64,000 nt of DNA. Source: Chryseobacterium indologenes (GTDB lineage Bacteria; Bacteroidota; Bacteroidia; Flavobacteriales; Weeksellaceae). Both the position numbers and the translations under genes were made by a program. The stretch's first letter is position 1. Every line of letters begins with the position of its first letter. The notes under the pieces are model-generated. The model did not search any database. It was not told the origin of the DNA and worked only from the letters and a program-made list of their open reading frames with translations. The stretch is taken from assembly GCA_016025055.1 (NCBI GenBank), contig CP065590.1, forward strand, positions 4,650,001 through 4,714,000. The letters run 5' to 3'. Positions 1 to 64,000 of this stretch are shown here, piece after piece.

Positions 1-340
1 CAGAGGCATTTCTATATTTCCGCCTTCGGAAAGGCCTTTAAAGATTCTTTCTGCTTCAGCTTTTGATTCAGGGAAGATGGAAACATAATTATTGTTTCCT
101 ACAGTCAATGTCTGTCCGAAACCGGGAACAATATCTGAAGCCATCAAAAGATCATCTCCGACAGGCAATGCAATATGCATTACTCTGTTTTTTTTCTTCT
201 TCTGATAGATTTTCAGTACCCGGAGCATTTCCCATCTTATGAATTCCTCCGGCGAACTCGCCTCCGAAAACAGATTTGTAAAAGGTAAAAGCTTCTTCAG
301 CAGTACCGTCAAAATTTAGGTATGGATTTAATTTAGCCAT
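1..340 (-). CDS. VOC/PhnB-like protein, partial at window edge, frameshifted
   Basis: Small metal-site beta-alpha-beta protein of the VOC superfamily, PhnB-like (3-demethylubiquinone methyltransferase-like fold). The N-terminus (MAKLNPYLNFDGTAEEAFTF, then YKSVFGGEF) is typical of this family; no substrate can be assigned. The frame closes after 62 codons, but the expected continuation (VMHIALPVGDDLLMASD, then GFGQTLTVGNNNYVSIF) is present one frame over and runs off the left edge. The switch point is a run of eight T at 188-195; seven would restore the frame. I read it as one gene with a homopolymer error. The 3' end is outside the window. Confidence 0.8.
188..195. other. Homopolymer frameshift site (VOC gene)
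   Basis: Run of eight T (eight A on the coding strand) where removal of one base joins two frames that both encode PhnB-like sequence. Confidence 0.75.
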
Positions 341-399
341 GATTTTTAATTTTAAAATGTTATTATTATTGATTATAAATAGGTCTGAACTTTACATTC

Positions 400-1191
400 C
401 TATTTGTTTTCTGGGTTTTTATGTAAAAATTTTTCTACTTCCTGAACTGTAAAATCAATTTTATTCTTATCAACATAGCCTTCGAAATCAGCCATCATAT
501 AGGCACCGTGAACGCCGGGAAGAATCATCATTTGAGAGCCTTCTACCAGACGCCACATGGCCACGGTATGTTCAGGTTTCATAACATCTTTATCTCCACT
601 GATAAATAAAGTAGGCGATTGTATAGATGTCAGAACTTCATCTTCCCAATCCTGAAAAGTCTGCATTCTCTTACTGTCTTTATCAAACATATTTTCCAAT
701 TTTGAAAAGTCAGGATTAAGATGTAAAAAATTGATTTTCAAAGGCTCCGGCATCGATTCAAGAGTAGCTTCCTGCATCGATTCAAAGAAACCGTCCATCA
801 TCCCGCTCCTTTTATAAAATGCGGAAGCCACCACCAGATTTTCTGCCACTTCAGGATAACGGTAGCCAATCTGCATCACGGTACTTCCTCCATTACTGAA
901 TCCCCAGAATGAAGCCCGGTCAATATTGAGTTCTGCTAATAGCGCCACCACATCATGAGCATCCTGTTCAAAAGTTTCCGGAATATCGCGATGTTCACTT
1001 CTTCCGTGATTCTGAAGATCTATCCCGATAAGCTGAAACTGGTACTGAAGCCTTTCTATAACTTCTTTAAAATCAAATAGAATAGAAGATCCTCCTCCGT
1101 GAATCAACACCAGTGGCTTTCCGGATCCGTATATTTCGTAATACATCCGGATCCCGTTTACCTGCTTATATCCTGTTTCTACTGGATTCAT
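400..1191 (-). CDS. Alpha/beta hydrolase
   Basis: 263-residue alpha/beta-hydrolase-fold protein; probably a cytosolic esterase-like enzyme of unknown substrate. Visible motifs are the oxyanion region LVLIHGGGSS (27-36), the nucleophile elbow GFSNG with Ser99, the acid region SGDKD (about 198-202) and a catalytic His228 in PGVHGAY. There is no signal peptide. The start lies 3 bp after the stop of the upstream DinB gene, so the two are probably co-transcribed. Length is normal for the family. Confidence 0.9.
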   Translation of the reverse strand: MNPVETGYKQVNGIRMYYEIYGSGKPLVLIHGGGSSILFDFKEVIERLQYQFQLIGIDLQNHGRSEHRDIPETFEQDAHDVVALLAELNIDRASFWGFSNGGSTVMQIGYRYPEVAENLVVASAFYKRSGMMDGFFESMQEATLESMPEPLKINFLHLNPDFSKLENMFDKDSKRMQTFQDWEDEVLTSIQSPTLFISGDKDVMKPEHTVAMWRLVEGSQMMILPGVHGAYMMADFEGYVDKNKIDFTVQEVEKFLHKNPENK

Positions 1192-1194
1192 TAC

Positions 1195-1719
1195 TTAATA
1201 TTTGATATTTTCATCTACATCATATTTCATTCCCGGATAATCTAAAACCCTGCGCATCAGACCTATTTGCCCACTGAGATAATCTTCACGGCCAATGCAC
1301 ATTCCGATAAAATTGAGTTTTGTTTCTTTGATAAAAGGAACATTCATTCCTATTTCAAATATTTCTTCCAGTTCTTCGTCGGTAACTTCAAGTAATTTCT
1401 GAAAGATTTTAGGAGATATATCATGAAAGTTTTTTTTAAGTTCTTCCAGGCTCGGATATGGGATGCTTTCATCTAATGCTCTTCCCATAAAAAACAGATC
1501 ATTATTAGGATCCTGCTCCTGCAGACCAAGCACTCCGCCTAATCCGTAGCGCATATTAACAAAGTTTCCGGCCATCCAGACAATGTGATTGGTTTTATTT
1601 TCAATTCTTTTCAATGCATCTTCTTCGGAAATTCCGTCCAACACATTGATAAAACTTTGGGTATGCATTCTGTAAGCCGGAATAACCAGCTCTACTTTTG
1701 TTGATTTTGGTGTGTCCAC
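1195..1719 (-). CDS. DinB family protein
   Basis: 174-residue four-helix-bundle protein of the DinB/YfiT-like superfamily; many members bind a metal through three histidines and some are thiol-dependent S-transferases. Support is the N-terminal helix with HTQSFINVLDGISEEDAL, the segment NHIVWMAGNFVNMRYGLGG containing the first metal-type His, and the C-terminal REDYLSGQIGLMRRVL. The usual C-terminal HxxxH pattern is degenerate here (REDYLSGQ), so metal binding is uncertain. It is the first gene of a pair with the downstream alpha/beta hydrolase. Confidence 0.85.
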   Translation of the reverse strand: MDTPKSTKVELVIPAYRMHTQSFINVLDGISEEDALKRIENKTNHIVWMAGNFVNMRYGLGGVLGLQEQDPNNDLFFMGRALDESIPYPSLEELKKNFHDISPKIFQKLLEVTDEELEEIFEIGMNVPFIKETKLNFIGMCIGREDYLSGQIGLMRRVLDYPGMKYDVDENIKY

Positions 1720-1838
1720 TTTCTGTGATTTTTATAGATTAGATAATGGCAGCCTGCATCTTTAAACAGTAGTTTGCAGATGAGACCATGTTTTATATCG
1801 TGACGAATGCACGATTTTTTTCTTTGTCTTCTGCATAT

Positions 1839-2300
1839 TTATTTTATCGCTCCGGATTTCCCCAGAAGTCTTCGAATGTAACCAAGCTGTCCGCTATGGT
1901 AATTTTCGTGAAAACAAAGGGTTGCAAGATCTTTAATTTGATCCTGATTAAATTTTTCAATACTATTGAATTTTGCATCCAGTTTATCCTGAGACTGTTT
2001 CAGGTAAGATTTTAATTCTTCAAAATTCAGAAATTCATCTTTCCTGTCCACAGCGAGAACTCCTCTGTTATAAAATGAAAACTTTTCATTCTCCCAAACC
2101 GGCTGATCTCCCAGTACATTTAATAATCCGTTTCTTACATAAAGTAAATGACCTAACACCCAATTCATACAATTGGCCTCACCATTAGGAAAAATCATGG
2201 ATTCTTCGTGAGTAATGCCTTCTATATTCAAAAAAGCTACTTGGGTCGTTATAGATGCCTGATTTTTCACTAATTCTATATCGTTTGATTGTGTTTCCAT
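1839..2300 (-). CDS. DinB family protein
   Basis: 153-residue DinB-superfamily protein, a paralogue of the neighbouring 174-residue one (shared MNWVLGHLLYVRNGLLNVLG-type helix and C-terminal GQLGYIRRLLG). Unlike the neighbour it keeps the HENYHSGQ motif, so a full metal site (His in LGHLL plus two His in HENYH) is plausible. Cytosolic; substrate unknown. It stands 31 bp from the stop of a VOC gene on the same strand, suggesting a small detoxification or stress operon, though that role is inference. Confidence 0.85.
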   Translation of the reverse strand: METQSNDIELVKNQASITTQVAFLNIEGITHEESMIFPNGEANCMNWVLGHLLYVRNGLLNVLGDQPVWENEKFSFYNRGVLAVDRKDEFLNFEELKSYLKQSQDKLDAKFNSIEKFNQDQIKDLATLCFHENYHSGQLGYIRRLLGKSGAIK

Positions 2301-2330
2301 TTGAAAGATATTACAGGTGATTGTATTAAA

Positions 2331-2741
2331 TTATTCTGTAGGTAACTGAGACATATCTGCAAACATGACTTCCCACTGATGGCCATCAATATCTGCAAAA
2401 GCACTTTGATACATCCATCCGTGATCCGTAGGTTCGCTGTATGTTGACCCTCCGTTTTCTACTGCAGTTTTTACCATTTGGTCGACTTCATCACGATGAT
2501 CAACCCCGATTGCAAGAAGTACCTGCGTTGTATCACCTTTTGCATATGGCCTGTTGGTGAATGTCTGGAAAAATTCTTCTTTCAGGAACATCGTGTAAAT
2601 ATGATCTTCCTTCATCACTATACATACGGCTTTTTCATCAGAAAACTGTTCATTGACAGAAAAGCCTAACTTCGTCCAGAATGCTCTGGTTTTTTGTACG
2701 TCTTTTACAGGTAAATTGACATAAATCTGGTTAATTTTCAT
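2331..2741 (-). CDS. VOC family (glyoxalase-like) protein
   Basis: 136-residue protein of the vicinal oxygen chelate fold. Support: MKINQIYVNLPVKDVQKTRA start, GWMYQSAFADIDGHQWEVMF C-terminal strand with the conserved D-x-DGH-x-WEV pattern, and a length typical for single-domain VOC proteins. It is a close paralogue of the next gene upstream (2845-3258), most likely a tandem duplication. Enzymatic role is not identifiable. Confidence 0.9.
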   Translation of the reverse strand: MKINQIYVNLPVKDVQKTRAFWTKLGFSVNEQFSDEKAVCIVMKEDHIYTMFLKEEFFQTFTNRPYAKGDTTQVLLAIGVDHRDEVDQMVKTAVENGGSTYSEPTDHGWMYQSAFADIDGHQWEVMFADMSQLPTE

Positions 2742-2844
2742 ATTATATTTATTTTGGTGTTAAACTTTTAAACAAAATTATGAAGAGGAATTAAAAATAT
2801 ACTTGTCATACGGCAAGATTCGTTTCCTTCGCCTGATTGATGGT

Positions 2845-3258
2845 CTAAGGTAGTGCCGGCATTTGAGACAGATCTGCAAAAGTTATGTTCCAGCCATGCC
2901 CGTCCGGATCCCAAAAAGAATTTTGATACATCCAACCGAAATCTTCCGGCTCTTCATGCTGATAAGCTCCGTTTTCCAGAGCAGTATTCACGACATGATC
3001 TACTTCTTCCCTGCTACTGAGTCCTATGGAAACCAGCACCTGGGAAGTATTAGCCGGTGCTAAAGGTCTGTCGATAAAAGTTTGAAAATAGTCTTCTAAA
3101 AGGAACATGACATAGATGCTATCTTCATTCATCATAACACAGACAGCTTTATCATCCGAAAATTGTTCGTTAACAGGAAAACCCAGCTTTGTCCAGAATG
3201 CCCTGGTTTTCTGAACATCTTTCACCGGAAAGTTCACGTAAATTTGATTCGCTTTCAT
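2845..3258 (-). CDS. VOC family (glyoxalase-like) protein
   Basis: 137-residue VOC-fold protein, paralogous to 2331-2741 along its whole length (both have NQIYVNxPVKDVQKTRAFW and a GWMYQxxFxDxDGHxW tail). The two genes are about 100 bp apart and co-oriented, fitting tandem duplication followed by divergence. The GW-DPDGHGW segment carries the usual VOC metal-region residues. Substrate unknown. Confidence 0.9.
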   Translation of the reverse strand: MKANQIYVNFPVKDVQKTRAFWTKLGFPVNEQFSDDKAVCVMMNEDSIYVMFLLEDYFQTFIDRPLAPANTSQVLVSIGLSSREEVDHVVNTALENGAYQHEEPEDFGWMYQNSFWDPDGHGWNITFADLSQMPALP

Positions 3259-3336
3259 TTCGTAATTTTTTTAGTGTTAATCTTTTATCCAAAATTACCA
3301 AGGTGCAATGAAAGCCTACTTGCCATAAGGCAAGAT

Positions 3337-3927
3337 TTAATTTTTCTTGGGATGGGAAACCAATTCTTTGCGGATACGGCTCAAAGAAGTATCGGTAACT
3401 CCCAGATAAGAGGCGATTTGCTTTAAAGGAGCAAACTGTATCACTTTAGATTTCTGTTCCAGTAGATTGAGATATCTTCTGGTAGCAGAAAGGGTAAACA
3501 TTTCCACAGATCGTTGTTTGTATTCAAAGAGTTCTTTAGACATCCATGCTCTTCCCCATTCTCTGAGATTCGGTATTTTATGAAACAACTCCTGAAAAGT
3601 TTCAAAATCTAGTTTCCAGCATTCACAATCTGTAATACAAACAATATTTTCCTGGGAAGGCACTCTCTGAAAAAGGGATAAGACTTCTATAATAATCTCA
3701 TTATCTGCAAAAAAATGAGTGGTAACTTCGTTTCCGTTAAAATCATTGACATAGGAGCGGGCAAGCCCTTTTTCAAGGATGTAGTATGCGTTGGAAGTTT
3801 TCCCTTCTTCAAGTATAATGTCACCTTTCTGGAAAAATACTTTTTCATGGGCCTGAAATATTTCATCCAGTTCTTCCTTCATGAAAAATGGGAAATCATA
3901 ACAGATTTCGAGGGCTTGATTGGTCAT
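3337..3927 (-). CDS. Crp/Fnr family transcriptional regulator
   Basis: 196-residue regulator with an N-terminal cyclic-nucleotide-binding-like beta barrel (about 25-115, GDIILEEGKTSNAYYILEKG) and a short C-terminal helix-turn-helix (about 160-185, KQIASYLGVTDTSLSRIRKE). This is the Bacteroidetes Crp/Fnr subtype whose recognition helix reads SLSRIRK. It lies just upstream of, and co-oriented with, the VOC/DinB/hydrolase cluster, so it may control it; that is inference. The ligand is unknown. Confidence 0.9.
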   Translation of the reverse strand: MTNQALEICYDFPFFMKEELDEIFQAHEKVFFQKGDIILEEGKTSNAYYILEKGLARSYVNDFNGNEVTTHFFADNEIIIEVLSLFQRVPSQENIVCITDCECWKLDFETFQELFHKIPNLREWGRAWMSKELFEYKQRSVEMFTLSATRRYLNLLEQKSKVIQFAPLKQIASYLGVTDTSLSRIRKELVSHPKKN

Positions 3928-4132
3928 TGTGATGATGTTTTTTTAAGTCTTTAAAAGTAAAATTTTTAATTGAATTAAGTGTAAAAAATTTAAACAAATC
4001 AATTAAAAAAGCTAATAAAACAACTTTATCAACCTACTATCAGACAGTTTCCGCCAATAAAATCAATTTAAACAAAAAAAATAAAACCTTATCAAACCTG
4101 TGATTTTTCCGGTCTTTTAAGAAAAATTTTTT

Positions 4133-5344
4133 TTAAAATAAAGACAGCTGTATAGATTGTGGTGACTTAGGTTTCTGAGCATCTCCAAAAACCGTTTTAC
4201 CTCCAAATCGCCATGAATTCTGCCTTTCCTCCTCAATAACTTCCTGAATGTCGAAGTCAGGAGTAAAGTCTTTTTCTGTAGCAGCTACTATCTGATGAAG
4301 TTTGTTGAGTGTATTCAGCTTATCAGAGTTTCCGAGCTTGGATTTTTCTATTCCTTTTCGAAGAATTGTAATGCTCTCATCGTAGGTATTGACAGGTACC
4401 GGAAAAGGATGTCCGTCTTTTCCTCCGTGAGCAAAAGAGAATCTGGCCGGATCTTTAAATCTTGACGGGGCTCCGTGAATCACTTCACTCACCAAAGCCA
4501 GCGACTGCATTGTTCTCGGGCCTACGCCTTCCAGCATCAGCAAATCTTCAAAATTCTGAGGCTGCTGCTCGCGGGTTACGTACAGGAGAGCTCCCAAACG
4601 CTTCAAATCAACATCTGAAGCGCGCACATCATGATGATCAGGGAGAATAAGTCTCGAAAAATCGCTCATGACTTCTGCTGAATCTGTGTGGGAGATATCC
4701 AGAATTCCTTTTCTATTTTCAGAAGCTTCAGTATCGGTAAGGTTAAGAATTTTCCCTCTTGAAAATCCGTTAATCCCGGTATGAGGCTCTTCAATGAATG
4801 ATTTTATATTTTCAGAATGCCAGTGATAACGTCTTGCTGTACCGTCAGACTCATGCATTCCCTGCTGAATCACGCTCCAGCTTCCGTTATCAGACAATAC
4901 AAAATTGTGCAGATACAATTGATAACCATCCTGAATTGCGGTATTATCGACTTTTGCGGAAAGCTTACTGGCCCTTACCAGCTCCGTTCCGTTCAATCCT
5001 GTTTTATCGGCGATACGAATTAATTCTGCAGGGGTTTCTCTTGAAAATTTTCCTTTTCCGCCGCAGATATAAAGTCCCAGCGATTGTGAGTTGGGATTAA
5101 TGGAACGTTTTAAAGCACCCATTACGGAAGTCGTTATGCCAGAAGAATGCCAGTCCATTCCCATCACCGCTCCAAAACTCTGGAACCAAAACGGATCTGC
5201 CAGCCGGCGAAGAACTTCATCTTTACCATAATCCATCAGAATAACTTCAACAATAGACAAACCAAGTACAGACATGCGTTCATATAGCCAAGGTGGTACT
5301 TTGCCATAATGAAGGGGTAAATCTGCGGTTCCTGAACGTTTCAT
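4133..5344 (-). CDS. DUF763 domain-containing protein
   Basis: 403-residue member of DUF763 (PF05559), a family of unknown function. The open frame runs 45 codons further upstream to 5479, but the family starts with MKRSGTADLPLHYGKVP, which here begins at 5344, and the preceding residues look non-coding; I therefore choose 5344. A helix-hairpin-helix-like segment (LLMLEGVGPRTMQSLAL) suggests nucleic-acid contact, and SFAHGGKDGHPFPV is a family hallmark. The C-terminus SIQLSLF is intact. No partner gene is evident; the lipoprotein gene on the other strand is divergent. Confidence 0.9.
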   Translation of the reverse strand: MKRSGTADLPLHYGKVPPWLYERMSVLGLSIVEVILMDYGKDEVLRRLADPFWFQSFGAVMGMDWHSSGITTSVMGALKRSINPNSQSLGLYICGGKGKFSRETPAELIRIADKTGLNGTELVRASKLSAKVDNTAIQDGYQLYLHNFVLSDNGSWSVIQQGMHESDGTARRYHWHSENIKSFIEEPHTGINGFSRGKILNLTDTEASENRKGILDISHTDSAEVMSDFSRLILPDHHDVRASDVDLKRLGALLYVTREQQPQNFEDLLMLEGVGPRTMQSLALVSEVIHGAPSRFKDPARFSFAHGGKDGHPFPVPVNTYDESITILRKGIEKSKLGNSDKLNTLNKLHQIVAATEKDFTPDFDIQEVIEEERQNSWRFGGKTVFGDAQKPKSPQSIQLSLF

Positions 5345-5481
5345 TTCTGAGGTAAAAAGCAAAGTTAGTTTTAAAATTTTAAAGCGTTCATGATTTGGGT
5401 CAACTTTAACTTCACCCGGGTCGGAATGAAAAATTGGAAATGTTCTATTTTTATATGATTTTTGCCTGACAATAACCATGT

Positions 5482-6063
5482 ATGAAAAAAATATTATTAT
5501 TCCTGAGCTTTTCTTTATTAACCATTTCCTGTCACAACAAGAAAGAGGAATCTTCTGCTAACAAGATAGATGCCATGCGAAAAGAATGGCTGAAAAACAG
5601 GCTTGATTTCTTTTCAGGAGCTACACCTGCCTATTTTTCAGCAAAAACAATTGACGGAAAGACATTCAATTCAAAAGATTTTAAAGGGAAAAATCTCATG
5701 ATCTTTATCTACAGTAAAACATTTCTGAAAAAAGATCCTCAGGCCAGTTATAATATGCTGGACGACTGTAATGGACTCTACACCAGCTATAAAGATAATG
5801 TAGGTTTTATCGGCATCCTTGAAGGAATGATAGATAGAGAGAAAGACCTTCAGCCGATTTTGAAAGATGACCTTTTTGAGTTTGATCAAATCGACAATAC
5901 AAAATCTCCGCATAAGCAGGAACAACTGAAATATAATATCTATTGTACTCCCGCTAAAATCCTGATTGATTCGCGCGGAAAAGTGATTCATTCCAGCTGT
6001 GGTGGTGCTGCAGATGAGGAGCTCATTCGTAAATTAGACAGTATTAAGGGAGGACAGAAATAA
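5482..6063 (+). CDS. Putative lipoprotein with thioredoxin-like fold
   Basis: 193-residue predicted lipoprotein: MKKILLFLSFSLLTISC signal with a lipobox ending at Cys17. The mature part resembles redoxin/TlpA-type domains (SAKTIDGKTFNSKDFKGKNL, then CTPAKILIDSRGKVIHSSCG), but the CxxC active-site pair expected after the second strand is missing: IYSKTFLKKDPQ occupies that place. It may therefore be a non-redox relative. Envelope location is predicted. It is divergent from the DUF763 gene with about 137 bp between the chosen starts. Confidence 0.75.
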   Translation: MKKILLFLSFSLLTISCHNKKEESSANKIDAMRKEWLKNRLDFFSGATPAYFSAKTIDGKTFNSKDFKGKNLMIFIYSKTFLKKDPQASYNMLDDCNGLYTSYKDNVGFIGILEGMIDREKDLQPILKDDLFEFDQIDNTKSPHKQEQLKYNIYCTPAKILIDSRGKVIHSSCGGAADEELIRKLDSIKGGQK

Positions 6064-6073
6064 TTATCTCAAC

Positions 6074-6477
6074 TCATTCATGGGAATGAAGCTTTAGAGC
6101 ACTGTGTTTCTCTGTATCAAATTTTTCGTTGAAAATAATTTTATTACCAAAAGGATCATGTACGGTGAAAGAGATAGCATCATAGAAAGCTTTTTCAAGA
6201 CCCGGGCGATTGTATTTGTAGTTTTTATCAATAAGTTCTTTATGATAGTCGGCAACATCTTCTCCCCAGATGAAAACACTGCTTCCCGGGCTTGCATCCC
6301 CGTGGTGCTCGCTCAGATGAAGGACAAGATTATTCTTTTTACTTCCATGTAAACAGGAGTATTTTCATCAAAATGATGCTCCCAGACGATTTCGAAACCT
6401 AACCAATCTATGTAAAACTCAAGGGTTTTCTGATAATCAAAAATTCGAAGAACGGGAATTACTTGTTCTGCTTTCAT
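6074..6477 (-). CDS. VOC family protein (bleomycin-resistance-like), frameshifted
   Basis: Reading from ATG at 6477 gives MKAEQVIPVLRIFDYQKTLE, then FYIDWLGFEIVWEHHF, and after a frame change HLSEHHGDASPGSSVFIWGE and FTVHDPFGNKIIFNEKF: a complete glyoxalase/bleomycin-resistance-like protein of about 134 residues. The frame breaks at a five-T run (6336-6340) where six are needed. Both halves are clearly VOC, so this is one gene. It is followed closely by another VOC gene on the same strand (6492-6839). Function unknown; antibiotic binding is not implied by the fold alone. Confidence 0.8.
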
Positions 6478-6491
6478 ACCGTAGTCTGTTT

Positions 6492-6839
6492 TTATTTGTG
6501 AGATAATATATTAATCAGTTTCCCGAAGGGATCTTTCACAAAGAACCTGCGTACGCCCCAATCTTCGTCTGTGATGTCGTATATGATTTTAAAACCTGCA
6601 TTTTTCATCATTTCATGCATTTCCTCTACATTATCCACTTCAATGGAAAGGTCGGGCACCTCTGTACCATTACCACCCTGAGCAGCAAAACTGATCTGGA
6701 CCTTCGATTCTTCTTCACTCCCCAGAGTTTTAATCCATCCATGATCCATCACAATCTCCAGGCCTAAAATCTCATGATAAAAAAGGTGAGCTTTGGAGAG
6801 GTCATCAGCTTTTATATTGGCTACAATTCTTTTAACCAT
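6492..6839 (-). CDS. VOC family protein
   Basis: 115-residue glyoxalase-fold protein. I take the start at 6839 (MVKRIVANIKADDLSKAHLF) rather than the upstream 6893 ATG, because the extra 18 residues lie in a terminator hairpin and do not resemble the family. The C-terminus RRFFVKDPFGKLINILSHK is the standard VOC ending. It lies 14 bp upstream of the frameshifted VOC gene, a second tandem VOC pair in this window. Confidence 0.85.
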   Translation of the reverse strand: MVKRIVANIKADDLSKAHLFYHEILGLEIVMDHGWIKTLGSEEESKVQISFAAQGGNGTEVPDLSIEVDNVEEMHEMMKNAGFKIIYDITDEDWGVRRFFVKDPFGKLINILSHK

Positions 6840-6858
6840 TCTGTATCTATTTAAATTA

Positions 6859-6898
6859 ATAAAAAAGCCTTGTGAAATTACACAAAATTCCACAAGGC
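6859..6898 (-). terminator. Intrinsic terminator
   Basis: GCCTTGTG / CACAAGGC stem with a T tract on the minus strand, downstream of the alpha/beta hydrolase at 6927-7616; it overlaps the rejected 5' extension of the VOC gene. Confidence 0.7.
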
Positions 6899-6926
6899 CC
6901 GGTACCTATTTGTATATTTCTGAGAG

Positions 6927-7616
6927 CTAGAGCGAAGACGCCGCTTCCAGAATAAGTTCTGTAACTTCTTTTGGATGTGAGGCCAATGAAGCATGTCCTG
7001 CATCTAAAGTAATAATTTTCTTTGGCTGAAGCCGTTCCGCCATTTCTTTTTCTGTTTCCGCAGGAATCATCCGGTCATTTGATGACACCTGATACCAGCT
7101 TGGCTTCGTCTTCCAGGCCGGCTCACCAGCTTCGTCTCCAAAACATTGTCCGTGGATAGGTTTTTGCGAAAGTGCCATTACCAGTGCTTTTTCATCATCC
7201 AGATCCTGGCAGAAGGCAGATTGAAATTCGTTATATTTAATCCATAAAAACCCTTTACTATCAGGATAAATACTGGCACCTCCCGGAGATTCCCGTCTTC
7301 CTAAAAGTGCTCCTAAGCTGTCTCCGGAGTCCGGTGCAAAAGCTGCAATATAAACCAATCCTGCTACCTTATCATGATTCCCTGCCCCGGAAATAACGGC
7401 TCCTCCATAGGAATGCCCTACCAAAAGGACGTTTCCGTCCTGAGCATCAATAAGGTCTTTGGTTTTATTGATATCATCCTGTAATGATGTCAGTGGATTT
7501 TGAACGCTTCGTACTTTATATCCCGCTTTTACCAGGGATGGAATTACATATTGCCAGTGAGAGCCATCGCCCCATGCTCCGTGTACCAAAATAATGGTCA
7601 GATCTTTTTGTTCCAT
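6927..7616 (-). CDS. Alpha/beta hydrolase (esterase-like)
   Basis: 229-residue alpha/beta hydrolase of the salicylate-binding/EstC-like type. Seen: VHGAWGDGSHW (11-21), nucleophile elbow LVGHSYGGAV with Ser69, SSNDRMIPAETE acid region and DAGHASLASHP with the catalytic His. No signal peptide, so cytosolic. It is transcribed alone between a Crp/Fnr gene and a strong terminator. Substrate unknown. Confidence 0.9.
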   Translation of the reverse strand: MEQKDLTIILVHGAWGDGSHWQYVIPSLVKAGYKVRSVQNPLTSLQDDINKTKDLIDAQDGNVLLVGHSYGGAVISGAGNHDKVAGLVYIAAFAPDSGDSLGALLGRRESPGGASIYPDSKGFLWIKYNEFQSAFCQDLDDEKALVMALSQKPIHGQCFGDEAGEPAWKTKPSWYQVSSNDRMIPAETEKEMAERLQPKKIITLDAGHASLASHPKEVTELILEAASSL

Positions 7617-7733
7617 AATGCTAAGTATTAAAATTTGATGATCATAAAGCTACAACCTTATGCATCTGCTGACGTTAACTTAAGTTAATTAAGACAAAAT
7701 GAGCTTACAATTTGTGGTACCTGTTGTATACAA

Positions 7734-8305
7734 CTAATTCACAATTCTCCCTCTGATGCGGCTTAGTGATTGTTCCGTCACTCCAAGATAGCTCGCAATA
7801 TGTTTCTGGGCTATTTTCTGGAAAAGGAGCGGTTGTTTCCTGACAAGATGTACATATCTGTTTTCCGGAGAAAGGCATAACAGGTCATCAATTCTTTTTT
7901 TGCGTCCAGATAGATTTTTTCACTCATGATCCGCCCAAATTTCTGCCAATAGGCTTCTTTCTCATAAAGTGACTGTAAGTGATCTTTGCTCAACAGTAAA
8001 ATTTCACAGTTTTCCAGGGCCTGGATGTTCATGTTGGATACGGTATCGCAGAGGATACTTTCATAATCTGTAAAAAATTCATTTTCAAAATAGAATCCGA
8101 AATTGATTTCCCGTCCCTGATCATTAATGTAGAAGCATCTGATCGTTCCTTTCTTAATAAATCCCAGATATTTGCACTTTTCACCCTGCCTGATAAAAAA
8201 TTCAGATTTTAAAAGCCGGGTATCTTTCAATAAGGCATAAAACTCATCAAAATGCTCCTGATCTACCTGAAACAATTCTCCAAATTTTCTGTAGTTATCT
8301 GACAT
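7734..8305 (-). CDS. Crp/Fnr family transcriptional regulator, frameshifted
   Basis: Cyclic-nucleotide-binding-like regulator. The first frame gives 164 residues with a clear effector barrel (SEFFIRQGEKCKYLGFIKKG), then loses similarity. One added base in the seven-T run at 7895-7901 restores DAKKRIDDLLCLSPENRYVH and a complete recognition helix HIASYLGVTEQSLSRIRGRI ending in VN. The restored protein is about 190 residues, normal for Bacteroidetes Crp/Fnr. Probable homopolymer error; if real, the regulator would lack its DNA-binding domain. Confidence 0.85.
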
Positions 8306-8335
8306 AATTTTAATTTGTGTTTTCTAAAAATAAGA

Positions 8336-8371
8336 AAAGCCTTGCAAAAAATTACTTTTGCAAGGCTTTTT
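8336..8371. terminator. Bidirectional hairpin terminator
   Basis: GCCTTGCAAAA / TTTTGCAAGGC stem with T tracts on both sides, between the stop of tpx and the start of the Crp/Fnr gene; it most likely ends tpx transcription. Confidence 0.75.
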
Positions 8372-8386
8372 AACAAAATTATTTTA

Positions 8387-8887
8387 TTACTTTAATGCTG
8401 CAAGGGCTGCCTCATAGTTTGGTTCGTTGGCAATTTCTGAAACCTGCTCAGTATAGACTACTTTATTATTTTCATCGGCAACGATTACCGCGCGGCTTAG
8501 CAAGCCTTTCAACGGAGAATCAGTAATGGTTACTTCATAATCGTCTCCGAAACTGCTTCTGAAATCTGAAAGAGTTTCAACATTATTTAACCCTTCAGCG
8601 GCGCAGAATCTTCCCAATGCAAAAGGAAGGTCTTTTGAAACATTGATTACTACTGTATTTTCAAGGTTTGAGGCTTCTTCGTTGAATTTTCTGCTGGAGG
8701 CTGCACAAGTAGGAGTATCAATACTTGGGAAAATATTGAATACTTTTTTCTTTCCTTCAAAATTTTCCAATGTTTTTACATTTAATCCTGAATCTACCAA
8801 AGCAAAATCTTTGATAGTTGATCCAACTGATGGTAATGCTCCTATAGTGTGTACTTCGTTTCCTTTTAAAGTGATTGTCGTTGACAT
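8387..8887 (-). CDS. tpx: Thiol peroxidase
   Basis: 166-residue atypical 2-Cys peroxiredoxin that reduces hydroperoxides with thioredoxin. The peroxidatic Cys61 sits in FPSIDTPTCAAS and the resolving Cys95 in GRFCAAEGL, and the C-terminal EQVSEIANEPNYEAAL is family-typical. No signal peptide, so cytosolic. A second, exported paralogue is at 30026-30601. It has its own promoter-like -7 box (CAAATGTA on the plus strand at 8910-8917) and a terminator downstream. Confidence 0.95.
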   Translation of the reverse strand: MSTTITLKGNEVHTIGALPSVGSTIKDFALVDSGLNVKTLENFEGKKKVFNIFPSIDTPTCAASSRKFNEEASNLENTVVINVSKDLPFALGRFCAAEGLNNVETLSDFRSSFGDDYEVTITDSPLKGLLSRAVIVADENNKVVYTEQVSEIANEPNYEAALAALK

Positions 8888-8909
8888 AATATTTATTTTT
8901 TTAGTTTTT

Positions 8910-8917
8910 CAAATGTA
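8910..8917 (-). promoter_or_regulatory. Candidate Bacteroidetes -7 box for tpx
   Basis: Minus-strand TACATTTG matches TAnnTTTG, 23 bp upstream of the tpx ATG. No clear TTTG -33 box at the usual distance. Confidence 0.5.
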
Positions 8918-9162
8918 GTTAAAAAACAATTTTTTTCCGAGCATTTCAAGGTTAAATTAATCTTAAAGTAAAAACGGCGGATTTTTTCTGAGAATCAGTT
9001 TTTCAAATATTTTTTAAGCCGACACGATCTGCTCTCAAAAAACCAGAAGGCTGAATTTATCATGACCTTTAAAACGAACGGAAACTGCATCATGATCTAA
9101 ATATAAAAGGAAAGACGCAGCAGCCTCTTTTTTTTATGGAAATATCCCAAATAAAACAATGA

Positions 9163-11433
<2,271 letters not shown>

Positions 11434-11453
11434 TCTCCTGTTTTGATATAAAT

Positions 11454-11482
11454 AAAAAAGCTCCTTTAAAAGGAGCTTTTTT
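11454..11482 (+). terminator. icd terminator
   Basis: AAAAGCTCCTTT / AAAGGAGCTTTT perfect stem followed by T6, 20 bp after the icd stop. Confidence 0.9.
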
Positions 11483-11782
11483 ATTGGTATAACAGGTGAA
11501 AATACCCTTAACCTGGAATCAAACGCTTTCCAACCTTGGAAACATAAAATCTACAACCTGCGATTTTATCTATTCTCTTACATCAGTATTTCTGTGCACT
11601 CACCACCAATTAATTATTTTGGTGAAAATCTTATGCAATATCCGGTAGATTCATCTTCGAACCGCATAACAATTTTACACAATTAGCACTTATCTGGCTG
11701 ACAAATGCCTTTCCGGTGTATTACCGGAAAATAGTCCATTGGTGATGGTGATATTACTTTATACAACCTCTAATTTTAAAAT

Positions 11783-11810
11783 ATGCCGGTAATTATTTAC
11801 CGGTATTTTT
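11783..11810 (+). terminator. Hairpin, terminator-like
   Basis: GCCGGTAA / TTTACCGGT inverted repeat followed by T5. No gene immediately upstream on the plus strand, so its target is unclear; it may end a non-coding transcript. Confidence 0.5.
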
Positions 11811-11930
11811 CGTCCTGAATTTTCAGCGGATAAAATTCCTGACTGACCTTATGATTTGTCCGGTTTACCCTTTTCCCTATTTCATAAAGTCAATCTACAG
11901 CCTAGTTTTGAGCAAAAAATAAAACTCATT

Positions 11931-12911
11931 ATGAATACTGCAAAGAAAAAAAGAAACCCGATCGCCATAGTCTTTCTGGCTATATTAGGGGGTTTCGGAG
12001 GGCTGCAGCTCTTCAGCAGGCCTCTCGAAGGCAAACCTGTTACCGGAAAAATAGAAGCTCCCAAGGAAGTTATTTCCATTCTTGAAAAATCATGTTTCAA
12101 CTGTCATTCCAATCAGCAGGATTTGAGTTGGTATGACCGGCTCGCTCCTATTTCGTGGGCAGTGAACAAGGATGTTCACAGAGCAAGGGAAGTTCTTAAC
12201 TTTTCGGAATGGGACAAACTCTCTCCGGCTGATCACAAAGGAAAAATGTACGCGATTTTAAATATGATGCAAAGTGGTAAAATGCCCCTTCATGAATACA
12301 CGGTTCTTCATCCGTCTTCCAACATAACAGCTAAGGATGTTGCAGTGATCAAAAAATACACGCTGTCATTAGCGGGTACTCCATCAGCAAAACCAAAAAA
12401 TACAGTGGCAGAAGCCATCGCAACTATACCTGCAACTTCCCACTCCAAATTTCCGGTTTCTCCCAATGGTGTTGAATATACAGATGATTTTAAAAACTGG
12501 AAAGTCATCAGCATGAGTACATTCTTCGACAACTCGATCCGGGTTATTTATGGTAATGACATTGCTGCAAAGGCTGTTGAAACAGAAAACTTTCACCCAT
12601 GGCCGGACGGAAGTATTGTCGTCAAATCAGTATGGAAACAACAGGAACTTCCGGATGGGGAAATCAGGGCCGGAGAATTTATTAATGCCCAGTTTATGGT
12701 TAAAGATTCAAAAAAATATACCGATACCGAAGGCTGGGGATTTGCCAAGTTTTCAGGAAATGATCTCCATCCGACAGGAAAGTCCGCAGCATTTGCCAGA
12801 GAATCGTGCATTGCATGCCACCGGCAACTGGCAGAGAAGACAGGCTATCTGTTTGACGTTCCTATGAAAGTAAATACCCAAAGATTAATTCAAAACATAC
12901 AGAAAAAATGA
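11931..12911 (+). CDS. Haem-binding domain / cytochrome P460-like protein
   Basis: 326-residue membrane-anchored haem protein. One N-terminal membrane segment (about 10-27, IAIVFLAILGGFGGLQLF) is followed by a haem-binding domain with CFNCHSNQQDLSWYDRLAPI, and a C-terminal cytochrome P460-like domain ending in CIACHRQLAEKTGYLFDVP. Both have a CxxCH covalent haem motif, so the protein should be matured in the periplasm. Start placed at 11931 (MNTAKKKRN), because the 25 earlier codons are not protein-like. Its stop overlaps the next lipoprotein start (ATGA), indicating coupling. Confidence 0.88.
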   Translation: MNTAKKKRNPIAIVFLAILGGFGGLQLFSRPLEGKPVTGKIEAPKEVISILEKSCFNCHSNQQDLSWYDRLAPISWAVNKDVHRAREVLNFSEWDKLSPADHKGKMYAILNMMQSGKMPLHEYTVLHPSSNITAKDVAVIKKYTLSLAGTPSAKPKNTVAEAIATIPATSHSKFPVSPNGVEYTDDFKNWKVISMSTFFDNSIRVIYGNDIAAKAVETENFHPWPDGSIVVKSVWKQQELPDGEIRAGEFINAQFMVKDSKKYTDTEGWGFAKFSGNDLHPTGKSAAFARESCIACHRQLAEKTGYLFDVPMKVNTQRLIQNIQKK

Positions 12912-13348
12912 AAAGTATCTTATTCATCCTTTTCGCAAGTTGCATCTCACTGGTGTCCTGCGACAAAGAATATCCTAATGATAATGGCTTGGCAAGAGTT
13001 GTTTTTGATCCGGGAAATCTGAAATTTATTTCCACCTCTATGAATCCAAAGAAAGGGACAATGTCTGCTCTTTATGGAAATCAGGCAGCGTTGGAATCTC
13101 TTTCAAAAGAAGAGATGAAACCGGAACCCGGAAGCGTGATGAAACTGGTTATCTGGCGTTATCATGACAATCCCCAGTATTTTGGAGGAACAATAAACGG
13201 AGAATTGCTCAGTGTGGAAACGGTTCTTACAGACCAGCAAGGAAATATTTCCTATGATGTTAAAAATAATCAGGGCAATAAAGCGGTTCAGGCCCAGACA
13301 GAGCGGATTCAGTATTTTATGAGTTATCGCCCAGTCAAAAGACCATAA
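12908..13348 (+). CDS. Hypothetical lipoprotein
   Basis: 146-residue protein with a lipoprotein signal (MKSILFILFASCISLVSC, lipobox Cys18). I do not recognise the mature domain; it is soluble, with short beta-like segments (GSVMKLVIWRYHDNPQYFGG, SVETVLTDQQGNISYDV). It is translationally coupled to the di-haem protein (4-bp overlap), so an envelope role alongside that protein is likely. Confidence 0.75.
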   Translation: MKSILFILFASCISLVSCDKEYPNDNGLARVVFDPGNLKFISTSMNPKKGTMSALYGNQAALESLSKEEMKPEPGSVMKLVIWRYHDNPQYFGGTINGELLSVETVLTDQQGNISYDVKNNQGNKAVQAQTERIQYFMSYRPVKRP

Positions 13349-13510
13349 CTCCAAGGAGCTCTGAGGTCATATTTCTGCAAAGGAGTCAGAACACAAACAA
13401 AAATAGCTTTAAACAGGCTGATATCGGGAATAAAATATTTTCTATTTATCATAATATTTTATTTATTATTTCAATAAAAACATTAATTTAACTTCTTCAA
13501 ATCAACAATT

Positions 13511-14530
13511 TTGATACAACAACAAAAAATAAAAATATCACAGGCAGTTATCTGGATAAGTTCTGTTTTCCTAGGAATCTTATCATCAGTACCTCAACTT
13601 GCCTCCCATGAGTTCAACTGGAAAGAAGCCATTGTGAATTCCGTACTCACTGCAGTATTTTCTGTCATCATGTGGTATCTCAATATTTACATGCTGAATA
13701 AAACAGCCGGCAAACGCAACCAGCACATCTCGTATTCAAAACTGATGATTATCCTCGCTTTCGGAATGGTAATTATGTTTGGGCTGGCATGGATTCAGCA
13801 ACTGATTCTTTCTCATATCAATTTCGGACCTGTAATGCTGATGGTAGAAGTACGGGGAATCCTGATTAACCTTGTGTGTTATATGTTTTTAACCTTACTG
13901 CAAAACAATTACACCGGACAGCAGGTACAGTTGGAACTGGAAAAAGTAAAAAGCGACAATCTGGGCGCCCAATATGAACTTCTGAAACAGCAGATCAACC
14001 CACATTTTCTTTTCAACAGCCTGAATACCTTAAAACTGATGGCAGAAACCAATGACACGGAAACCGTTGATTTTATTGTCAAACTTTCAGACTTTTATCG
14101 TTTTACTCTTGAGAGCAGAAAGCTGGATCTCATCAGCGTCCGCGAAGAAATGAAGATTGTAGATTCCTATCTTTTTCTGCAAAAAGCCCGTTTTGGAGAT
14201 GGAATTACTTTCACCAACGAACTGGATTCAAAAACAGATTGTACGCTTGTACCGCCATTTACACTTCAGCTTCTGGTTGAAAACTGCATCAAACACAATG
14301 TAGTTTCTCAAAGTAAACCTTTGCACATCAAAATATACAATACCGACGATGTTCTTATTGTCGAAAATCCCATTCAGCGAAAAATGGCCGTTGAAGATTC
14401 CTTAGGAGTGGGACTTGACAATATTACAATGCGCTACAAACATTTATTGGAACAGGATATCAGTATTCATTCAGACGAAAAAATTTTCCAGATAAAACTC
14501 CCATTAATTCATGAATATCATCATCATTGA
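13511..14530 (+). CDS. Sensor histidine kinase, LytS/YehU family
   Basis: 339-residue membrane sensor kinase. Four predicted membrane segments lie in the first ~140 residues. The His_kinase domain has the phospho-acceptor in QQINPHFLFNSLNTLKLMAE, and an ATPase lobe follows with an N box (LLVENCIKHNV) and G region (GVGLDNITMRY). The start is a TTG at 13511; the next in-frame Met is after the first membrane segments, so TTG is needed for a full sensor. It overlaps the response-regulator gene by 20 bp, making a classical two-component pair. Confidence 0.9.
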   Translation: MIQQQKIKISQAVIWISSVFLGILSSVPQLASHEFNWKEAIVNSVLTAVFSVIMWYLNIYMLNKTAGKRNQHISYSKLMIILAFGMVIMFGLAWIQQLILSHINFGPVMLMVEVRGILINLVCYMFLTLLQNNYTGQQVQLELEKVKSDNLGAQYELLKQQINPHFLFNSLNTLKLMAETNDTETVDFIVKLSDFYRFTLESRKLDLISVREEMKIVDSYLFLQKARFGDGITFTNELDSKTDCTLVPPFTLQLLVENCIKHNVVSQSKPLHIKIYNTDDVLIVENPIQRKMAVEDSLGVGLDNITMRYKHLLEQDISIHSDEKIFQIKLPLIHEYHHH

Positions 14531-15272
14531 GGACGAATTCCGAGCAGCAAAATCTCTCCAGAATTTAGTCTTAGACTTAAGGCCCGACTCCCGGATCCTG
14601 GGAGTCTACGACAGTATCGAAGCCAGTATTGATGCTTTATCAAAGGACATGAAGCCTGATCTTATTTTTATGGATATCCATCTTTCCGACGGACTTTCAT
14701 TTGAAATTTTTAAAGCAATTGAGATCACCTGCCCGGTAGTTTTCTGTACCGCATTTGATCAGTATATGCTGGATGCTTTCAAAAGTAAAGGGGTCGATTA
14801 TGTATTAAAACCTTTTTCACGTGAAGACATCGCCGAAGCTTTAAAAAAGGTTGATGAGCTCAAAAAATTCTTTCAAAAGAATGAACTTCCCGATCTGGAA
14901 TCATTGCTTCAAAAAATCAATCAACCGGAAGGTAAGAGTAATTTTCTTGTTTTTAAAAATCAAAAATATTCGACGATTCCTACAGAGAGCATAGCCTATT
15001 TCTATATTCATAATGAAATAACGCATCTGGTTACTTTTGCGAAAGAGCAGTTTCAACTTACCCAACCGTTGGGACAGATTGCAGAACAGGTCTCGGATAA
15101 ACAATTCTTCAGAGTCAACAGGCAGTATCTTGTTAATTTTAAAGCCATCAAGGAAATGGAACATTATTTCCAACGTAAAATCCTTGTGAAACTCGTTATA
15201 GAAACACCTGAAAAACTGTTGATCAATAAAGAGAAAACGCATAGTTTCTTTACGTGGCTGGAGGCGCGATAG
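14511..15272 (+). CDS. LytTR family response regulator
   Basis: 253-residue response regulator. The receiver domain (1-120) has IIEDE acidic residues, the phospho-acceptor Asp in LIFMDIHLSDG, and CTAFDQY...VDYVLKPFS with the conserved Thr/Lys. The C-terminal LytTR DNA-binding domain (about 150-250) includes ESIAYFYIHNEITHLVTF and FFRVNRQYLVNFKAIKEM. It is the partner of the overlapping LytS-type kinase. Targets are unknown; the downstream DUF1223 and DoxX genes are candidates by proximity only. Confidence 0.93.
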   Translation: MNIIIIEDEFRAAKSLQNLVLDLRPDSRILGVYDSIEASIDALSKDMKPDLIFMDIHLSDGLSFEIFKAIEITCPVVFCTAFDQYMLDAFKSKGVDYVLKPFSREDIAEALKKVDELKKFFQKNELPDLESLLQKINQPEGKSNFLVFKNQKYSTIPTESIAYFYIHNEITHLVTFAKEQFQLTQPLGQIAEQVSDKQFFRVNRQYLVNFKAIKEMEHYFQRKILVKLVIETPEKLLINKEKTHSFFTWLEAR

Positions 15273-15280
15273 GTGAAATA

Positions 15281-15322
15281 ATTGATAATTGATAATTGAT
15301 AATTGATAATTGATAATTGATT
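15281..15322. repeat. Heptanucleotide tandem repeat (AATTGAT)6
   Basis: Six perfect consecutive copies of AATTGAT, 9 bp after the response-regulator stop. The short period and absence of spacers exclude CRISPR. Confidence 0.97.
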
Positions 15323-15403
15323 GTATAAATTTTACAATGAGAAATATTTCAGGGAAGGAATTGAGCAACTTGCGGTGATCAATTTTTATAACTTATATTT
15401 TCA

Positions 15404-15440
15404 GGGTTCAACCTTTTATTTGTCCGGTTGAACCCTTTTT
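15404..15440 (+). terminator. Terminator of the LytS/LytTR operon
   Basis: Perfect 10-bp stem GGGTTCAACC / GGTTGAACCC with a 12-base loop followed by T5. Confidence 0.85.
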
Positions 15441-15447
15441 CTATTCT

Positions 15448-15474
15448 TTTGGCTGTGCAGAGTATCTACTTTTG
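15448..15474 (+). promoter_or_regulatory. Candidate promoter of the DUF1223 gene
   Basis: TTTG (15448-15451) and TACTTTTG (15467-15474) match the -33/-7 boxes, but the 15-bp spacer is shorter than the usual 19 or so. The start codon is 19 bp downstream. Confidence 0.4.
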
Positions 15475-15492
15475 AATCAAAATTAGAAAGAC

Positions 15493-16269
15493 ATGATCCT
15501 AAAAAACTTAATCACAGCAGGTACTTTCACCTCATTATTATTTGCAGCATTTGCATTTGCCCATACAGAAAATACTGTTCAAAAAGATTCTGATCCCGCT
15601 TCGGGAGCCCGTGGTTTTGCGGTTCTTGAGCTGTTTACTTCAGAAGGTTGTTCAAGCTGCCCTCCGGCCGATGATCTGATGGGAAAAATTGAAAAAGAAT
15701 ACAGCAAACAACCGGTCTACATCCTCTCCTATCACGTGGATTACTGGAACCGCCTTGGATGGAAAGACAGATTCAGTAATGCAGGAAACTCGCAAAGACA
15801 GCAGCAGTACAGCAGGATTTTAAGGTCACAGACTTATACCCCTCAACTGGTTGTCAACGGCCAGACTGAATTTGTAGGTTCTGATAGCAATGCGATACAA
15901 TCCGCCATTGAAAAAGCTCTATTTTCGTTAAAAAACACGGAAATTGGCCTTAACGCTACAGTTTCAGGACAGCAAGCTACTGTTCATTACTCAACGCTAT
16001 CATCAGATCCTGCCAATGTACTTCTAATTAATTTAGTGGAAAAACAATCCTCCACCCAGGTGGGAAAAGGTGAAAATGAAGGCCGCCATCTACATCACTG
16101 GCAGATCGTTCATCAGCAAAATTCCATTTCTTTAAACAGGCAAAATCAGGGGAATACGACGTTTAAACTTCCTGAAGGTTTCACACCTGCGCAATGGGAA
16201 GTGATAGCTTTTATCCAGAATCCCAAAACAGGAAAAATTTTCGGATCGGCACAAACTCAATTCAATTAA
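15493..16269 (+). CDS. DUF1223 domain-containing protein
   Basis: 258-residue exported protein with a thioredoxin-like fold (DUF1223). It has a signal peptide (about 1-23), then FAVLELFTSEGCSSCPPADD with a CxxC pair, SYHVDYWNRLGWKDRFS and TPQLVVNGQTEFVGS, all family hallmarks. Likely a periplasmic redox or metal-handling protein; the function of the family is not established. It is followed after about 40 bp by a DoxX-type membrane gene, probably in one operon. Confidence 0.92.
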   Translation: MILKNLITAGTFTSLLFAAFAFAHTENTVQKDSDPASGARGFAVLELFTSEGCSSCPPADDLMGKIEKEYSKQPVYILSYHVDYWNRLGWKDRFSNAGNSQRQQQYSRILRSQTYTPQLVVNGQTEFVGSDSNAIQSAIEKALFSLKNTEIGLNATVSGQQATVHYSTLSSDPANVLLINLVEKQSSTQVGKGENEGRHLHHWQIVHQQNSISLNRQNQGNTTFKLPEGFTPAQWEVIAFIQNPKTGKIFGSAQTQFN

Positions 16270-16310
16270 TTTTTATTCAACAGTCCATTACAACACTTTA
16301 TCTATTACAA

Positions 16311-16703
16311 ATGAAAACAAAAACAACAAAAGTCATCTACTGGTCAGGCGCTATTTTTATGTCATTATGGTTTGGGGCAAGCGGTTTCTTCGAGCTGACA
16401 AAAAATCCTGTCGTATGGGATATTACCCGACAATTGGGTTATCCTCCGCATTTTATTTATATCCTGGGAATCTTTAAAATTGCCGGTGTTCTGGTTCTCC
16501 TTCTACCCAACAGATTATTAAGAGTAAAAGAATGGGTGTTTGCAGGAATGTTCTTCGATATTATTTTTGCGTTCTTCTCCAAATTTGCAGTTCTAGGTTT
16601 TGCAGCTACCATTGATGCTGTGATTGCATTTTCTGTCTTATCATTAACATATTTAATGTTTAAAAAATTGTATACAGCAGAATTAATTTTTGGAGAGGTA
16701 TAG
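16311..16703 (+). CDS. DoxX-like family membrane protein
   Basis: 130-residue, four-helix inner-membrane protein of the DoxX-like superfamily. Start at 16311 (MKTKTTKVIYWSGAIFMSLW); earlier codons overlap the DUF1223 gene. Visible features are the helix-1 FGASGFFELTKNPVVWDITR and the IYILGIFKIAGVLVLLLP helix. Members often sit with redox or thiosulfate-related proteins, which fits the thioredoxin-like neighbour, but the function is unknown. Confidence 0.88.
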   Translation: MKTKTTKVIYWSGAIFMSLWFGASGFFELTKNPVVWDITRQLGYPPHFIYILGIFKIAGVLVLLLPNRLLRVKEWVFAGMFFDIIFAFFSKFAVLGFAATIDAVIAFSVLSLTYLMFKKLYTAELIFGEV

Positions 16704-16741
16704 TGAAAGGTTTGAAATTAGCAATTACTTATTATTAAATA

Positions 16742-16806
16742 GGTTTTGGCTAAAGCCGGATGACGTTACCTTAGAATAAAAGCGGACTAAATTCCGCTTT
16801 TATTGG
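16742..16806. repeat. Dispersed palindromic repeat, copy 1
   Basis: TTTTGGCTAAAGCC followed after about 30 bp by CGGACTAAATTCCG and TTTTATTG. A related copy with the same order is at 51946-52013. Each half is itself palindromic. Confidence 0.6.
16778..16801. terminator. Bidirectional terminator
   Basis: AAAAGCGGA / TCCGCTTTT perfect stem with a 6-base loop between the convergent DoxX and MBL genes. Confidence 0.8.
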
Positions 16807-16827
16807 TGTTTTCATACTGTTTTATTA

Positions 16828-17820
16828 TTAATTCATAAAGCTTTCCGGAATCCATTCAAAAGCGGATTCTTTCTTCTTTGTGAAGCCTAATCCCGGCCAG
16901 GGTAAGTGAGAGGAAAAGGCTCTGGCTCTGGTATCTGCCAATTGGGTAAGAAATTTTATCCTTGACGCAGTGGCAATATCCAAATCTGTATCACCGGAGA
17001 ACCCCCAGTCAGGATGAGGGAACAGGATAACATCTGAGTGAACCAGGTCTGCGATATACATGAGTTTTTCATTACCTGAAGAAATAGTAGTGAGTGTTAA
17101 CCCAGGAGTATGTCCCGGAGCCAGCTGAAAACTGAAATGATCATATAATGTATTATTTAAATCATAAAATCTTAGTTTAGGCTGAATAGCTTTCAATACA
17201 TTCTGAAGAGCAGGCAGAATCTGATTCAGAAGTTCAGGATGTGCCTTCAGAGCGCTATTGTTAAAATCTTTCAATGAAGCTTTCATCCAGAAATCATAAT
17301 CTGTTTTTGAGATAAAAACATTGGCATTGGGAAAAACAAGACGATTCTGCTTATCCACCACTCCACCGATATGGTCCGGATGGGCATGAGAAATAAAAAC
17401 ATCCGTGATATCTTTTGGGAAAAAACCGGCTTTCTCAAGGCTTTTCAATAAGAACCCTGTTCTTTCATCTGCGAAAATACCCATCCCTGTATCAAAAAGA
17501 ACCAGCTTATTTTTGGTTTTAACCAGCAAGATATTTACTGCCATATCAATATAATCATCAGATCTGAAGTTTTCTTTAAGAATGGTTTTCAGTTGTGATA
17601 CATTTCCTCTGGGGGCAAATGATTTGATATCGGTTTCATGGATGTATCCGTCTGTAAGGACAAAAAGATCAAGTTCGCCAAGTCTGATTTTCTTAACTCC
17701 TGAAAGATCATTTTCTTCTTTTATTTCCGGTATTTTTGTTTCTGCCCATACACGGGAAAACGGGATGACACTTAATGTTCCCGCCAGCAGACTATTTTTT
17801 AACAGTTCTCTTCTGTTCAT
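16828..17820 (-). CDS. MBL-fold metallo-hydrolase, exported
   Basis: 330-residue metallo-beta-lactamase-fold protein. The zinc motif is FISHAHPDHIGG, with further ligands in LAPGHTPGLTL and the IADLVHSDV region. The N-terminus MNRRELLKNSLLAGTLSVIP has an RR pair before a hydrophobic stretch, resembling a Tat signal without the full consensus. I prefer MNRREL at 17820 to the ATG two codons upstream. Probable lactonase/quorum-quenching-type or general hydrolase; the substrate cannot be told. Confidence 0.88.
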   Translation of the reverse strand: MNRRELLKNSLLAGTLSVIPFSRVWAETKIPEIKEENDLSGVKKIRLGELDLFVLTDGYIHETDIKSFAPRGNVSQLKTILKENFRSDDYIDMAVNILLVKTKNKLVLFDTGMGIFADERTGFLLKSLEKAGFFPKDITDVFISHAHPDHIGGVVDKQNRLVFPNANVFISKTDYDFWMKASLKDFNNSALKAHPELLNQILPALQNVLKAIQPKLRFYDLNNTLYDHFSFQLAPGHTPGLTLTTISSGNEKLMYIADLVHSDVILFPHPDWGFSGDTDLDIATASRIKFLTQLADTRARAFSSHLPWPGLGFTKKKESAFEWIPESFMN

Positions 17821-17842
17821 AATCAAATGGTTATTTTATAAT

Positions 17843-17880
17843 TAAAAACCGAGCTCACGGATAATTTCGGGAGCCCGGTT
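17843..17880 (-). terminator. Terminator of aldo/keto reductase gene
   Basis: AACCGGGCTC / GAGCTCGGTT imperfect stem followed by T5 on the minus strand. Confidence 0.65.
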
Positions 17881-17893
17881 GATGATATAGTCT

Positions 17894-18895
17894 TTAGTTG
17901 TTTACTAATTTCATTGATCCTTCATTATATCTTTCGCCTACATTCGGGTATTTTTTCAGAATAGCATCAATGGTATCCAGATCTGATTGAGAAAGGTCTA
18001 CATTAACGGCTGCAATATTTTCCTCAAGATATTTGATACGTTTGGTTCCCGGAATAGGAATAATATCTTCCCCCTGATTGAGAACCCAAGCTAAAGCGAG
18101 TTGCGTTCCTTTTATCCCTTTAGAGGCTGCAAACTCATTGATTTCTTTGGCCAGCTTTGTATTATTATCGAGATATTCCTGCTGATAACGGGGTAATGAT
18201 TTTCTGAAATCATCATCACCAAGATTCTGAACTTCGGTAATATTAGCAAAAAGCCCTCTGGCCAATGGGGAATAAGGAACTAATGAAATCCCCAGTTCTC
18301 TGACGGTTGGCAAAATTTCCTTTTCGATATCTTGGGTAAGGATAGAATATTCTGACTGTAAAGCAGCAATAGGATGAATTTTATTAGCTTTTCTAAGAGA
18401 TTCTGCAGAAGCTTCGGATAATCCGATATATTTTACTTTTCCGGCCTTAACAAGTTCTGCCATTGCCCCCACAGTTTCTTCTACTGGAACGTTAGGGTCT
18501 ACTCTATGAGCGTAATACAGATCAATGGTATCAATCTTTAACCGTTGAAGGCTCAGATCTACAGCCTGTCTGATCCATTCAGGGGAACCGTCAAAATAAG
18601 TTCCGGGTGCTCCGCTATGACTTGCTTTTCCATCTTTAAATCTGAAACCGAATTTGGTCGCTATAAAAATTTTATCCCGGTTGGGAACCAAAACTTTAGA
18701 AATCAGTTTTTCATTCTCTCCATTAGCATACATATCTGCCGTATCCCAAAAATTGACTCCCAGATCCAATGCCTTGTGTAAGGTATTTATACTCTCCTTT
18801 TCATCTGCAGGGCCATAAGCAAAACTCATTCCCATACATCCTAAACCTATAGCAGATAACTGCTCTCCCGTGTTTCCTAATTTTCTAAATTTCAT
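17894..18895 (-). CDS. Aldo/keto reductase
   Basis: 333-residue NADPH-dependent aldo/keto reductase (AKR13/YakC-like). MKFRKLGNTGEQLSAIGLGC begins the barrel, so the start is 18895 rather than 18925. The catalytic tetrad is visible: Asp in WDTADMY, Tyr in the same segment (DMYANGENEKL), Lys in FIATKFGF and His in LYYAHRVD. The C-terminal GTKRIKYLEENIAA binds the NADPH phosphate. An AraC-type regulator is just upstream on the same strand, probably its local regulator. Confidence 0.94.
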   Translation of the reverse strand: MKFRKLGNTGEQLSAIGLGCMGMSFAYGPADEKESINTLHKALDLGVNFWDTADMYANGENEKLISKVLVPNRDKIFIATKFGFRFKDGKASHSGAPGTYFDGSPEWIRQAVDLSLQRLKIDTIDLYYAHRVDPNVPVEETVGAMAELVKAGKVKYIGLSEASAESLRKANKIHPIAALQSEYSILTQDIEKEILPTVRELGISLVPYSPLARGLFANITEVQNLGDDDFRKSLPRYQQEYLDNNTKLAKEINEFAASKGIKGTQLALAWVLNQGEDIIPIPGTKRIKYLEENIAAVNVDLSQSDLDTIDAILKKYPNVGERYNEGSMKLVNN

Positions 18896-18982
18896 AATGA
18901 ATATTGATTTGATTTTATATGACAAAATTATAACAAGACAACATTATGTATGATATAGAATTCAAACTAAGAATTATAAAAT

Positions 18983-19887
18983 TCAAACAAGGCTGTTTCT
19001 TACTGCATTGGGGGTAGTTCCGGTTTGTTTTTTAAAATAATTCGTAAAGTAGGCGGGTTCTTCAAATCCAAGACCGTAAGCAATTTCGGCGACATTCCAG
19101 TCGGTATGTCTGAGTAAAGCATGGGCTTCCTGAATAATCCTAGCAGTAATCTGCTGACTTGTCGTTTTACCGGTAATCTCTTTGACAGATCTGTTTAAGG
19201 AATTGACATGAATTGAAAGAGTCTGTGCATAGTCATTCGGAGTCTTTAATTTCAGAAAAGCTTCGGGGCTGTCGATCGGAAATTGTCTCTCCAGCAGCTC
19301 CATAAACAAAGAAGCCACTCTTTGGGAAGCATTCTGGTAAGGTTCAAAACTTTCTGCCGGATGCATCCTTATTGTTTCATGAATCATCAGGTAAAGATAC
19401 GCTCTGAGCATATCATATTTGTGGACGTAATCTGAACTGATCTCTGCCATCATTTTGGTATAAATATCAGAAAGAATCTTCTGCTGCTCTTCTTCCACAA
19501 AAAAACCGGAGTGCCTCCAATTTTAAAAAGAGGAGAATCCTGAAGGTTCCCCAGCCGATTTCCATTCTGTAAAAACTGTTCCGTAAAAAGGCAGAACCAC
19601 CCTTTTTGATCGTCATCTTCAGCCTCCCAGGAATAAGGAATGACAGGATTTGAAAACAATAACGCAGGACGATCCACATAAATCCATTTATCAGCATAAT
19701 GAAGTTTCCCTCTTCCTATGATGAGTGAAATTTTATAATAATCTCTCCTGCTGTACGGCGTCAATGGTGAACAATACTCGCGTGAAAACACATTAAAATG
19801 CCCCATGCTATGAGGCCCAAGACACTGAGGTCCCAGGTTGACGGCGTTACGGGTATAAAAACCTTTTAATGATTCGTTTGATTCCAT
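18983..19887 (-). CDS. AraC family transcriptional regulator, frameshifted
   Basis: Cupin-type effector domain (SRRDYYKISLIIGRGKLHYA, PALLFSNPVIPYSWE) in the first ~130 residues, then an AraC HTH domain (WNVAEIAYGLGFEEPAYFTN, YFKKQTGTTPNAVRNS) in a different frame. Adding one base to the seven-A run at 19499-19505 joins them as GGTPVFFVEEEQQKILSDIY. The full protein would be about 301 residues, normal for the family. It likely regulates the aldo/keto reductase about 90 bp downstream. Confidence 0.88.
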
Positions 19888-20198
19888 AAATCAAAATTAT
19901 AAAATTCAAACAAACTAATTTACTAATCATGTATATATTTAAAAAATATTCGGAAAATGCACTGAGAACTTATGTTTTATTTATTCACCAATTATTACAG
20001 AATAATGAGGTATTGTCAACGCAAAGAAAAACATTTTAGCCTTGTATATTGGGAGCTAAAGTACAATTGACACATCTCTTTGATGAAGCTTTGATAATAT
20101 GGTTTTGCCCAATCAGTCTTTACCATTTCCATCATAAAAAAGCGACCTGCAGTATGTGCAGGTCGCTTAAAAATTGAATATATATAGTTGATAATGGT
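19888..20198. other. Intergenic spacer
   Basis: No gene supported on either strand. It contains the terminator of the downstream secreted-protein gene (20138-20170) and AT-rich sequence that probably includes the AraC promoter; no clear boxes. Confidence 0.6.
20138..20170 (-). terminator. Intrinsic terminator
   Basis: AGCGACCTGCA / TGCAGGTCGCT perfect 11-bp stem, 5-base loop, T6 on the minus strand; ends the 20199-20657 gene. Confidence 0.9.
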
Positions 20199-20657
20199 TT
20201 AATCCCAATCTCCATCACGGCCGTGACCATGATGCTTGTTTTGCTTTTTATAATATTTCTGCTGATTTTTATAATACTTTTCCTGTTGTTTGCGGTATTT
20301 TTTATAATCGTTTTTGCTTACATTATATACAATAACAGGGTTTTGGCCTCTGTAATATCTTTTCTTGAATTGCATATATTTTTCCCTTCCGAGAATTCTT
20401 TCCAATTCTGAGTATCTGTCATTTCTCCATCGTCCGGGCTCCACTACATATACCCTGTTCCATGTATCATAATCACGGTATCTGTTGTTTAAGGCATTAA
20501 TCTGATTGGCCTGTGTCGCAGAAAGCAAAAGATCTGCAACAACGGTCTGCCAGTTAACGTCTGATATACTTCGTCGGTATTCATTATAATAATCTAACTG
20601 GGCATAGCTTAAGCTAAAGGTCCCGATCAAAAATGCGGTTAATAACAACTTTTTCAT
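20199..20657 (-). CDS. Hypothetical secreted basic protein
   Basis: 152-residue protein with a signal peptide (MKKLLLTAFLIGTFSLSYAQ). The mature part is very rich in Tyr, Arg, Lys and Asn; the C-terminal third is a KYYKxQxKYYKKQNKH-type low-complexity tail ending in HGHGRDGDWD. The central LSATQANQINALNNRYRDYD and YSELERILGREKYMQFKKRY look helical and resemble Spy/CpxP-like or Bacteroidetes stress-envelope proteins, but I cannot assign a family. Monocistronic with its own terminator. Confidence 0.75.
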   Translation of the reverse strand: MKKLLLTAFLIGTFSLSYAQLDYYNEYRRSISDVNWQTVVADLLLSATQANQINALNNRYRDYDTWNRVYVVEPGRWRNDRYSELERILGREKYMQFKKRYYRGQNPVIVYNVSKNDYKKYRKQQEKYYKNQQKYYKKQNKHHGHGRDGDWD

Positions 20658-21058
20658 TTTACTCCACTTTTTTTAATTAAACATCATGACATGCACAATT
20701 AGAGTGCCAATTATTATTATGAATTGCCAATATTTGTTAAATAAAGTTATAAACCATTGATTATCTTTAAAATATTTTCTATCTTTTTGTACAATTAATA
20801 GATTTTAATCATTTCTAAAGCGGGTATTATGCTTCCTTTATTTTACTAAACAGCCTTTGAGATTGAAGCAGCAAGATAAAGCTGACAGCAGGAAACGATG
20901 ATTAAATGATTTCAACCCTTTAGCCTTTATTCTTATAAAATTCGTTAAGATTGCTAAAAAGTATTATTTCATATCATTAAAATTTGTAATTTTAAAAGGA
21001 AGAATGTTTTCATCAAAACTTTGAAAACTATTTTTTAATCAACCAAATCTCAATAATT
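20658..21058. other. Intergenic spacer
   Basis: About 400 bp between divergent genes. AT-rich; no ORF with coding character, no RNA gene and no strong hairpin recognised. It must hold the promoters of both neighbours. Confidence 0.6.
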
Positions 21059-21346
21059 ATGGAAAATATAAAATTTAAAGTATCTCCATATCAGGACGAA
21101 TTGCAGTTACTTATTGATGGGGAAAAAGCAGGTTACATGTCCATAGAGGTTGACGGAAGGCTGCTGATTGTGTACTATACAAAGCTTGATGAGGAACATG
21201 AAGGAAAAGGGTATGCCAAATTATTGTTGGATGAGCTGGTGCGTTATGCGGAAGAAAAAGATTTGCTTGTAGATCCGGAATGTGATTTTGTGAGACAACA
21301 GTTTGAAAATCATCCCAGACGGTACAAAGACATCTGGCATGCCTGA
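21059..21346 (+). CDS. GNAT family N-acetyltransferase (YjdJ-like)
   Basis: 95-residue minimal GNAT protein of the YjdJ/Gcn5-related short type. Seen: IEVDGRLLIVYYTKLDEEHE strand pair, acetyl-CoA loop EGKGYAKLLLDELVRYA, and the C-terminal DPECDFVRQQFENHPRRYKD found in this family. Substrate unknown. It converges with the MBL gene that follows, with essentially no spacer (stops abut at 21346/21347). Confidence 0.9.
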   Translation: MENIKFKVSPYQDELQLLIDGEKAGYMSIEVDGRLLIVYYTKLDEEHEGKGYAKLLLDELVRYAEEKDLLVDPECDFVRQQFENHPRRYKDIWHA

Positions 21347-22465
21347 TCATTCTTCCCACCAGACTTTAAACTGCTGATCAGATTGATTAAGATAAACAAC
21401 CTCTCCGATCATCGGAGTAAGGATATGCAGACCTTTTTCTTTTCCTAAACCGGTAATTTTTTGTAGCGGCTCATTCCATGGGTGCAGTGCCAGTGCAAAT
21501 TTTGACGAGTGAACCGGCAGGATTGTTTTTGCATTAAGATCTATACTTGCCTGGACAACATCTTCAGGTAGTGTATGAATGTATCTCCAGGCCTCTCCGT
21601 ACTGTCCGTTCTCAAGAATTGCATAGTCAAAGGGACCATACTGTTCGCCGATCATTTTAAAGTGTGAATCATATCCGCTGTCACCACCCAGGAATATTTT
21701 TTTTGTCGGAGTTTCCAGTACATAGGATGTCCATAGGGTGTCATTTTGTTTTAATCTTCTGCCTGAAAAATGTCTTGCAGGAGTAAATGTAATTTTTATC
21801 TTATTCTTTAATTCAGCGGAAACGCCCCACTCTTCCTCAATAAGCTGAGATTCTTTATATCCCCATCTTTCAAGGTGTGCTCCTACTCCCAGCGGAACAA
21901 TTGCATTTGCGGTGCGGTCTCTAACAGAATGTACAGTTGGGTAATCCAGATGGTCAAAATGGTCATGAGTGATCACCAGGTAATCCAAAGCCGGAATATC
22001 TTCAGGTTTAAAAATATCCGAACCTTTAAATGCTTTATTAAAAAATTTAAATGGAGAACCGTAAGAACTGAGAACAGGATCAATAAGGAATGAAACACCA
22101 TCGGTCTGCAAATAATATGATGAATGCCCCAGCCAGATAAACACATCATCATTCTTATCTATATTTTTTATATCGGTTTGTATTGAAGGAATGTTTTTCA
22201 GGGGTTTTAACAAGGGATGTTTTTTACCGAAAAAGAAATCATAGGTAACTTTTGACATTTTATATCCTTCGGCAATAGAAGGGGTATGGCTGATATTCTG
22301 AAATTTTTTGTCTCTGTAAAGCTTCGACTGTCTGATCCGTTTTAATCTTTGCCCCTTCGGAACCGCTCCAAAAACCCTCATGTTGATCACTATACAAAAA
22401 GTAGCAGCAAGAACAACAATCGTTGTTATAATCCAATAAACCATCTTATCATAAATAAACATCAA
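21347..22465 (-). CDS. MBL-fold hydrolase, UlaG/RomA-like, membrane anchored
   Basis: 372-residue metallo-beta-lactamase-fold protein of the RomA/NAPE-PLD-like group. An N-terminal membrane helix (about 8-30, MVYWIITTIVVLAATFCIVI) is followed by SVSFLIDPV-type strands, zinc motif ITHDHFDHLDYPT, FTPARHFSGR, LGGDSGYDSHF and PVHSSKFALALHPWNEP, all group-typical. Either of the two first Met codons could be the start. Possibly phospholipid-related, but the substrate is not shown. Confidence 0.9.
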   Translation of the reverse strand: MMFIYDKMVYWIITTIVVLAATFCIVINMRVFGAVPKGQRLKRIRQSKLYRDKKFQNISHTPSIAEGYKMSKVTYDFFFGKKHPLLKPLKNIPSIQTDIKNIDKNDDVFIWLGHSSYYLQTDGVSFLIDPVLSSYGSPFKFFNKAFKGSDIFKPEDIPALDYLVITHDHFDHLDYPTVHSVRDRTANAIVPLGVGAHLERWGYKESQLIEEEWGVSAELKNKIKITFTPARHFSGRRLKQNDTLWTSYVLETPTKKIFLGGDSGYDSHFKMIGEQYGPFDYAILENGQYGEAWRYIHTLPEDVVQASIDLNAKTILPVHSSKFALALHPWNEPLQKITGLGKEKGLHILTPMIGEVVYLNQSDQQFKVWWEE

Positions 22466-22619
22466 ATGTATTGACTTTTGCTTTTAAATAAAAATAACAA
22501 GAATTTATCTTCAAGTTTTTAACTAAATTTATTACGTTTTTCAGAAAATTTATCACTCATTTAAGTGGTGATTAACTTTAAACTCATTATTTTAGCAGCT
22601 TAAAAAAACTCAAAGTACA

Positions 22620-24155
22620 TTGAAAAATTGTTCGGTAATATTCCTTCTTGTAATGCTTTCGTCATGTGCATCTATCAAAAAACATAATGAACAGCGGGCT
22701 TCCTGCATTCCTCCGGAGCAACTTAAAGAAGATATAGACTATGCTTATTCAAAATTGAGGCAAATGCATCCTCAACTGTATTGGTATATTCCCAAGAAGG
22801 AATTGGACCGTAAATTTGACAGCATTAAGCAGACCATCAATCAACCTCTTACTCCTCTTGAGTTTTATTTTAAGCTACAACCTGTGATTGCAGGTATCCG
22901 TGAAGGACATCTTTCTTTGAGAATTCCCAGAAAAAGGTTTACTAAAAAAGAAATTAAAACATTAGAACATAAAACAGGCCTTTTCAGCCGCTTTGAATAT
23001 TATGTTGCAGATGACAGGATGTACATTATTCAAAACCGTGATTCTATTGAAAATATTCAGCCCGGAACTGAGATTTTATCCATTAACAATATTCCTGTTT
23101 CAGATTATATTAAAAAATACAGAAACCTCATCAGCAGCGATGGATACAATACAACTTTCCAGCCTTATTTTTTAAAAGACCTTTTCTTTAATTATTATAC
23201 AGCAGAACACGGATTGTCTGATAAAGCAATTCTGGAAACTCTATACAAAGGTGAAAAGAAAACCATCACTTTACGAAGAGAAATAAAATCCGATACTGAT
23301 CTTGAAAAGGATAAGGAAATGAAGAAAAGGACTCCGGAGAAGAAGATGAATGATTATGTAGCCTCCAGCAATTCTTATAACCGTAGTTTTAAGTTTCTTG
23401 ATAAAGACAGTACCATCGCTTACATCAAAGTAAAAAGTTTTTCGCGCGAGTATTCGGACGAGTTTTATAAAAAAACATTTTCAAAGATTAAGGATGCGAA
23501 ATCAGATTATCTGATCATAGATGTGCGAAACAACTATGGAGGTTCTCTCTACGAAATCAATAATCTTTATTCCTATCTGGCCAATAAGCCTTTCACTTTA
23601 ATAAAGCCATCTCAGATTACTTCCAGAGATATTCCTTTGCGAACCAATTATTTCAGGAAAAGCAGTCCATTGGAGTTTGCTTTTAAAAGTATCGCCTACC
23701 CGAGTTACTTCTTTGCGCAAGCTTTCAGTACTTATAAAAAAGATGGCAAGGTTTTCTATAAGATGAAGGCAGATAAACCTACCAAACCCAATAAAGAAGC
23801 ATTTCAGGGTAAAGTCTTTGTACTCATCAATGGTGGAAGTTTTTCTGCATCGTCTATTATTACAGCAAAACTTAAAAATGATAAAAGAGCTATTCTGGTA
23901 GGGGAAGAAACCGGAGGTGCCAATGACGGAACAGTAGCAGGGTTCTACTCCTATCAGAAGCTTCCCAATTCTGAAATAAAATTCCCTATCGGGTTGGTTC
24001 TTGTGCAACCTAATATCAATTTCTCGGATTCAAAAAAAGGAGTTGTACCTGATGTTGTCATTAAAGAAAGTATGCAGGATATTATCGATAAAAAAGATCC
24101 GCAACTGGATTGGATCAGGAATGAAATTGCAAAAGAAAAAGAAAATAAAAATTGA
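22620..24155 (+). CDS. S41 family peptidase, lipoprotein
   Basis: 511-residue C-terminal-processing-type serine peptidase. The predicted start is TTG at 22620, because it gives a clean lipoprotein signal MKNCSVIFLLVMLSSC (Cys16). A degenerate PDZ-like region (IQPGTEILSINNIPVSDYI) precedes the S41 core: STIAYIKVKSFSREYSDEF, LIIDVRNNYGG, then VLINGGSFSASSIITAKL with the nucleophile Ser, and GEETGGANDG. Predicted to act at the envelope. No operon partner. Confidence 0.9.
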   Translation: MKNCSVIFLLVMLSSCASIKKHNEQRASCIPPEQLKEDIDYAYSKLRQMHPQLYWYIPKKELDRKFDSIKQTINQPLTPLEFYFKLQPVIAGIREGHLSLRIPRKRFTKKEIKTLEHKTGLFSRFEYYVADDRMYIIQNRDSIENIQPGTEILSINNIPVSDYIKKYRNLISSDGYNTTFQPYFLKDLFFNYYTAEHGLSDKAILETLYKGEKKTITLRREIKSDTDLEKDKEMKKRTPEKKMNDYVASSNSYNRSFKFLDKDSTIAYIKVKSFSREYSDEFYKKTFSKIKDAKSDYLIIDVRNNYGGSLYEINNLYSYLANKPFTLIKPSQITSRDIPLRTNYFRKSSPLEFAFKSIAYPSYFFAQAFSTYKKDGKVFYKMKADKPTKPNKEAFQGKVFVLINGGSFSASSIITAKLKNDKRAILVGEETGGANDGTVAGFYSYQKLPNSEIKFPIGLVLVQPNINFSDSKKGVVPDVVIKESMQDIIDKKDPQLDWIRNEIAKEKENKN

Positions 24156-24218
24156 ATCAATTAAAGTATTTTCAGAGAACAAACTACCACACCCAATTCC
24201 TGCTAAGAAAGCAAAAAA

Positions 24219-24244
24219 CCCGGCAGAAAAAATACTGCCAGGCT
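24219..24244 (-). terminator. Minus-strand terminator of the remnant unit
   Basis: CCTGGCAG / CTGCCGGG stem (one G-U-type mismatch) followed by T6 on the minus strand. Confidence 0.6.
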
Positions 24245-24260
24245 CTTCATTGTGTTTTTT
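24231..24260. repeat. 30-bp direct repeat, copy 1
   Basis: Differs at one position from 24551-24580; 320 bp apart, same orientation. Confidence 0.95.
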
Positions 24261-24399
24261 AAGTGGTGTGTAATAACTATTTTCTCAGGATAGTTGTCTG
24301 AAATAATTTCATATGTTGTTTTTACCTATTAATTAAAAACTAAATTCATATTATTCTCAGTTAGTAGAAAAAAAATAAAAATGTTACATCTATTTATAG

Positions 24400-24434
24400 A
24401 AAAAACCGAAAGAATACTCTCTTTCGGTTTTTTA
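24400..24434. terminator. Bidirectional hairpin terminator
   Basis: AAAACCGAAAG / CTTTCGGTTTT stem with A and T tracts on both sides. Confidence 0.8.
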
Positions 24435-24550
24435 TTTTTCAGATATTATTATTACGATATATTTAATTTAATGTTTCCAGGGCCTGATGTAAGGTAACCT
24501 ATTAATAAAATAATCACCAAAAGAACCGGCGTCAGGAAAAAGATCATAGA

Positions 24551-24580
24551 AATACTGCCAGGCTCTTTATTGTGTTTTTT
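24551..24580. repeat. 30-bp direct repeat, copy 2
   Basis: One mismatch from 24231-24260; lies about 50 bp past the stop of the M4 protease gene. Confidence 0.95.
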
Positions 24581-24630
24581 TACTAAGTTCTCAAAATAAC
24601 ATTGTATTCGGAATCGATGTATTGAAAATC

Positions 24631-26628
24631 CTATTCAACAATTATTTTCTTGGTAGAAATAACCGTTCTATTGGAGGTAATTTTTAGAATGTAGATGCCT
24701 TTTTGAGTATTTTTAATGTAAATCGTATTCGCTCCGTTATGTAATTTCTGTGCAGGTTTAATCAATCTTCCTGCAGCATCGAATATTTCAACAAAAGCAT
24801 TATTATTGTTATTGTCAATGGTAAATACACCATCTTTAACCGGGTTTGGATATATTGTCAACTGATCGTTCTCTTTGCGTGTGGATTCCGTAGTTGATAA
24901 TACACCAGTCCCTATCCCTACGGCATACCACGCACTTACATTCTGCTGCTGCTCATTACTTTCGGCACCATACAGATCTGCCACAGCCTGCTTTGTTGCG
25001 TTATAGGCATCCAGATATGTTGTATTAGGGGTCATATAATTCATTAGAGCTCTATAGATAATTTTCTCTGCTTTTTCAATTGTAATTCCGGATACATTAT
25101 AGGCATTTCCAATATCATTAGTTCCTGAACCGCCTTGTGACAGCAGGTAAAACCAATAATTTCCAACTCCACTGTTTGTATGAACTCCACCATAATCGTT
25201 TGAATCACTTGTATCAGCTGTATTCACCCAATTTACTCCCAGATAAGTATCGGGCTGAGGACCTGGGTTTACATTATTCGGATCAGACATGTTTCTCATA
25301 TAAGGACTTGGGTTGGGAGTAAGAATGTTTGCTGTAGGAATTCCCTCACCTATTGTCCAATTCGGACTAGCACCGGAATAAAACTCGATGGCCGTTCCCA
25401 GCATATCTGCAATAGATTCATTAATAGCCCCTGATTCTGCTTCATAATTTAACCCTCCCAGTCCGTTTCTTCCGATAATCAGGTGGGAATATTCATGCCC
25501 GGCAACGTCTAAGCCCACAACAGGATTCATTAACGTTAGCATACCTCCCAAAATTTTTCCATTACCATACAACATACATACTATTCCTCCGTATAAAGGA
25601 GTATCTAAAGCAGCCGCATTTGCTCCTCCTTGAAGACCCCCAAAATCAAAGTTATAATAGTTGTCTATTTTTGCCCCATTTCCATCATAACTGTTTCTGT
25701 TATGCTTTGTCATATAGTAATCATAGGCATTCTTCATTCCCCAATGTACTTCTACCGGTGGTTTTGTATCGTCTGCCGTATAATCAGCCACAGGATTCAT
25801 ATACTCGCCCACATTAATGATCCCTCCACTTATTGTATCTATATCCAGATTAGTTCCATTCATAGTATGGATATTTCGGACATTATCCTTCAACCGGAAT
25901 TGCCCGTTATAAGAGTCAACAGTGACAGACTGGTTTCCCTTGTAATATGTTGCACTTGTAGAAGGGGTATCTGTATCGTGAACCCTTGAATTTTTCTTAA
26001 CAACTGCTCCAGTAGCATTATCTATATAATAGGTATACGCCTTTAAGGGTTTAAAAGAAAGCGCATCTATTTTAGAAGTATAAAATACAGCTGTCTTTCT
26101 AGCTTTATTTACCTTAGTAATAACTAATTCAGCATCAGAAATCTTTATTTTTCCCTGTGGATTAAGATCAGCAATGATAATCGATTTGATTTTTTGCGAA
26201 TTAAGTTTCTTTTGACCACTTGAAGAAGGGATATCAGTAATAATTTCACCATTTACATGGGTAATTTTTCCATCTTTCTCATGAATCAAAATCATGTCAT
26301 CCATTACTTTTATTTTTTTATAGTAATGTTCATACACAAGATGTCTGATTCCCACATCATCTTTATTTTCTTTAACAAGTTTATAAGAATGATCGTCATT
26401 TGTTCCCAACCAGTCACTCAAATGTTCCTGCAGGAATTTTAATGAAATATTCTGCCCGTTAAAATCTGCATTAAAAATTCCCATTCCTGGTGAAATTGAA
26501 ATTCTAGGAAGGCTTTTCACTGAAATGTCTGTATGATCTCTGTTTTGAGCATTACCCAGCGACATTGATACAATCGAAATTGCCAATGACAAGATTAAAA
26601 CCTTAGTAATAGTAGTCTTTTTTCTCAT
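24631..26628 (-). CDS. M4 family (thermolysin-like) secreted metalloprotease with T9SS sorting domain
   Basis: 665-residue secreted protease. Order: signal peptide (1-27), FTP/PepSY-type propeptide (about 40-210), M4 catalytic domain (about 240-580) with zinc motif VAGHEYSHLIIG, the third ligand in ESGAINESIADMLGT, and the C-terminal proton-donor region DYGGVHTNSGVGNYWFYLLS. A type A T9SS sorting domain (about 595-665: TIYPNPVKDGVFTIDNN, YIKNTQKGIYILKI, KKIIVE) closes it. It should be exported by type IX secretion. The gene is preceded by an ECF sigma gene and membrane protein on the same strand, separated by a terminator. Confidence 0.95.
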   Translation of the reverse strand: MRKKTTITKVLILSLAISIVSMSLGNAQNRDHTDISVKSLPRISISPGMGIFNADFNGQNISLKFLQEHLSDWLGTNDDHSYKLVKENKDDVGIRHLVYEHYYKKIKVMDDMILIHEKDGKITHVNGEIITDIPSSSGQKKLNSQKIKSIIIADLNPQGKIKISDAELVITKVNKARKTAVFYTSKIDALSFKPLKAYTYYIDNATGAVVKKNSRVHDTDTPSTSATYYKGNQSVTVDSYNGQFRLKDNVRNIHTMNGTNLDIDTISGGIINVGEYMNPVADYTADDTKPPVEVHWGMKNAYDYYMTKHNRNSYDGNGAKIDNYYNFDFGGLQGGANAAALDTPLYGGIVCMLYGNGKILGGMLTLMNPVVGLDVAGHEYSHLIIGRNGLGGLNYEAESGAINESIADMLGTAIEFYSGASPNWTIGEGIPTANILTPNPSPYMRNMSDPNNVNPGPQPDTYLGVNWVNTADTSDSNDYGGVHTNSGVGNYWFYLLSQGGSGTNDIGNAYNVSGITIEKAEKIIYRALMNYMTPNTTYLDAYNATKQAVADLYGAESNEQQQNVSAWYAVGIGTGVLSTTESTRKENDQLTIYPNPVKDGVFTIDNNNNNAFVEIFDAAGRLIKPAQKLHNGANTIYIKNTQKGIYILKITSNRTVISTKKIIVE

Positions 26629-26647
26629 ATTATTTAGTATTTTTTCA

Positions 26648-26679
26648 CAGTTAGTAGAATTAAATAAGAAATGTTACAT
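26648..26679 (-). promoter_or_regulatory. Upstream region of the M4 gene, duplicated at 24358-24389
   Basis: The blocks CAGTTAGTAGAA and ATGTTACAT (plus-strand reading) occur at the same relative places in both copies, each followed by CATATTATT at the start codon. Conservation suggests promoter or 5'-UTR function. Confidence 0.45.
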
Positions 26680-26691
26680 TTTTTCGCAAAA

Positions 26692-26717
26692 AAACCTGAC
26701 AGGTATCTGTCAGGTTC
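26692..26717 (-). terminator. Intrinsic terminator
   Basis: AACCTGACAG / CTGTCAGGTT perfect stem, 4-base loop, T7 on the minus strand; ends the sigma-factor operon before the M4 gene. Confidence 0.9.
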
Positions 26718-26738
26718 TTCTCTCCTAAAATTAAGTTT

Positions 26739-27557
26739 CTAGTTCAGTTTATTCAGGGCTTTTAGCAAGGATCCTATATCAAGAAAGTGAAGTTTGGCAC
26801 CGGCTATTATAACAATCAATAAAACGAGTGTCAAAAATAAAATGATAAAAATATACATTGAAACGAACCAAATAATGGTATTCATAATATGTCCTTTGAT
26901 ACCCATTTTATTCATAAAAAATTTCTGTGAACGTTCAAACCATGTCTGTTTCCTTTTCGATGGCTGGTGTACTTCAATACCGTTAAGTTCATCTACCAAC
27001 TCTACCACATCATCAATATATCTTCCGTACATATAATAAATCCAGTATTTTATGACAAAATAGACCAGAAACAGTGTAATCAGGAAGCTGATTCCGAAAA
27101 TAGCAAGGTTATATTCCTTGTCAAAATGAAAATTAATCTTGATAAGACACAAAAGAAGAGCGAGCGGGATATAGGAAATATAGTACGAAATATAAATTTC
27201 TTTTGAGACTAAAAGCTGGGTTTTAAGATTAAACAGGTCATAATTTGTATTGATACTATTTTGTTTGAGCAGCTTATAAAGCTTCAGAAACCTGGAATAA
27301 AAATAGATAATGAAAGCCAATGTCAGTATGGTAACAAAGGTTGATATCATCTTAATATTAAAATCCCGAGAAGCGAACGGAAAACTGATTAAAAGCATTG
27401 GCAGCGTAACGAGCATCAGCCAAAACTCGGTTTCCATATTTATTTTCAGCATCTGTAACGGAGAGCGTATCTGATGCTGTGTATCCAAAGAAATTTCAGG
27501 AGGATCCTGCCCTGTATCTTTATTCCAAAGTTCTTTAAAGTCGTCTAGTTCCATCAT
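26739..27557 (-). CDS. Hypothetical membrane protein of ECF sigma operon
   Basis: 272-residue integral membrane protein with about five hydrophobic helices (near 47-63, 71-90, 120-140, 148-170 and 228-255). The soluble N-terminus (MELDDFKELWNKDTGQDPPE) is typical of the small Bacteroidetes membrane proteins encoded right after ECF sigma genes, and it may act as an anti-sigma-like partner. It starts 6 bp after the sigma gene stop, so the two are surely co-transcribed. The second Met codon (27554) is the more likely start. No catalytic motif seen. Confidence 0.75.
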   Translation of the reverse strand: MMELDDFKELWNKDTGQDPPEISLDTQHQIRSPLQMLKINMETEFWLMLVTLPMLLISFPFASRDFNIKMISTFVTILTLAFIIYFYSRFLKLYKLLKQNSINTNYDLFNLKTQLLVSKEIYISYYISYIPLALLLCLIKINFHFDKEYNLAIFGISFLITLFLVYFVIKYWIYYMYGRYIDDVVELVDELNGIEVHQPSKRKQTWFERSQKFFMNKMGIKGHIMNTIIWFVSMYIFIILFLTLVLLIVIIAGAKLHFLDIGSLLKALNKLN

Positions 27558-27563
27558 GTATGT

Positions 27564-28085
27564 TTAGTTTGAATCAGTTCTCTGTTTTACGATAATCTCT
27601 TTAAGCCTGGCTTTTGCCCTTTTTAATTTTACTCTGGCATTGACTTCGGAGATTCCCAGCTGACAGGCCATCTCCTTTCCCGGAAAATCTTCAAGAAAGA
27701 AGAAAATCAGCGCCTTATCAATAGGGCTTAGCTGGTGGATGGCTTCATACATAAGCTTCATATTTACATCATCAGTATCATTGTAAGGTTCTTGTTGGGA
27801 ACTCAACCCATCAATATTCTGATTTTGTATAAAACTACGCTTTTTTTCACTTCTTAAGAAAACAATTGCAGTATTCAGTGCAGTTCTGTATAACCATGTT
27901 GAGAAATCACTCCTCTTTTGAAAACCACCGTATGATTTCCAGGCCTGGTAAATAATCTCCTGATAGAGATCATTCTGGTCGTCCTTATTATCCATATACA
28001 TTTTAGAGATCTTGAAAACAACACCTTTGTGCTTTTCAATTTTCTCTAAAAATTCTTTTTCCAGTGAAGACATGGGTTTATACAC
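27564..28085 (-). CDS. RNA polymerase sigma factor, ECF subfamily
   Basis: 173-residue sigma-70-type factor. Region 2 is DNQNDLYQEIIYQAWKSYGG-like (about 35-60: DQNDLYQEIIYQAWKSYGGF), with SDFSTWLYRTALNTAIVFLR following; region 4 is FPGKEMACQLGISEVNARVK with an HTH. The likely start is Met1 or Met5 (MSSLEKEFLEKIEKH). Paired with the downstream membrane protein, which could sequester it. Regulon unknown; the adjacent M4 protease is a candidate. Confidence 0.92.
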   Translation of the reverse strand: MYKPMSSLEKEFLEKIEKHKGVVFKISKMYMDNKDDQNDLYQEIIYQAWKSYGGFQKRSDFSTWLYRTALNTAIVFLRSEKKRSFIQNQNIDGLSSQQEPYNDTDDVNMKLMYEAIHQLSPIDKALIFFFLEDFPGKEMACQLGISEVNARVKLKRAKARLKEIIVKQRTDSN

Positions 28086-28229
28086 TAATCCTTCAGCAAT
28101 GTTTTATAAAAACACTACCACATAATTACAAAAAACTAAAATTCCAGCCTTCAATTTAAAAAATCCTTAAAAAACAGAGAAGTTTATTACGGATTTTTAT
28201 TTTATGTTAAATTCAGCTTGAGATTCAGA

Positions 28230-29859
28230 TTAGAAAATATAGTCGGTGCTTAAAAAGTTGGAATCATGCTCTCTCACGATGGTATTTAATAATTTTTTAT
28301 TTGAATCAGTAAGCTTTGCAGCTACCAAAGACCTGATAGAAAATGAACGAAGGGCATCAAAAACAGAAAGTGTTCCTTCCGCACTGTCTTTTCTTCCGGT
28401 AAACGGAAACACATCGGGGCCACGTTGCGCCTGGCAGTTGATATTGACCCTGCTGACAAGATTCACGAACGGATCAATCAGTCTTGAAACTTCTTGGGGA
28501 TCTTCACTAAAGATACTTACCTGCATCCCATGCGAAGCATTGACCTGATATTCTATGGGTTCTTCTATATCTTCAAACGGAACCACAGGAATCACCGGAC
28601 CAAATTGCTCTTCGTGATACAGCTTCATATCACTGTTGACAGGATAGACAACGGCAGGGAACACAAATGATTCTTCAGTATACCCTCCATCTTTATTCAG
28701 CACTGCTGCGCCTTTAGTGAGAGCATCTTCTATACATTCTTTTAAATAAGGAGGTTTATTAGCCTCCGGAAGCGGTGTTATTTTCACATCTTTTTCCCAT
28801 GGTAAGCCCGGTTTCAGGGCAGAGACTGCTTCACTTAATTTGGCAGTAAATTCTGCAGCAATTTCTTTCTGGACAAAAATCAGCTTTAACGCTGTACAGC
28901 GTTGCCCGTTAAAAAGAAAGAGCTCCCAGAATACATTCGCTCACTGCAACATCCAGATTCGCATTTTTGGTTACAATAGCTGCATTTTTAGCATCCAGAC
29001 TTAAAATTGCTCTTAAACGGTTGACTTTCGGATGCAGCTTTTTTAATCCATTGGCAACTTTACTTGAGCCGATAAATGCCAATACATTTACCTTTCCGCT
29101 TTCCATGATAGGAGTGATAATTTCTGAGCCTTTTCCGTATAATGTGTTTACAGTTCCTTTCGGGAAAGCTTCCCTGAATGCATTTAACAAAGGATAATGT
29201 GCTAGTACCCCGTGTTTCGGAAGTTTAAATAAAATCGTATTTCCCATGATCAGAGCGGGAATCAAGGTGGTAAATATTTCATTCAAAGGATAATTAAAAG
29301 GTCCCATGCTCAGCACCACTCCCAAAGGAGCTCTTCTGATCTGCGCTATCGTACCTTCTGCCTGTTGAAAACGCGATGATTCTCTATCTAAATCCTTTAA
29401 AGCATCTATCGTCTGATTGATGTAATCTACGGTACGGTCGAATTCTTTGGCAGAATCCGCCAATGTTTTCCCTATTTCCCACATCAGCAGCTTAATAACC
29501 AGATCACGCTGCTGGATCATCAGGTAAACAAATTTCTGCATACATTTAATCCTGCCTTCAACAGACATGGTAGGCCACTCGCCAAGACCATTATCATAGG
29601 CTTTTACACAAGCTTCCAGGACGTCCATCGCCTCTTTGGAGCCAATAATCGGAATGCTTCCCAGGAGTTTTCTCTCCAATCCGTTTGCTGTGGGAATACA
29701 GACAGGTGAATAAATATTTTGTGTTTCACCCTTCCATTCTACCAGCTCACCATTGAGAAGATACACGTTCTGATGGATTTCAGGAATCCTGTATTCTTCG
29801 GGAATATCATTTTCGCTTTTAAAAATATCATGAAGTGAAAAATTGTCTGCTGAACTCAT
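28230..29859 (-). CDS. Aldehyde dehydrogenase, GapN-like (NADP-dependent), frameshifted
   Basis: Reads as one aldehyde dehydrogenase once a base is removed from the five-A run at 28911-28915. The N-terminal part (317 residues) has the Rossmann region APLGVVLSMGPFNYPLNEIF and FIGSSKVANGLK. After the shift follows GALSFNGQRCTALKLIFVQK with the catalytic Cys, and the C-terminal EEQFGPVIPVVPFED and GPDVFPFTGRKDS. These match non-phosphorylating glyceraldehyde-3-phosphate dehydrogenase most closely, giving 3-phosphoglycerate and NADPH; the substrate is inferred. Total about 542 residues. Confidence 0.88.
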
Positions 29860-30001
29860 AAGTATATTTTTTAATAATTTGAATCTTTTTTGAAGAATAA
29901 AGTTAGATGTAAAAATTGATTCTAAGAATAGTGATTCAATAGATTTGCTCTATTTAAAAGCTATTTGAATGAAATTTAATTCAGCTAACTGAAAAAAAGA
30001 A

Positions 30002-30009
30002 TAATTTTG
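30002..30009 (+). promoter_or_regulatory. Candidate -7 box for exported Tpx gene
   Basis: TAATTTTG, 16 bp before the start codon; no well-placed -33 box. Confidence 0.45.
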
Positions 30010-30025
30010 TTAAAAATAAATTTCA

Positions 30026-30601
30026 ATGTTTTCAAAAATAATTTTCAGTACTCTGTTTTGGGTATCGGCATTCGGTTTCGCCCAAAATACCAAAGCAAGT
30101 CCTAACACGGTTTTAATGAGAGGAGAAACTGTACGCACCTATTCAAAATTACCGGCACTTAATAAACCGGCTCCCAAGTTTACCCTGACAGACGTCAATA
30201 TGAATGATCAGACTCTTGAATCGTACAAAGGGAGATATGTTATTCTCAATATCTTTCCAAGTGTGGACACGGGTGTCTGCTCTGCATCGGTTCATCATTT
30301 TAATGAAGATGCCGCCAATCTTCCCAACACGGTGGTTCTGTGTATTTCGAAGGATTTACCTTTCGCTCAAAAAAGATTTTGCGGGGCTGAAGGTATAGAA
30401 AATGTGGTGATGCTCTCAGACTTCCGTTCTGACTTCGGATGGAACTACGGGGTAGAAATGATTGACTCTCCAATGAAAGGTCTTCTGAGCAGAGCTGTGG
30501 TGGTAATTGATCCATCAGGAAACATCATCTATGAGGAACAGGTACCTGACATTTCACAGGAACCTAACTATGAAGCAGCTATCAAAGCGGTAAAAATGTA
30601 A
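30026..30601 (+). CDS. Exported thiol peroxidase (Tpx paralogue)
   Basis: 191-residue peroxiredoxin of the Tpx type with an added signal peptide (MFSKIIFSTLFWVSAFGFAQ). The peroxidatic Cys85 (FPSVDTGVCSAS) and resolving Cys119 (RFCGAEGIENV) are both kept, and the C-terminus EQVPDISQEPNYEAAIKAV parallels the cytosolic Tpx at 8387-8887. It probably scavenges peroxide in the periplasm, but would need a periplasmic thiol donor. Monocistronic, with a terminator downstream. Confidence 0.93.
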   Translation: MFSKIIFSTLFWVSAFGFAQNTKASPNTVLMRGETVRTYSKLPALNKPAPKFTLTDVNMNDQTLESYKGRYVILNIFPSVDTGVCSASVHHFNEDAANLPNTVVLCISKDLPFAQKRFCGAEGIENVVMLSDFRSDFGWNYGVEMIDSPMKGLLSRAVVVIDPSGNIIYEEQVPDISQEPNYEAAIKAVKM

Positions 30602-30625
30602 ATTTTATTTTATAATAGTCTCAAA

Positions 30626-30653
30626 TAAAAACCTGCTGTAACGCAGGTTTTTA
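30626..30653. terminator. Bidirectional terminator
   Basis: AAAACCTGC / GCAGGTTTTT stem between the convergent Tpx and epimerase-like genes. Confidence 0.8.
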
Positions 30654-30673
30654 TTTTGGTAACTTATATCTTC

Positions 30674-31441
30674 CTAAACTTTCACAATATGAAAATACCT
30701 CGGATCCGGATATTGAAATTCAAAATTAAGATCTGAAATTAATCTGGCTGATGAAATGATTCTGCCCTCGGTAGTACGTTCCCGGGAATACGGCAGCCCT
30801 TTCTGGGCATTGATAATCTCTTGTTTATTGGGGTGAACGGGTGCTGCCACATTATATACTTTGGAATGGGACTTATTTTCCAGCATTTTTTCAATGACTG
30901 TACAAATATCAGCATAGTGGATATGATTCACCAGCATCTCCAGATTTGAAATATTATAATTTTTTAAAAGTCTCTGATCGCCCATTAATCCAGCCAACCG
31001 CAGAATATTGACGTGAGGAAATTTATTTTTTATAACGCTTTCACTGGGAACATTATCTACAGGTTTATCATCCTCTGTAAATTCTTTTTCATCACCGGGA
31101 TATACCCCGGTAGAACTCATTAAATAAAGCTGTCCTTTATAATCGCCGAGAAATGTAAGCAGATTCTGAGCTCTTTCGTTCAATGGAATTTCAGCACCTC
31201 TTATCCCTGCAAAAGGAACAGTAATGATCACCGCATCCAATTGTGGTGCAATTTTCCACGCTGTATTTGGTTCGGATAAATCATCCTCAAAACTAACTTG
31301 TGTGACGTGATACCCTTTATCAGAGAGATCTTTTATTTTAGATTCAGATGTAGTGGTTACAAAAATCTCATATTGCCCTTTCAGTCTAGCCGCGATATGA
31401 CTTCCCAACCAGCCACAGCCTATTATTCCAATTTTTTTCAT
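30674..31441 (-). CDS. NAD(P)-binding / epimerase-like protein
   Basis: 255-residue Rossmann-fold protein of the extended SDR type (YeeZ-like). The start at 31441 gives MKKIGIIGCGWLGSHIAARL with the GxGxxG dinucleotide motif; the upstream extension overlaps the neighbour's 3' region. Further SDR features: VIITVPFAGIRG, YLMSSTGVYPGD with the Ser, and VNHIHYADICTVIEKML. Sugar-nucleotide or general oxidoreductase role not determined. It lies 43 bp downstream of the MBL gene on the same strand. Confidence 0.85.
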   Translation of the reverse strand: MKKIGIIGCGWLGSHIAARLKGQYEIFVTTTSESKIKDLSDKGYHVTQVSFEDDLSEPNTAWKIAPQLDAVIITVPFAGIRGAEIPLNERAQNLLTFLGDYKGQLYLMSSTGVYPGDEKEFTEDDKPVDNVPSESVIKNKFPHVNILRLAGLMGDQRLLKNYNISNLEMLVNHIHYADICTVIEKMLENKSHSKVYNVAAPVHPNKQEIINAQKGLPYSRERTTEGRIISSARLISDLNFEFQYPDPRYFHIVKV

Positions 31442-31484
31442 CCTTAAATTTATCAATTTATTTGATAAAACAGGGTATAATCGT

Positions 31485-32246
31485 CTATGAATGAGGTAAA
31501 ATTTCCCCATCCTTTAAAAGGAGATACTCTTGCCCTATCTCTTCCGAAATTTCCTGCAAATCCCCATCATCAAACAACTGGGGAATGTAGCATTTTTCGT
31601 GGGCAAACAGTCCATAATGAATTGGAACCAGATATTTCGCGTGCAGTAAATGAGCTGCAGCAAAAGCTTCTTTCAGATTAAGAGAAGCCGGAACCGGACT
31701 GTATTCTAATCCTATAATTTCAAAGTTGACAACCACTCCGTTAACCGGTAAAAATGCGTAATCAATAGTGGGGTTTTCTTTTCCCAACTTCCAGAACTGG
31801 CTGTGCCAAATGGTATTACCACCATGAAAAATGGCAGTTGTTCCGTCTTTTACAATCCAGGAAGATTGTATTTCGCCGACACCGTCCATCGCAAAAACCG
31901 GCTTAAAGGTGATCTGATGTTCGGTAAAGGTTTCATCCAAATCCAAAACAACCATTTCAACCTGATCCAGATGTTTTCTGACAAAGGGCTCCAGTCCGGA
32001 ATATACAATCAATTTCCCGTCTTTTTTCAGGCATTTTTCGACAACTCCTCGATCAAAATGATCTAAATGTAAATGGGTAAACAGGATATAATCTGCCTGT
32101 ATCTCTGCAGAAAATTCAATGAGATCTTCTACCGCATCACCCAGGACGGGTTTATAATATGAGAAGTCTTCCACGGCATCTATTAGAACAATTTTACCGT
32201 GAGAAGTGAGCTTTATTCCCGCCCAGTTTAACTTTTGTATTTCCAT
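31485..32246 (-). CDS. MBL-fold hydrolase (L-ascorbate lactonase-like)
   Basis: 253-residue metallo-beta-lactamase-superfamily protein. MEIQKLNWAGIKLTSHGKIV at 32246 is the natural start; the extension to 32291 looks non-coding. Motifs: IDAVEDFSYYKPV, zinc-site FTHLHLDHFDRGV, GGNTIWHSQFW and VPIHYGLFAHEKCYIP. This pattern fits the UlaG-like group. It precedes the epimerase-like gene, probably in an operon, and a Crp/Fnr gene is upstream on the same strand. Confidence 0.87.
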   Translation of the reverse strand: MEIQKLNWAGIKLTSHGKIVLIDAVEDFSYYKPVLGDAVEDLIEFSAEIQADYILFTHLHLDHFDRGVVEKCLKKDGKLIVYSGLEPFVRKHLDQVEMVVLDLDETFTEHQITFKPVFAMDGVGEIQSSWIVKDGTTAIFHGGNTIWHSQFWKLGKENPTIDYAFLPVNGVVVNFEIIGLEYSPVPASLNLKEAFAAAHLLHAKYLVPIHYGLFAHEKCYIPQLFDDGDLQEISEEIGQEYLLLKDGEILPHS

Positions 32247-32447
32247 ATTTTTATTTTTAACAAAGGAAAACACTTGGGGAAAGTCAAACAATAAACAAAA
32301 GATAATTAATTAAGATAGAAGATGAAAGTTATTATAATCATAAAATAACCATACCTCAGTATCTTCACTTGATTTATTGATAAAGCTTCACAAAAACATA
32401 ACACAAATACTAACTTCAAACTTTTTGTATCAAGCTTCTTACTTATC

Positions 32448-32968
32448 TCAAGTAATCCTTTTTCTGATCCGGCTTAAAGAAATAGGGGTTACCCCAATAT
32501 ATGAAGCCAGATATTTCAGGGGAATATTCTGAATATAGTGTGGCTTATGATTCAAAAGATATTCATACAGATCCTGTGGGGTGTTTTTAAGTAAAAGCAT
32601 CTCGCGCTTCATGGCAGCATGCAATTTTCTGCTTAAATAATAGTTCTGAACAAAGCGGCATTCGGGATTAACAGCAAACATTTCTTTGACCTCATCGAGC
32701 GTAATTTCCCAGGCAAGACCATTGCTTATCGATTCATAAATCGCCTCAGAACCTTTTTCTCCGACAGTAAAAATATCACCCGGAAAGTAAAACTCCGCAC
32801 ATATTTCTATCTCAATATCTGAAGAATGACTGATATAATATTTACGGACAAGCCCATCTTCAACAAGATAGGCTTTATGGTCCGGAAATATCATTTTTTT
32901 GAAAATTCAACCTTAGCAAACTTCTCCCATACAGGATCATTATCCTCCACGTTCAGGTGTGAAAACAT
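32448..32968 (-). CDS. Crp/Fnr family transcriptional regulator, frameshifted
   Basis: The obvious frame (149 codons) begins inside the effector domain with MIFPDHKAYLVEDGLVRKYY. Adding one base to the seven-T run at 32894-32900 extends it upstream to ATG 32968 (MFSHLNVEDNDPVWEKFAKV) or TTG 32989. The C-terminus has the Bacteroidetes-type recognition helix KYLASYIGVTPISLSRIRKR. Full length would be about 173-180 residues. It may control the MBL/epimerase pair downstream. Confidence 0.82.
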
Positions 32969-33005
32969 TTTTTTGTTGATCGTTGCCAATGCTGAATATT
33001 ATATT

Positions 33006-34991
33006 TTACAGTAAATTTTCATCTACAAGGTTGGGAAGCGTCACTTTCAGATTCGGTTCCACTTCCATCGCTCTTTTAATAGCGAAAATAGCGCCTTCGT
33101 TTCTTGCCCAGCTTCTTCTGGAAATCCCGTTATTGACATCCCAGAAAAGCATCGATTTCAGTCTTCGGTTAGCATCAGCACTGCCATCCAACAACATCCC
33201 GAAACCTCCGTTGATAACTTCTCCCCAGCCTACTCCTCCTCCATTATGGATGGACACCCAGGTTGCCCCACGGAAACTGTCGCCGATGACGTTGTGAATC
33301 GCCATATCTGCGGTAAATCTCGATCCGTCATAAATGTTGGATGTTTCTCTGTAAGGGGAATCCGTTCCTGAAACATCATGGTGGTCTCTTCCTAAAACCA
33401 CAGGTCCTATTTCTCCGTTTTTGATTGCATTATTGAAAGCTTCGGCAATCTTCATTCTTCCTTCCGCATCAGCGTATAGGATTCTTGCCTGTGACCCTAC
33501 CACCAGTTTATTTTCCTGGGCGCCTTTGATCCACTGGATATTATCTTTCATCTGCTGCTGAATTTCTTCAGGAGCAGTTTTGATCATCTCTTCAAGTACT
33601 GCACAGGCAATATCATCTGTTTTCTGCAGATCTTCAGGTTTTCCGCTTGTACATACCCATCGGAACGGCCCAAAACCGTAATCGAAGCACATAGGTCCCA
33701 TAATATCCTGAACATAACTAGGATATTTGAATTCTCTTCCTAAAGTAGGATTACCAGCCATTACATCTGCTCCCGCTCTGGAAGCCTCCAGCAAGAAAGC
33801 ATTTCCGTAATCAAAGAAATACGTTCCTTTTTGAGTGTGTTTATTGATGGCTGCAGCATGTCTCCTCAAAGTTTCCTGAACTTTTTCTTTGAATAATTCA
33901 GGATCTTCAGCCATCATTGTATTAGATTCTTCAAAGCTCTGTCCTGCAGGATAATAACCACCTGCCCAAGGATTGTGAAGTGAAGTCTGATCGGATCCGA
34001 TATCTATTCTCAGGTTTTCCTGATCAAATTTCTCCCAAACCTCCACAATATTTCCAAGATAAGCCAGAGAAACGGTTTCTTTATTTTCCTGTGCTTCTCT
34101 TACCCTTTTCACCAATTCATCAAGATTTTCATGGATTTCATTGACCCATTTCTGGTCGTGGCGGATTTTGGTAATCTTTGGATTCACTTCAGCACAAACG
34201 GTAACACAACCGGCGATATTTCCAGCTTTGGGCTGTGCTCCACTCATTCCTCCCAATCCGGATGTTACAAAAAGACCTCCTTTCGGTTCTTTGTTGATCT
34301 TTCTGAAAGCATTCAACACTGTAATGGTAGTCCCGTGAACAATACCCTGCGGGCCGATATACATATAACTTCCTGCTGTCATCTGCCCGTACTGGGTCAC
34401 CCCAAGAGCGTTGAATTTTTCCCAGTCATCAGGTTTAGAATAATTCGGGATCATCATTCCATTGGTTACAACAACCCTTGGTGCCTCTTTGTGTGAAGGA
34501 AATAACCCCATCGGATGCCCGGAATACATTACCAAAGTCTGCTCATCACTCATTTCCGATAAATATTTCATCGTCAGCAGGTATTGCGCCCAGTTCGAGA
34601 AAACGGCTCCGTTTCCACCATAGGTAATCAACTCATGAGGATGCTGTGCAACGGCATAATCCAGGTTATTCTGGATCATCAGCATAATCGCTTTCGCCTG
34701 CTCAGATTTTCCCGGATAATCACTGATAGACCTTGCTTTCATCTCATAATCCGGACGAAAACGATACATATAAATTCTTCCGTAGTCTTCGAGTTCCTGC
34801 TTAAATTCAGGAATCAGCTCTGCATGAAACCGAGGATCGAAATAACGTAAAGCATTTTTTAATGCGAGCTTTTTCTCTTCTTCTCCTAAAATCTCCTTAC
34901 GTTTTGGAGCATGGTTGATATTTGTTTCATATGGTTTTGGCTGTGGCAGCTGAGTAGGAATTCCCTGTTGGATTTGTTCTTGAAATGTCAT
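33006..34991 (-). CDS. hutU: Urocanate hydratase
   Basis: 661-residue urocanase, converting urocanate to imidazolone propionate in histidine breakdown with tightly bound NAD+. Start at 34991 (MTFQEQIQQGIPTQLPQPKP). Typical segments include YGGNGAVFSNWAQYLLTMKY, MTAGSYMYIGPQGIVHGTTI, TSGLGGMSGAQPKAG with the NAD loop, and FDYGFGPFRWVCTSG with the active-site Cys. Length is of the long bacterial form. No hutH, hutI or hutG is in the window, so the pathway is split in this genome or lies elsewhere. Confidence 0.96.
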   Translation of the reverse strand: MTFQEQIQQGIPTQLPQPKPYETNINHAPKRKEILGEEEKKLALKNALRYFDPRFHAELIPEFKQELEDYGRIYMYRFRPDYEMKARSISDYPGKSEQAKAIMLMIQNNLDYAVAQHPHELITYGGNGAVFSNWAQYLLTMKYLSEMSDEQTLVMYSGHPMGLFPSHKEAPRVVVTNGMMIPNYSKPDDWEKFNALGVTQYGQMTAGSYMYIGPQGIVHGTTITVLNAFRKINKEPKGGLFVTSGLGGMSGAQPKAGNIAGCVTVCAEVNPKITKIRHDQKWVNEIHENLDELVKRVREAQENKETVSLAYLGNIVEVWEKFDQENLRIDIGSDQTSLHNPWAGGYYPAGQSFEESNTMMAEDPELFKEKVQETLRRHAAAINKHTQKGTYFFDYGNAFLLEASRAGADVMAGNPTLGREFKYPSYVQDIMGPMCFDYGFGPFRWVCTSGKPEDLQKTDDIACAVLEEMIKTAPEEIQQQMKDNIQWIKGAQENKLVVGSQARILYADAEGRMKIAEAFNNAIKNGEIGPVVLGRDHHDVSGTDSPYRETSNIYDGSRFTADMAIHNVIGDSFRGATWVSIHNGGGVGWGEVINGGFGMLLDGSADANRRLKSMLFWDVNNGISRRSWARNEGAIFAIKRAMEVEPNLKVTLPNLVDENLL

Positions 34992-35125
34992 ATTGCTATT
35001 TAAAGTTCTATGTTTAAACAATTTTTTATGTTTTAAAGATATTCAAATTATAAAATATAGGCAAGTAGAGGTGAAAAGCGAATTTGTTTATTTTAAATTA
35101 TCATCCTGAATTTACTATTTAGTAC

Positions 35126-35133
35126 TATATTTG
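35126..35133 (+). promoter_or_regulatory. Candidate -7 box upstream of the DUF559 element
   Basis: TATATTTG, a perfect TAnnTTTG, immediately outside the left inverted repeat; may drive the DUF559 gene. Confidence 0.4.
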
Positions 35134-35148
35134 AGAAAAAGCACTCAG

Positions 35149-35200
35149 TTCCCCTCCTCTGGAGGGGTGGATTCGTCGAAAGACGAAGACAGGGTGGTTA
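35149..35200. repeat. Left inverted repeat of the DUF559 element
   Basis: TTCCCCTCC ... GGTGGATTC, hairpin TTCGTC-GAAA-GACGAA, then GAAGACAGGGTGGTT. Matches the reverse complement of 35623-35681 except in the hairpin stem. Confidence 0.9.
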
Positions 35201-35211
35201 CACACACAATC

Positions 35212-35649
35212 ATGAAAGAAATCCTCACTACTATTAATGGAATCCCCATTGTCCGAAACTTTGTAGAAAATTTACCCTACAGTCCCCATTTAAAATCATT
35301 GCTAAAAGGAAAACGTAAAGCCCGGATTCTAGGCGAAGTATTATTCTGGAAAGAAGTCAGAGCAGGGATATTCTATAAAATTGATTTTGACAGACAAAGA
35401 ATTATCGGAAATTATATTGTTGACTTTTATGTGAAGACATTAGGATTAGTCATTGAAATTGATGATTCAAACCATGATGAAAAACAAGACTATGATGTTG
35501 TAAGACAAAAATACCTTGAATCTTTAGGGTTATTAGTATTCAGCATTGATGATTATGAGGTGCGAAATAATATGAATAGAGTAATGAAAGAGCTGGAGGC
35601 ATTTATTATTCTGCACTATGGAACCACCCCGTCTTCAAAAATTGAATAA
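35212..35649 (+). CDS. DUF559 domain-containing protein (Vsr-like nuclease)
   Basis: 145-residue protein of the DUF559 family, related to very-short-patch-repair and other PD-(D/E)xK-type nucleases. Start at 35212 (MKEILTTINGIPIVRNFVEN); upstream codons lie in the inverted repeat. Core motifs: ARILGEVLFWKEVRAG (first Glu), RIIGNYIVDFYVKTLGLVIE (D...xE with catalytic spacing), QKYLESLGLLVFSIDDYEV. The last nine residues (GTTPSSKIE) are encoded by the right inverted repeat. DNA cleavage activity is plausible but unproven. The whole gene forms the interior of an element flanked by inverted repeats. Confidence 0.9.
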   Translation: MKEILTTINGIPIVRNFVENLPYSPHLKSLLKGKRKARILGEVLFWKEVRAGIFYKIDFDRQRIIGNYIVDFYVKTLGLVIEIDDSNHDEKQDYDVVRQKYLESLGLLVFSIDDYEVRNNMNRVMKELEAFIILHYGTTPSSKIE

Positions 35650-35681
35650 TTTTTGAATCCACCACTCCAAGGGAGGGGAAT
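35623..35681. repeat. Right inverted repeat of the DUF559 element
   Basis: ACCACCCCGTCTTC, hairpin with an AAAAATT/AATTTTT stem, then GAATCCACCACTCCAAGGG and AGGGGAA. Inverted relative to 35149-35200; it overlaps the last codons of the DUF559 gene. Confidence 0.9.
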
Positions 35682-35721
35682 TTCCCGTTACCCAATCAGG
35701 TTATCATTTAAAATAAAGAGA

Positions 35722-35752
35722 CCTTACTGAGATTCAGCAAGGCCTGTATTTT
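35722..35752 (-). terminator. Intrinsic terminator
   Basis: CCTTGCTGA / TCAGTAAGG stem with a T-rich tail on the minus strand, downstream of the acidic 97-residue protein gene. Confidence 0.65.
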
Positions 35753-35768
35753 TCTATACGTTCAAATT

Positions 35769-36062
35769 TTAGGTTAAAACATCATCATTTTCTTCCTCAT
35801 GATCATCATCATTGTCACTTAAGCTCCAATAATTGTTTTCTTCATCTTCCTCCCCTATTTCTTCCATTTTATCATCCTCTTCTGCTCCCGGGATATCGAG
35901 CCCCTTATCTATTTTATCTTCATCGGGGTCTTCGTCTACAATCGGATTTCCGTCTCCGTCTAGCGGAATATGTTTTTCTCTTTTAAATATATCTTCATTA
36001 GGACTATAATCCATTTGTTCTAATTTCCTGTTTTGCTCATTAATATTTTTCTCTGGTGCCAT
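35769..36062 (-). CDS. Hypothetical acidic protein
   Basis: 97-residue, strongly acidic, probably disordered protein: MAPEKNINEQNRKLEQMDYS, then a long Asp/Glu/Asn-rich C-terminus (DEDPDEDKIDKGLDIPGAEE, NDDDHEEENDDVL). No membrane segment or known domain. Its own terminator follows. Related short acidic ORFs occur in Chryseobacterium, function unknown. The strong codon bias to GAT/GAA gives low complexity, but the ATG, stop and terminator support a real gene. Confidence 0.65.
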   Translation of the reverse strand: MAPEKNINEQNRKLEQMDYSPNEDIFKREKHIPLDGDGNPIVDEDPDEDKIDKGLDIPGAEEDDKMEEIGEEDEENNYWSLSDNDDDHEEENDDVLT

Positions 36063-36113
36063 AATGTTGAGATTTTAGGTTTGTAAAGAGAGAACAAAAA
36101 TAATTCCAACTTA

Positions 36114-37097
36114 CTATGAATGGTGGGAATAAACTTCCGGATTGGCACAATACGGCATCTTCTCACCCCTGGAAAATGCTATCAGGTTTTCTGCGGCAAG
36201 TCTTGCCATTCCGTTTCTCGCTTCCATGGTGGCAGATCCTATATGAGGTAACACACAAACATTTGAAAGTTCCAGCATAGGATCGTCAGAAGACATAGGT
36301 TCCGGATTGGTTACATCCAGGCCTGCCCCCCAGATCGTGCCATCAGTTAATGCCTGATACAAATCTTTTTGGTTTTGAAATCCACCCCGGGCAGTGTTCA
36401 CAAAAATAGCATTGGATTTCATTTTTTTAAAGACTTCTTCGTTGAAAAGTTCTTTATGTTCAGGCGTAAAACTAGCATGAATGCTCAACACGTCAGAACT
36501 TGTAATTAATTCTTCAAAGGACACGTATATTGCTCCCAGTTCTTTTTCTGCTTCTTCATTTCGGTTTCGGTTGTGATAGATAATGTTCATGTCAAAAGCA
36601 TGCTTTGATTTTTTAGCCATTTCAAAGCCTATTCTTCCCAATCCGAAGATGCCCAATGTTTTTCCATACAATTCCTGCCCCAGGGCATGTAACGGATCAA
36701 AACTTCCCCAATTGCCATTTTTTACTTTCTGGAAATTATAGCTTGCCTTCCTCGCTACAGCCTGCATGAGTAAAAAGGCAACATCTGAAGTCGCTCTGCT
36801 CAGCACATCAGGAGTATTCCCAACCGGGATATTTCTCTTTACAGCCTCATTAATATCAACATGGTCAAAACCTACAGAATACAGAGCAATCGCTTTGATA
36901 TTCGGGCAGGTATCAAAAAATTTTTTATCGTATTTAAAATCATTTCCAATACTTAATATCACATCCACAGACCGGCAATACTGCAGCCATTCCTCCTGTG
37001 TTAGATTTTCATTTTCAGGAAGTATCACTTCCAGTCCTGCTTGTTTCAACAGATTCATCCCGATTTCAGGAATCATTTTATTGACAAAAACTTTCAT
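36114..37097 (-). CDS. 2-hydroxyacid dehydrogenase (D-glycerate dehydrogenase type)
   Basis: 327-residue D-isomer-specific 2-hydroxyacid dehydrogenase. The NAD-binding fold has LGIFGLGRIGFEMAKKSKH, followed by HNRNRNEEAEKELGAIYVSF. Catalytic Arg is in VNTARGGFQNQ, Glu in LDVTNPEP, and His in LPHIGSATMEARNGM. It most resembles glyoxylate/hydroxypyruvate reductases and D-glycerate dehydrogenases. The start is 71 bp from the upstream 87-residue gene, with a terminator between, so it is probably monocistronic. Confidence 0.93.
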   Translation of the reverse strand: MKVFVNKMIPEIGMNLLKQAGLEVILPENENLTQEEWLQYCRSVDVILSIGNDFKYDKKFFDTCPNIKAIALYSVGFDHVDINEAVKRNIPVGNTPDVLSRATSDVAFLLMQAVARKASYNFQKVKNGNWGSFDPLHALGQELYGKTLGIFGLGRIGFEMAKKSKHAFDMNIIYHNRNRNEEAEKELGAIYVSFEELITSSDVLSIHASFTPEHKELFNEEVFKKMKSNAIFVNTARGGFQNQKDLYQALTDGTIWGAGLDVTNPEPMSSDDPMLELSNVCVLPHIGSATMEARNGMARLAAENLIAFSRGEKMPYCANPEVYSHHS

Positions 37098-37120
37098 AGT
37101 ATCATTGATTGGTTAAATAA

Positions 37121-37149
37121 AAAACCTTACTCTGTGAAAAGTAAGGTTC
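37121..37149 (-). terminator. Intrinsic terminator
   Basis: AACCTTAC / GTAAGGTT stem followed by T6 on the minus strand, ending the 37168-37431 gene. Confidence 0.8.
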
Positions 37150-37167
37150 TAACTTTAATATTAAAAA

Positions 37168-37431
37168 TTATTTTTCTTCACCTGAATGTTTTTTATGTTT
37201 ATCCCAGGCATCTGAGGCCATCTCCTGAATTTCTTCCCATACTTCTTTTGCTGATTTTTGGGCATGGCTCATAAACCCTTGTTTTGTCGCTTCCTGATTC
37301 TTCCCCTTCATCTCGCTGAGATAATCTTTTACCTGTTGAGAATAGCTTTCTACACTATATCCGGGGTTATTATGCAAATTTTTCTGAACATTACTAAAAT
37401 CGTGTGACGATTTGAATCTATTCGTATCCAT
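37168..37431 (-). CDS. Hypothetical small helical protein
   Basis: 87-residue hydrophilic protein, predicted helical, no signal or membrane segment (MDTNRFKSSHDFSNVQKNLH; SHAQKSAKEVWEEIQEMASD). Family not recognised. Followed by a clear terminator; preceded by about 250 bp of AT-rich DNA with no gene. It resembles small stress-related coiled proteins only in general composition. Confidence 0.65.
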   Translation of the reverse strand: MDTNRFKSSHDFSNVQKNLHNNPGYSVESYSQQVKDYLSEMKGKNQEATKQGFMSHAQKSAKEVWEEIQEMASDAWDKHKKHSGEEK

Positions 37432-37686
37432 AATAATAAGATTTTAAGTGGTTGAGTTCATAATGAAGTTCAATTTTCATTCCGAAACGGGTCTAAAAAT
37501 TTATTAAAAAAGATAAAATTTATTAATTCTGCTGACACTCAATGTCACCACGATTTATAAAATATTATCTATCCGGCTAAGTAATTCTTCCTTATGGGCT
37601 TACATACGGTATCATCTTAAACGTTGTTAAGTGAATTAAATTGTTTTATTTTAAGGAAATTAATGATAAAATAACACTGAATTATC

Positions 37687-38337
37687 CTACTGGTTTGTAT
37701 TTCCCAGCATAGGAACGAATTTATAAGCTCCGAATTCTTCTTTTTCAAATTCGGTAGGTCCTATTTTGGTAAATCTGAATAATACCTGTTCGTCGGTAGG
37801 ACCCAGCGGAATTACCATTTTCCCTCCTATATTCAATTGTTTCAATAGCTCTGTAGGTAATGTGGAAGCCCCACAGGTGACGATGATTTTATCAAAAGGA
37901 GCGAACGTCGGCAGTCCCGCAAAACCGTCACCAAAACTTTGAAATTTTGGAAATAAATGGAGTTCACGCAGTTTTTTCTTCGAAAAATCAAATAAATCTT
38001 TCTGTCTTTCCACCGTATAAACATGAGCTTTCATCGTAAGCAACACAGCTGTCTGGTATCCGCAACCCGTTCCTATTTCCAGTACTTTTTCCCCGGCTTT
38101 TACCTGCAACAACTCGGACTGCTCTGCCACCGTGGAAGGGTGTGAGATGGTCTGGTGTGCCAGAATCGGGAATGCCCGATCCTCGTAAGCAAAATCTTCA
38201 AAAATACTTTCGATAAAAAGGTGTCTCGGAACTTCACTCATTGCCCGAAGTACATTTTCATCCGAAATTCCAATTCTGTGTCGAAGATATTCAACTAAAA
38301 TCTTTCTTTTTCCTTTATGTACAAACGAATCATGCAT
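37687..38337 (-). CDS. pcm: Protein-L-isoaspartate O-methyltransferase
   Basis: 216-residue SAM-dependent methyltransferase that starts the repair of L-isoaspartyl residues in damaged proteins. Motifs: HQTISHPSTVAEQSELLQVK (substrate loop), motif I VLEIGTGCGYQTAVL, post-I VYTVERQKDLFDFSKKKL, motif II FDKIIVTCGAST and LKQLNIGGKMVIPLG. No signal peptide. Divergent from the Gfo/Idh oxidoreductase gene with 124 bp between the starts. Confidence 0.95.
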   Translation of the reverse strand: MHDSFVHKGKRKILVEYLRHRIGISDENVLRAMSEVPRHLFIESIFEDFAYEDRAFPILAHQTISHPSTVAEQSELLQVKAGEKVLEIGTGCGYQTAVLLTMKAHVYTVERQKDLFDFSKKKLRELHLFPKFQSFGDGFAGLPTFAPFDKIIVTCGASTLPTELLKQLNIGGKMVIPLGPTDEQVLFRFTKIGPTEFEKEEFGAYKFVPMLGNTNQ

Positions 38338-38414
38338 CTGGCAAAAGTAAGAAATTAGATTTTAGATTTCATGGATTGGAGAAAAGAATTATCCACAAAA
38401 AACAATTTCTGACC

Positions 38415-38443
38415 TTTGGAATCTAACTTCTTTCTTATCTTTA
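38415..38443 (+). promoter_or_regulatory. Candidate promoter of the Gfo/Idh gene
   Basis: TTTG (38415-38418), 17-bp spacer, TATCTTTA (38436-38443), 18 bp before the ATG. One mismatch to TAnnTTTG. Confidence 0.55.
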
Positions 38444-38461
38444 CAAAAATTTAATACAGCT

Positions 38462-39425
38462 ATGTTAAAAGCAGGTTTGGTAGGTGCCGGACACTTGGGA
38501 AAAATACACTTAAAACTTCTTAATCAGTCAGATAGATACGAGTTGGTAGGTTTCCATGATAAAGATGTTGAAAACGGAAAGAAATTAGAAGCCGAATTCG
38601 GATATAAATATTTTGAAAATTTTGATGAATTGCTGGATCAGATTGATATGCTGGATATTGTTACTCCTACAATCTATCACTACGATTATGCTTTAAAAGC
38701 CATCGAGAAAAAGCTGCATTTTTTCATTGAAAAGCCGGTTACGCAAACCCTTGAGCAGGCGGAAGAAATCTTACGTCTTTGCCAGGAAAACGGGATCAAA
38801 GCGCAGGTGGGTCATGTGGAAAGGTACAATCCGGCTTTTATCGCCACCAAAGATTATATTAAAAACCCGATGTTCATAGAGATTCACAGGCTTGCTGAGT
38901 TCAATCCGCGTGGAACTGATGTTTCTGTGGTACTGGATCTGATGATTCATGATCTTGACATTTTGTTGAGCATGGCTAAGTCAAAGGTTAAAAATATTCA
39001 TGCCAGCGGAGTTTGTGTAGTAAGTAAAACACCGGATATTGCCAATGCCAGAATAGAGTTCGAAAACGGATGTGTAGCCAATCTTACGACTTCCAGAATC
39101 TCTATGAAAGCGATGAGAAAAAAGCAGATTCTTCCAGAAAGACGCTTATATTTCTGTTGATTTCCTTGAGAAAAAAGCGGAAGTCATCAGAATGAAAGAC
39201 GCTCCTGAAACTCCTACTCCATTTGACATGATTATTGAAAATGCGGATGGAGAGAAAAATCAGATTTTATTTGAATATCCGAATATTCAACCTAACAATG
39301 CCATTTTAGATGAGCTTAATTCCTTTGCTGACGCCATTACGGCTGATAAAAATGTAGAAGTTTCTCTTGAAGACGGGACTGAAGCATTAAAAGTAGCGTT
39401 GGAAATCGTAAAACTAATCAGCTAA
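38462..39425 (+). CDS. Gfo/Idh/MocA family oxidoreductase, frameshifted
   Basis: NAD(P)-dependent dehydrogenase-like protein. The N-terminal Rossmann domain has GLVGAGHLGKIHLKLLN and the family signature FFIEKPVTQTLEQAEEIL, with GHVERYNPAF following. The frame breaks at a six-A run (39118-39123); with five A it continues RKSRFFQKDAYISVDFLEKK into the C-terminal part ending in EALKVALEIVKLIS. The whole would be 320 residues. Substrate unknown, perhaps a sugar or biliverdin-like compound. Followed by a very strong terminator. Confidence 0.88.
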
Positions 39426-39780
39426 AAGAGTAGAAATACAAGACTGTTATCGCATATTCCGTAACAGCCTTCACCATACTATCTTGTCCTCGGAAATGAG
39501 GACAAGATAGTTTTTTTTAAAACTCATTCATAGCAGTACAATGTCTGAAAATGTTTTTAAAATCATAAATAATGACAAAATACATTGATTTATCGACATA
39601 AATTTATTTATAAAACAAAAAAACAATATATTTGGAAAACAATTCAATAAACTATTGAAAAATTTTGTTTTGCATATCAGATGGATTAGGATAAATGGAG
39701 TCAATACAGATTTCCACCATGCGATGTCCATCGGGCATATTAACCTCTAAACAATCCATACTCATTAAACCATTCCAATT
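39426..39780. other. Intergenic spacer
   Basis: Apart from the terminator at 39479-39518 this AT-rich stretch shows no gene. A hydrophobic, Phe/Leu-rich open frame on the minus strand lacks coding character. The promoter of the GH5 gene must lie here but no box is convincing. Confidence 0.55.
39479..39518 (+). terminator. Terminator of the Gfo/Idh gene
   Basis: 13-bp perfect stem CTATCTTGTCCTC / GAGGACAAGATAG with 6-base loop and T8. Confidence 0.95.
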
Positions 39781-41511
39781 ATGAAAAAAACGATCTTATT
39801 TTCCGCTTTATTATTGTCTCAATTTGGGACATCACAATTATTAAAAACTGATGGACAAAGAATTATCAATGACAAGGGTGAAAACATTCAGCTGAGAGGT
39901 CTCGGTTTAGGAGGCTGGATGCTGCAGGAAGGCTATATGCTGAAAACCGCTGATTTTGCCGGGCCACAATATAAGATTAAGGAAAAAATCGCAGAACTCA
40001 TTGGTGAAGACGGAATGCAGGAATTTTATAAGGCGTATTTGAAAAACGGAGTTACCAAACAGGATATTGATTTTCTGGCTAAAGCCGGATTCAACTCGAT
40101 CAGGCTTCCGATGCACTATAATCTTTATACTCTTCCTATTGAAAAAGAACCTGTGAAAGGTAAAGATACCTGGCTGGAAGAAGGTTTTACGATGACTGAT
40201 GATCTTCTCAGATGGTGTAAGGACAATAAAATCTATCTGATTCTCGACCTCCATGCTGCACCCGGAGGACAGGGAAATGATGCCAATATTTCTGATAATG
40301 ATAAAACGAAGCCCTCACTCTGGGAAAGCGCTGAAAATCAAAGGAAAACGGTAGCCTTGTGGAAGAAACTGGCAGACCGCTATAAAAATGAACCATGGAT
40401 GGGCGGATATGATATCATCAATGAACCCAATATCAATTTCACAGGCAAGAATCCAAACGGTACGGATGAAATGTCTAATGCCCCGCTCTGGAAATTACAG
40501 AAAGACATCACAACCGCCATTCGTGAAGTGGACCAAAAGCATATTATTTTTATCGAAGGAAACGGCTGGGGTAATAATTACAATGGCCTGATTCCGATCT
40601 GGGACAAAAACATGGCTTTCAGTTTCCATAAATACTGGAATTACAATGATGATCAAACGATACAGTTTGCTTTGGATTTAAGGGAAAAGCACAATATGCC
40701 GATATGGCTCGGTGAAACCGGTGAAAACTCTAATGTCTGGTTTACTGAACTGATCCAGTTGTTGGACAAGCATAATATCGGATATGCATTCTGGCCTATG
40801 AAAAAAATTGATAATATTGCCGGAATTACGAATGTAAAAACCACACCTGAATATGAAAAACTTTTAGAATATTGGAAAAATGGTGGTGAAAAACCTTCAA
40901 AAGACTCTGCTAAAAAAGCTTTGATGCAAATCGCAGAAAATTACAGACTGAATAACACGGAAGTCAAAAATGATGTTATTGACGCCATGTTCAGGCAAAC
41001 GAATGACTCTGCAACAAGGCCGTTTAAAAATCATTCGGCTCCGGGAAGGATATTTGCTTCAGAATATGATTTGGGCAGAATGGGTTCTGCTTATCTGGAC
41101 AAAGATTTCATCAATCTTTGGGTAAGTGATCCTGCCAAAAGATCAGAATGGAACTCCGGTCAGCAGATGAGAAATGACGGCGTTGATATTTACTTGTGTA
41201 GTGACAAAATTACGAACCAGTATTATGTCGGGAAAACAGAGGCCGGTGAATGGATGCAATATACCATCCGTTCCAATGCCGAAAAAAATTACAGGGTGGA
41301 GATCAGATATTCCAGTATAAAGCCAGCGAAAATAAGATTGGAAGATGCCGCCGGAAAGATACTGGCTGTGGTTCCGCTGCAAGCTACCGGAAAAAATGAA
41401 AACTGGGCGACTGCGGTTGTGCAAAATATTCGGCTTAAAAAAGGCGAGAATAAACTCAGAGTACATTTTGAGGATGATGGCGTCAATCTGAATTATTTTG
41501 AAATAAAATAG
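39781..41511 (+). CDS. Glycoside hydrolase family 5 protein with C-terminal carbohydrate-binding module
   Basis: 576-residue secreted glycosidase. Signal peptide (1-19), then a GH5 (cellulase-family) barrel, about 25-360: LRGLGLGGWMLQEGYM, GFNSIRLPMHYNLY, acid/base Glu in GGYDIINEPN, AFSFHKYWNYND, and nucleophile Glu in PIWLGETGENS. The C-terminal ~135 residues (from about 440) look like a beta-sandwich CBM6/CBM35-type module (GEWMQYTIRSNAEKNYRVEI; KKGENKLRVHFEDDGVNLNY). Acts outside the cell on beta-glucan or mannan; the exact polymer is not inferable. Single gene with its own terminator. Confidence 0.93.
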   Translation: MKKTILFSALLLSQFGTSQLLKTDGQRIINDKGENIQLRGLGLGGWMLQEGYMLKTADFAGPQYKIKEKIAELIGEDGMQEFYKAYLKNGVTKQDIDFLAKAGFNSIRLPMHYNLYTLPIEKEPVKGKDTWLEEGFTMTDDLLRWCKDNKIYLILDLHAAPGGQGNDANISDNDKTKPSLWESAENQRKTVALWKKLADRYKNEPWMGGYDIINEPNINFTGKNPNGTDEMSNAPLWKLQKDITTAIREVDQKHIIFIEGNGWGNNYNGLIPIWDKNMAFSFHKYWNYNDDQTIQFALDLREKHNMPIWLGETGENSNVWFTELIQLLDKHNIGYAFWPMKKIDNIAGITNVKTTPEYEKLLEYWKNGGEKPSKDSAKKALMQIAENYRLNNTEVKNDVIDAMFRQTNDSATRPFKNHSAPGRIFASEYDLGRMGSAYLDKDFINLWVSDPAKRSEWNSGQQMRNDGVDIYLCSDKITNQYYVGKTEAGEWMQYTIRSNAEKNYRVEIRYSSIKPAKIRLEDAAGKILAVVPLQATGKNENWATAVVQNIRLKKGENKLRVHFEDDGVNLNYFEIK

Positions 41512-41533
41512 CAATAAATATCTTAAATTGCAG

Positions 41534-41567
41534 CTCCCTTTATCATTTTAAAAGGGAGTTTTTTTTT
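41534..41567 (+). terminator. GH5 terminator
   Basis: CTCCCTTT / AAAGGGAG stem followed by T9. Confidence 0.9.
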
Positions 41568-41579
41568 AACCTTATCTCT

Positions 41580-42458
41580 ATGAAAAAAATAACATTTCTT
41601 TTACTGATGGTTTCTGCCTTTGCTACTGCACAGAAATCCGTACTTGACGAAAAAATCAGTGCTGTTATAAAAGATAAAAAAGCGACCGTAGGAGTTTCTG
41701 TTTTGGGTTTTGAGAATGCTTTCAAGTACAGTAAAAACGGAGATAAGAAACTGCCGTTACTCAGTGTTTTTAAATTTCACCTGGCCTGTGCTGTATTGGA
41801 TATGGCAGATAAAGGTAAATTTTCAACAGATCAGAAGTTTTTAATAAAAAAATCAGATCTATTGGAAAATACATGGTCTCCGCTACGCGAAAAATTTCCG
41901 GAAGGAAATATTGAACTTTCTTTAGGAGAAATTATCACGTACACAGTTGCTCAAAGTGATAACAATACCTGTGATTTTCTTTTAAGATTGATAGGCGGTC
42001 CTCAGGTTGTTCAGCACTTCATGGATTCTAAAGGAGCAAAAGACCTTCAGATCAAATATAATGAGGACGACATGCACAGGGACTGGAAAAACCAATATGG
42101 GAACGAAAGCAGCACCAATGCGACTGTCTCACTATTGAAAAAATTCTATGATGGTAAGCTTCTTACAAAAAAATCGACGGATTTCCTGATGCAGATTATG
42201 TTGGGAACTACAACAGGAACCAATAAAATCGTTGAACAGTTACCCAAAAGTACGCCTGTTGCTCATAAAACGGGTTCTTCCGGAAAGCCGGACAATATAC
42301 TTACTGTTGCAGAAAATGATATGGGGATTATTACCCTTCCTAACGGAAAGCATTATGCAATCGCTGTATTTGTAAGCAATTCAACGGAAACAGAAAAGGT
42401 AAATACAAGGATGGTTTCTGATATTTCAAAGATCGTTTGGGATAATTTTAATAAATAA
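41580..42458 (+). CDS. bla: Class A beta-lactamase (CGA/CIA-like, subclass A2)
   Basis: 292-residue periplasmic serine beta-lactamase that opens the beta-lactam ring. Signal peptide MKKITFLLLMVSAFATAQ. The active-site motifs are all present: SVFK (Ser70/Lys73 equivalents) in LPLLSVFKFHLACAVLD, the SDN triad in TYTVAQSDNNTCD, and KTGSSG (KTG box) in STPVAHKTGSSGKPDN. The A2-type sequence and overall similarity to the intrinsic enzymes of Chryseobacterium gleum and C. indologenes (recalled, not searched) suggest a resident chromosomal gene. It starts 12 bp after the GH5 terminator. Confidence 0.95.
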   Translation: MKKITFLLLMVSAFATAQKSVLDEKISAVIKDKKATVGVSVLGFENAFKYSKNGDKKLPLLSVFKFHLACAVLDMADKGKFSTDQKFLIKKSDLLENTWSPLREKFPEGNIELSLGEIITYTVAQSDNNTCDFLLRLIGGPQVVQHFMDSKGAKDLQIKYNEDDMHRDWKNQYGNESSTNATVSLLKKFYDGKLLTKKSTDFLMQIMLGTTTGTNKIVEQLPKSTPVAHKTGSSGKPDNILTVAENDMGIITLPNGKHYAIAVFVSNSTETEKVNTRMVSDISKIVWDNFNK

Positions 42459-42516
42459 AATATTAAGCTTAATTTTAGCACGAAAATTGAGAGAATTCTC
42501 AATTAAATCAACTTAC

Positions 42517-42927
42517 ATGAAAAAAGTCATAATAGCAGTAGCTTTATTTTCTTTCACATTCTTTTATTCACAAAAGAATCAAAATTATTTAATGATCTCT
42601 TATGGAAGTTCATGCTGTGGACCGCCATCGGAAAAGCCGGTCATCAGCTATCTGAAAGAATTTAAGAAAAAAAATCATCTGAAAAGTCTTGAAATCCTGC
42701 AGCAAAGCGGTATGGGAAGAGAAGGTGAGTTCAAATTGTATGTAGGCACCGATTCTTTTACCGACAATCAGAAAAGACGTCTTACACGAGGGCTTATGGC
42801 TGCGGTATCGAACCAGAATAACAGCAGAAAACAGAAAAGTGAAGGAACTGTTTTTTTTGATTCTGCCACTACTGTGCAACAACAGGACCTTGTGAATGCA
42901 AGAAATCTAACTATCTATAAAAAATAA
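42517..42927 (+). CDS. Hypothetical secreted protein
   Basis: 136-residue protein with a signal peptide (start at 42517, MKKVIIAVALFSFTFFYSQK). The mature domain has ISYGSSCCGPPSEKPVISYL with adjacent cysteines and GREGEFKLYVGTDSFTDNQK; no known family recognised. It lies 6 bp before the hydroxyacyl-CoA dehydrogenase gene, and 58 bp after the beta-lactamase, so read-through from bla is possible. Confidence 0.75.
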   Translation: MKKVIIAVALFSFTFFYSQKNQNYLMISYGSSCCGPPSEKPVISYLKEFKKKNHLKSLEILQQSGMGREGEFKLYVGTDSFTDNQKRRLTRGLMAAVSNQNNSRKQKSEGTVFFDSATTVQQQDLVNARNLTIYKK

Positions 42928-42933
42928 AGGAAA

Positions 42934-43827
42934 ATGATCAAAAACATTGTAGTTATCGGAGCGGGAACCATGGGGAATGGTATAGCACATACGTTCGCAC
43001 AAAGCGGTTTTAAAGTAAATCTGGTAGATGTATCTCAGGAAGCTTTAGACAGAGGCTTAAAAACCATTACGACCAACCTTGACAGAATAATTGCAAAGGG
43101 AAACCTTACTGAAGAGCAAAAAGCAGAAACATTAGGAAATATTACCACGTTTACAGCATTGAATGATGCCGCAGGATCAGCAGATCTTATTGTAGAAGCT
43201 GCTACTGAAAACCTGGATCTGAAGCTGAAAATCTTCGGACAGATGGATGAACTGGCTCCTGCAGGCTGCATCCTTGCTACCAATACTTCTTCCATCTCTA
43301 TCACTAAAATTGCTGCTGCCACAAAAAGAGCAGATAAAGTAATCGGAATGCACTTTATGAATCCGGTTCCTATCATGAAACTGGTAGAAATCATCAAAGG
43401 ATATTCTACTTCTAAAGAAACTTTCAACGCCATTTACGAAATGAGTAAAACCTTAGGAAAGGTACCTGTTGAAGTAAATGACTATCCTGGTTTCGTTGCC
43501 AACAGAATATTAATGCCTATGATCAACGAATCTATCGAGACACTTTACAATGGTGTTGCCGGTGTAGAAGAGATCGACACGGTAATGAAATTGGGAATGG
43601 CTCATCCGATGGGACCACTTCAATTGGCTGATTTCATTGGTCTTGATGTATGTCTTGCGATTTTGAACGTGATGTACGACGGCTTCAAAAATCCTAAATA
43701 CGCTCCGAACCCATTGCTTGTAAACATGGTGACAGCAGGAAAACTGGGAGTAAAATCAGGGGAAGGATTCTATGATTATTCAGAAAGTAAAAAAGCTGAA
43801 AAAGTTTCAAAAATGTTTTTGAACTGA
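42934..43827 (+). CDS. 3-hydroxyacyl-CoA (3-hydroxybutyryl-CoA) dehydrogenase
   Basis: 297-residue single-function NAD(H)-dependent 3-hydroxyacyl-CoA dehydrogenase. NAD fold: VVIGAGTMGNGIAHTFAQSG. Catalytic His/Glu pair in GMHFMNPVPIMKLVEIIKGY; the signature DYPGFVANRILMPMINESIE and C-terminal LGMAHPMGPLQLADFIGLDV are complete. It reversibly oxidises 3-hydroxybutyryl-CoA in fatty-acid/butanoate metabolism. Hbd/FadB2-like; chain-length preference unknown. Preceded closely by a small secreted-protein gene. Confidence 0.96.
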   Translation: MIKNIVVIGAGTMGNGIAHTFAQSGFKVNLVDVSQEALDRGLKTITTNLDRIIAKGNLTEEQKAETLGNITTFTALNDAAGSADLIVEAATENLDLKLKIFGQMDELAPAGCILATNTSSISITKIAAATKRADKVIGMHFMNPVPIMKLVEIIKGYSTSKETFNAIYEMSKTLGKVPVEVNDYPGFVANRILMPMINESIETLYNGVAGVEEIDTVMKLGMAHPMGPLQLADFIGLDVCLAILNVMYDGFKNPKYAPNPLLVNMVTAGKLGVKSGEGFYDYSESKKAEKVSKMFLN

Positions 43828-43848
43828 TTTTAAGTCAATAATTTTATT

Positions 43849-43856
43849 TATCTTTG
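43849..43856 (+). promoter_or_regulatory. Candidate -7 box
   Basis: TATCTTTG, perfect TAnnTTTG, 22 bp before the ATG of the 79-residue protein. Confidence 0.5.
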
Positions 43857-43878
43857 AGCAAGTTAAAACATTAAAAAA

Positions 43879-44118
43879 ATGAAATTACCAAAGTTTTTAT
43901 TAGCAGATAATTCGGAATTTCCAGAAGATTTATTCGTAGTACACACTGAGTATCCAAGATTTATCTTAAACGTTGAGGAAGAAGAAGTTGAGTGGTTAGA
44001 TGATCTTGAAGGTGACGATGAAGAAACTATGGCAGACGAAGCTACGAAAGTGGTAGAAGCAGCATTCAAATGGTGCGACGAAGAGCTGGCTAAGTATGAC
44101 GAAGAAGAGGAAGATTAA
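43879..44118 (+). CDS. Conserved hypothetical acidic protein
   Basis: 79-residue very acidic protein (MKLPKFLLADNSEFPEDLFV; HTEYPRFILNVEEEEVEWLD; C-terminal KYDEEEED). The hydrophobic N-terminal half with a well-conserved-looking pattern and a good promoter box argue for a true gene; homologues of this type are common in Flavobacteriia. Function unknown. It converges with the META lipoprotein gene over a shared terminator. Confidence 0.8.
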   Translation: MKLPKFLLADNSEFPEDLFVVHTEYPRFILNVEEEEVEWLDDLEGDDEETMADEATKVVEAAFKWCDEELAKYDEEEED

Positions 44119-44136
44119 TCACACAGTCTAAAACAT

Positions 44137-44166
44137 AAAAAAGGAACTCCAATGAGTTCCTTTTAT
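44137..44166. terminator. Bidirectional terminator
   Basis: GGAACTC / GAGTTCC stem with A and T tracts on both sides, between convergent genes. Confidence 0.85.
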
Positions 44167-44169
44167 TTT

Positions 44170-44580
44170 TTATTCAGATTTTGTAAATTTCAATAGTAGA
44201 AGATTGTCTTTGTACAACTCTAGGGTATTTCCGGAAATTACATATTTATTTGCCTTTCCCATCATATCCATAAAGTTCTGCTCTACTCCGATATTGTTAC
44301 ACATCATTTTTGTAGAACCCATCTGCCCTGCAGAGAACCCTCCTGTAGACGGATCTATTTTAGCAGTTCCGAAATAGTTGTTACAACCGGCATTACCTGT
44401 TATCTTTTCTCCTTCAATATTCAATGTTGGGATTTTACCTTTTACATTGTCAGCCAATGTCCATTTTGTATTAACAAGCGCAGGCTGGGCTTTTCCTACT
44501 TTAGACGCAGAAGGGCTTGTCATAGATCCACAAGATGCCAATACTGCTGCTGCACATATACTTAAAAAAAGATTTTTCAT
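44170..44580 (-). CDS. META domain-containing lipoprotein
   Basis: 136-residue lipoprotein. Start at 44580 gives the signal MKNLFLSICAAAVLASC (lipobox Cys17). The META/HslJ-like domain is shown by TKWTLADNVKGKIPTLNIEG, ITGNAGCNNYFGTAKID, MGSTKMMCNNIGVEQNFMDM and the final LELYKDNLLLLKF strand. Members are linked to heat-shock or novobiocin resistance in other bacteria; the role here is unknown. Two conserved cysteines in the mature domain. Confidence 0.92.
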   Translation of the reverse strand: MKNLFLSICAAAVLASCGSMTSPSASKVGKAQPALVNTKWTLADNVKGKIPTLNIEGEKITGNAGCNNYFGTAKIDPSTGGFSAGQMGSTKMMCNNIGVEQNFMDMMGKANKYVISGNTLELYKDNLLLLKFTKSE

Positions 44581-44778
44581 TTTTTTCTTTTTGAATTCAT
44601 CCAAATTTACGGAAATAATATTATTTAAACAGGTTGCAGTGAATTTTATTATTCTTTAACATCCTGTATTTTGAAATTTTTTTTGATGACAGGATATGTG
44701 CCAGATTGTATTGTGCTATCGGAAAGCCGGGAAACGCAATGACGCGAAGAAGTGTAAACGAGCCGTTTTAAAGGCAAA

Positions 44779-44806
44779 AAAAACGGACTTACAAAAAGTC
44801 CGTTTT
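44779..44806 (-). terminator. pheT terminator
   Basis: AAAACGGACTT / AAGTCCGTTTT perfect stem, downstream of pheT on the minus strand. Confidence 0.85.
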
Positions 44807-44830
44807 ACATATTTTTTTACTCTTATACAA

Positions 44831-47233
44831 TTAAGATCTCAATTCTGCATTGAATTCCTTCTGGAAAGATTTGATCAGAGAATCCATTACTTCTGAGATT
44901 TCCTTTTCTTCAAGGGTTTTCTCTTCGTTTAATAATTCAAAGCTCATCGCGTAAGATTTTTTCCCTTCAGGAAGATTTTTCCCTTCATAGACATCGAACA
45001 GATTGATGCTCTTAATGAATGGAGACTTGTTCTTTTTCGCTGTTTGGTATAGATCCTCGTAATTCACTGTTTTATCAATCAGTAAAGCAAGGTCTCTTCT
45101 GATTTTATTGAATTTCGGAATATCTTTAAACTTCAATTCATTTTTAGCACGCAGTTCCTGTGCCAATTCAAGCTCAATTTCAGCATAGTAACATTCCTGA
45201 TTTATATCGAAATCTTTCAACAATACCGGGGCTACTTTTCCGATTCTCACTAAAGCTTTTCCTTCTGCTTCATACACTAAAGCATCAGAGAATCTTTCGT
45301 CAGATAAGGCTACTTCTTTATAATCAATTGCCAGCCTTTCCAGCAATACTTTTACATAGGCTTTAAGGTTGTAGAAACTCACAGCAGATTTAGGCTGTAA
45401 CCAGTTTTCTGCTACATCTCTTCCGGAAACAAGAAGGGCCAATTGTTTTCTTTCTTCGTATTTCTCTTTCTTATGATAGATTTTTCCGAATTCAAAGAAC
45501 TTGATATCCTGGTTCTTTCTGTTGATATTATATACTGTATTCTGAAGAAGTCCTTCCAATAAAGACTTTCTCATGAATGCCAAATCATTACTTAAAGGAT
45601 TCAACAGCTTTACGGCATCAGTTTCATCTTTCACTGAAGTCAATGAGTTGTTCATCACTTCATTGAAACCCACGCTTTGTAAGGTTCTTGCCCAGTTGTT
45701 TTCCAGTTCATCCTGATCGTTTGCGTTAATCTTTACAGGAGTGAAGGAAATCTTCTGTGGAGCATCAATTTTATTGTATCCATAGATTCTTAAAATCTCT
45801 TCAATAACATCGATTTCTCTTGTTACATCTGCCCTGTAGGCAGGTACAGAGATTTCAAAGCCGTTAGGAATTACATTCAAAACCTGAATTTCCAAAGCTT
45901 TTAATATTTCTTTTACTTTTTCTCTGTGAATTTTGGTTCCTAAAATCTGTTCGATCTTTGAGAATCTCAGGATCACATAGCTGTCTTCTATTTTCTTAGG
46001 ATATTCTTCCAGTAGATCACCTACCAGTTTACCTTCAGCAATTTCCTGAATTAACTTGATGGCATGAGTGATCGCCGTTCTTGTAATATTTGGATCTACT
46101 CCTCTCTCAAATCTGAAAGAAGCATCAGTATTTAAACTGTGGGCTTTTGCCCCTTTTCTTACTGCAATCGGGTTAAAATATGCACTTTCAAGGAAGATTG
46201 TTTTGGTAGCATCAGATACTCCAGAAGTTTCACCACCAAACACTCCTGCAATACACATCGGAGTATCTTTCCCGTCTTTGATCATGATTTCAGAACCATT
46301 CAATGTTCTTTCAACACCATCTAAAGTTGTGAACTTCGTTCCCGGTTTTACCACGCCAACTTTTACTTTTTTGCCAGCAATTTTATCTGCATCAAATGCG
46401 TGAAGCGGCTGTCCGTATCCGTGAAGGATATAGTTGGTAATATCTACAACATTATTGATAGGGCTTAATCCGATAGCTTTCAGCCTGTCTTTTAACCAGG
46501 TAGGAGATTCTGCAACCTTTATATTCTCTATCACAGCACCGATATATCTCGGAGCCAATTCTGCATCTTCAACTTCCAGGGTAAAATCGTGTGAACCTTC
46601 GTTATTTAAAGCTTCAGAAGCTATTTTATTGAACTGTGATTTCAACTGATTGGTAGAAAGATAAGCATGCAGATCTCTGGCAACACCATAGTGAGACATT
46701 GCATCCGTCCTGTTCGGTGTTAAACCGATTTCAAAAACTTCATCATTAGCCAGTTCAAAATAATCTGCAAAATTCTTCCCTACTTCGTATTTTGTTTCGT
46801 CCAACACCATGATTCCACCGTGATCTTCGCTCAGGCCAAGCTCATCTTCTGCACAAATCATACCCTGAGAAACTTCGCCTCTGATCTTCGCTTCTTTGAT
46901 TTCAAAAAAGTTTCCGGTTTTATCATAGATTTTAGTTCCGACAACAGCTACAGGAACTGTCTGTCCTGCTTCTACGTTAGGAGCTCCGCAAACGATATTC
47001 AATACCTTTCCGTTTCCTACGTCTACTGTAGTTTTCTTTAGTTTATCAGCATTCGGATGTTTGTCACAGGTCAATACTTTACCTACAACAATTCCTTCCA
47101 GACTGCCTTTTACACTTTCAAATTTATCTATCCCTTCAACTTCAAGACCTATATCTGTAAGAAACTCACCGATTCTTTCAGTTTTCAATTCCGTTTTCAC
47201 AAAGTCCTTCAGCCAGTTGTTTGATATTTTCAT
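44831..47233 (-). CDS. pheT: Phenylalanine--tRNA ligase subunit beta
   Basis: 800-residue beta chain of the alpha2beta2 Phe-tRNA synthetase. Domains in order: N-terminal tRNA-binding OB fold (about 40-150; DKHPNADKLKKTTVDVGNGK), B3/B4 editing domain (about 210-400; FTTLDGVERTLNGSEIMI and FRFERGVDPNIT), B5 (about 405-475), the catalytic-like core, and FDX-ACB anticodon-binding domain (about 705-800; FNKIRRDLALLIDKTVNYED, LFDVYEGKNLPEGKKSYA). pheS is not adjacent in the window. A small hairpin lies in the leader (47259-47283). Confidence 0.97.
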   Translation of the reverse strand: MKISNNWLKDFVKTELKTERIGEFLTDIGLEVEGIDKFESVKGSLEGIVVGKVLTCDKHPNADKLKKTTVDVGNGKVLNIVCGAPNVEAGQTVPVAVVGTKIYDKTGNFFEIKEAKIRGEVSQGMICAEDELGLSEDHGGIMVLDETKYEVGKNFADYFELANDEVFEIGLTPNRTDAMSHYGVARDLHAYLSTNQLKSQFNKIASEALNNEGSHDFTLEVEDAELAPRYIGAVIENIKVAESPTWLKDRLKAIGLSPINNVVDITNYILHGYGQPLHAFDADKIAGKKVKVGVVKPGTKFTTLDGVERTLNGSEIMIKDGKDTPMCIAGVFGGETSGVSDATKTIFLESAYFNPIAVRKGAKAHSLNTDASFRFERGVDPNITRTAITHAIKLIQEIAEGKLVGDLLEEYPKKIEDSYVILRFSKIEQILGTKIHREKVKEILKALEIQVLNVIPNGFEISVPAYRADVTREIDVIEEILRIYGYNKIDAPQKISFTPVKINANDQDELENNWARTLQSVGFNEVMNNSLTSVKDETDAVKLLNPLSNDLAFMRKSLLEGLLQNTVYNINRKNQDIKFFEFGKIYHKKEKYEERKQLALLVSGRDVAENWLQPKSAVSFYNLKAYVKVLLERLAIDYKEVALSDERFSDALVYEAEGKALVRIGKVAPVLLKDFDINQECYYAEIELELAQELRAKNELKFKDIPKFNKIRRDLALLIDKTVNYEDLYQTAKKNKSPFIKSINLFDVYEGKNLPEGKKSYAMSFELLNEEKTLEEKEISEVMDSLIKSFQKEFNAELRS

Positions 47234-47258
47234 CTGATAATTTTATTTTTTCTAAAGC

Positions 47259-47283
47259 CGGATGAAATGCTTGTTTTCATCCG
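47259..47283. other. Hairpin in the pheT leader
   Basis: CGGATGAAA / TTTCATCCG perfect 9-bp stem, 26 bp before the pheT start; no T tract or Phe-rich leader peptide was found, so attenuation is only a possibility. Confidence 0.45.
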
Positions 47284-47504
47284 AAATATTTTCAAAAATT
47301 TATTTGAATTTTGTTCGATGATAACCGAACGGTTTTAAGCGTACAAATGTCGTGTTTTTTTGAGAAATACAGAAATTTGAAGACAACTTTAAGATAATAA
47401 ATTTTCGTTAATTTCACTTTTACAGATATGTTTTACAGCCCAGCTGCCGGTCCTTATTTTAGTCTGAAGATTTTCAGGATCATAGATGAAAAATCTATCT
47501 TTCT

Positions 47505-48128
47505 TCAAAGTCCTTGTTTATAAGGATTGACAACCTTTTTCAAACTATCCGTAAACAGCACCAAACCTCCGGCCATCATGATAATATCTTTCAGTACAAG
47601 GCGGCCCGCGCCTGACAAATAAGGGAAACCATGTTGCGGAGAAGGAAAATCCCCACCAAGATCAGGAACATAAACTTCCGGAGTTGTTATGAGAAATGAT
47701 AGCGTAACCAATGACATGAGGAACGTCAACGCTCCCCCAACAGCTCCCGTTTTGGGAAACCATATTCCCAATACCACAAGAATTCCGATGGTTATAATCA
47801 TAAGACCAAGGCCATATGCGAAACCGTAAGTCCCGTTTTCTTTGTGCCAGTCAATATTTTTCTGTACCACTTTTCCCTCAGGGTTTTTGTACAGTGTATA
47901 TTCGGAAACGGGCTTCTGATCTTCGTTAAGCACTTTATGTCCGGCATTTTTATAGAAAAAGCTCATCAAAGGACTGTTGGCAACAAAAGGAACAATTCCG
48001 TCGGCTTCGTACTGAAAAGCCTTAAGACCGCCAATCCAGGCCATCACAATAAAGATTGAAATTCTGAGAAAATTGAGTGCATAGACATCCAATTGCTGAA
48101 GACTGCTGAATAATTTAGTGTTTTGCAT
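47505..48128 (-). CDS. DUF417 family membrane protein
   Basis: 207-residue integral membrane protein of DUF417 (YkgB/RclC type). Start at 48128 (MQNTKLFSSLQQLDVYALNF). About four helices: FLRISIFIVMAWIGGLKAFQ, GFAYGLGLMIITIGILVVLG, the GGALTFLMSLVTLSFLIT helix and the C-terminal LKDIIMMAGGLVLFTDSLKK. RclC in E. coli belongs to a reactive-chlorine response system controlled by an AraC-type regulator. Here too an AraC gene lies immediately upstream on the same strand, fitting that arrangement. Confidence 0.92.
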   Translation of the reverse strand: MQNTKLFSSLQQLDVYALNFLRISIFIVMAWIGGLKAFQYEADGIVPFVANSPLMSFFYKNAGHKVLNEDQKPVSEYTLYKNPEGKVVQKNIDWHKENGTYGFAYGLGLMIITIGILVVLGIWFPKTGAVGGALTFLMSLVTLSFLITTPEVYVPDLGGDFPSPQHGFPYLSGAGRLVLKDIIMMAGGLVLFTDSLKKVVNPYKQGL

Positions 48129-48191
48129 ATGTTTTACTTTTGTACAAAGGTATTCACATGCCTCAGGCAGCGACATAGATATTTAAGGACA

Positions 48192-49022
48192 TTACATGGA
48201 CATTTTCGCCACCACGGAAATCCCAACCTTTTCTCTGTAATTTTTCGGGGAGCAACTTACCGATTTTTTAAAGTATCTGCTGAAATAAAACTCATCTTCG
48301 AATCCCAGTTCCGAAGCTATTTCTTTCACAGACCGATAGGTTAAATGCAGTAATTTTTTAGATTCCAAAATTATTCTTTCGTTGATGAGCTGAGTAGGTG
48401 TTTTGGCAAATTCTTTTTTAACAATCTTACTTAAGGTATTGTTGGTAATATTTAACCGGTCACTGTAGAATGACAATTCTTTTTCCTTTTTATAATACAT
48501 CTCAAGTAATTTCTGAAATTCTGTTGCTTTTTTGTTCGGGATCTTCTCATGACCGGACGCACTGGATTCAAAGCCGCTTTTTTGTTTGCTGCAGATCGCC
48601 AAAATGAGCTGTATATAGGTTTTGATAATTGATTCGGAGAACTGATGTTTTTCGGATTCTTCCTTTCTGATATGGTTAAAAAGTTCGAGAATATACCGGT
48701 AGTTCTCTTCGGCAAGTTCAATGGCGGGATCTAAGTAAATATTGTTAAAAAGAAGCCCGTTACAGGCTACTTCTTCTTTGTGATATTCTATACAGTAGTA
48801 ATCACCATGAAACAAAAGAACAGAAATATGCTCACCTGACTGCGCCAGAAACTTTAGCTTTTGATAGGGTGAAATAAATAAAATATGGCATCCCTTGTAG
48901 GCATAATTGATATCATCCACAGAAAAAACACCTGAACCTTTCCAAACAACTACAGTATAATTTTCACTAGTCAATTCTGACGGAAAGTCTGAGGGGTGAT
49001 AGGATTGTATTTTTGCTTCCAT
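48192..49022 (-). CDS. AraC family transcriptional regulator
   Basis: 276-residue regulator: N-terminal cupin-like effector part (about 20-120; NYTVVVWKGSGVFSVDDINY, GCHILFISPYQKLKFL) and C-terminal AraC HTH domain (about 170-270; LNITNNTLSKIVKKEFAKTP, VKEIASELGFEDEFYFSRYF). It is co-oriented with and 63 bp upstream of the DUF417 gene, probably its regulator. Confidence 0.92.
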   Translation of the reverse strand: MEAKIQSYHPSDFPSELTSENYTVVVWKGSGVFSVDDINYAYKGCHILFISPYQKLKFLAQSGEHISVLLFHGDYYCIEYHKEEVACNGLLFNNIYLDPAIELAEENYRYILELFNHIRKEESEKHQFSESIIKTYIQLILAICSKQKSGFESSASGHEKIPNKKATEFQKLLEMYYKKEKELSFYSDRLNITNNTLSKIVKKEFAKTPTQLINERIILESKKLLHLTYRSVKEIASELGFEDEFYFSRYFKKSVSCSPKNYREKVGISVVAKMSM

Positions 49023-49174
49023 AATGAATGATATTTTTTAAACATTAAGGATTGTTTAGAAGATAAGTAAAAGTTAAGAGTACAGCTAAAGCTCTTTATT
49101 AGGCTAATTTTATGTCTGATGAGGCTTCCCTTAAAACTTACTTTTTTATTAGTGATTCAATATTTTCCGAAAAC

Positions 49175-49198
49175 GAAAAAAGCCGGATTGCTCCAGCT
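49175..49198 (-). terminator. dnaN terminator
   Basis: AGCTGGA / TCCGGCT imperfect stem with T6 on the minus strand, about 20 bp past the dnaN stop. Confidence 0.65.
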
Positions 49199-49218
49199 CT
49201 TTTTATTTATTTTTCATC

Positions 49219-50349
49219 TTACAATCCGATAACCGGCATTGAAAGCATTAAGATATTTTCGTTTTCTTCAAGACCGTCAAGAGGCTCGATGATCCCCGGT
49301 CTGTTGGGCTGAGACATTTTCATTGTAATATCATCAGATCCTAAGATTGTCAACATTTCAGTTAAGAATTTTGAGCTGAATCCGATATTGATATCTTCTC
49401 CGTTATAGTCACAAGGAATCTGCATATCTGCTTTGTTTGCATATTCAGTATCTTCTGCATGAAGGTGAAGAATATTTCCGGAAAGCTTAAATCTTACCTG
49501 GTTGGTCGATTTATTAGACATGATCGATGCTCTTTTGATGGCTCCCAACAAAAGGTTTCTGTTGATCGTCAATACATTTGGATTTTCTTTTGGAATTACC
49601 GCTGTATAGTTTGGATATTTACCATCAATCAGTCTACAGATCCAGATATGTTTATCAAAAGTAAACTTAGCCATGTTTTCATTGAAGTCGATTTTCACTT
49701 CTTCATTTGAGCTTGCCAGGATATTTTTGAAAATATTCAAAGGTTTTTTAGGCATGATGAATTCCATAGGTTCAGCATTCATCAGGTCTGCCCTCTTGTA
49801 AACTACTAATCTGTGAGAGTCTGTAGAAACGAAATTGGTTTCATTTTCTCCAAACTGGAACAAAACACCGGTCATCACTGGGCGAAGAGAGTCGTTACTT
49901 GTAGCAAAAAGTGTGTTTGTAAGAGCTTCTGACAATACTCCTGCCGGCATTACAACGCTTTGGGAAGCATCAAATTCAGGTAACTCGGGATAGTCATCAG
50001 CATTATCTAATGCCACTGCGAAATTGTCTTTTTCATCTAAAATCTCAAGCTGACTTCCAGTTCCTTCCGCATTGTCTTTTACAACAAACGTAAGGGGTTG
50101 TTCGCCATATGTCTTGATAAAATCTTGAAAAATTTTAGCAGGAACAGCAAATTTACCTGAGTCATCAGACTTTACTTCAAGAGAAGTTACAAGAGTCGTC
50201 TCGCCGTCAGATGCTGTAATGGTAACATTATTTCCGTCTAGTTCAAAAAGATAGTTTTCTAAAATCGGTCTCGATTGAGAGCTTGATATTACGCCACTTA
50301 CAGTTTGCAAAGCCTTCTGCAGTTCACCACTTGAAATAATAAATTTCAT
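49219..50349 (-). CDS. dnaN: DNA polymerase III subunit beta (sliding clamp)
   Basis: 376-residue beta clamp, which tethers the replicative polymerase to DNA. Three similar domains of about 120 residues: MKFIISSGELQKALQTVSGV opens the first, VVMPAGVLSEALTNTLFATS the second and ENPNVLTINRNLLLGAIKRA the third; the C-terminus SMPVIGL is the conserved clamp end. dnaA and recF are not adjacent, a common state in Bacteroidetes. Single-gene unit with a -7 box and terminator. Confidence 0.97.
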   Translation of the reverse strand: MKFIISSGELQKALQTVSGVISSSQSRPILENYLFELDGNNVTITASDGETTLVTSLEVKSDDSGKFAVPAKIFQDFIKTYGEQPLTFVVKDNAEGTGSQLEILDEKDNFAVALDNADDYPELPEFDASQSVVMPAGVLSEALTNTLFATSNDSLRPVMTGVLFQFGENETNFVSTDSHRLVVYKRADLMNAEPMEFIMPKKPLNIFKNILASSNEEVKIDFNENMAKFTFDKHIWICRLIDGKYPNYTAVIPKENPNVLTINRNLLLGAIKRASIMSNKSTNQVRFKLSGNILHLHAEDTEYANKADMQIPCDYNGEDINIGFSSKFLTEMLTILGSDDITMKMSQPNRPGIIEPLDGLEENENILMLSMPVIGL

Positions 50350-50370
50350 AGATTTAAAAATAAGTTTCTA

Positions 50371-50378
50371 CAAATATA
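50371..50378 (-). promoter_or_regulatory. Candidate -7 box for dnaN
   Basis: Minus-strand TATATTTG (perfect TAnnTTTG), 22 bp before the ATG; a TTTG occurs upstream with a short 14-bp spacer. Confidence 0.5.
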
Positions 50379-50433
50379 ATAAATTGATATAACAAAGAAA
50401 AAAATAATCTCTAGGAGTTTTTAACAAACATCA

Positions 50434-50795
50434 TTAATCTGTTTTAAGACTTGATATTACGTTTAAAGTTCTGTAGTCTTTTAATTTTACACGAAAAATA
50501 TCGGCATTATAATAATTTATCGTCGCTTTTTTGTTTAATAATGCGTTGTATTCACTGGTAAGATCGATGTTTGATTCTATGGTAACCCGATTATTTTTTT
50601 AAAAATTTTTGTTTTCATCCAGCAGATAAAATACCACAAAATTATTTTTTCAATCTTTACCAGTGTTCCGTGCAAGGTCAAATCTTTTTGTTTATTCTTT
50701 CCAGGCTTTCCTTTATCTAAAAAATCAGAAAATGTCTCTGTACATTCAGTGATCATCTGAAATTTAGGGAATACTATCTTACAATCAAAATACAA
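50434..50795 (-). pseudogene. Hypothetical small protein, broken frame
   Basis: Only a 72-codon frame is open (from TTG 50795; ATG at 50756, MITECTETFSDFLDKGKPGK, is the likelier start), but protein-like sequence continues in the next frame (RVTIESNIDLTSEYNALLNK; ATINYYNADIFRVKLKDYRT) to a stop at 50434-50436. The best reading inserts one base in the six-T run at 50645-50650, giving KNNFVVFYLLDENKNF, and then meets a TAA that would need one substitution. So either two sequencing errors or a decayed gene. About 120 residues if intact; family not recognised. Divergent from dgkA. Confidence 0.6.
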
Positions 50796-50800
50796 AACCT

Positions 50801-50808
50801 ATCTTTGT
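50801..50808 (+). promoter_or_regulatory. Candidate -7 box for dgkA
   Basis: TATCTTTG, perfect TAnnTTTG, 13 bp before the dgkA ATG. Confidence 0.6.
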
Positions 50809-50821
50809 TAAAAATAAAAAA

Positions 50822-51178
50822 ATGCAAAAACCTCCTCTTCATAAAAGTTTTCTGAATGCTTTCCGGGGAGTTTTTTTTATGCTGAAGACGGAGAGAAATT
50901 TTCAAATTGAGCTTCTGGCTTTTTTGGTAAATCTGTTTTTAATTTTTTATTTACAACTTTCCGGTATTGATGCTGCTCTGATCCTTTTTGTTTCTTTTGC
51001 CGTTTTAAGTGCGGAAATTTTTAATACATCCATTGAAAAGATCTGTGATTTCATACAGCCTGATTTTGATAAAAGAATCGGTTTTATTAAGGATATTGCA
51101 GCCGCCGGAGTGGTACTTATGACTACTGCTTCCATTATTGTGGGAATTCTTGTGTACTGGAAATACATTTTTAACTGA
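50822..51178 (+). CDS. dgkA: Diacylglycerol kinase family protein
   Basis: 118-residue integral membrane kinase of the DgkA/undecaprenol kinase type, with three hydrophobic helices. SFLNAFRGVFFMLKTERNFQ and the active-site motif VLSAEIFNTSIEKICDF (Glu and Asn residues) are diagnostic. It phosphorylates diacylglycerol or undecaprenol to recycle membrane lipid. It stands alone. Confidence 0.94.
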   Translation: MQKPPLHKSFLNAFRGVFFMLKTERNFQIELLAFLVNLFLIFYLQLSGIDAALILFVSFAVLSAEIFNTSIEKICDFIQPDFDKRIGFIKDIAAAGVVLMTTASIIVGILVYWKYIFN

Positions 51179-51189
51179 ATAATAACAAC

Positions 51190-51272
51190 ATAGGTCGGGG
51201 GCAGTTTTAAAACCATTCACCCGATCTAAAATTCTATGGTTTCCCCCTCCAAGGGAAGGGGAATTTCACACC
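51190..51272. repeat. Degenerate relative of the DUF559-element end
   Basis: CACCCGATC ... then CTCCAAGGGAAGGGGAATTTC at about 51248-51268, close to the right arm of the DUF559 element (CTCCAAGGGAGGGGAATTTC). No nuclease gene is attached. Confidence 0.55.
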
Positions 51273-51315
51273 TTCAATTCAAAAAAATTATGAGGGTAAA
51301 GTTTTTCCGGAAAGC

Positions 51316-51774
51316 TTATTTCACGGCAATGAAAATATCTACTTCTGCATCTGATGGATTTTGTGCTTTTTCTCCATAAACTTCAAAATCAGCTGTAAAT
51401 GCTCTATCCATATCCATTTCCCAGATTTTTAACCATTCGTTGATCACCAGATCTTTTGCTAGGTCTCCCTTTGTGGTAAACTTTATATAATCTCCGCCAT
51501 CAAAAGATTTCCCTACCATTCCTTCAGGGATATGATCGAGGTTTTCTACCTTACATCCGAGAATGGTTGTATAAGGTTTTGTATGATCTTTTTCATAATC
51601 CGTGTAGATGGAATATATCGTATTATCAGTTTTATTGGGAATACGATTCAGAATATCCTCATTCATCAAATTTTCCCACAATACAGGAATATCTTTTGCG
51701 GCCTGATTATTTTCATTTGTAGTTCTTACTGAGATTCCAATGACCTTAAAAGGTTCCATTTTTACGTTATTCAT
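51316..51774 (-). CDS. GyrI-like / AraC effector-binding domain protein
   Basis: 152-residue stand-alone GyrI-like (Bacterial transcription activator effector-binding) domain. Support: MEPFKVIGISVRTTNENNQA start, DIPVLWENLMNEDILNRIPN, IYSIYTDYEKDHTKPYTTIL, GKSFDGGDYIKFTTKGDLAK and a final EVDIFIAV strand. No DNA-binding part, so it probably binds small molecules; in other bacteria such proteins protect from gyrase inhibitors or hydrolyse electrophiles. Monocistronic. Confidence 0.9.
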   Translation of the reverse strand: MNNVKMEPFKVIGISVRTTNENNQAAKDIPVLWENLMNEDILNRIPNKTDNTIYSIYTDYEKDHTKPYTTILGCKVENLDHIPEGMVGKSFDGGDYIKFTTKGDLAKDLVINEWLKIWEMDMDRAFTADFEVYGEKAQNPSDAEVDIFIAVK

Positions 51775-51945
51775 TTCTTTTAGTATTGTTGCAGGACAAA
51801 GATAAATACAACTTGTGACAGCTGTTTGTCAGGAGAGATTTCATGATCAATAATAAATAATGACAGATGCATGAAAACGGTCGGTCACAAAATATATTTA
51901 CCCAAACACAGATTGTATAGATTTCGGGAACACGTGGCGTTTTTA

Positions 51946-52013
51946 TGTTTTGGCTAAAGCCAATGGATGGGTATTTAAATGTTAAACGGCCTAAAGCCCG
52001 TTTCTATTGATAT
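51946..52013. repeat. Dispersed palindromic repeat, copy 2
   Basis: TTTTGGCTAAAGCC, ~30 bp, then CGGCCTAAAGCCCG and TTTCTATTG; same architecture as 16742-16806. Confidence 0.6.
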
Positions 52014-52047
52014 AAAGATTCTGTCTGCTAAATTATATCGAGCGATC

Positions 52048-52380
52048 TTATTTTCCTACATAAATAAAACCGTTTTTCCCTGATGTAAATAAGGTTTCGA
52101 TTCTTTTATAATCATCCACTTCGTATTCATCTGCCTGCAGGATTTCATCTTCTGTCACTTCGAAAAGTATTCCTTCCACCTGATCTTCGCTACTTCCTGA
52201 AAACTGCAGTACCGGATGGTATTTTTGCCCGCTTTTCCGGAGGACTTCAGGATCCGTAATTTCAATCATATCGAGTTGATAGCCTAAAAGCGTGTCTTTT
52301 TCACCTTGTAAAATCCGTCCGAAAGTTTCAAGCTGCACCTGCTCTTTCTGCAGGGTTCCGTAAGAGAATAAATAAGGCAT
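52048..52380 (-). CDS. Gamma-glutamylcyclotransferase family (AIG2-like) protein
   Basis: 110-residue small GGCT-fold protein. The start MPYLFSYGTLQKEQVQLETF has the YGTL substrate-binding motif, and VEGILFEVTEDEILQADEYE contains the catalytic-type Glu followed by DEYEV. Likely acts on gamma-glutamyl amines or related peptides; the substrate is not inferable. The start overlaps the stop of the SGNH hydrolase gene by 1 bp, so the two are in one operon. Confidence 0.92.
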   Translation of the reverse strand: MPYLFSYGTLQKEQVQLETFGRILQGEKDTLLGYQLDMIEITDPEVLRKSGQKYHPVLQFSGSSEDQVEGILFEVTEDEILQADEYEVDDYKRIETLFTSGKNGFIYVGK

Positions 52381-53010
52381 TACAAATATTTTTCAATGAC
52401 AGGTATTGCAATTTCAGCCATCATTCCATAGCCTTTTTCGTTAGGATGTACTCCGTCGGCAGAAAGTAAAATTTCTTTATCTTCAAAAAAAACGCTGTGA
52501 AAATCAATATATCCAAGAGAATGGTCTGAAGCGAGTTCTTTGAGAATCCGGTTATAAGCAAGAACTTCGTCATTGGTCCTGAATTTTCCCGAGCTTACTA
52601 CTACTCCATCTATTTTCTGAGACACCGGAAGAATGCTTACCAGATAAATATCTTTTGAAAATTCTTTTGATTGCTGAATAGCAGCTTCCATATTCTTTTT
52701 AAAATCTTCAGGAGAGACAATGTACGATCCTTCTTTTACGGCAAGATCATTAGCGCCGTAAGCGAGAAAAATAAGATTTCCGTCAGCGGAATTACGGGCA
52801 TTCAATTCATGAGGTAAGCGCTTCATCAATCCTTCGGTACTTTCACCACCGATTCCAAGATTGAAAAGTATTAATTCGTCTCCATTTCCTTCGTGAAATT
52901 TTTTGAAGGGCATATCTTTTCAGGATGTCTACCCAGCCTCCAAACACGCCATCATATTCTCCGTAAGTAATACTGTCTCCAAAGAACAGTCCATATACTA
53001 TTTTCTTCAT
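52380..53010 (-). CDS. SGNH/GDSL hydrolase family protein, frameshifted
   Basis: One base removed from the six-T run at 52899-52904 joins a start at 53010 (MKKIVYGLFFGDSITYGEYD, with the catalytic Ser in GDS) to the main frame (NLGIGGESTEGLMKRLPHEL). Further SGNH blocks are IFLAYGAND-type (FLAYGANDLAVKEG) and the C-terminal SADGVHPNEKGYGMMAEIAI with Asp-x-x-His. The intact protein is about 209 residues. No signal peptide, so probably cytosolic esterase-like. Operon with the downstream GGCT gene. Confidence 0.88.
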
Positions 53011-53270
53011 TTTGCTAATTCTTTTCTTTTTGGTTTTTACTTCTGTTTTAAAGCTTTTAAAATATGATTAAAAGTAAGGTAAATTCTTTCAAATCTGTTT
53101 AATTTGTGAGTGTTTTTTTAACGCAAAGATGGTTTGCCTTATGAATATTTTTTAGGAAGCGAAGATGAATCAACAAGTTGATTTGATCACATGAATGGAA
53201 AACTTTGAAAAAATGTTGAAAAAGGTCTCTGTTTTAATGGAACTTCTTTGAAACTGTTACTTACTGCTTA

Positions 53271-53651
53271 TCAGCTCAACGTCAAACTAATATTAGTGTG
53301 TGATTCTATGATCTCAACCAGAATATCAAACAAAGTTGGTCCTTTTCCGGAAATCAAATCATCAAGTTTCTGCTGAATCAGTTTTATATTGAAAGGCTTT
53401 CCCTGTTTGATTTTATTTTCGTAGAATTCCCGGGTAGCGATAAAGCCGAGCTCTTGTTTTGACTTTTCTGATTCTTTCCAGAGGATTTCAATTTCTTCAT
53501 GGTTTTCAAATACTCCGAAACCGCCGTACAGAATATCATCAAAGCCATCGAGTGTACCCACATTCCAGTCTGTACCTTTCATCAGGACTTTGGAGACTTC
53601 TTCGTAGAAACCTCCTAAAGACGAAAAATGACCGCCATGGATGACGATCAT
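53271..53651 (-). CDS. Barstar-family (ribonuclease inhibitor-like) protein
   Basis: 126-residue protein resembling barstar, the barnase inhibitor: MIVIHGGHFSSLGGFYEEVS, then DWNVGTLDGFDDILYGGFGV. The order (nucleation helix, then x-W-x-x-x-LDGFDDIL) fits the family. Start at 53651. No barnase-type ribonuclease is nearby; such orphan immunity-like proteins are common. It overlaps only trivially with purL upstream (purL stop at 53665), so it may be co-transcribed with purL. Confidence 0.82.
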   Translation of the reverse strand: MIVIHGGHFSSLGGFYEEVSKVLMKGTDWNVGTLDGFDDILYGGFGVFENHEEIEILWKESEKSKQELGFIATREFYENKIKQGKPFNIKLIQQKLDDLISGKGPTLFDILVEIIESHTNISLTLS

Positions 53652-53664
53652 TTTTCTTGTATTT

Positions 53665-56600
53665 TTATTTGAAGTATTCAACACCGTTTTTGAATATATT
53701 GTGATAATTCGCGGTTGGTATATTTTTCATGAGACCTTCAGCAAAACGTTCAGGGTGTCCCATTCTTCCGTAGATCTTTCCACACGGGCTGGTAACTCCT
53801 TCGATTCCGAACAATGAATTATTAGGATTGAAAGGCATTCCGTGGGCAATGTTTCCATCAAGGTCTATGTACTGGGTAGCAATCTGTCCGTTTTCATACA
53901 GTTTCTTGATTTCTTCTTCTGAAGCCATGAAACGGCCTTCGCCATGAGAAATCGGGATGGTGAAAACCTGACCCTTCATTCCTGTTAACCATGGACTTTC
54001 GTCATTGACTACTTGTACGTTTACCATCTGAGAAATATGTCTTCTGATAGCATTGTGGGCCAATGTAGGAGAGTTTTCATCCAGATCTTTGATTCTTCCG
54101 TATGGTAGCAATCCTGACTTCACCAGCGCCTGGAAACCGTTACAGATTCCGATAATCATTCCGTCCCTGTCCAGTAACTCATGAACGGCATTTTTCATTT
54201 TCTCATTTTTCAAAACGTTTACGATGAATTTTGCAGAACCATCCGGCTCGTCACCGGCAGAGAAACCTCCTGAGAATGCAAGAATCTGAGAGGTTCTGAT
54301 CTCTTCCACCCATGCATCAATGCTTTCATCAAGCAATTGGTGATTGATATTGATTAAAGGCAGGCTGCTTACCACAGCTCCTTCTTTCTGGAATGCATTT
54401 AATGTATCGTACTCACAGTTGGTTCCAGGGAAAACCGGAGCAAATACTTTCGGTTGTGCAATTCCGTGTTTTTTAATGATAATATTTCTTGGGTTGACAG
54501 AGTTTGATTTCTCATCAATTTCAACCGTGATCTTTTCTTTTTCTACTGTTGGGAAAAGGTTTTCAAATGTATTGGTGTATGCAGCTAAGAGCTCCGTGAT
54601 ACGGGTTTCCAGATTGTTAATCTTTAAAACTCCTGAATCTTTTACTTCCCCGATTAACTGTAGAGATGTGTTGCTGAGCTCTTCTTGGGATTCGATGATT
54701 AAGCTTCCGATATTTTTAGCTAACAAAGTCTTTTCATCAGCATTTATTTCTGCTCCTAATCTGTTTCCGAAGCTCATTTTTGCCACAGCCACTGCTACTC
54801 CACCTTCTTTAACTGTTTTTACAGAAACAATTTTTCCTGCTTTAATGTTTTCAAAAATCAATTCGAAGACTTCTTTTAAAGCGTTATAGTTTGGAAGTCC
54901 GTTTTCCTGTGCCCCATGATTGAAGAAATACAATTTATTTCCCGCATTTTTAAATTCCGGAGAGATAATATTTTCTTTTTCGCCGTTGGCACAAGCAAAA
55001 GAGATCAATGTTGGCGGTACATTAAGATCCTGATAGGTTCCACTCATGGAATCTTTTCCTCCGATAGCTGCCAGTCCAAGGTTGATCTGAGCATCATAAG
55101 CACCTAATAAAGAAGCAAGAGGTTTACCCCATTTTTCCGGAGCCTGTCCTAGTTTTTCGAAATATTCCTGGAAGCTTAGCCTGATATTTTTGTAATCACC
55201 TCCCATAGCCACAATCTTTGCAACACTTTCCACTACGGCATATGAAGCCCCCAACAGTGAGTTTTGCTTTGAAATTCCGGCATCAAATCCCCAGCTTGCC
55301 AAAGAAACGGTTTTAATATCTTTAGCTCCAAAGATCGGTAATGTCTGAACACTTCCTTCCATAAGGGTCTGCTGATATTTTCCACCCAGAGGCATTGCCA
55401 CTGTCGTTCCTCCTACGGAAGAGTCGAACATCTCCAGTAATCCTTTCTGCGAGGCTACGTTTTTATCTTTTAAAATATTCAGGAAGTTTTCTTCCGTGAA
55501 TGCTTTGGTTTCTTCTTTTACTTCTTCGAGGTGATTGATTTTTACGTCCTGAGATTTTGAACATCCGTTGGTATCAAGGAATGCCCTTGAAAGGTCAACG
55601 ATCTTGTCACCTTTTCCAGAACATCTGCATTCTTCCTGAATCTGTTACTTTTGCTACTTCAACAGCAACAATGTTTTCAGCTTCACAGAATTTGATGAAC
55701 TTTTCTTTATCTTCAGGATCTACCACCACAGCCATTCTTTCCTGAGATTCTGAAATAGCGAGTTCGGTTCCGTTTAATCCTTCGTATTTTAAAGGCAGTA
55801 CGTCAAGGTTTACTTCAAGAGAGTCTGCAATTTCACCGATGGCCACGGAAACACCTCCTGCTCCGAAGTCGTTTGATTTTTTGATCAGCTTCGTTACTTC
55901 AGGGTTTCTGAATAGTCTCTGGATTTTACGTTCTTCAACAGCATTTCCCTTCTGAACTTCTGAACTCATCGTATGAATAGAGGTTTCATCCTGTTCTTTT
56001 GAACTTCCGCTTGCTCCTCCTACTCCGTCACGACCGGTTGCTCCACCTAAAATAATGATAGAATCGCCGTTTTCAGGTTTTTCACGTCTTACCCAATCTA
56101 CAGGAACAGCCCCGGTAACGAAACCAACTTCCATTCTTTTGGCTTTATACCCTTCGTCATAAATCTCAGATACCATTGTTGTTGCGAGACCAATCTGGTT
56201 ACCATAAGATGAATATCCGTTAGCAGCCTGTTTTGTAATGGTTTTTTGCGGCAATTTTCCCGGTAATGTTTTGTCTACTGATTCTAAAACATCAGCAGCA
56301 CCCGTTAATCTCATCGCCTGGAACACAAAAGATCTTCCGGACAAAGGGTCTCTGATGGCTCCACCGAGACAAGTGGATGCACCTCCGAAAGGTTCAATTT
56401 CTGTCGGGTGGTTGTGCGTTTCATTTTTGAATAATAAATACCATGGTTCTTTTTTACCATCATATTCCGCTTCAATCCGGATAGTACATGCATTGATCTC
56501 ATCGGAAATCACCAGATTATCCAGGTTTCCTGTTTTATGGAAATATTTTCCGCATACTGTTGCCAGGTCCATTAAAGAGATCGGCTTCAGCTCGCGGCCT

Positions 56601-57361
56601 AAGAATTTTCTTTTTTCGATATAATCATTGAAAATAGTTTCCAATGTATGTTTGAACTGACCTTCAAACTGGATATCTGACAATTCTGTTTCAAACGTCG
56701 TGTGGCGGCAGTGGTCACTCCAATATGTGTCTAAAACTTTCAATTCAGTTTCCGTAGGGTTTCTTTGTTCTGTTTTGAAATATTCCTGAATGAATTTTAA
56801 ATCATCCAGTCCAAGTGCAAAACCATGGGTATTAAAGAAATTTTCAAGTTCAGCATCATTAAAATTGATAAAGTTTTCGTGAACGATTACTTTTGAAGGG
56901 ATTTCATCGGCAGGAATATCCAGGATGGAAAGGTCTTTTTCCTGAGATTCCACTTTATTGATCAGAAGGTCTTTGATTTTCACCAGGTCAGCTTCGGAAA
57001 CTCCCTCAAATTCGATCAATGTACCACTTCTTACTTTTGATTTTTCATTTTCTGTTAACAGGGCAATACATTGCTGTGCAGAATCTGCTCTCTGATCGTA
57101 CTGACCAGGTAAAAACTCCATTGCAAAGTGGATGTTTTTTGCAGGATTTTCTGCGTGCAGGATGTCGGTAACAGGGTCTACAAAAGTATTGTTCACCACT
57201 TTTTCAAATTCTCCGTCATTCAAATTGAAAATGTCGTACACATTGTAGACTTTTACCCTTTGAATTCCCGGAACAACCGCTTTTACTTCATCAAAAATTT
57301 TTGGACTTTCAACATCGAAAATTCCTCTTTTTTCTACGAAAATTCTTTTGTTTTTAGACAT
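53665..57361 (-). CDS. purL: Phosphoribosylformylglycinamidine synthase, frameshifted
   Basis: Long single-chain FGAM synthase (about 1231 residues), catalysing the fourth step of purine synthesis. The N-terminal part (to 55607) contains LLFKNETHNHPTEIEPFGGA and STCLGGAIRDPLSGRSFVFQ; a four-T run at 55612-55615 that should be three shifts the frame, after which WKGDKIVDLSRAFLDTNGCS restores continuity. The second AIRS-like part (ALLGAYDAQINLGLAAIGGK) and the C-terminal glutaminase domain (PGTNCEYDTLNAF; nucleophile Cys in IIGICNGFQALVKSG) follow. As an essential step it is almost surely intact in the organism. Confidence 0.96.
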
Positions 57362-57519
57362 TAGATGTCAGATTTTATTTAATATTAGATTTATTTCTCT
57401 TTTTTACTTGGTTTAAGTGTGAGCCTTTCTCTTCAGAGAGAGACCAACTTAAATATCTTTTGCCTCATTTGCGCTGGAAGCGTTTTCAGCATTTATCATC
57501 CAACGATTCTTACAGTGTA

Positions 57520-57527
57520 CAAATTTA
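57520..57527 (-). promoter_or_regulatory. Candidate -7 box, possibly for purL
   Basis: Minus-strand TAAATTTG, about 160 bp before the purL start, implying a long leader; no purine-riboswitch fold recognised. Confidence 0.3.
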
Positions 57528-57583
57528 AAAGAATATGTGTTATCTTTCAATTTTACGTGCACCAATTACCAATATTATCCTAA

Positions 57584-58549
57584 TTACTGAATAAATTTAT
57601 TGGGATTATCGGGATGTTCTTTTTGATATTGCTCTGTTTGCATTATTTCTTCCTTCAGCCAGCTTTCAAAAGGAAACATTTTACGTTCATAATTTAGAAT
57701 ATAAACATTTTTTCCGTCCTCTGATACAAAGAACTTTAAATCATCAAACGATCCCAGATTACTTTTTTCATAATTATATGTATTGATCTGGTAATAGGGA
57801 AAGTTTTCTTTTGGTCTTTCTACAATTTCAAAAAGAAGTTTTTTATCCTTTTCAGACATTTTGCTATATACATTTACATAATAAATTCCTGAAATTGTTT
57901 TATTGTGTTGTTCAAAAAACTGAAGGATATTTTTTTCTTTTTCGTTATATTGAAAAGGATCAGGATAATATTTCCCGTCAATCTTCACATCGTTTTCCTT
58001 TGGATCAGCAAGGGGCTGAACTTTTTGTCCTTTTGTATTCATCACTCCCCATGTTCCACCTACCATTGCTTTATGTTCATCATCTGTTTTTTCCCAATCA
58101 CATCCGTCACAAAATACGGCATAACCATAATTGAAAGAGCTCGCAAAATCATGTTCAGGGGCAATGACTGTTTTCCCATTCCGGTCAGCAAAGCCTATTT
58201 TACCTTTTTTAACAAATCTTCTCAGTCCTTCGGAGAAATAATCCGGGCCATTATCATATAAGAATGGGGTATACAGAAAGTTTCCTTTTCTGTCATATAC
58301 GTATCCCCAGCTATTTTTCTGAAGTTTTTCCCCTTCTTTAGTTCCGTCAAAAAAAATGGTTTCTTCTTCTACAGGATCACCATCTTTAAGGTAACCGAAG
58401 ATTTTAAACTGTGCAGGAATGATAATTTTACCTGCTTTATCTTTTACTCCAACCAGAGAGTCTTTGTTTTTAAAATAATGCAATCCTTCTTTTTGCTGGG
58501 CAAAAGAAATAATGGGGATCAATGAAATGGTTAATAGTAGTTTTTTCAT
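57584..58549 (-). CDS. WG-repeat-containing secreted protein
   Basis: 321-residue exported protein; start at 58549 (MKKLLLTISLIPIISFAQQK, a signal peptide). It contains WG-type repeats: KDSLVGVKDKAGKIIIPAQF, KGKIGFADRNGKTVIAPEHD and GGTWGVMNTKGQKVQPLADP. The C-terminal ~110 residues are not repeat-like. WG repeats are probably protein-binding beta units; the function is unknown. It lies 47 bp downstream of purB on the same strand, so it could be co-transcribed with it. Confidence 0.88.
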   Translation of the reverse strand: MKKLLLTISLIPIISFAQQKEGLHYFKNKDSLVGVKDKAGKIIIPAQFKIFGYLKDGDPVEEETIFFDGTKEGEKLQKNSWGYVYDRKGNFLYTPFLYDNGPDYFSEGLRRFVKKGKIGFADRNGKTVIAPEHDFASSFNYGYAVFCDGCDWEKTDDEHKAMVGGTWGVMNTKGQKVQPLADPKENDVKIDGKYYPDPFQYNEKEKNILQFFEQHNKTISGIYYVNVYSKMSEKDKKLLFEIVERPKENFPYYQINTYNYEKSNLGSFDDLKFFVSEDGKNVYILNYERKMFPFESWLKEEIMQTEQYQKEHPDNPNKFIQ

Positions 58550-58596
58550 AGTAATAGGTTGGAAAAAATATGCAGCCCAAAAGGGCTGCACCATGT

Positions 58597-60025
58597 TTAT
58601 ACTTTAAGATCAGCTTCCAATCCTATTAAGTCTTTATTCTGATCCAGAATCGGCTGTACTTCATTTTTAATGAATTCTTCCGTCTGAATCGGTGCAAACC
58701 CGATAAAGTTCTTAGGATCTAAAACTTCTTTTAATTTTGATTTGTCTAATTTTAAGGAATCGTCATTTAAGATTCTCTCAATAAGATCATTTTCCTTACC
58801 TTCTACTTTCACTTTTTTGGAAGCTTCCATAGAATGGACCCTGATCACCTCATGGATTTCCTGACGGTCACCACCGGCCTTCACTTCTTCCATAATGATG
58901 TATTCCGTTGCCATGAAAGGAAGCTCTTCCATAATGTGCTTGTTGATTCTGTTCGGATAAACTACGATTCCGTTCATGATATTATTCCAGATCAACAGAA
59001 TTGCATCAACAGCTAAAAACGCCTGAGGAATTGTTAATCTCTTATTGGCAGAATCATCCAGTGTTCTTTCGAACCATTGTGTGGAAGCTACCATTGCAGA
59101 ACTCGTCGTCAATGACATTACATATTTTGCCAATGCCCCGATTCTTTCACTTCTCATTGGATTACGTTTGTAAGCCATGGCAGAAGAGCCAATCTGGTTT
59201 TTCTCGAATGGTTCTTCAATTTCTTTAAGATTTTGAAGCAAACGTAAATCGTTGGTGAATTTATGGGCAGACTGAGCGATATTTCCTAATAAGGCAACAA
59301 CTTTAGCATCAATTTTTCTGTCGTACGTCTGTCCTGAAACTCCAAAAAACTTTTTCGAAACCGAATCTTTTTGAAAGTTCTTTATCCAGATGTTTTACTT
59401 TCGAATAATCGCCATTGAAAAGCTCAAGGAAACTTGCAGCAGTTCCTGTTGTTCCTTTTACTCCTCTGAAACGAAGGGTTTCCAGGAAGAAATCCAATTC
59501 TTCAATATCAAGAACCAAACTTTGTAACCAAAGAGTTGCTCTTTTTCCAACTGTTGTCAACTGAGCCGGCTGGAAGTGTGTAAATCCTAAGGTCGGAAGA
59601 TCTTTGTACTGAATAGCAAAGTCAGAAAGACCTTTCATAACGTTCACTAACTTCTTCTTCAAGATTAAGAGTCCGTCACGGATCTGGATTAAGTCTGTAT
59701 TGTCTCCTACAAAAGCTGAAGTTGCTCCTAAGTGGATAATTCCTTTTGCTGAAGGCGCCACATCACCGTACGTGTGAACGTGAGCCATTACATCATGACG
59801 GAATTTCTTTTCATACTCTGCTGCTTTCTCATAATCGATATTTTCAGCATTAGCTTTTAACTCAGCGATCTGCTCGTCTGTAATTTCAAGTCCAAGGTCT
59901 TTTTCGATTTCAGCAAGAGCTATCCAAAGTTTTCTCCAATTCTGGAATTTGTTATTATGTGAGAAGTTAAATAACATTTCTTCACTGGAGTAGCGCTCTT
60001 CCAATGGATTTTTGTAGGAATTCAT
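58597..60025 (-). CDS. purB: Adenylosuccinate lyase, frameshifted
   Basis: Purine-synthesis enzyme cleaving SAICAR and adenylosuccinate to release fumarate. N-terminal frame: [39 protein letters not shown] with the catalytic His, and [18 protein letters not shown]. The frame breaks at a six-A run (59344-59349); with five, it reads [20 protein letters not shown] onward through the fumarase-superfamily signature [15 protein letters not shown] to [10 protein letters not shown]. Total about 475 residues. Lies 5 kb from purL on the same strand, separated by WG-repeat protein. Confidence 0.95.
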
Positions 60026-60049
60026 TCGTTCTTTTACTTTTTAGATGTA

Positions 60050-60057
60050 CAAAAATA
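60050..60057 (-). promoter_or_regulatory. Candidate -7 box for purB
   Basis: Minus-strand TATTTTTG, a TAnnTTTG match, 25 bp before the purB ATG. Confidence 0.45.
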
Positions 60058-60150
60058 CGGTTTTTCAGTGAGAGATGAAAATGCTGTTTTTATGATTTTT
60101 GAACCTTAAGTATTTATCTTTTCTACTGAGATCAGTTTCTCCTTTATAGC

Positions 60151-60324
60151 TTAACATTGAATAGACAGCATGGCAAAAGCCACCACTGTTCCTGGTATAG
60201 CAATACAACTTCCAAGTATATTTAACATCAAAATAATAAGTTTATCACTCATATTTTTAAAAAATGTGATGATTGCAGGAATCAAAAAAATATTCGAAAC
60301 CATTAACAGAGCAGATAAATTCAT
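60151..60324 (-). CDS. Small two-helix membrane protein (superinfection-immunity-like)
   Basis: 57-codon gene on the minus strand: MNLSALLMVSNIFLIPAIIT, a charged FFKNMSDKL turn, then LIILMLNILGSCIAIPGTVV. Two hydrophobic helices with an IFLIPAIITFFK...LNILG pattern resembling the superinfection immunity protein family (PF14373), which has a P-x-I-I-A-F then LN-x-x-LGW layout; the similarity is by eye only. Its ATG overlaps the stop of the preceding hydrophobic frame (ATGA). It lies downstream of the GG-leader peptide gene, so an immunity role is plausible. Confidence 0.6.
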   Translation of the reverse strand: MNLSALLMVSNIFLIPAIITFFKNMSDKLIILMLNILGSCIAIPGTVVAFAMLSIQC

Positions 60325-60437
60325 TTCTCCTTCAAAAGGGGAAGATCCTTTTTTATGACATAGATATTCAGAGAGAATATAATCAGGTTAAGAATGATGA
60401 TTATAACAGCTAGTGTACGATTTATTCCGGATCGCAC
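60321..60437 (-). CDS. Small hydrophobic membrane protein, start uncertain
   Basis: Open frame ending at 60321-60323 whose TGA overlaps the next gene's ATG. It encodes a long hydrophobic helix (NRTLAVIIIILNLIIFSLNI) with a basic end (YVIKKDLPLLKEK). The frame is open upstream to a TAG near 60505, but has no ATG; a GTG at 60437 is the only usual start codon. It may be a short coupled protein or the 3' part of a longer gene with an indel upstream. The coupling and membrane character are the only support. Confidence 0.4.
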   Translation of the reverse strand: MRSGINRTLAVIIIILNLIIFSLNIYVIKKDLPLLKEK

Positions 60438-60576
60438 AAATATTGTATAAGGGAGTACAAAATAACGAATAAATATTTTATTGCTAATACTTCCTATTGT
60501 ACTATTCTAAACATTATGAATGTGCATCTGTAGTCTTGTATATTGAATTTCAGGTATGAATCGACCTTGCATACGA

Positions 60577-60616
60577 AAGGCTATCTCACTTCTGAAACAG
60601 CCTTTTTGTATTGGAT
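60577..60616. terminator. Hairpin, probable terminator
   Basis: AAAGGCT / AGCCTTT stem with T5 on the plus strand and a weak T run on the minus strand, just below the GG-leader peptide gene. It could end or attenuate that transcript. Confidence 0.5.
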
Positions 60617-60638
60617 AAATCTATTATTTAGATGTATG

Positions 60639-60779
60639 TTAATCAATAAGTCCACATTGTGATCCTACCGGAATACATTTTTTCATAAATGAACACCAGA
60701 AGTACCCCGGCAAACACATTGGGATGCCTCCCACAACTGTTTTCAATTCTTTTTTTGATAATTTTCTTAGATTTTTCAT
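60639..60779 (-). CDS. Double-glycine-leader (bacteriocin-like) peptide precursor
   Basis: 46-codon gene. The leader MKNLRKLSKKELKTVVGG (1-18) matches the GG-type leaders of bacteriocin-like natural-product precursors frequent in Chryseobacterium and other Bacteroidetes. After Gly18 the 28-residue core has four cysteines (Cys22, 29, 35, 42; CX6CX5CX6C), aromatic Tyr-Phe-Trp, two Lys and an acidic C-terminus (LID). This suggests export with leader removal at GG by a C39-peptidase ABC transporter, and possible disulfides. No transporter or maturase is in the window. A promoter-like pair lies 64-91 bp upstream. Confidence 0.85.
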   Translation of the reverse strand: MKNLRKLSKKELKTVVGGIPMCLPGYFWCSFMKKCIPVGSQCGLID

Positions 60780-60842
60780 AGTTCTATTTTTTTGGTTGTT
60801 CCTACTTTGTATGCTTTTCGGATTCTGCTTTGATTTGTAGAT

Positions 60843-60870
60843 CTAAGATACATATTTTCCACATAACAAA
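60843..60870 (-). promoter_or_regulatory. Candidate promoter of the GG-leader peptide gene
   Basis: Minus strand TTTG (60867-60870), 16-bp spacer, TATCTTAG (60843-60850), one mismatch to TAnnTTTG. Leader of about 60 bases. Confidence 0.45.
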
Positions 60871-60942
60871 ATATAAATCAATCATTTAATATCATTTATT
60901 AAGTAATTTATTTTTTTCAAATTATATTTCAAAAAATGAAAA

Positions 60943-60965
60943 GAGACTGTCTATAAGACAGCCTC
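60943..60965 (-). terminator. Terminator of the RHS operon
   Basis: GAGGCTGTCT / AGACAGTCTC stem (one G-U pair) with TTTTC on the minus strand, directly after the stop of the 157-residue gene. Confidence 0.75.
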
Positions 60966-60969
60966 TCCC

Positions 60970-61443
60970 TTAGTATATGCTTTTTTCAAAAATAATTCTC
61001 CCAAAAGAAACCTGCACCAGGAATTGAATCCAGTTTTTGTTTAATGGGGGATTTTTTTCAATCCATTTTTTCAATTCATCATTAGTTTTTAAAGTACTGT
61101 CTGTAACAGGAACGTTAGCGTATAATCTGTTATTATGAACATTACTATTCAAGTAAATCACTAAATACTTTTTATTGACTTTCTTTTCAGCAACTGAATA
61201 TGATAAGTTTCCTATATCACAATTCGATTCATAGCTTTTACCATTTAAATCAAAGGTATAAATAAACTTAAATCCTGTTCCTCTGCCATATCCTTTAACT
61301 TTCTGTATTGTTCCGGTCGTATACAAGCCGTCTTGTTTATATGAGTTTTTAAACTTTTGCAAGAATAAATGATCATAGAAAATGATAGCTCCTATTATAA
61401 TGACAATAATATAAATATAATATTTTTTCAAAAAAATGATCAT
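60970..61443 (-). CDS. Membrane-anchored DUF3592-like protein downstream of RHS
   Basis: 157-residue protein with an N-terminal membrane helix (about 9-26, IYIIVIIIGAIIFYDHLFL) and a beta-rich outer domain: TTGTIQKVKGYGRGTGFKFI, YTFDLNGKSYESNCDIGNLS and VNKKYLVIYLNSN. The G-x-I-x-K...F-x-Y-x-F...NGK-x-Y layout resembles DUF3592-type domains. It starts 5 bp after the RHS stop and shares its terminator, so it is the positional candidate for an RHS-linked immunity or accessory protein. Function unproven. Confidence 0.72.
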   Translation of the reverse strand: MIIFLKKYYIYIIVIIIGAIIFYDHLFLQKFKNSYKQDGLYTTGTIQKVKGYGRGTGFKFIYTFDLNGKSYESNCDIGNLSYSVAEKKVNKKYLVIYLNSNVHNNRLYANVPVTDSTLKTNDELKKWIEKNPPLNKNWIQFLVQVSFGRIIFEKSIY

Positions 61444-61448
61444 GTCAA

Positions 61449-64000
61449 TTACTTTTGTTTTTTCTGAATTTCTGATGCATTTGCTCCCGCAAGTCCATAC
61501 ATTGTTGTCCCAATAAGGAAATTGTTTACTCCAACTACCGTTTTATCGAGACCTTTCGCTCCTGTAGCTGTTGCTCCATTTACTTTCCCTAATCCTTTGC
61601 TTATAAAAGCAAATCCAATATTAGAAGCAGCTTCTTCAGGTGCCATTCCACCACCATTGAAGACTGTTCTGAATGCCGGCTGACCTTTTCTGAGTTTGGA
61701 CCATGAAAGTTCACTAACCCCTCCCAGAATTTCTCCTGTACCGTAGGCTCCAAAAGTATCTCCAACAACACTCATTAAATTAACGTCTCCTGTCCCTACA
61801 TATTGAGTTGCCCCACTTAAAACAGCTTTCCCAAGCAACGTCTTGGCTGATCCCCCTGAAACAAGATATGGTGAACCTTCCAATAATAAAGGAAATGCTA
61901 CAAAGGCTGCCATAAATGTACCAAATTGGTCAACAGGTTTCATATCTGTATAGTGGTCAGCATCTTTAAAAGCTTTTCCATCAACCGTATAATTTCCGTC
62001 TTCTCCTAAAACGACCTTCTGTTCTACTCCGGTATCCACTCCGTTTCTTGCCAGGGTTGTTGTATAGCTACTATTATCATCTCCTCTTCCATTTGCGTAA
62101 GACACAAATCCAGCATCTTTAGCTTCCTGCTCTGAATTAATATCACTTCTATATTCCCAATTGCTATGGCCTGTCCTTCTTACCCAATCATTGACTCCTC
62201 TTCCATCAGGATCAATAAACCTTATCGGGTTGTTGACAGCATAATTGTATACAGAATGCCTGCGATACTGCTCAGCTAGTGGATCTGTCACACCCCATCT
62301 TCCGATATCAGGCATATAGAATCTTGCGCCATAGTCATACATTCCGCTGTTTTGTAGTTCTTTCCCGTTGTATTTGTAATTCTTATAACTCGCCTCGCCA
62401 TAGAATGAATTACCCGTCTTCAGGTGGTTCATCCCGAATGGATAATAATCATTGGCATCGGTGATGTCCAAAGCTCCAGCACTGTTTCTTGTAAAACTTA
62501 TCCGCACATTCCCTAAATGATCTTTGTACTGATAAATATACTGATCTTTAGTGTAATCATAAAATCCTTCTGCGGTTGGGAAAAAGATCAATCCCTGAGT
62601 CCTAAAGATTTTAGCAGTCTGATTTCCTCCTCCTACTTTACCATCGGAATCAGGGAATAACTCCATTTCAGGTCTTTCAAGAGTAAAGGCCTGCTGTTCC
62701 TGGGCATGTTTCAGCTTCTCGGTATGCATACGTAAGGATTCAACCGGGCCACCCGGAGTGCCCCCTCCGTTTTCCATCTGCTCTCTGAAATACTGGAAGC
62801 CATCAAGATAATCTGAAATAGAATTCACCGTGTAACAATTGATAATTCCACACTCAAACCTGGGAATAATCTTCTGGAGTTTTACGCCATCCCCACGGAA
62901 TAAATAATTATTCGTTGCCAATGACCCTAAATCCCCATATTCTATCCTGCTCGGCAGATTCAGGTAATTGTACTTAATGTTACTGATATTCTTATCAGGC
63001 ATCTTCCACATATTCCCGTTCAGATCATATTCGATCGTCCCGTTTCCTCCTTCATAACCGGAAGGGTTATTCATATGGTCTTTGATATTGGAAACCTGGT
63101 TGCCCTTCGTATAGGTATACTCCAGGTTATCAATAGCAGTGGCAGTGGTATTGTTGTTTTCAATAGCGGTGGTTCTGTAAAGACCGGTAATATTCCCATT
63201 CAGGTCATAGGCTAATGATTCTGTATGTTCTTTGCTATATGAATTATTGGGATTCTGATAATATCCTGCCGTCAGCCGGTTCAAAGCATCATACGCATAG
63301 CCATATCTTTTAGGAGTTAAAGAGGGATTGGCTCCCAGAGATTCTACGGCTCTCCAGTCTACTTCTGCTATATTACCATTGTACCTGGCTTTTACATCTT
63401 TTCCGGGAAACAACGCGGTATCAGGATTGGTAATCCCGTCTTTCTGGGTGTATTTGATTTTGTAGGAAAATAGTTTACCTCCCAAATCTGAGGCTCCCAT
63501 CTGGTCTTTATTGATATCGGTCATCCAGCCTCTGATGTTATAGGCATAATCGATACTCTGAAGGTTGTTCCCTACTTTTTTATTGGAAAGCTGGGATAAT
63601 TCATTGTATGTATTTTGTGCCAGCAACTGCTCCGGTTTGCTGTCTACCTGGTGCCAGTGTTCCTTCAACCTGTTTTGGGAATCATACACAAAACGCTCAG
63701 AGATCGTTACACCTGCTTCGGTAGCTAATCTTAAGTGACGGGTCACAGTTTTCTTTGGGGCTCCGGAGAAATCAAGCTGGGATTCTACACGGGTATACCC
63801 GCCTAAATGGTTAATGGAATGGGTACCCACTATTCGGCCTTTGGTATCGTAATAGGTATAGGTCTTGGTCCAGTTATCATCTTCAATATTTTTCACTACT
63901 CCTAGCAATGGAAGCCCTTTTAAGCTGCGACCTTCTGATGAAGGTGTTTCTGTTAGGGTTGGTTCTCCTAAAATACTTGCAGGAAAGGCAGGGTTGAAGG
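61449..64000 (-). CDS. RHS repeat-associated core domain protein, partial at window edge
   Basis: C-terminal part (at least 850 codons) of a large RHS/YD-repeat secreted protein; the frame stays open through the right edge. YD-type repeats run through the N-terminal part (YTYYDTKGRIVGTHSINHLG; RFVYDSQNRLKEHWHQVDSK). The RHS core follows: YQYKDHLGNVRISFTRN, NDYYPFGMNHLKTGNSFYGE, YDYGARFYMPDIGRWGVTDP and PIRFIDPDGRG. After DPDGRG comes a variable 248-residue tail with hydrophobic Gly/Ala-rich helices; no known toxin motif was recognised. Such tails are usually the effector part of polymorphic toxins. Confidence 0.92.
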   Translation of the reverse strand, partial: FNPAFPASILGEPTLTETPSSEGRSLKGLPLLGVVKNIEDDNWTKTYTYYDTKGRIVGTHSINHLGGYTRVESQLDFSGAPKKTVTRHLRLATEAGVTISERFVYDSQNRLKEHWHQVDSKPEQLLAQNTYNELSQLSNKKVGNNLQSIDYAYNIRGWMTDINKDQMGASDLGGKLFSYKIKYTQKDGITNPDTALFPGKDVKARYNGNIAEVDWRAVESLGANPSLTPKRYGYAYDALNRLTAGYYQNPNNSYSKEHTESLAYDLNGNITGLYRTTAIENNNTTATAIDNLEYTYTKGNQVSNIKDHMNNPSGYEGGNGTIEYDLNGNMWKMPDKNISNIKYNYLNLPSRIEYGDLGSLATNNYLFRGDGVKLQKIIPRFECGIINCYTVNSISDYLDGFQYFREQMENGGGTPGGPVESLRMHTEKLKHAQEQQAFTLERPEMELFPDSDGKVGGGNQTAKIFRTQGLIFFPTAEGFYDYTKDQYIYQYKDHLGNVRISFTRNSAGALDITDANDYYPFGMNHLKTGNSFYGEASYKNYKYNGKELQNSGMYDYGARFYMPDIGRWGVTDPLAEQYRRHSVYNYAVNNPIRFIDPDGRGVNDWVRRTGHSNWEYRSDINSEQEAKDAGFVSYANGRGDDNSSYTTTLARNGVDTGVEQKVVLGEDGNYTVDGKAFKDADHYTDMKPVDQFGTFMAAFVAFPLLLEGSPYLVSGGSAKTLLGKAVLSGATQYVGTGDVNLMSVVGDTFGAYGTGEILGGVSELSWSKLRKGQPAFRTVFNGGGMAPEEAASNIGFAFISKGLGKVNGATATGAKGLDKTVVGVNNFLIGTTMYGLAGANASEIQKKQK

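Follow-up and report, generated by a model that had tools for sequence, protein, structure and literature searches.

Introduction

Among the described systems closest to the locus reported here is the pairing of REP and REPIN repeats with RAYT genes (TnpA-REP; Nunvar 2010, PMC2817692; Bertels and Rainey 2011, PMC3116915), in which, as these papers describe it, the gene is framed by inverted copies of its REP and its presence tracks REP number. A second relative is the boxC/PIT/TM-ECO repeat, an intrastrand triplex motif reported by Holder (2015; PMC4666352) from 262 proteobacterial genomes. According to that report, the E. coli motif forms a stable triplex in vitro, in vivo footprinting did not support a stable triplex, more variable loci also occur, and mobility genes were never found around the sites; earlier work cited there had found neither promoter nor terminator activity. 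Triplex-forming repeats of this E. coli type are thereby on record in hundreds of genomes with neither an enzyme nor a known origin, and in the main text of the report no word starts with endonuclease or DUF. A third point of comparison is provided by the CGTC-tagged REPs (Di Nocera 2013, PMC3733652). YcjD, the E. coli member of the DUF559 family, was assigned to the PD-(D/E)XK superfamily with a profile that detects Vsr (PMC1189080), where the passages on the family state no role or repeat partner for it. In the open-licence literature, as represented by titles and the beginnings of abstracts, we found no published link between DUF559 and repeats.

Here we describe a DUF559 gene from Chryseobacterium indologenes that is framed by two inverted copies of a repeat. 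The window, i.e., the whole stretch of 64,000 nucleotides that was analysed, corresponds to bases 4650001-4714000 of a single-contig genome of 4.92 Mb. The framing repeat also occurs dispersed in its genome, and pairings of a related kind are found in distant bacteria, which makes the enzyme a candidate partner for repeats on record without one. Our preferred reading, to which we assign a probability of roughly 0.6, is that the gene and its two ends constitute a REPtron-like unit in which a DUF559 nuclease takes the place of an HUH transposase and the mark is a triplex-type hairpin.

Anatomy of the locus

The gene, its two ends and its neighbours are arranged in the window as follows.

33006..35021, minus strand: hutU-like gene (671 aa), the neighbour by which the usual locus in the genus is recognised; presumably urocanate hydratase (hutU), a name given from its sequence rather than by family search
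35149..35199, plus strand: upstream end; the same plan is found upstream of the genus orthologues
35151-35167: hairpin 1 of the upstream end, CCCCTCC(tct)GGAGGGG
35172-35187: stem 2 of the upstream end, TTCGTC(gaaa)GACGAA
35192-35199: tail of the upstream end, containing GGGTGGTT
35212..35649, plus strand: DUF559 (PF04480) PD-(D/E)XK nuclease-like gene, 145 aa
35622..35680, minus strand: downstream end, inverted, overlapping the last 28 bases of the gene including the stop
Within the downstream end: hairpin 1, CCCCTCC(ctt)GGAGTGG, with one mismatch
Within the downstream end: stem 2, TTCAAAAATT(attc)AATTTTTGAA, and the tail GGGGTGGTT
35769..36062, minus strand: acidic ORF (97 aa), the other neighbour, present at many of the orthologous loci read

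The inverted repeats that the original prediction had placed around the gene are present on both sides, and their shared blocks are as nearly perfect as it had claimed. Both ends follow the plan TTCCCCTCC-loop-GGAGGGG, TGG, stem 2, GAC(R)GGGTGGTT, with one base changed in the G-arm of the right end, and TTCCCCTCC, GGTGGATTC and GAAGACRGGGTGGTT are exact in both apart from R; between these exact blocks stands TTCGTC/GACGAA on the left and TTCAAAAATT/AATTTTTGAA on the right. A 22-base hairpin-1 pattern (at most 3 mismatches) matched twice in the window and not once in 100 shuffles, and single-stranded DNA folding on the C-arm strand gave z -3.1 for the left and z -1.6 for the right end. The right repeat also encodes the C-terminus of the protein (..TTPSSKIE, then the stop), again as predicted; among 12 aligned genus orthologues, ten have TTPSSKI, one (L061) has TTPSSQI, and in one (L066) the match stops short. 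AATT is found at both ends of the element with no clear target duplication, and because the flanking AATT is palindromic, a duplication there is indistinguishable from the element itself.

The window gene matches the Pfam family DUF559 (PF04480; E 2.6e-22, 79.2 bits, cut-off 20.6), and its product has all invariant residues of a 31-protein alignment (R35, E42, W46, R50, F59, R61, Q62, D71, E82, D84, H88, D95, R98, G106). By family profile and conserved residues it is a DUF559 protein of the PD-(D/E)XK type, of the same family as YcjD (PMC1189080), and it matches the solved 'Endonuclease-Like Protein' 3hrl (E 1.4e-13). The element had been expected to lack a transposase, and the Pfam scan indeed returned DUF559 and MTES_1575 only, with no transposase domain and no tyrosine transposase related to IS200/IS605 of the kind found in RAYTs. 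A DUF559 profile (A1) additionally matched a mobile intron protein (PDB 3r3p, E 4.2e-5) and PvuRts1I (PDB 4oq2 and 4oky, E 0.0024 and 0.0029), a hint that DUF559 may be akin to homing and modification-dependent nucleases.

With the REP/REPIN-RAYT system as described in PMC2817692 and PMC3116915, the locus shares inverted cognate repeats that frame the gene, dispersed solitary repeats, inverted doublets, and a gene presence that correlates with repeat abundance; it differs in that a tyrosine transposase is replaced here by a PD-(D/E)XK DUF559 protein with a triplex-type hairpin. The boxC/PIT/TM-ECO repeat has the same C-arm, G-arm and G-tail in mirror order, and inverted pairs are reported for it in PMC4666352, but its second loop consists of 3 bases, whereas the window ends have a hairpin in that place and arms of 7 bases, so that neither window end contains the full motif CCCTCNCCCN3-6GGGNGAGGGN3GGGNGAGGG. 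CGTC-tagged REPs (as described in PMC3733652) resemble the window repeat, whose reverse complement reads CGTC where stem 2 begins at its base, and differ from it in stem length and first stem pairs. In the window the CGTC sits in a composite two-hairpin repeat, and inspection by eye did not find there the unpaired CGTC, the 8-9 bp stem starting with AT, the loop of 4-5 and the CCA tail of these REPs. Identity with CGTC-tagged REPs was dropped because distant DUF559 ends, also compared by eye, share the order of C-arm, G-arm and G-tail and not the CGTC.

Fold of the repeat

Stem 2 varies between copies, at some orthologous sites wholly, and its pairing is kept, i.e., the fold is under selection, and on one strand. 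We compared 109 distinct stem-2 regions derived from 180 matches in the fetched loci: the arms of a copy are 97.8% paired with each other, and 65.0% when arms are swapped between copies of equal stem length. Since the fold routine maximises pairing, refolded chimeras served as the reference; the mean fold score was 7.87 for real copies, 5.10 for refolded chimeras and 3.25 for shuffled cores, and 14.7% of the chimeras reached the real median. When G.T and A.C were given the same score, 38 G.T and 0 A.C mispairs were counted in the stems, which implies that the fold of one strand matters, although the binomial p of 7e-12 overstates the bias because the copies are related. Stem lengths and first stem pairs vary widely across copies. 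The original prediction had deduced selection on the fold from the exchange of the stem between the two window ends with pairing retained; the selection itself is borne out by the covariation across copies, but the left-right difference alone is no evidence of compensatory change, because the two window ends represent recurring end subtypes that are seen in the orthologues as well.

In the genus consensus, the tail GGGGTGG mirrors the arm GGAGGGG with T for A (fit 7/7 with T.A:T), an arrangement that a purine-motif intrastrand triplex requires. As in boxC/PIT/TM-ECO, the tail of each window end mirrors the purine arm, with one mismatch to the triplex per end, located in the tail on the left and in the G-arm on the right. 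Where the arm differs in distant ends, the tail has changed with it so as to remain its mirror (e.g., GGGGGAAGG with GGATGGGGG or GGAAGGGGG; GGGGGAGGA with AGGTGGGGG). Among 101 asymmetric arms, the tail fits better as a mirror in 41 and equally well both ways in 45, the direct copy being the better fit in 15 of the 56 untied arms; the mean mirror score was 0.681 versus 0.539 with tails swapped between loci (200 swaps, maximum 0.579). Judged by its sequence, the tail is the strand of a predicted triplex.

DUF559 genes and repeats in distant bacteria

The cross-phylum scan was performed with four proteins as queries, and the best 80 of 572 confirmed loci were analysed, a set that favours proteins resembling the four queries and in which one locus was too short. 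In this set, which spans many phyla, the inverted similarity of the flanks exceeded that of all 60 shuffles in 57/79 loci and that of all in-locus placements (2,890 in all) in 52/79, and in 22/79 distant loci, including one of N. gonorrhoeae (L195), inverted flanks beyond shuffles were absent. The repeats at the N. gonorrhoeae locus, read at L187, are weak upstream and form an array downstream. Within the same best 80 of 572, purine-arm hairpins have their C-arm outward 127 times (61/80 loci) and point the opposite way 3 times. The published TM-ECO motif, with at most 1 mismatch, was found in 36 of 88 DUF559 loci. Within the genus, both ends are also present at 28 of the 29 best loci other than that of the window; flanks recur and hairpins covary, so that neither of the two results named in advance as speaking against the original prediction was found.

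From the order, 196 genomes were sampled. Outside the window's own family, repeats were present in 7/24 DUF559-positive and in 1/143 DUF559-negative genomes (p 4e-6, descent ignored); two of the seven (G209 and G262) have copies next to the gene only, and leaving both out gives 5/24 (p 2e-4, descent ignored). The association of DUF559 genes with such repeats across phyla is well supported, by counts that take no account of descent. Exact copies of the triplex pattern were counted in 24 genomes that had been hand-picked, mostly for loci with such ends, and occur in 21 of them (0 to 38 copies each; control 0). In Variovorax guangxiensis (L209), ten tail-to-tail doublets hold 20 of the 33 copies, with spacers of 40-49 bp (counted by hand), one pair faces the other way, and the nuclease gene lies, by its coordinates, inside another pair. 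The alphaproteobacterial genome of L241 (G321) has five doublets in reversed order (minus then plus), 19-26 bp apart, i.e., more than one doublet geometry exists.

Several single loci are of note for their architecture. In Sphingomonas, a DUF559 gene (L188:2897-3342) is located between sufB and sufC with C-rich/G-rich hairpins on both sides, the right one lying, as in the window, within the last part of the coding sequence, whose product ends in PHPNPSPEGEG. The frame of the Legionella anisa gene is an inverted repeat of about 147 bases (L200:3849-3995 and downstream of the match; alignment score 252), much longer than most others. Arrays of ends beside DUF559 were seen at L060, L063, L191 and L187, in the genus and also in Photobacterium and Neisseria, as if amplified in place.

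Position of the gene in the genus

A DUF559 match is present in 76/118 genus genomes, strong in 69 and weak or fragmentary only in 7. The 69 strong genomes contain 74 strong DUF559 places, of which 63 lie no more than 2.5 kb from hutU and 11 lie elsewhere, five of the latter being second copies in genomes that are also occupied at hutU. Ten of the 11 genes away from hutU were read, and nine of these have both ends (at most 5 mismatches per end), which shows that the framed unit has occupied other sites. We also read 70 regions upstream of hutU, the 30 closest ones and 40 chosen mainly for a missing gene. DUF559 sequence was found in 21 of them, in two (G058, G065) as a fragment only; among the 49 gene-less sites, five keep two inverted ends 41-50 bp apart, five keep one end, eight keep an outer-hairpin scar (at most 2 mismatches; three are exact TTCCCCTCCNNNGGAGGGGAA), and at 31 nothing was recognised. 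Ends or a hairpin scar were thus kept at 18/49 gene-less sites, and the scar is what a deletion between two hairpin-1 copies would leave.

The pattern in the genus is one of inheritance with loss more than of movement: in most cases the gene occupies a single site next to hutU, from which it has been lost in some genomes and in a few relocated, and is therefore not a freely moving element. The idea of an element that is moved or maintained together with its nuclease stands in part, for the relocations that carried both ends, whereas the predominance of the hutU locus and its gene-less sites with ends or scars go against it. The ends also occur far from the gene, and it is mainly the end repeat alone that is dispersed, something the original prediction had no means of seeing; the original interpretation is in sum partly supported. 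DUF559 matches in pieces or with stops occur in seven genomes (G038, G063, G069, G081, G090, G093, G113), signs of recurrent decay.

A model for the nuclease and its repeats

In analogy to the RAYTs, we propose that the DUF559 protein may read a folded strand, cut near it, and spread or renew the repeats in trans. The repeat would fold on one strand, with its C-rich and G-rich arms forming hairpin 1, followed by a second hairpin or a short loop and then by the G-rich tail that mirrors the G-arm and may fold back onto hairpin 1 to form a purine-motif intrastrand triplex. This folded single strand, e.g., on the lagging-strand template, is most likely what the candidate structure-specific nuclease recognises; the enzyme would nick beside it, and repair or strand transfer would place copies of the repeat at new sites in trans. 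Inheritance of the gene would be mostly vertical, with occasional loss by deletion between hairpin-1 copies, and the wholesale replacement of stem 2 at fixed sites might represent conversion or re-insertion by related copies. We infer the binding and cutting of the repeat by the nuclease, the triplex in the cell and this route of spread from the computed patterns.

If DUF559 is the partner, the spread of these repeats becomes a question for the bench, and the system would consist of a protein of 117-145 residues with a solved fold (3hrl) and a substrate of 35-59 bases. A domain of unknown function would gain a role, and REP-like dispersal would have arisen with more than one class of enzyme. 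More tentatively, and with odds that we place somewhat short of even, the DUF559/YcjD proteins could be the dedicated enzymes of boxC/PIT/TM-ECO repeats throughout bacteria, non-HUH nucleases that would recognise an intrastrand-triplex hairpin as their mark, disperse it in trans and represent a second, independent solution to the REP problem.

The main rival is a host repair nuclease that removes or resolves triplex-prone hairpins during replication, the repeats themselves spreading by other means; the gene would be kept where repeats are a burden, and would carry them as a self-regulating or accidental frame. Membership in a Vsr-like family (as described in PMC1189080) agrees with such a role, the scars show that hairpins of this kind delete, the gene mostly stays at one place in the genus, and the co-occurrence of gene and repeats fits as well. 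We nevertheless regard this explanation as unlikely, since it leaves unexplained why copies face inward around the gene in many phyla with their C-arms outward (127 to 3 in the best 80 of 572 loci), and why genes that lie elsewhere in the genus have kept both ends in nine of ten cases. Even a mere caretaker of this kind would still be an enzyme dedicated to a non-B DNA structure.

A homing-like selfish gene, whose nuclease cuts an empty target so that repair copies the element in, and of which the solitary repeats are remnants or targets, is improbable. The profile match to the mobile intron protein 3r3p and the 11 strong places away from hutU, with their second copies and retained ends, would suit it, but 63 of the 74 strong places are at a single locus, solitary copies outnumber the genes, and around 85 solitary copies no common target beyond AATT was found.

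Dispersed copies in the genome and the genus

The unit with a DUF559 nuclease that we favour further resembles the RAYT/REPIN case in that a framed gene is accompanied by dispersed repeats. According to a protein search, the genome of the window has one DUF559 gene, and seven solitary repeats lie far from it, each in a gap between ORFs (simple ORF scan); five of the gaps are between genes on the same strand, one is convergent and one divergent. Across the genus, the exact repeat pattern is found in 94/118 genomes, with 0 hits of the reversed-pattern control in all 118. We read 96 copies with their flanks and classed 85 as solitary-type. In the latter, the bases before CCCC are, going outward, T (83/85), T (85/85) and A (81/85), and no common target beyond AATT appeared over 60 bases.

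The copy number follows the presence of the gene. The median of exact copies is 7 in the 69 strong genomes, 1 in the 42 genomes without a match and 0 in the 7 with weak or fragmentary matches only (69 strong versus 49 others, Mann-Whitney p 1.3e-7; after subtraction of two end copies per strong genome, p 7e-4; descent ignored in both), and any copy is then left in 55/69 strong versus 28/49 other genomes (Fisher p 0.013, descent ignored). Repeats still occur in 25 of the 42 DUF559-negative genomes, which fits a slow decay but equally an independence of repeats and gene. The copies in DUF559-negative genomes would also suit a different enzyme, RAYT-like or an IS transposase, that spreads the repeats, with DUF559 as a passenger in an inherited repeat pair; we consider this very improbable, as DUF559 genes of many phyla share the framing, each with its own repeat sequence.

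Short paired forms of the repeat exist too: pairs less than 60 bp apart in the fetched genus loci are tail-to-tail in 13/13 cases (eight with at most 3 mismatches per copy), inverted doublets like those of RAYT/REPIN systems. The seven solitary sites of the window's genome were compared with up to four relatives each. At two of them (L002, L010), a relative holds a repeat with a wholly different stem 2 at the same site. One site (L004) is empty in three relatives; at another (L003), two relatives have the repeat with the same stem type and two could not be aligned; at a further one (L012), the copy of the nearest relative is altered; and at the last two (L005, L007) no clear repeat was seen in the relatives, the alignments being poor. 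The nearest relative (G077), which has neither the nuclease nor an exact copy, has altered copies at three of the seven sites, as expected if copies decay without the nuclease.

The least credible reading takes the repeats for terminators of transcription or for control elements in RNA, with DUF559 genes merely lying among them: the places of the repeats between ORFs are compatible with it, and the 38 wobble-type mispairs, all G.T, would suit an RNA hairpin too, but no terminator-like site and no Rfam match was found at either end of the window element, the mirror tail has no terminator role, the inverted framing of DUF559 genes exceeds all in-locus placements in 52/79 loci (best 80 of 572), and the earlier work cited in PMC4666352 had found no such activity.

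In a subset of solitary copies (L004, L070, L080, L149-L151, L153, L161, L164, L169, L170), a stretch like ACAACTGAAGACGT is found shortly before CCCC. At the L004 site this stretch belongs to what the relatives lack; it may belong to an extended version of the element or represent a preferred target. A peptide reading upstream of some solitary copies (TTEDV..IPLLWRGG) was rejected as a protein feature because most of the upstream peptides look unrelated, at least 12 open codons being present in that frame in 73/157 copies. Carriage by viruses or phages was likewise rejected: seven stretches of viral contigs matched a pattern and none was confirmed, phage records gave one partial repeat match, and the plasmid collection gave 18 records, several of them chromosome-sized.

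The ycjD gene of E. coli

The DUF559 gene of E. coli is ycjD, with a match in 3365/5426 complete genomes. In MG1655, a perfect motif is located 167 bases downstream of ycjD; a recognisable inverted pair around E. coli ycjD was not found, nor was the motif found around the two ycjD-less E. coli sites that were read. E. coli genomes with a motif match have it at 1 to 33 places each (median 18). One O157:H7 strain is without ycjD, and three other O157 strains list 15 motif places. Since the presence of ycjD follows the phylogroup, as described in PMC12817139, we make no claim about ycjD and motif number within E. coli. In E. coli strains without ycjD (L315, L316), an efflux operon is located upstream of fabI at this place, in agreement with the description of ycjD-less E. 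coli in PMC12817139.
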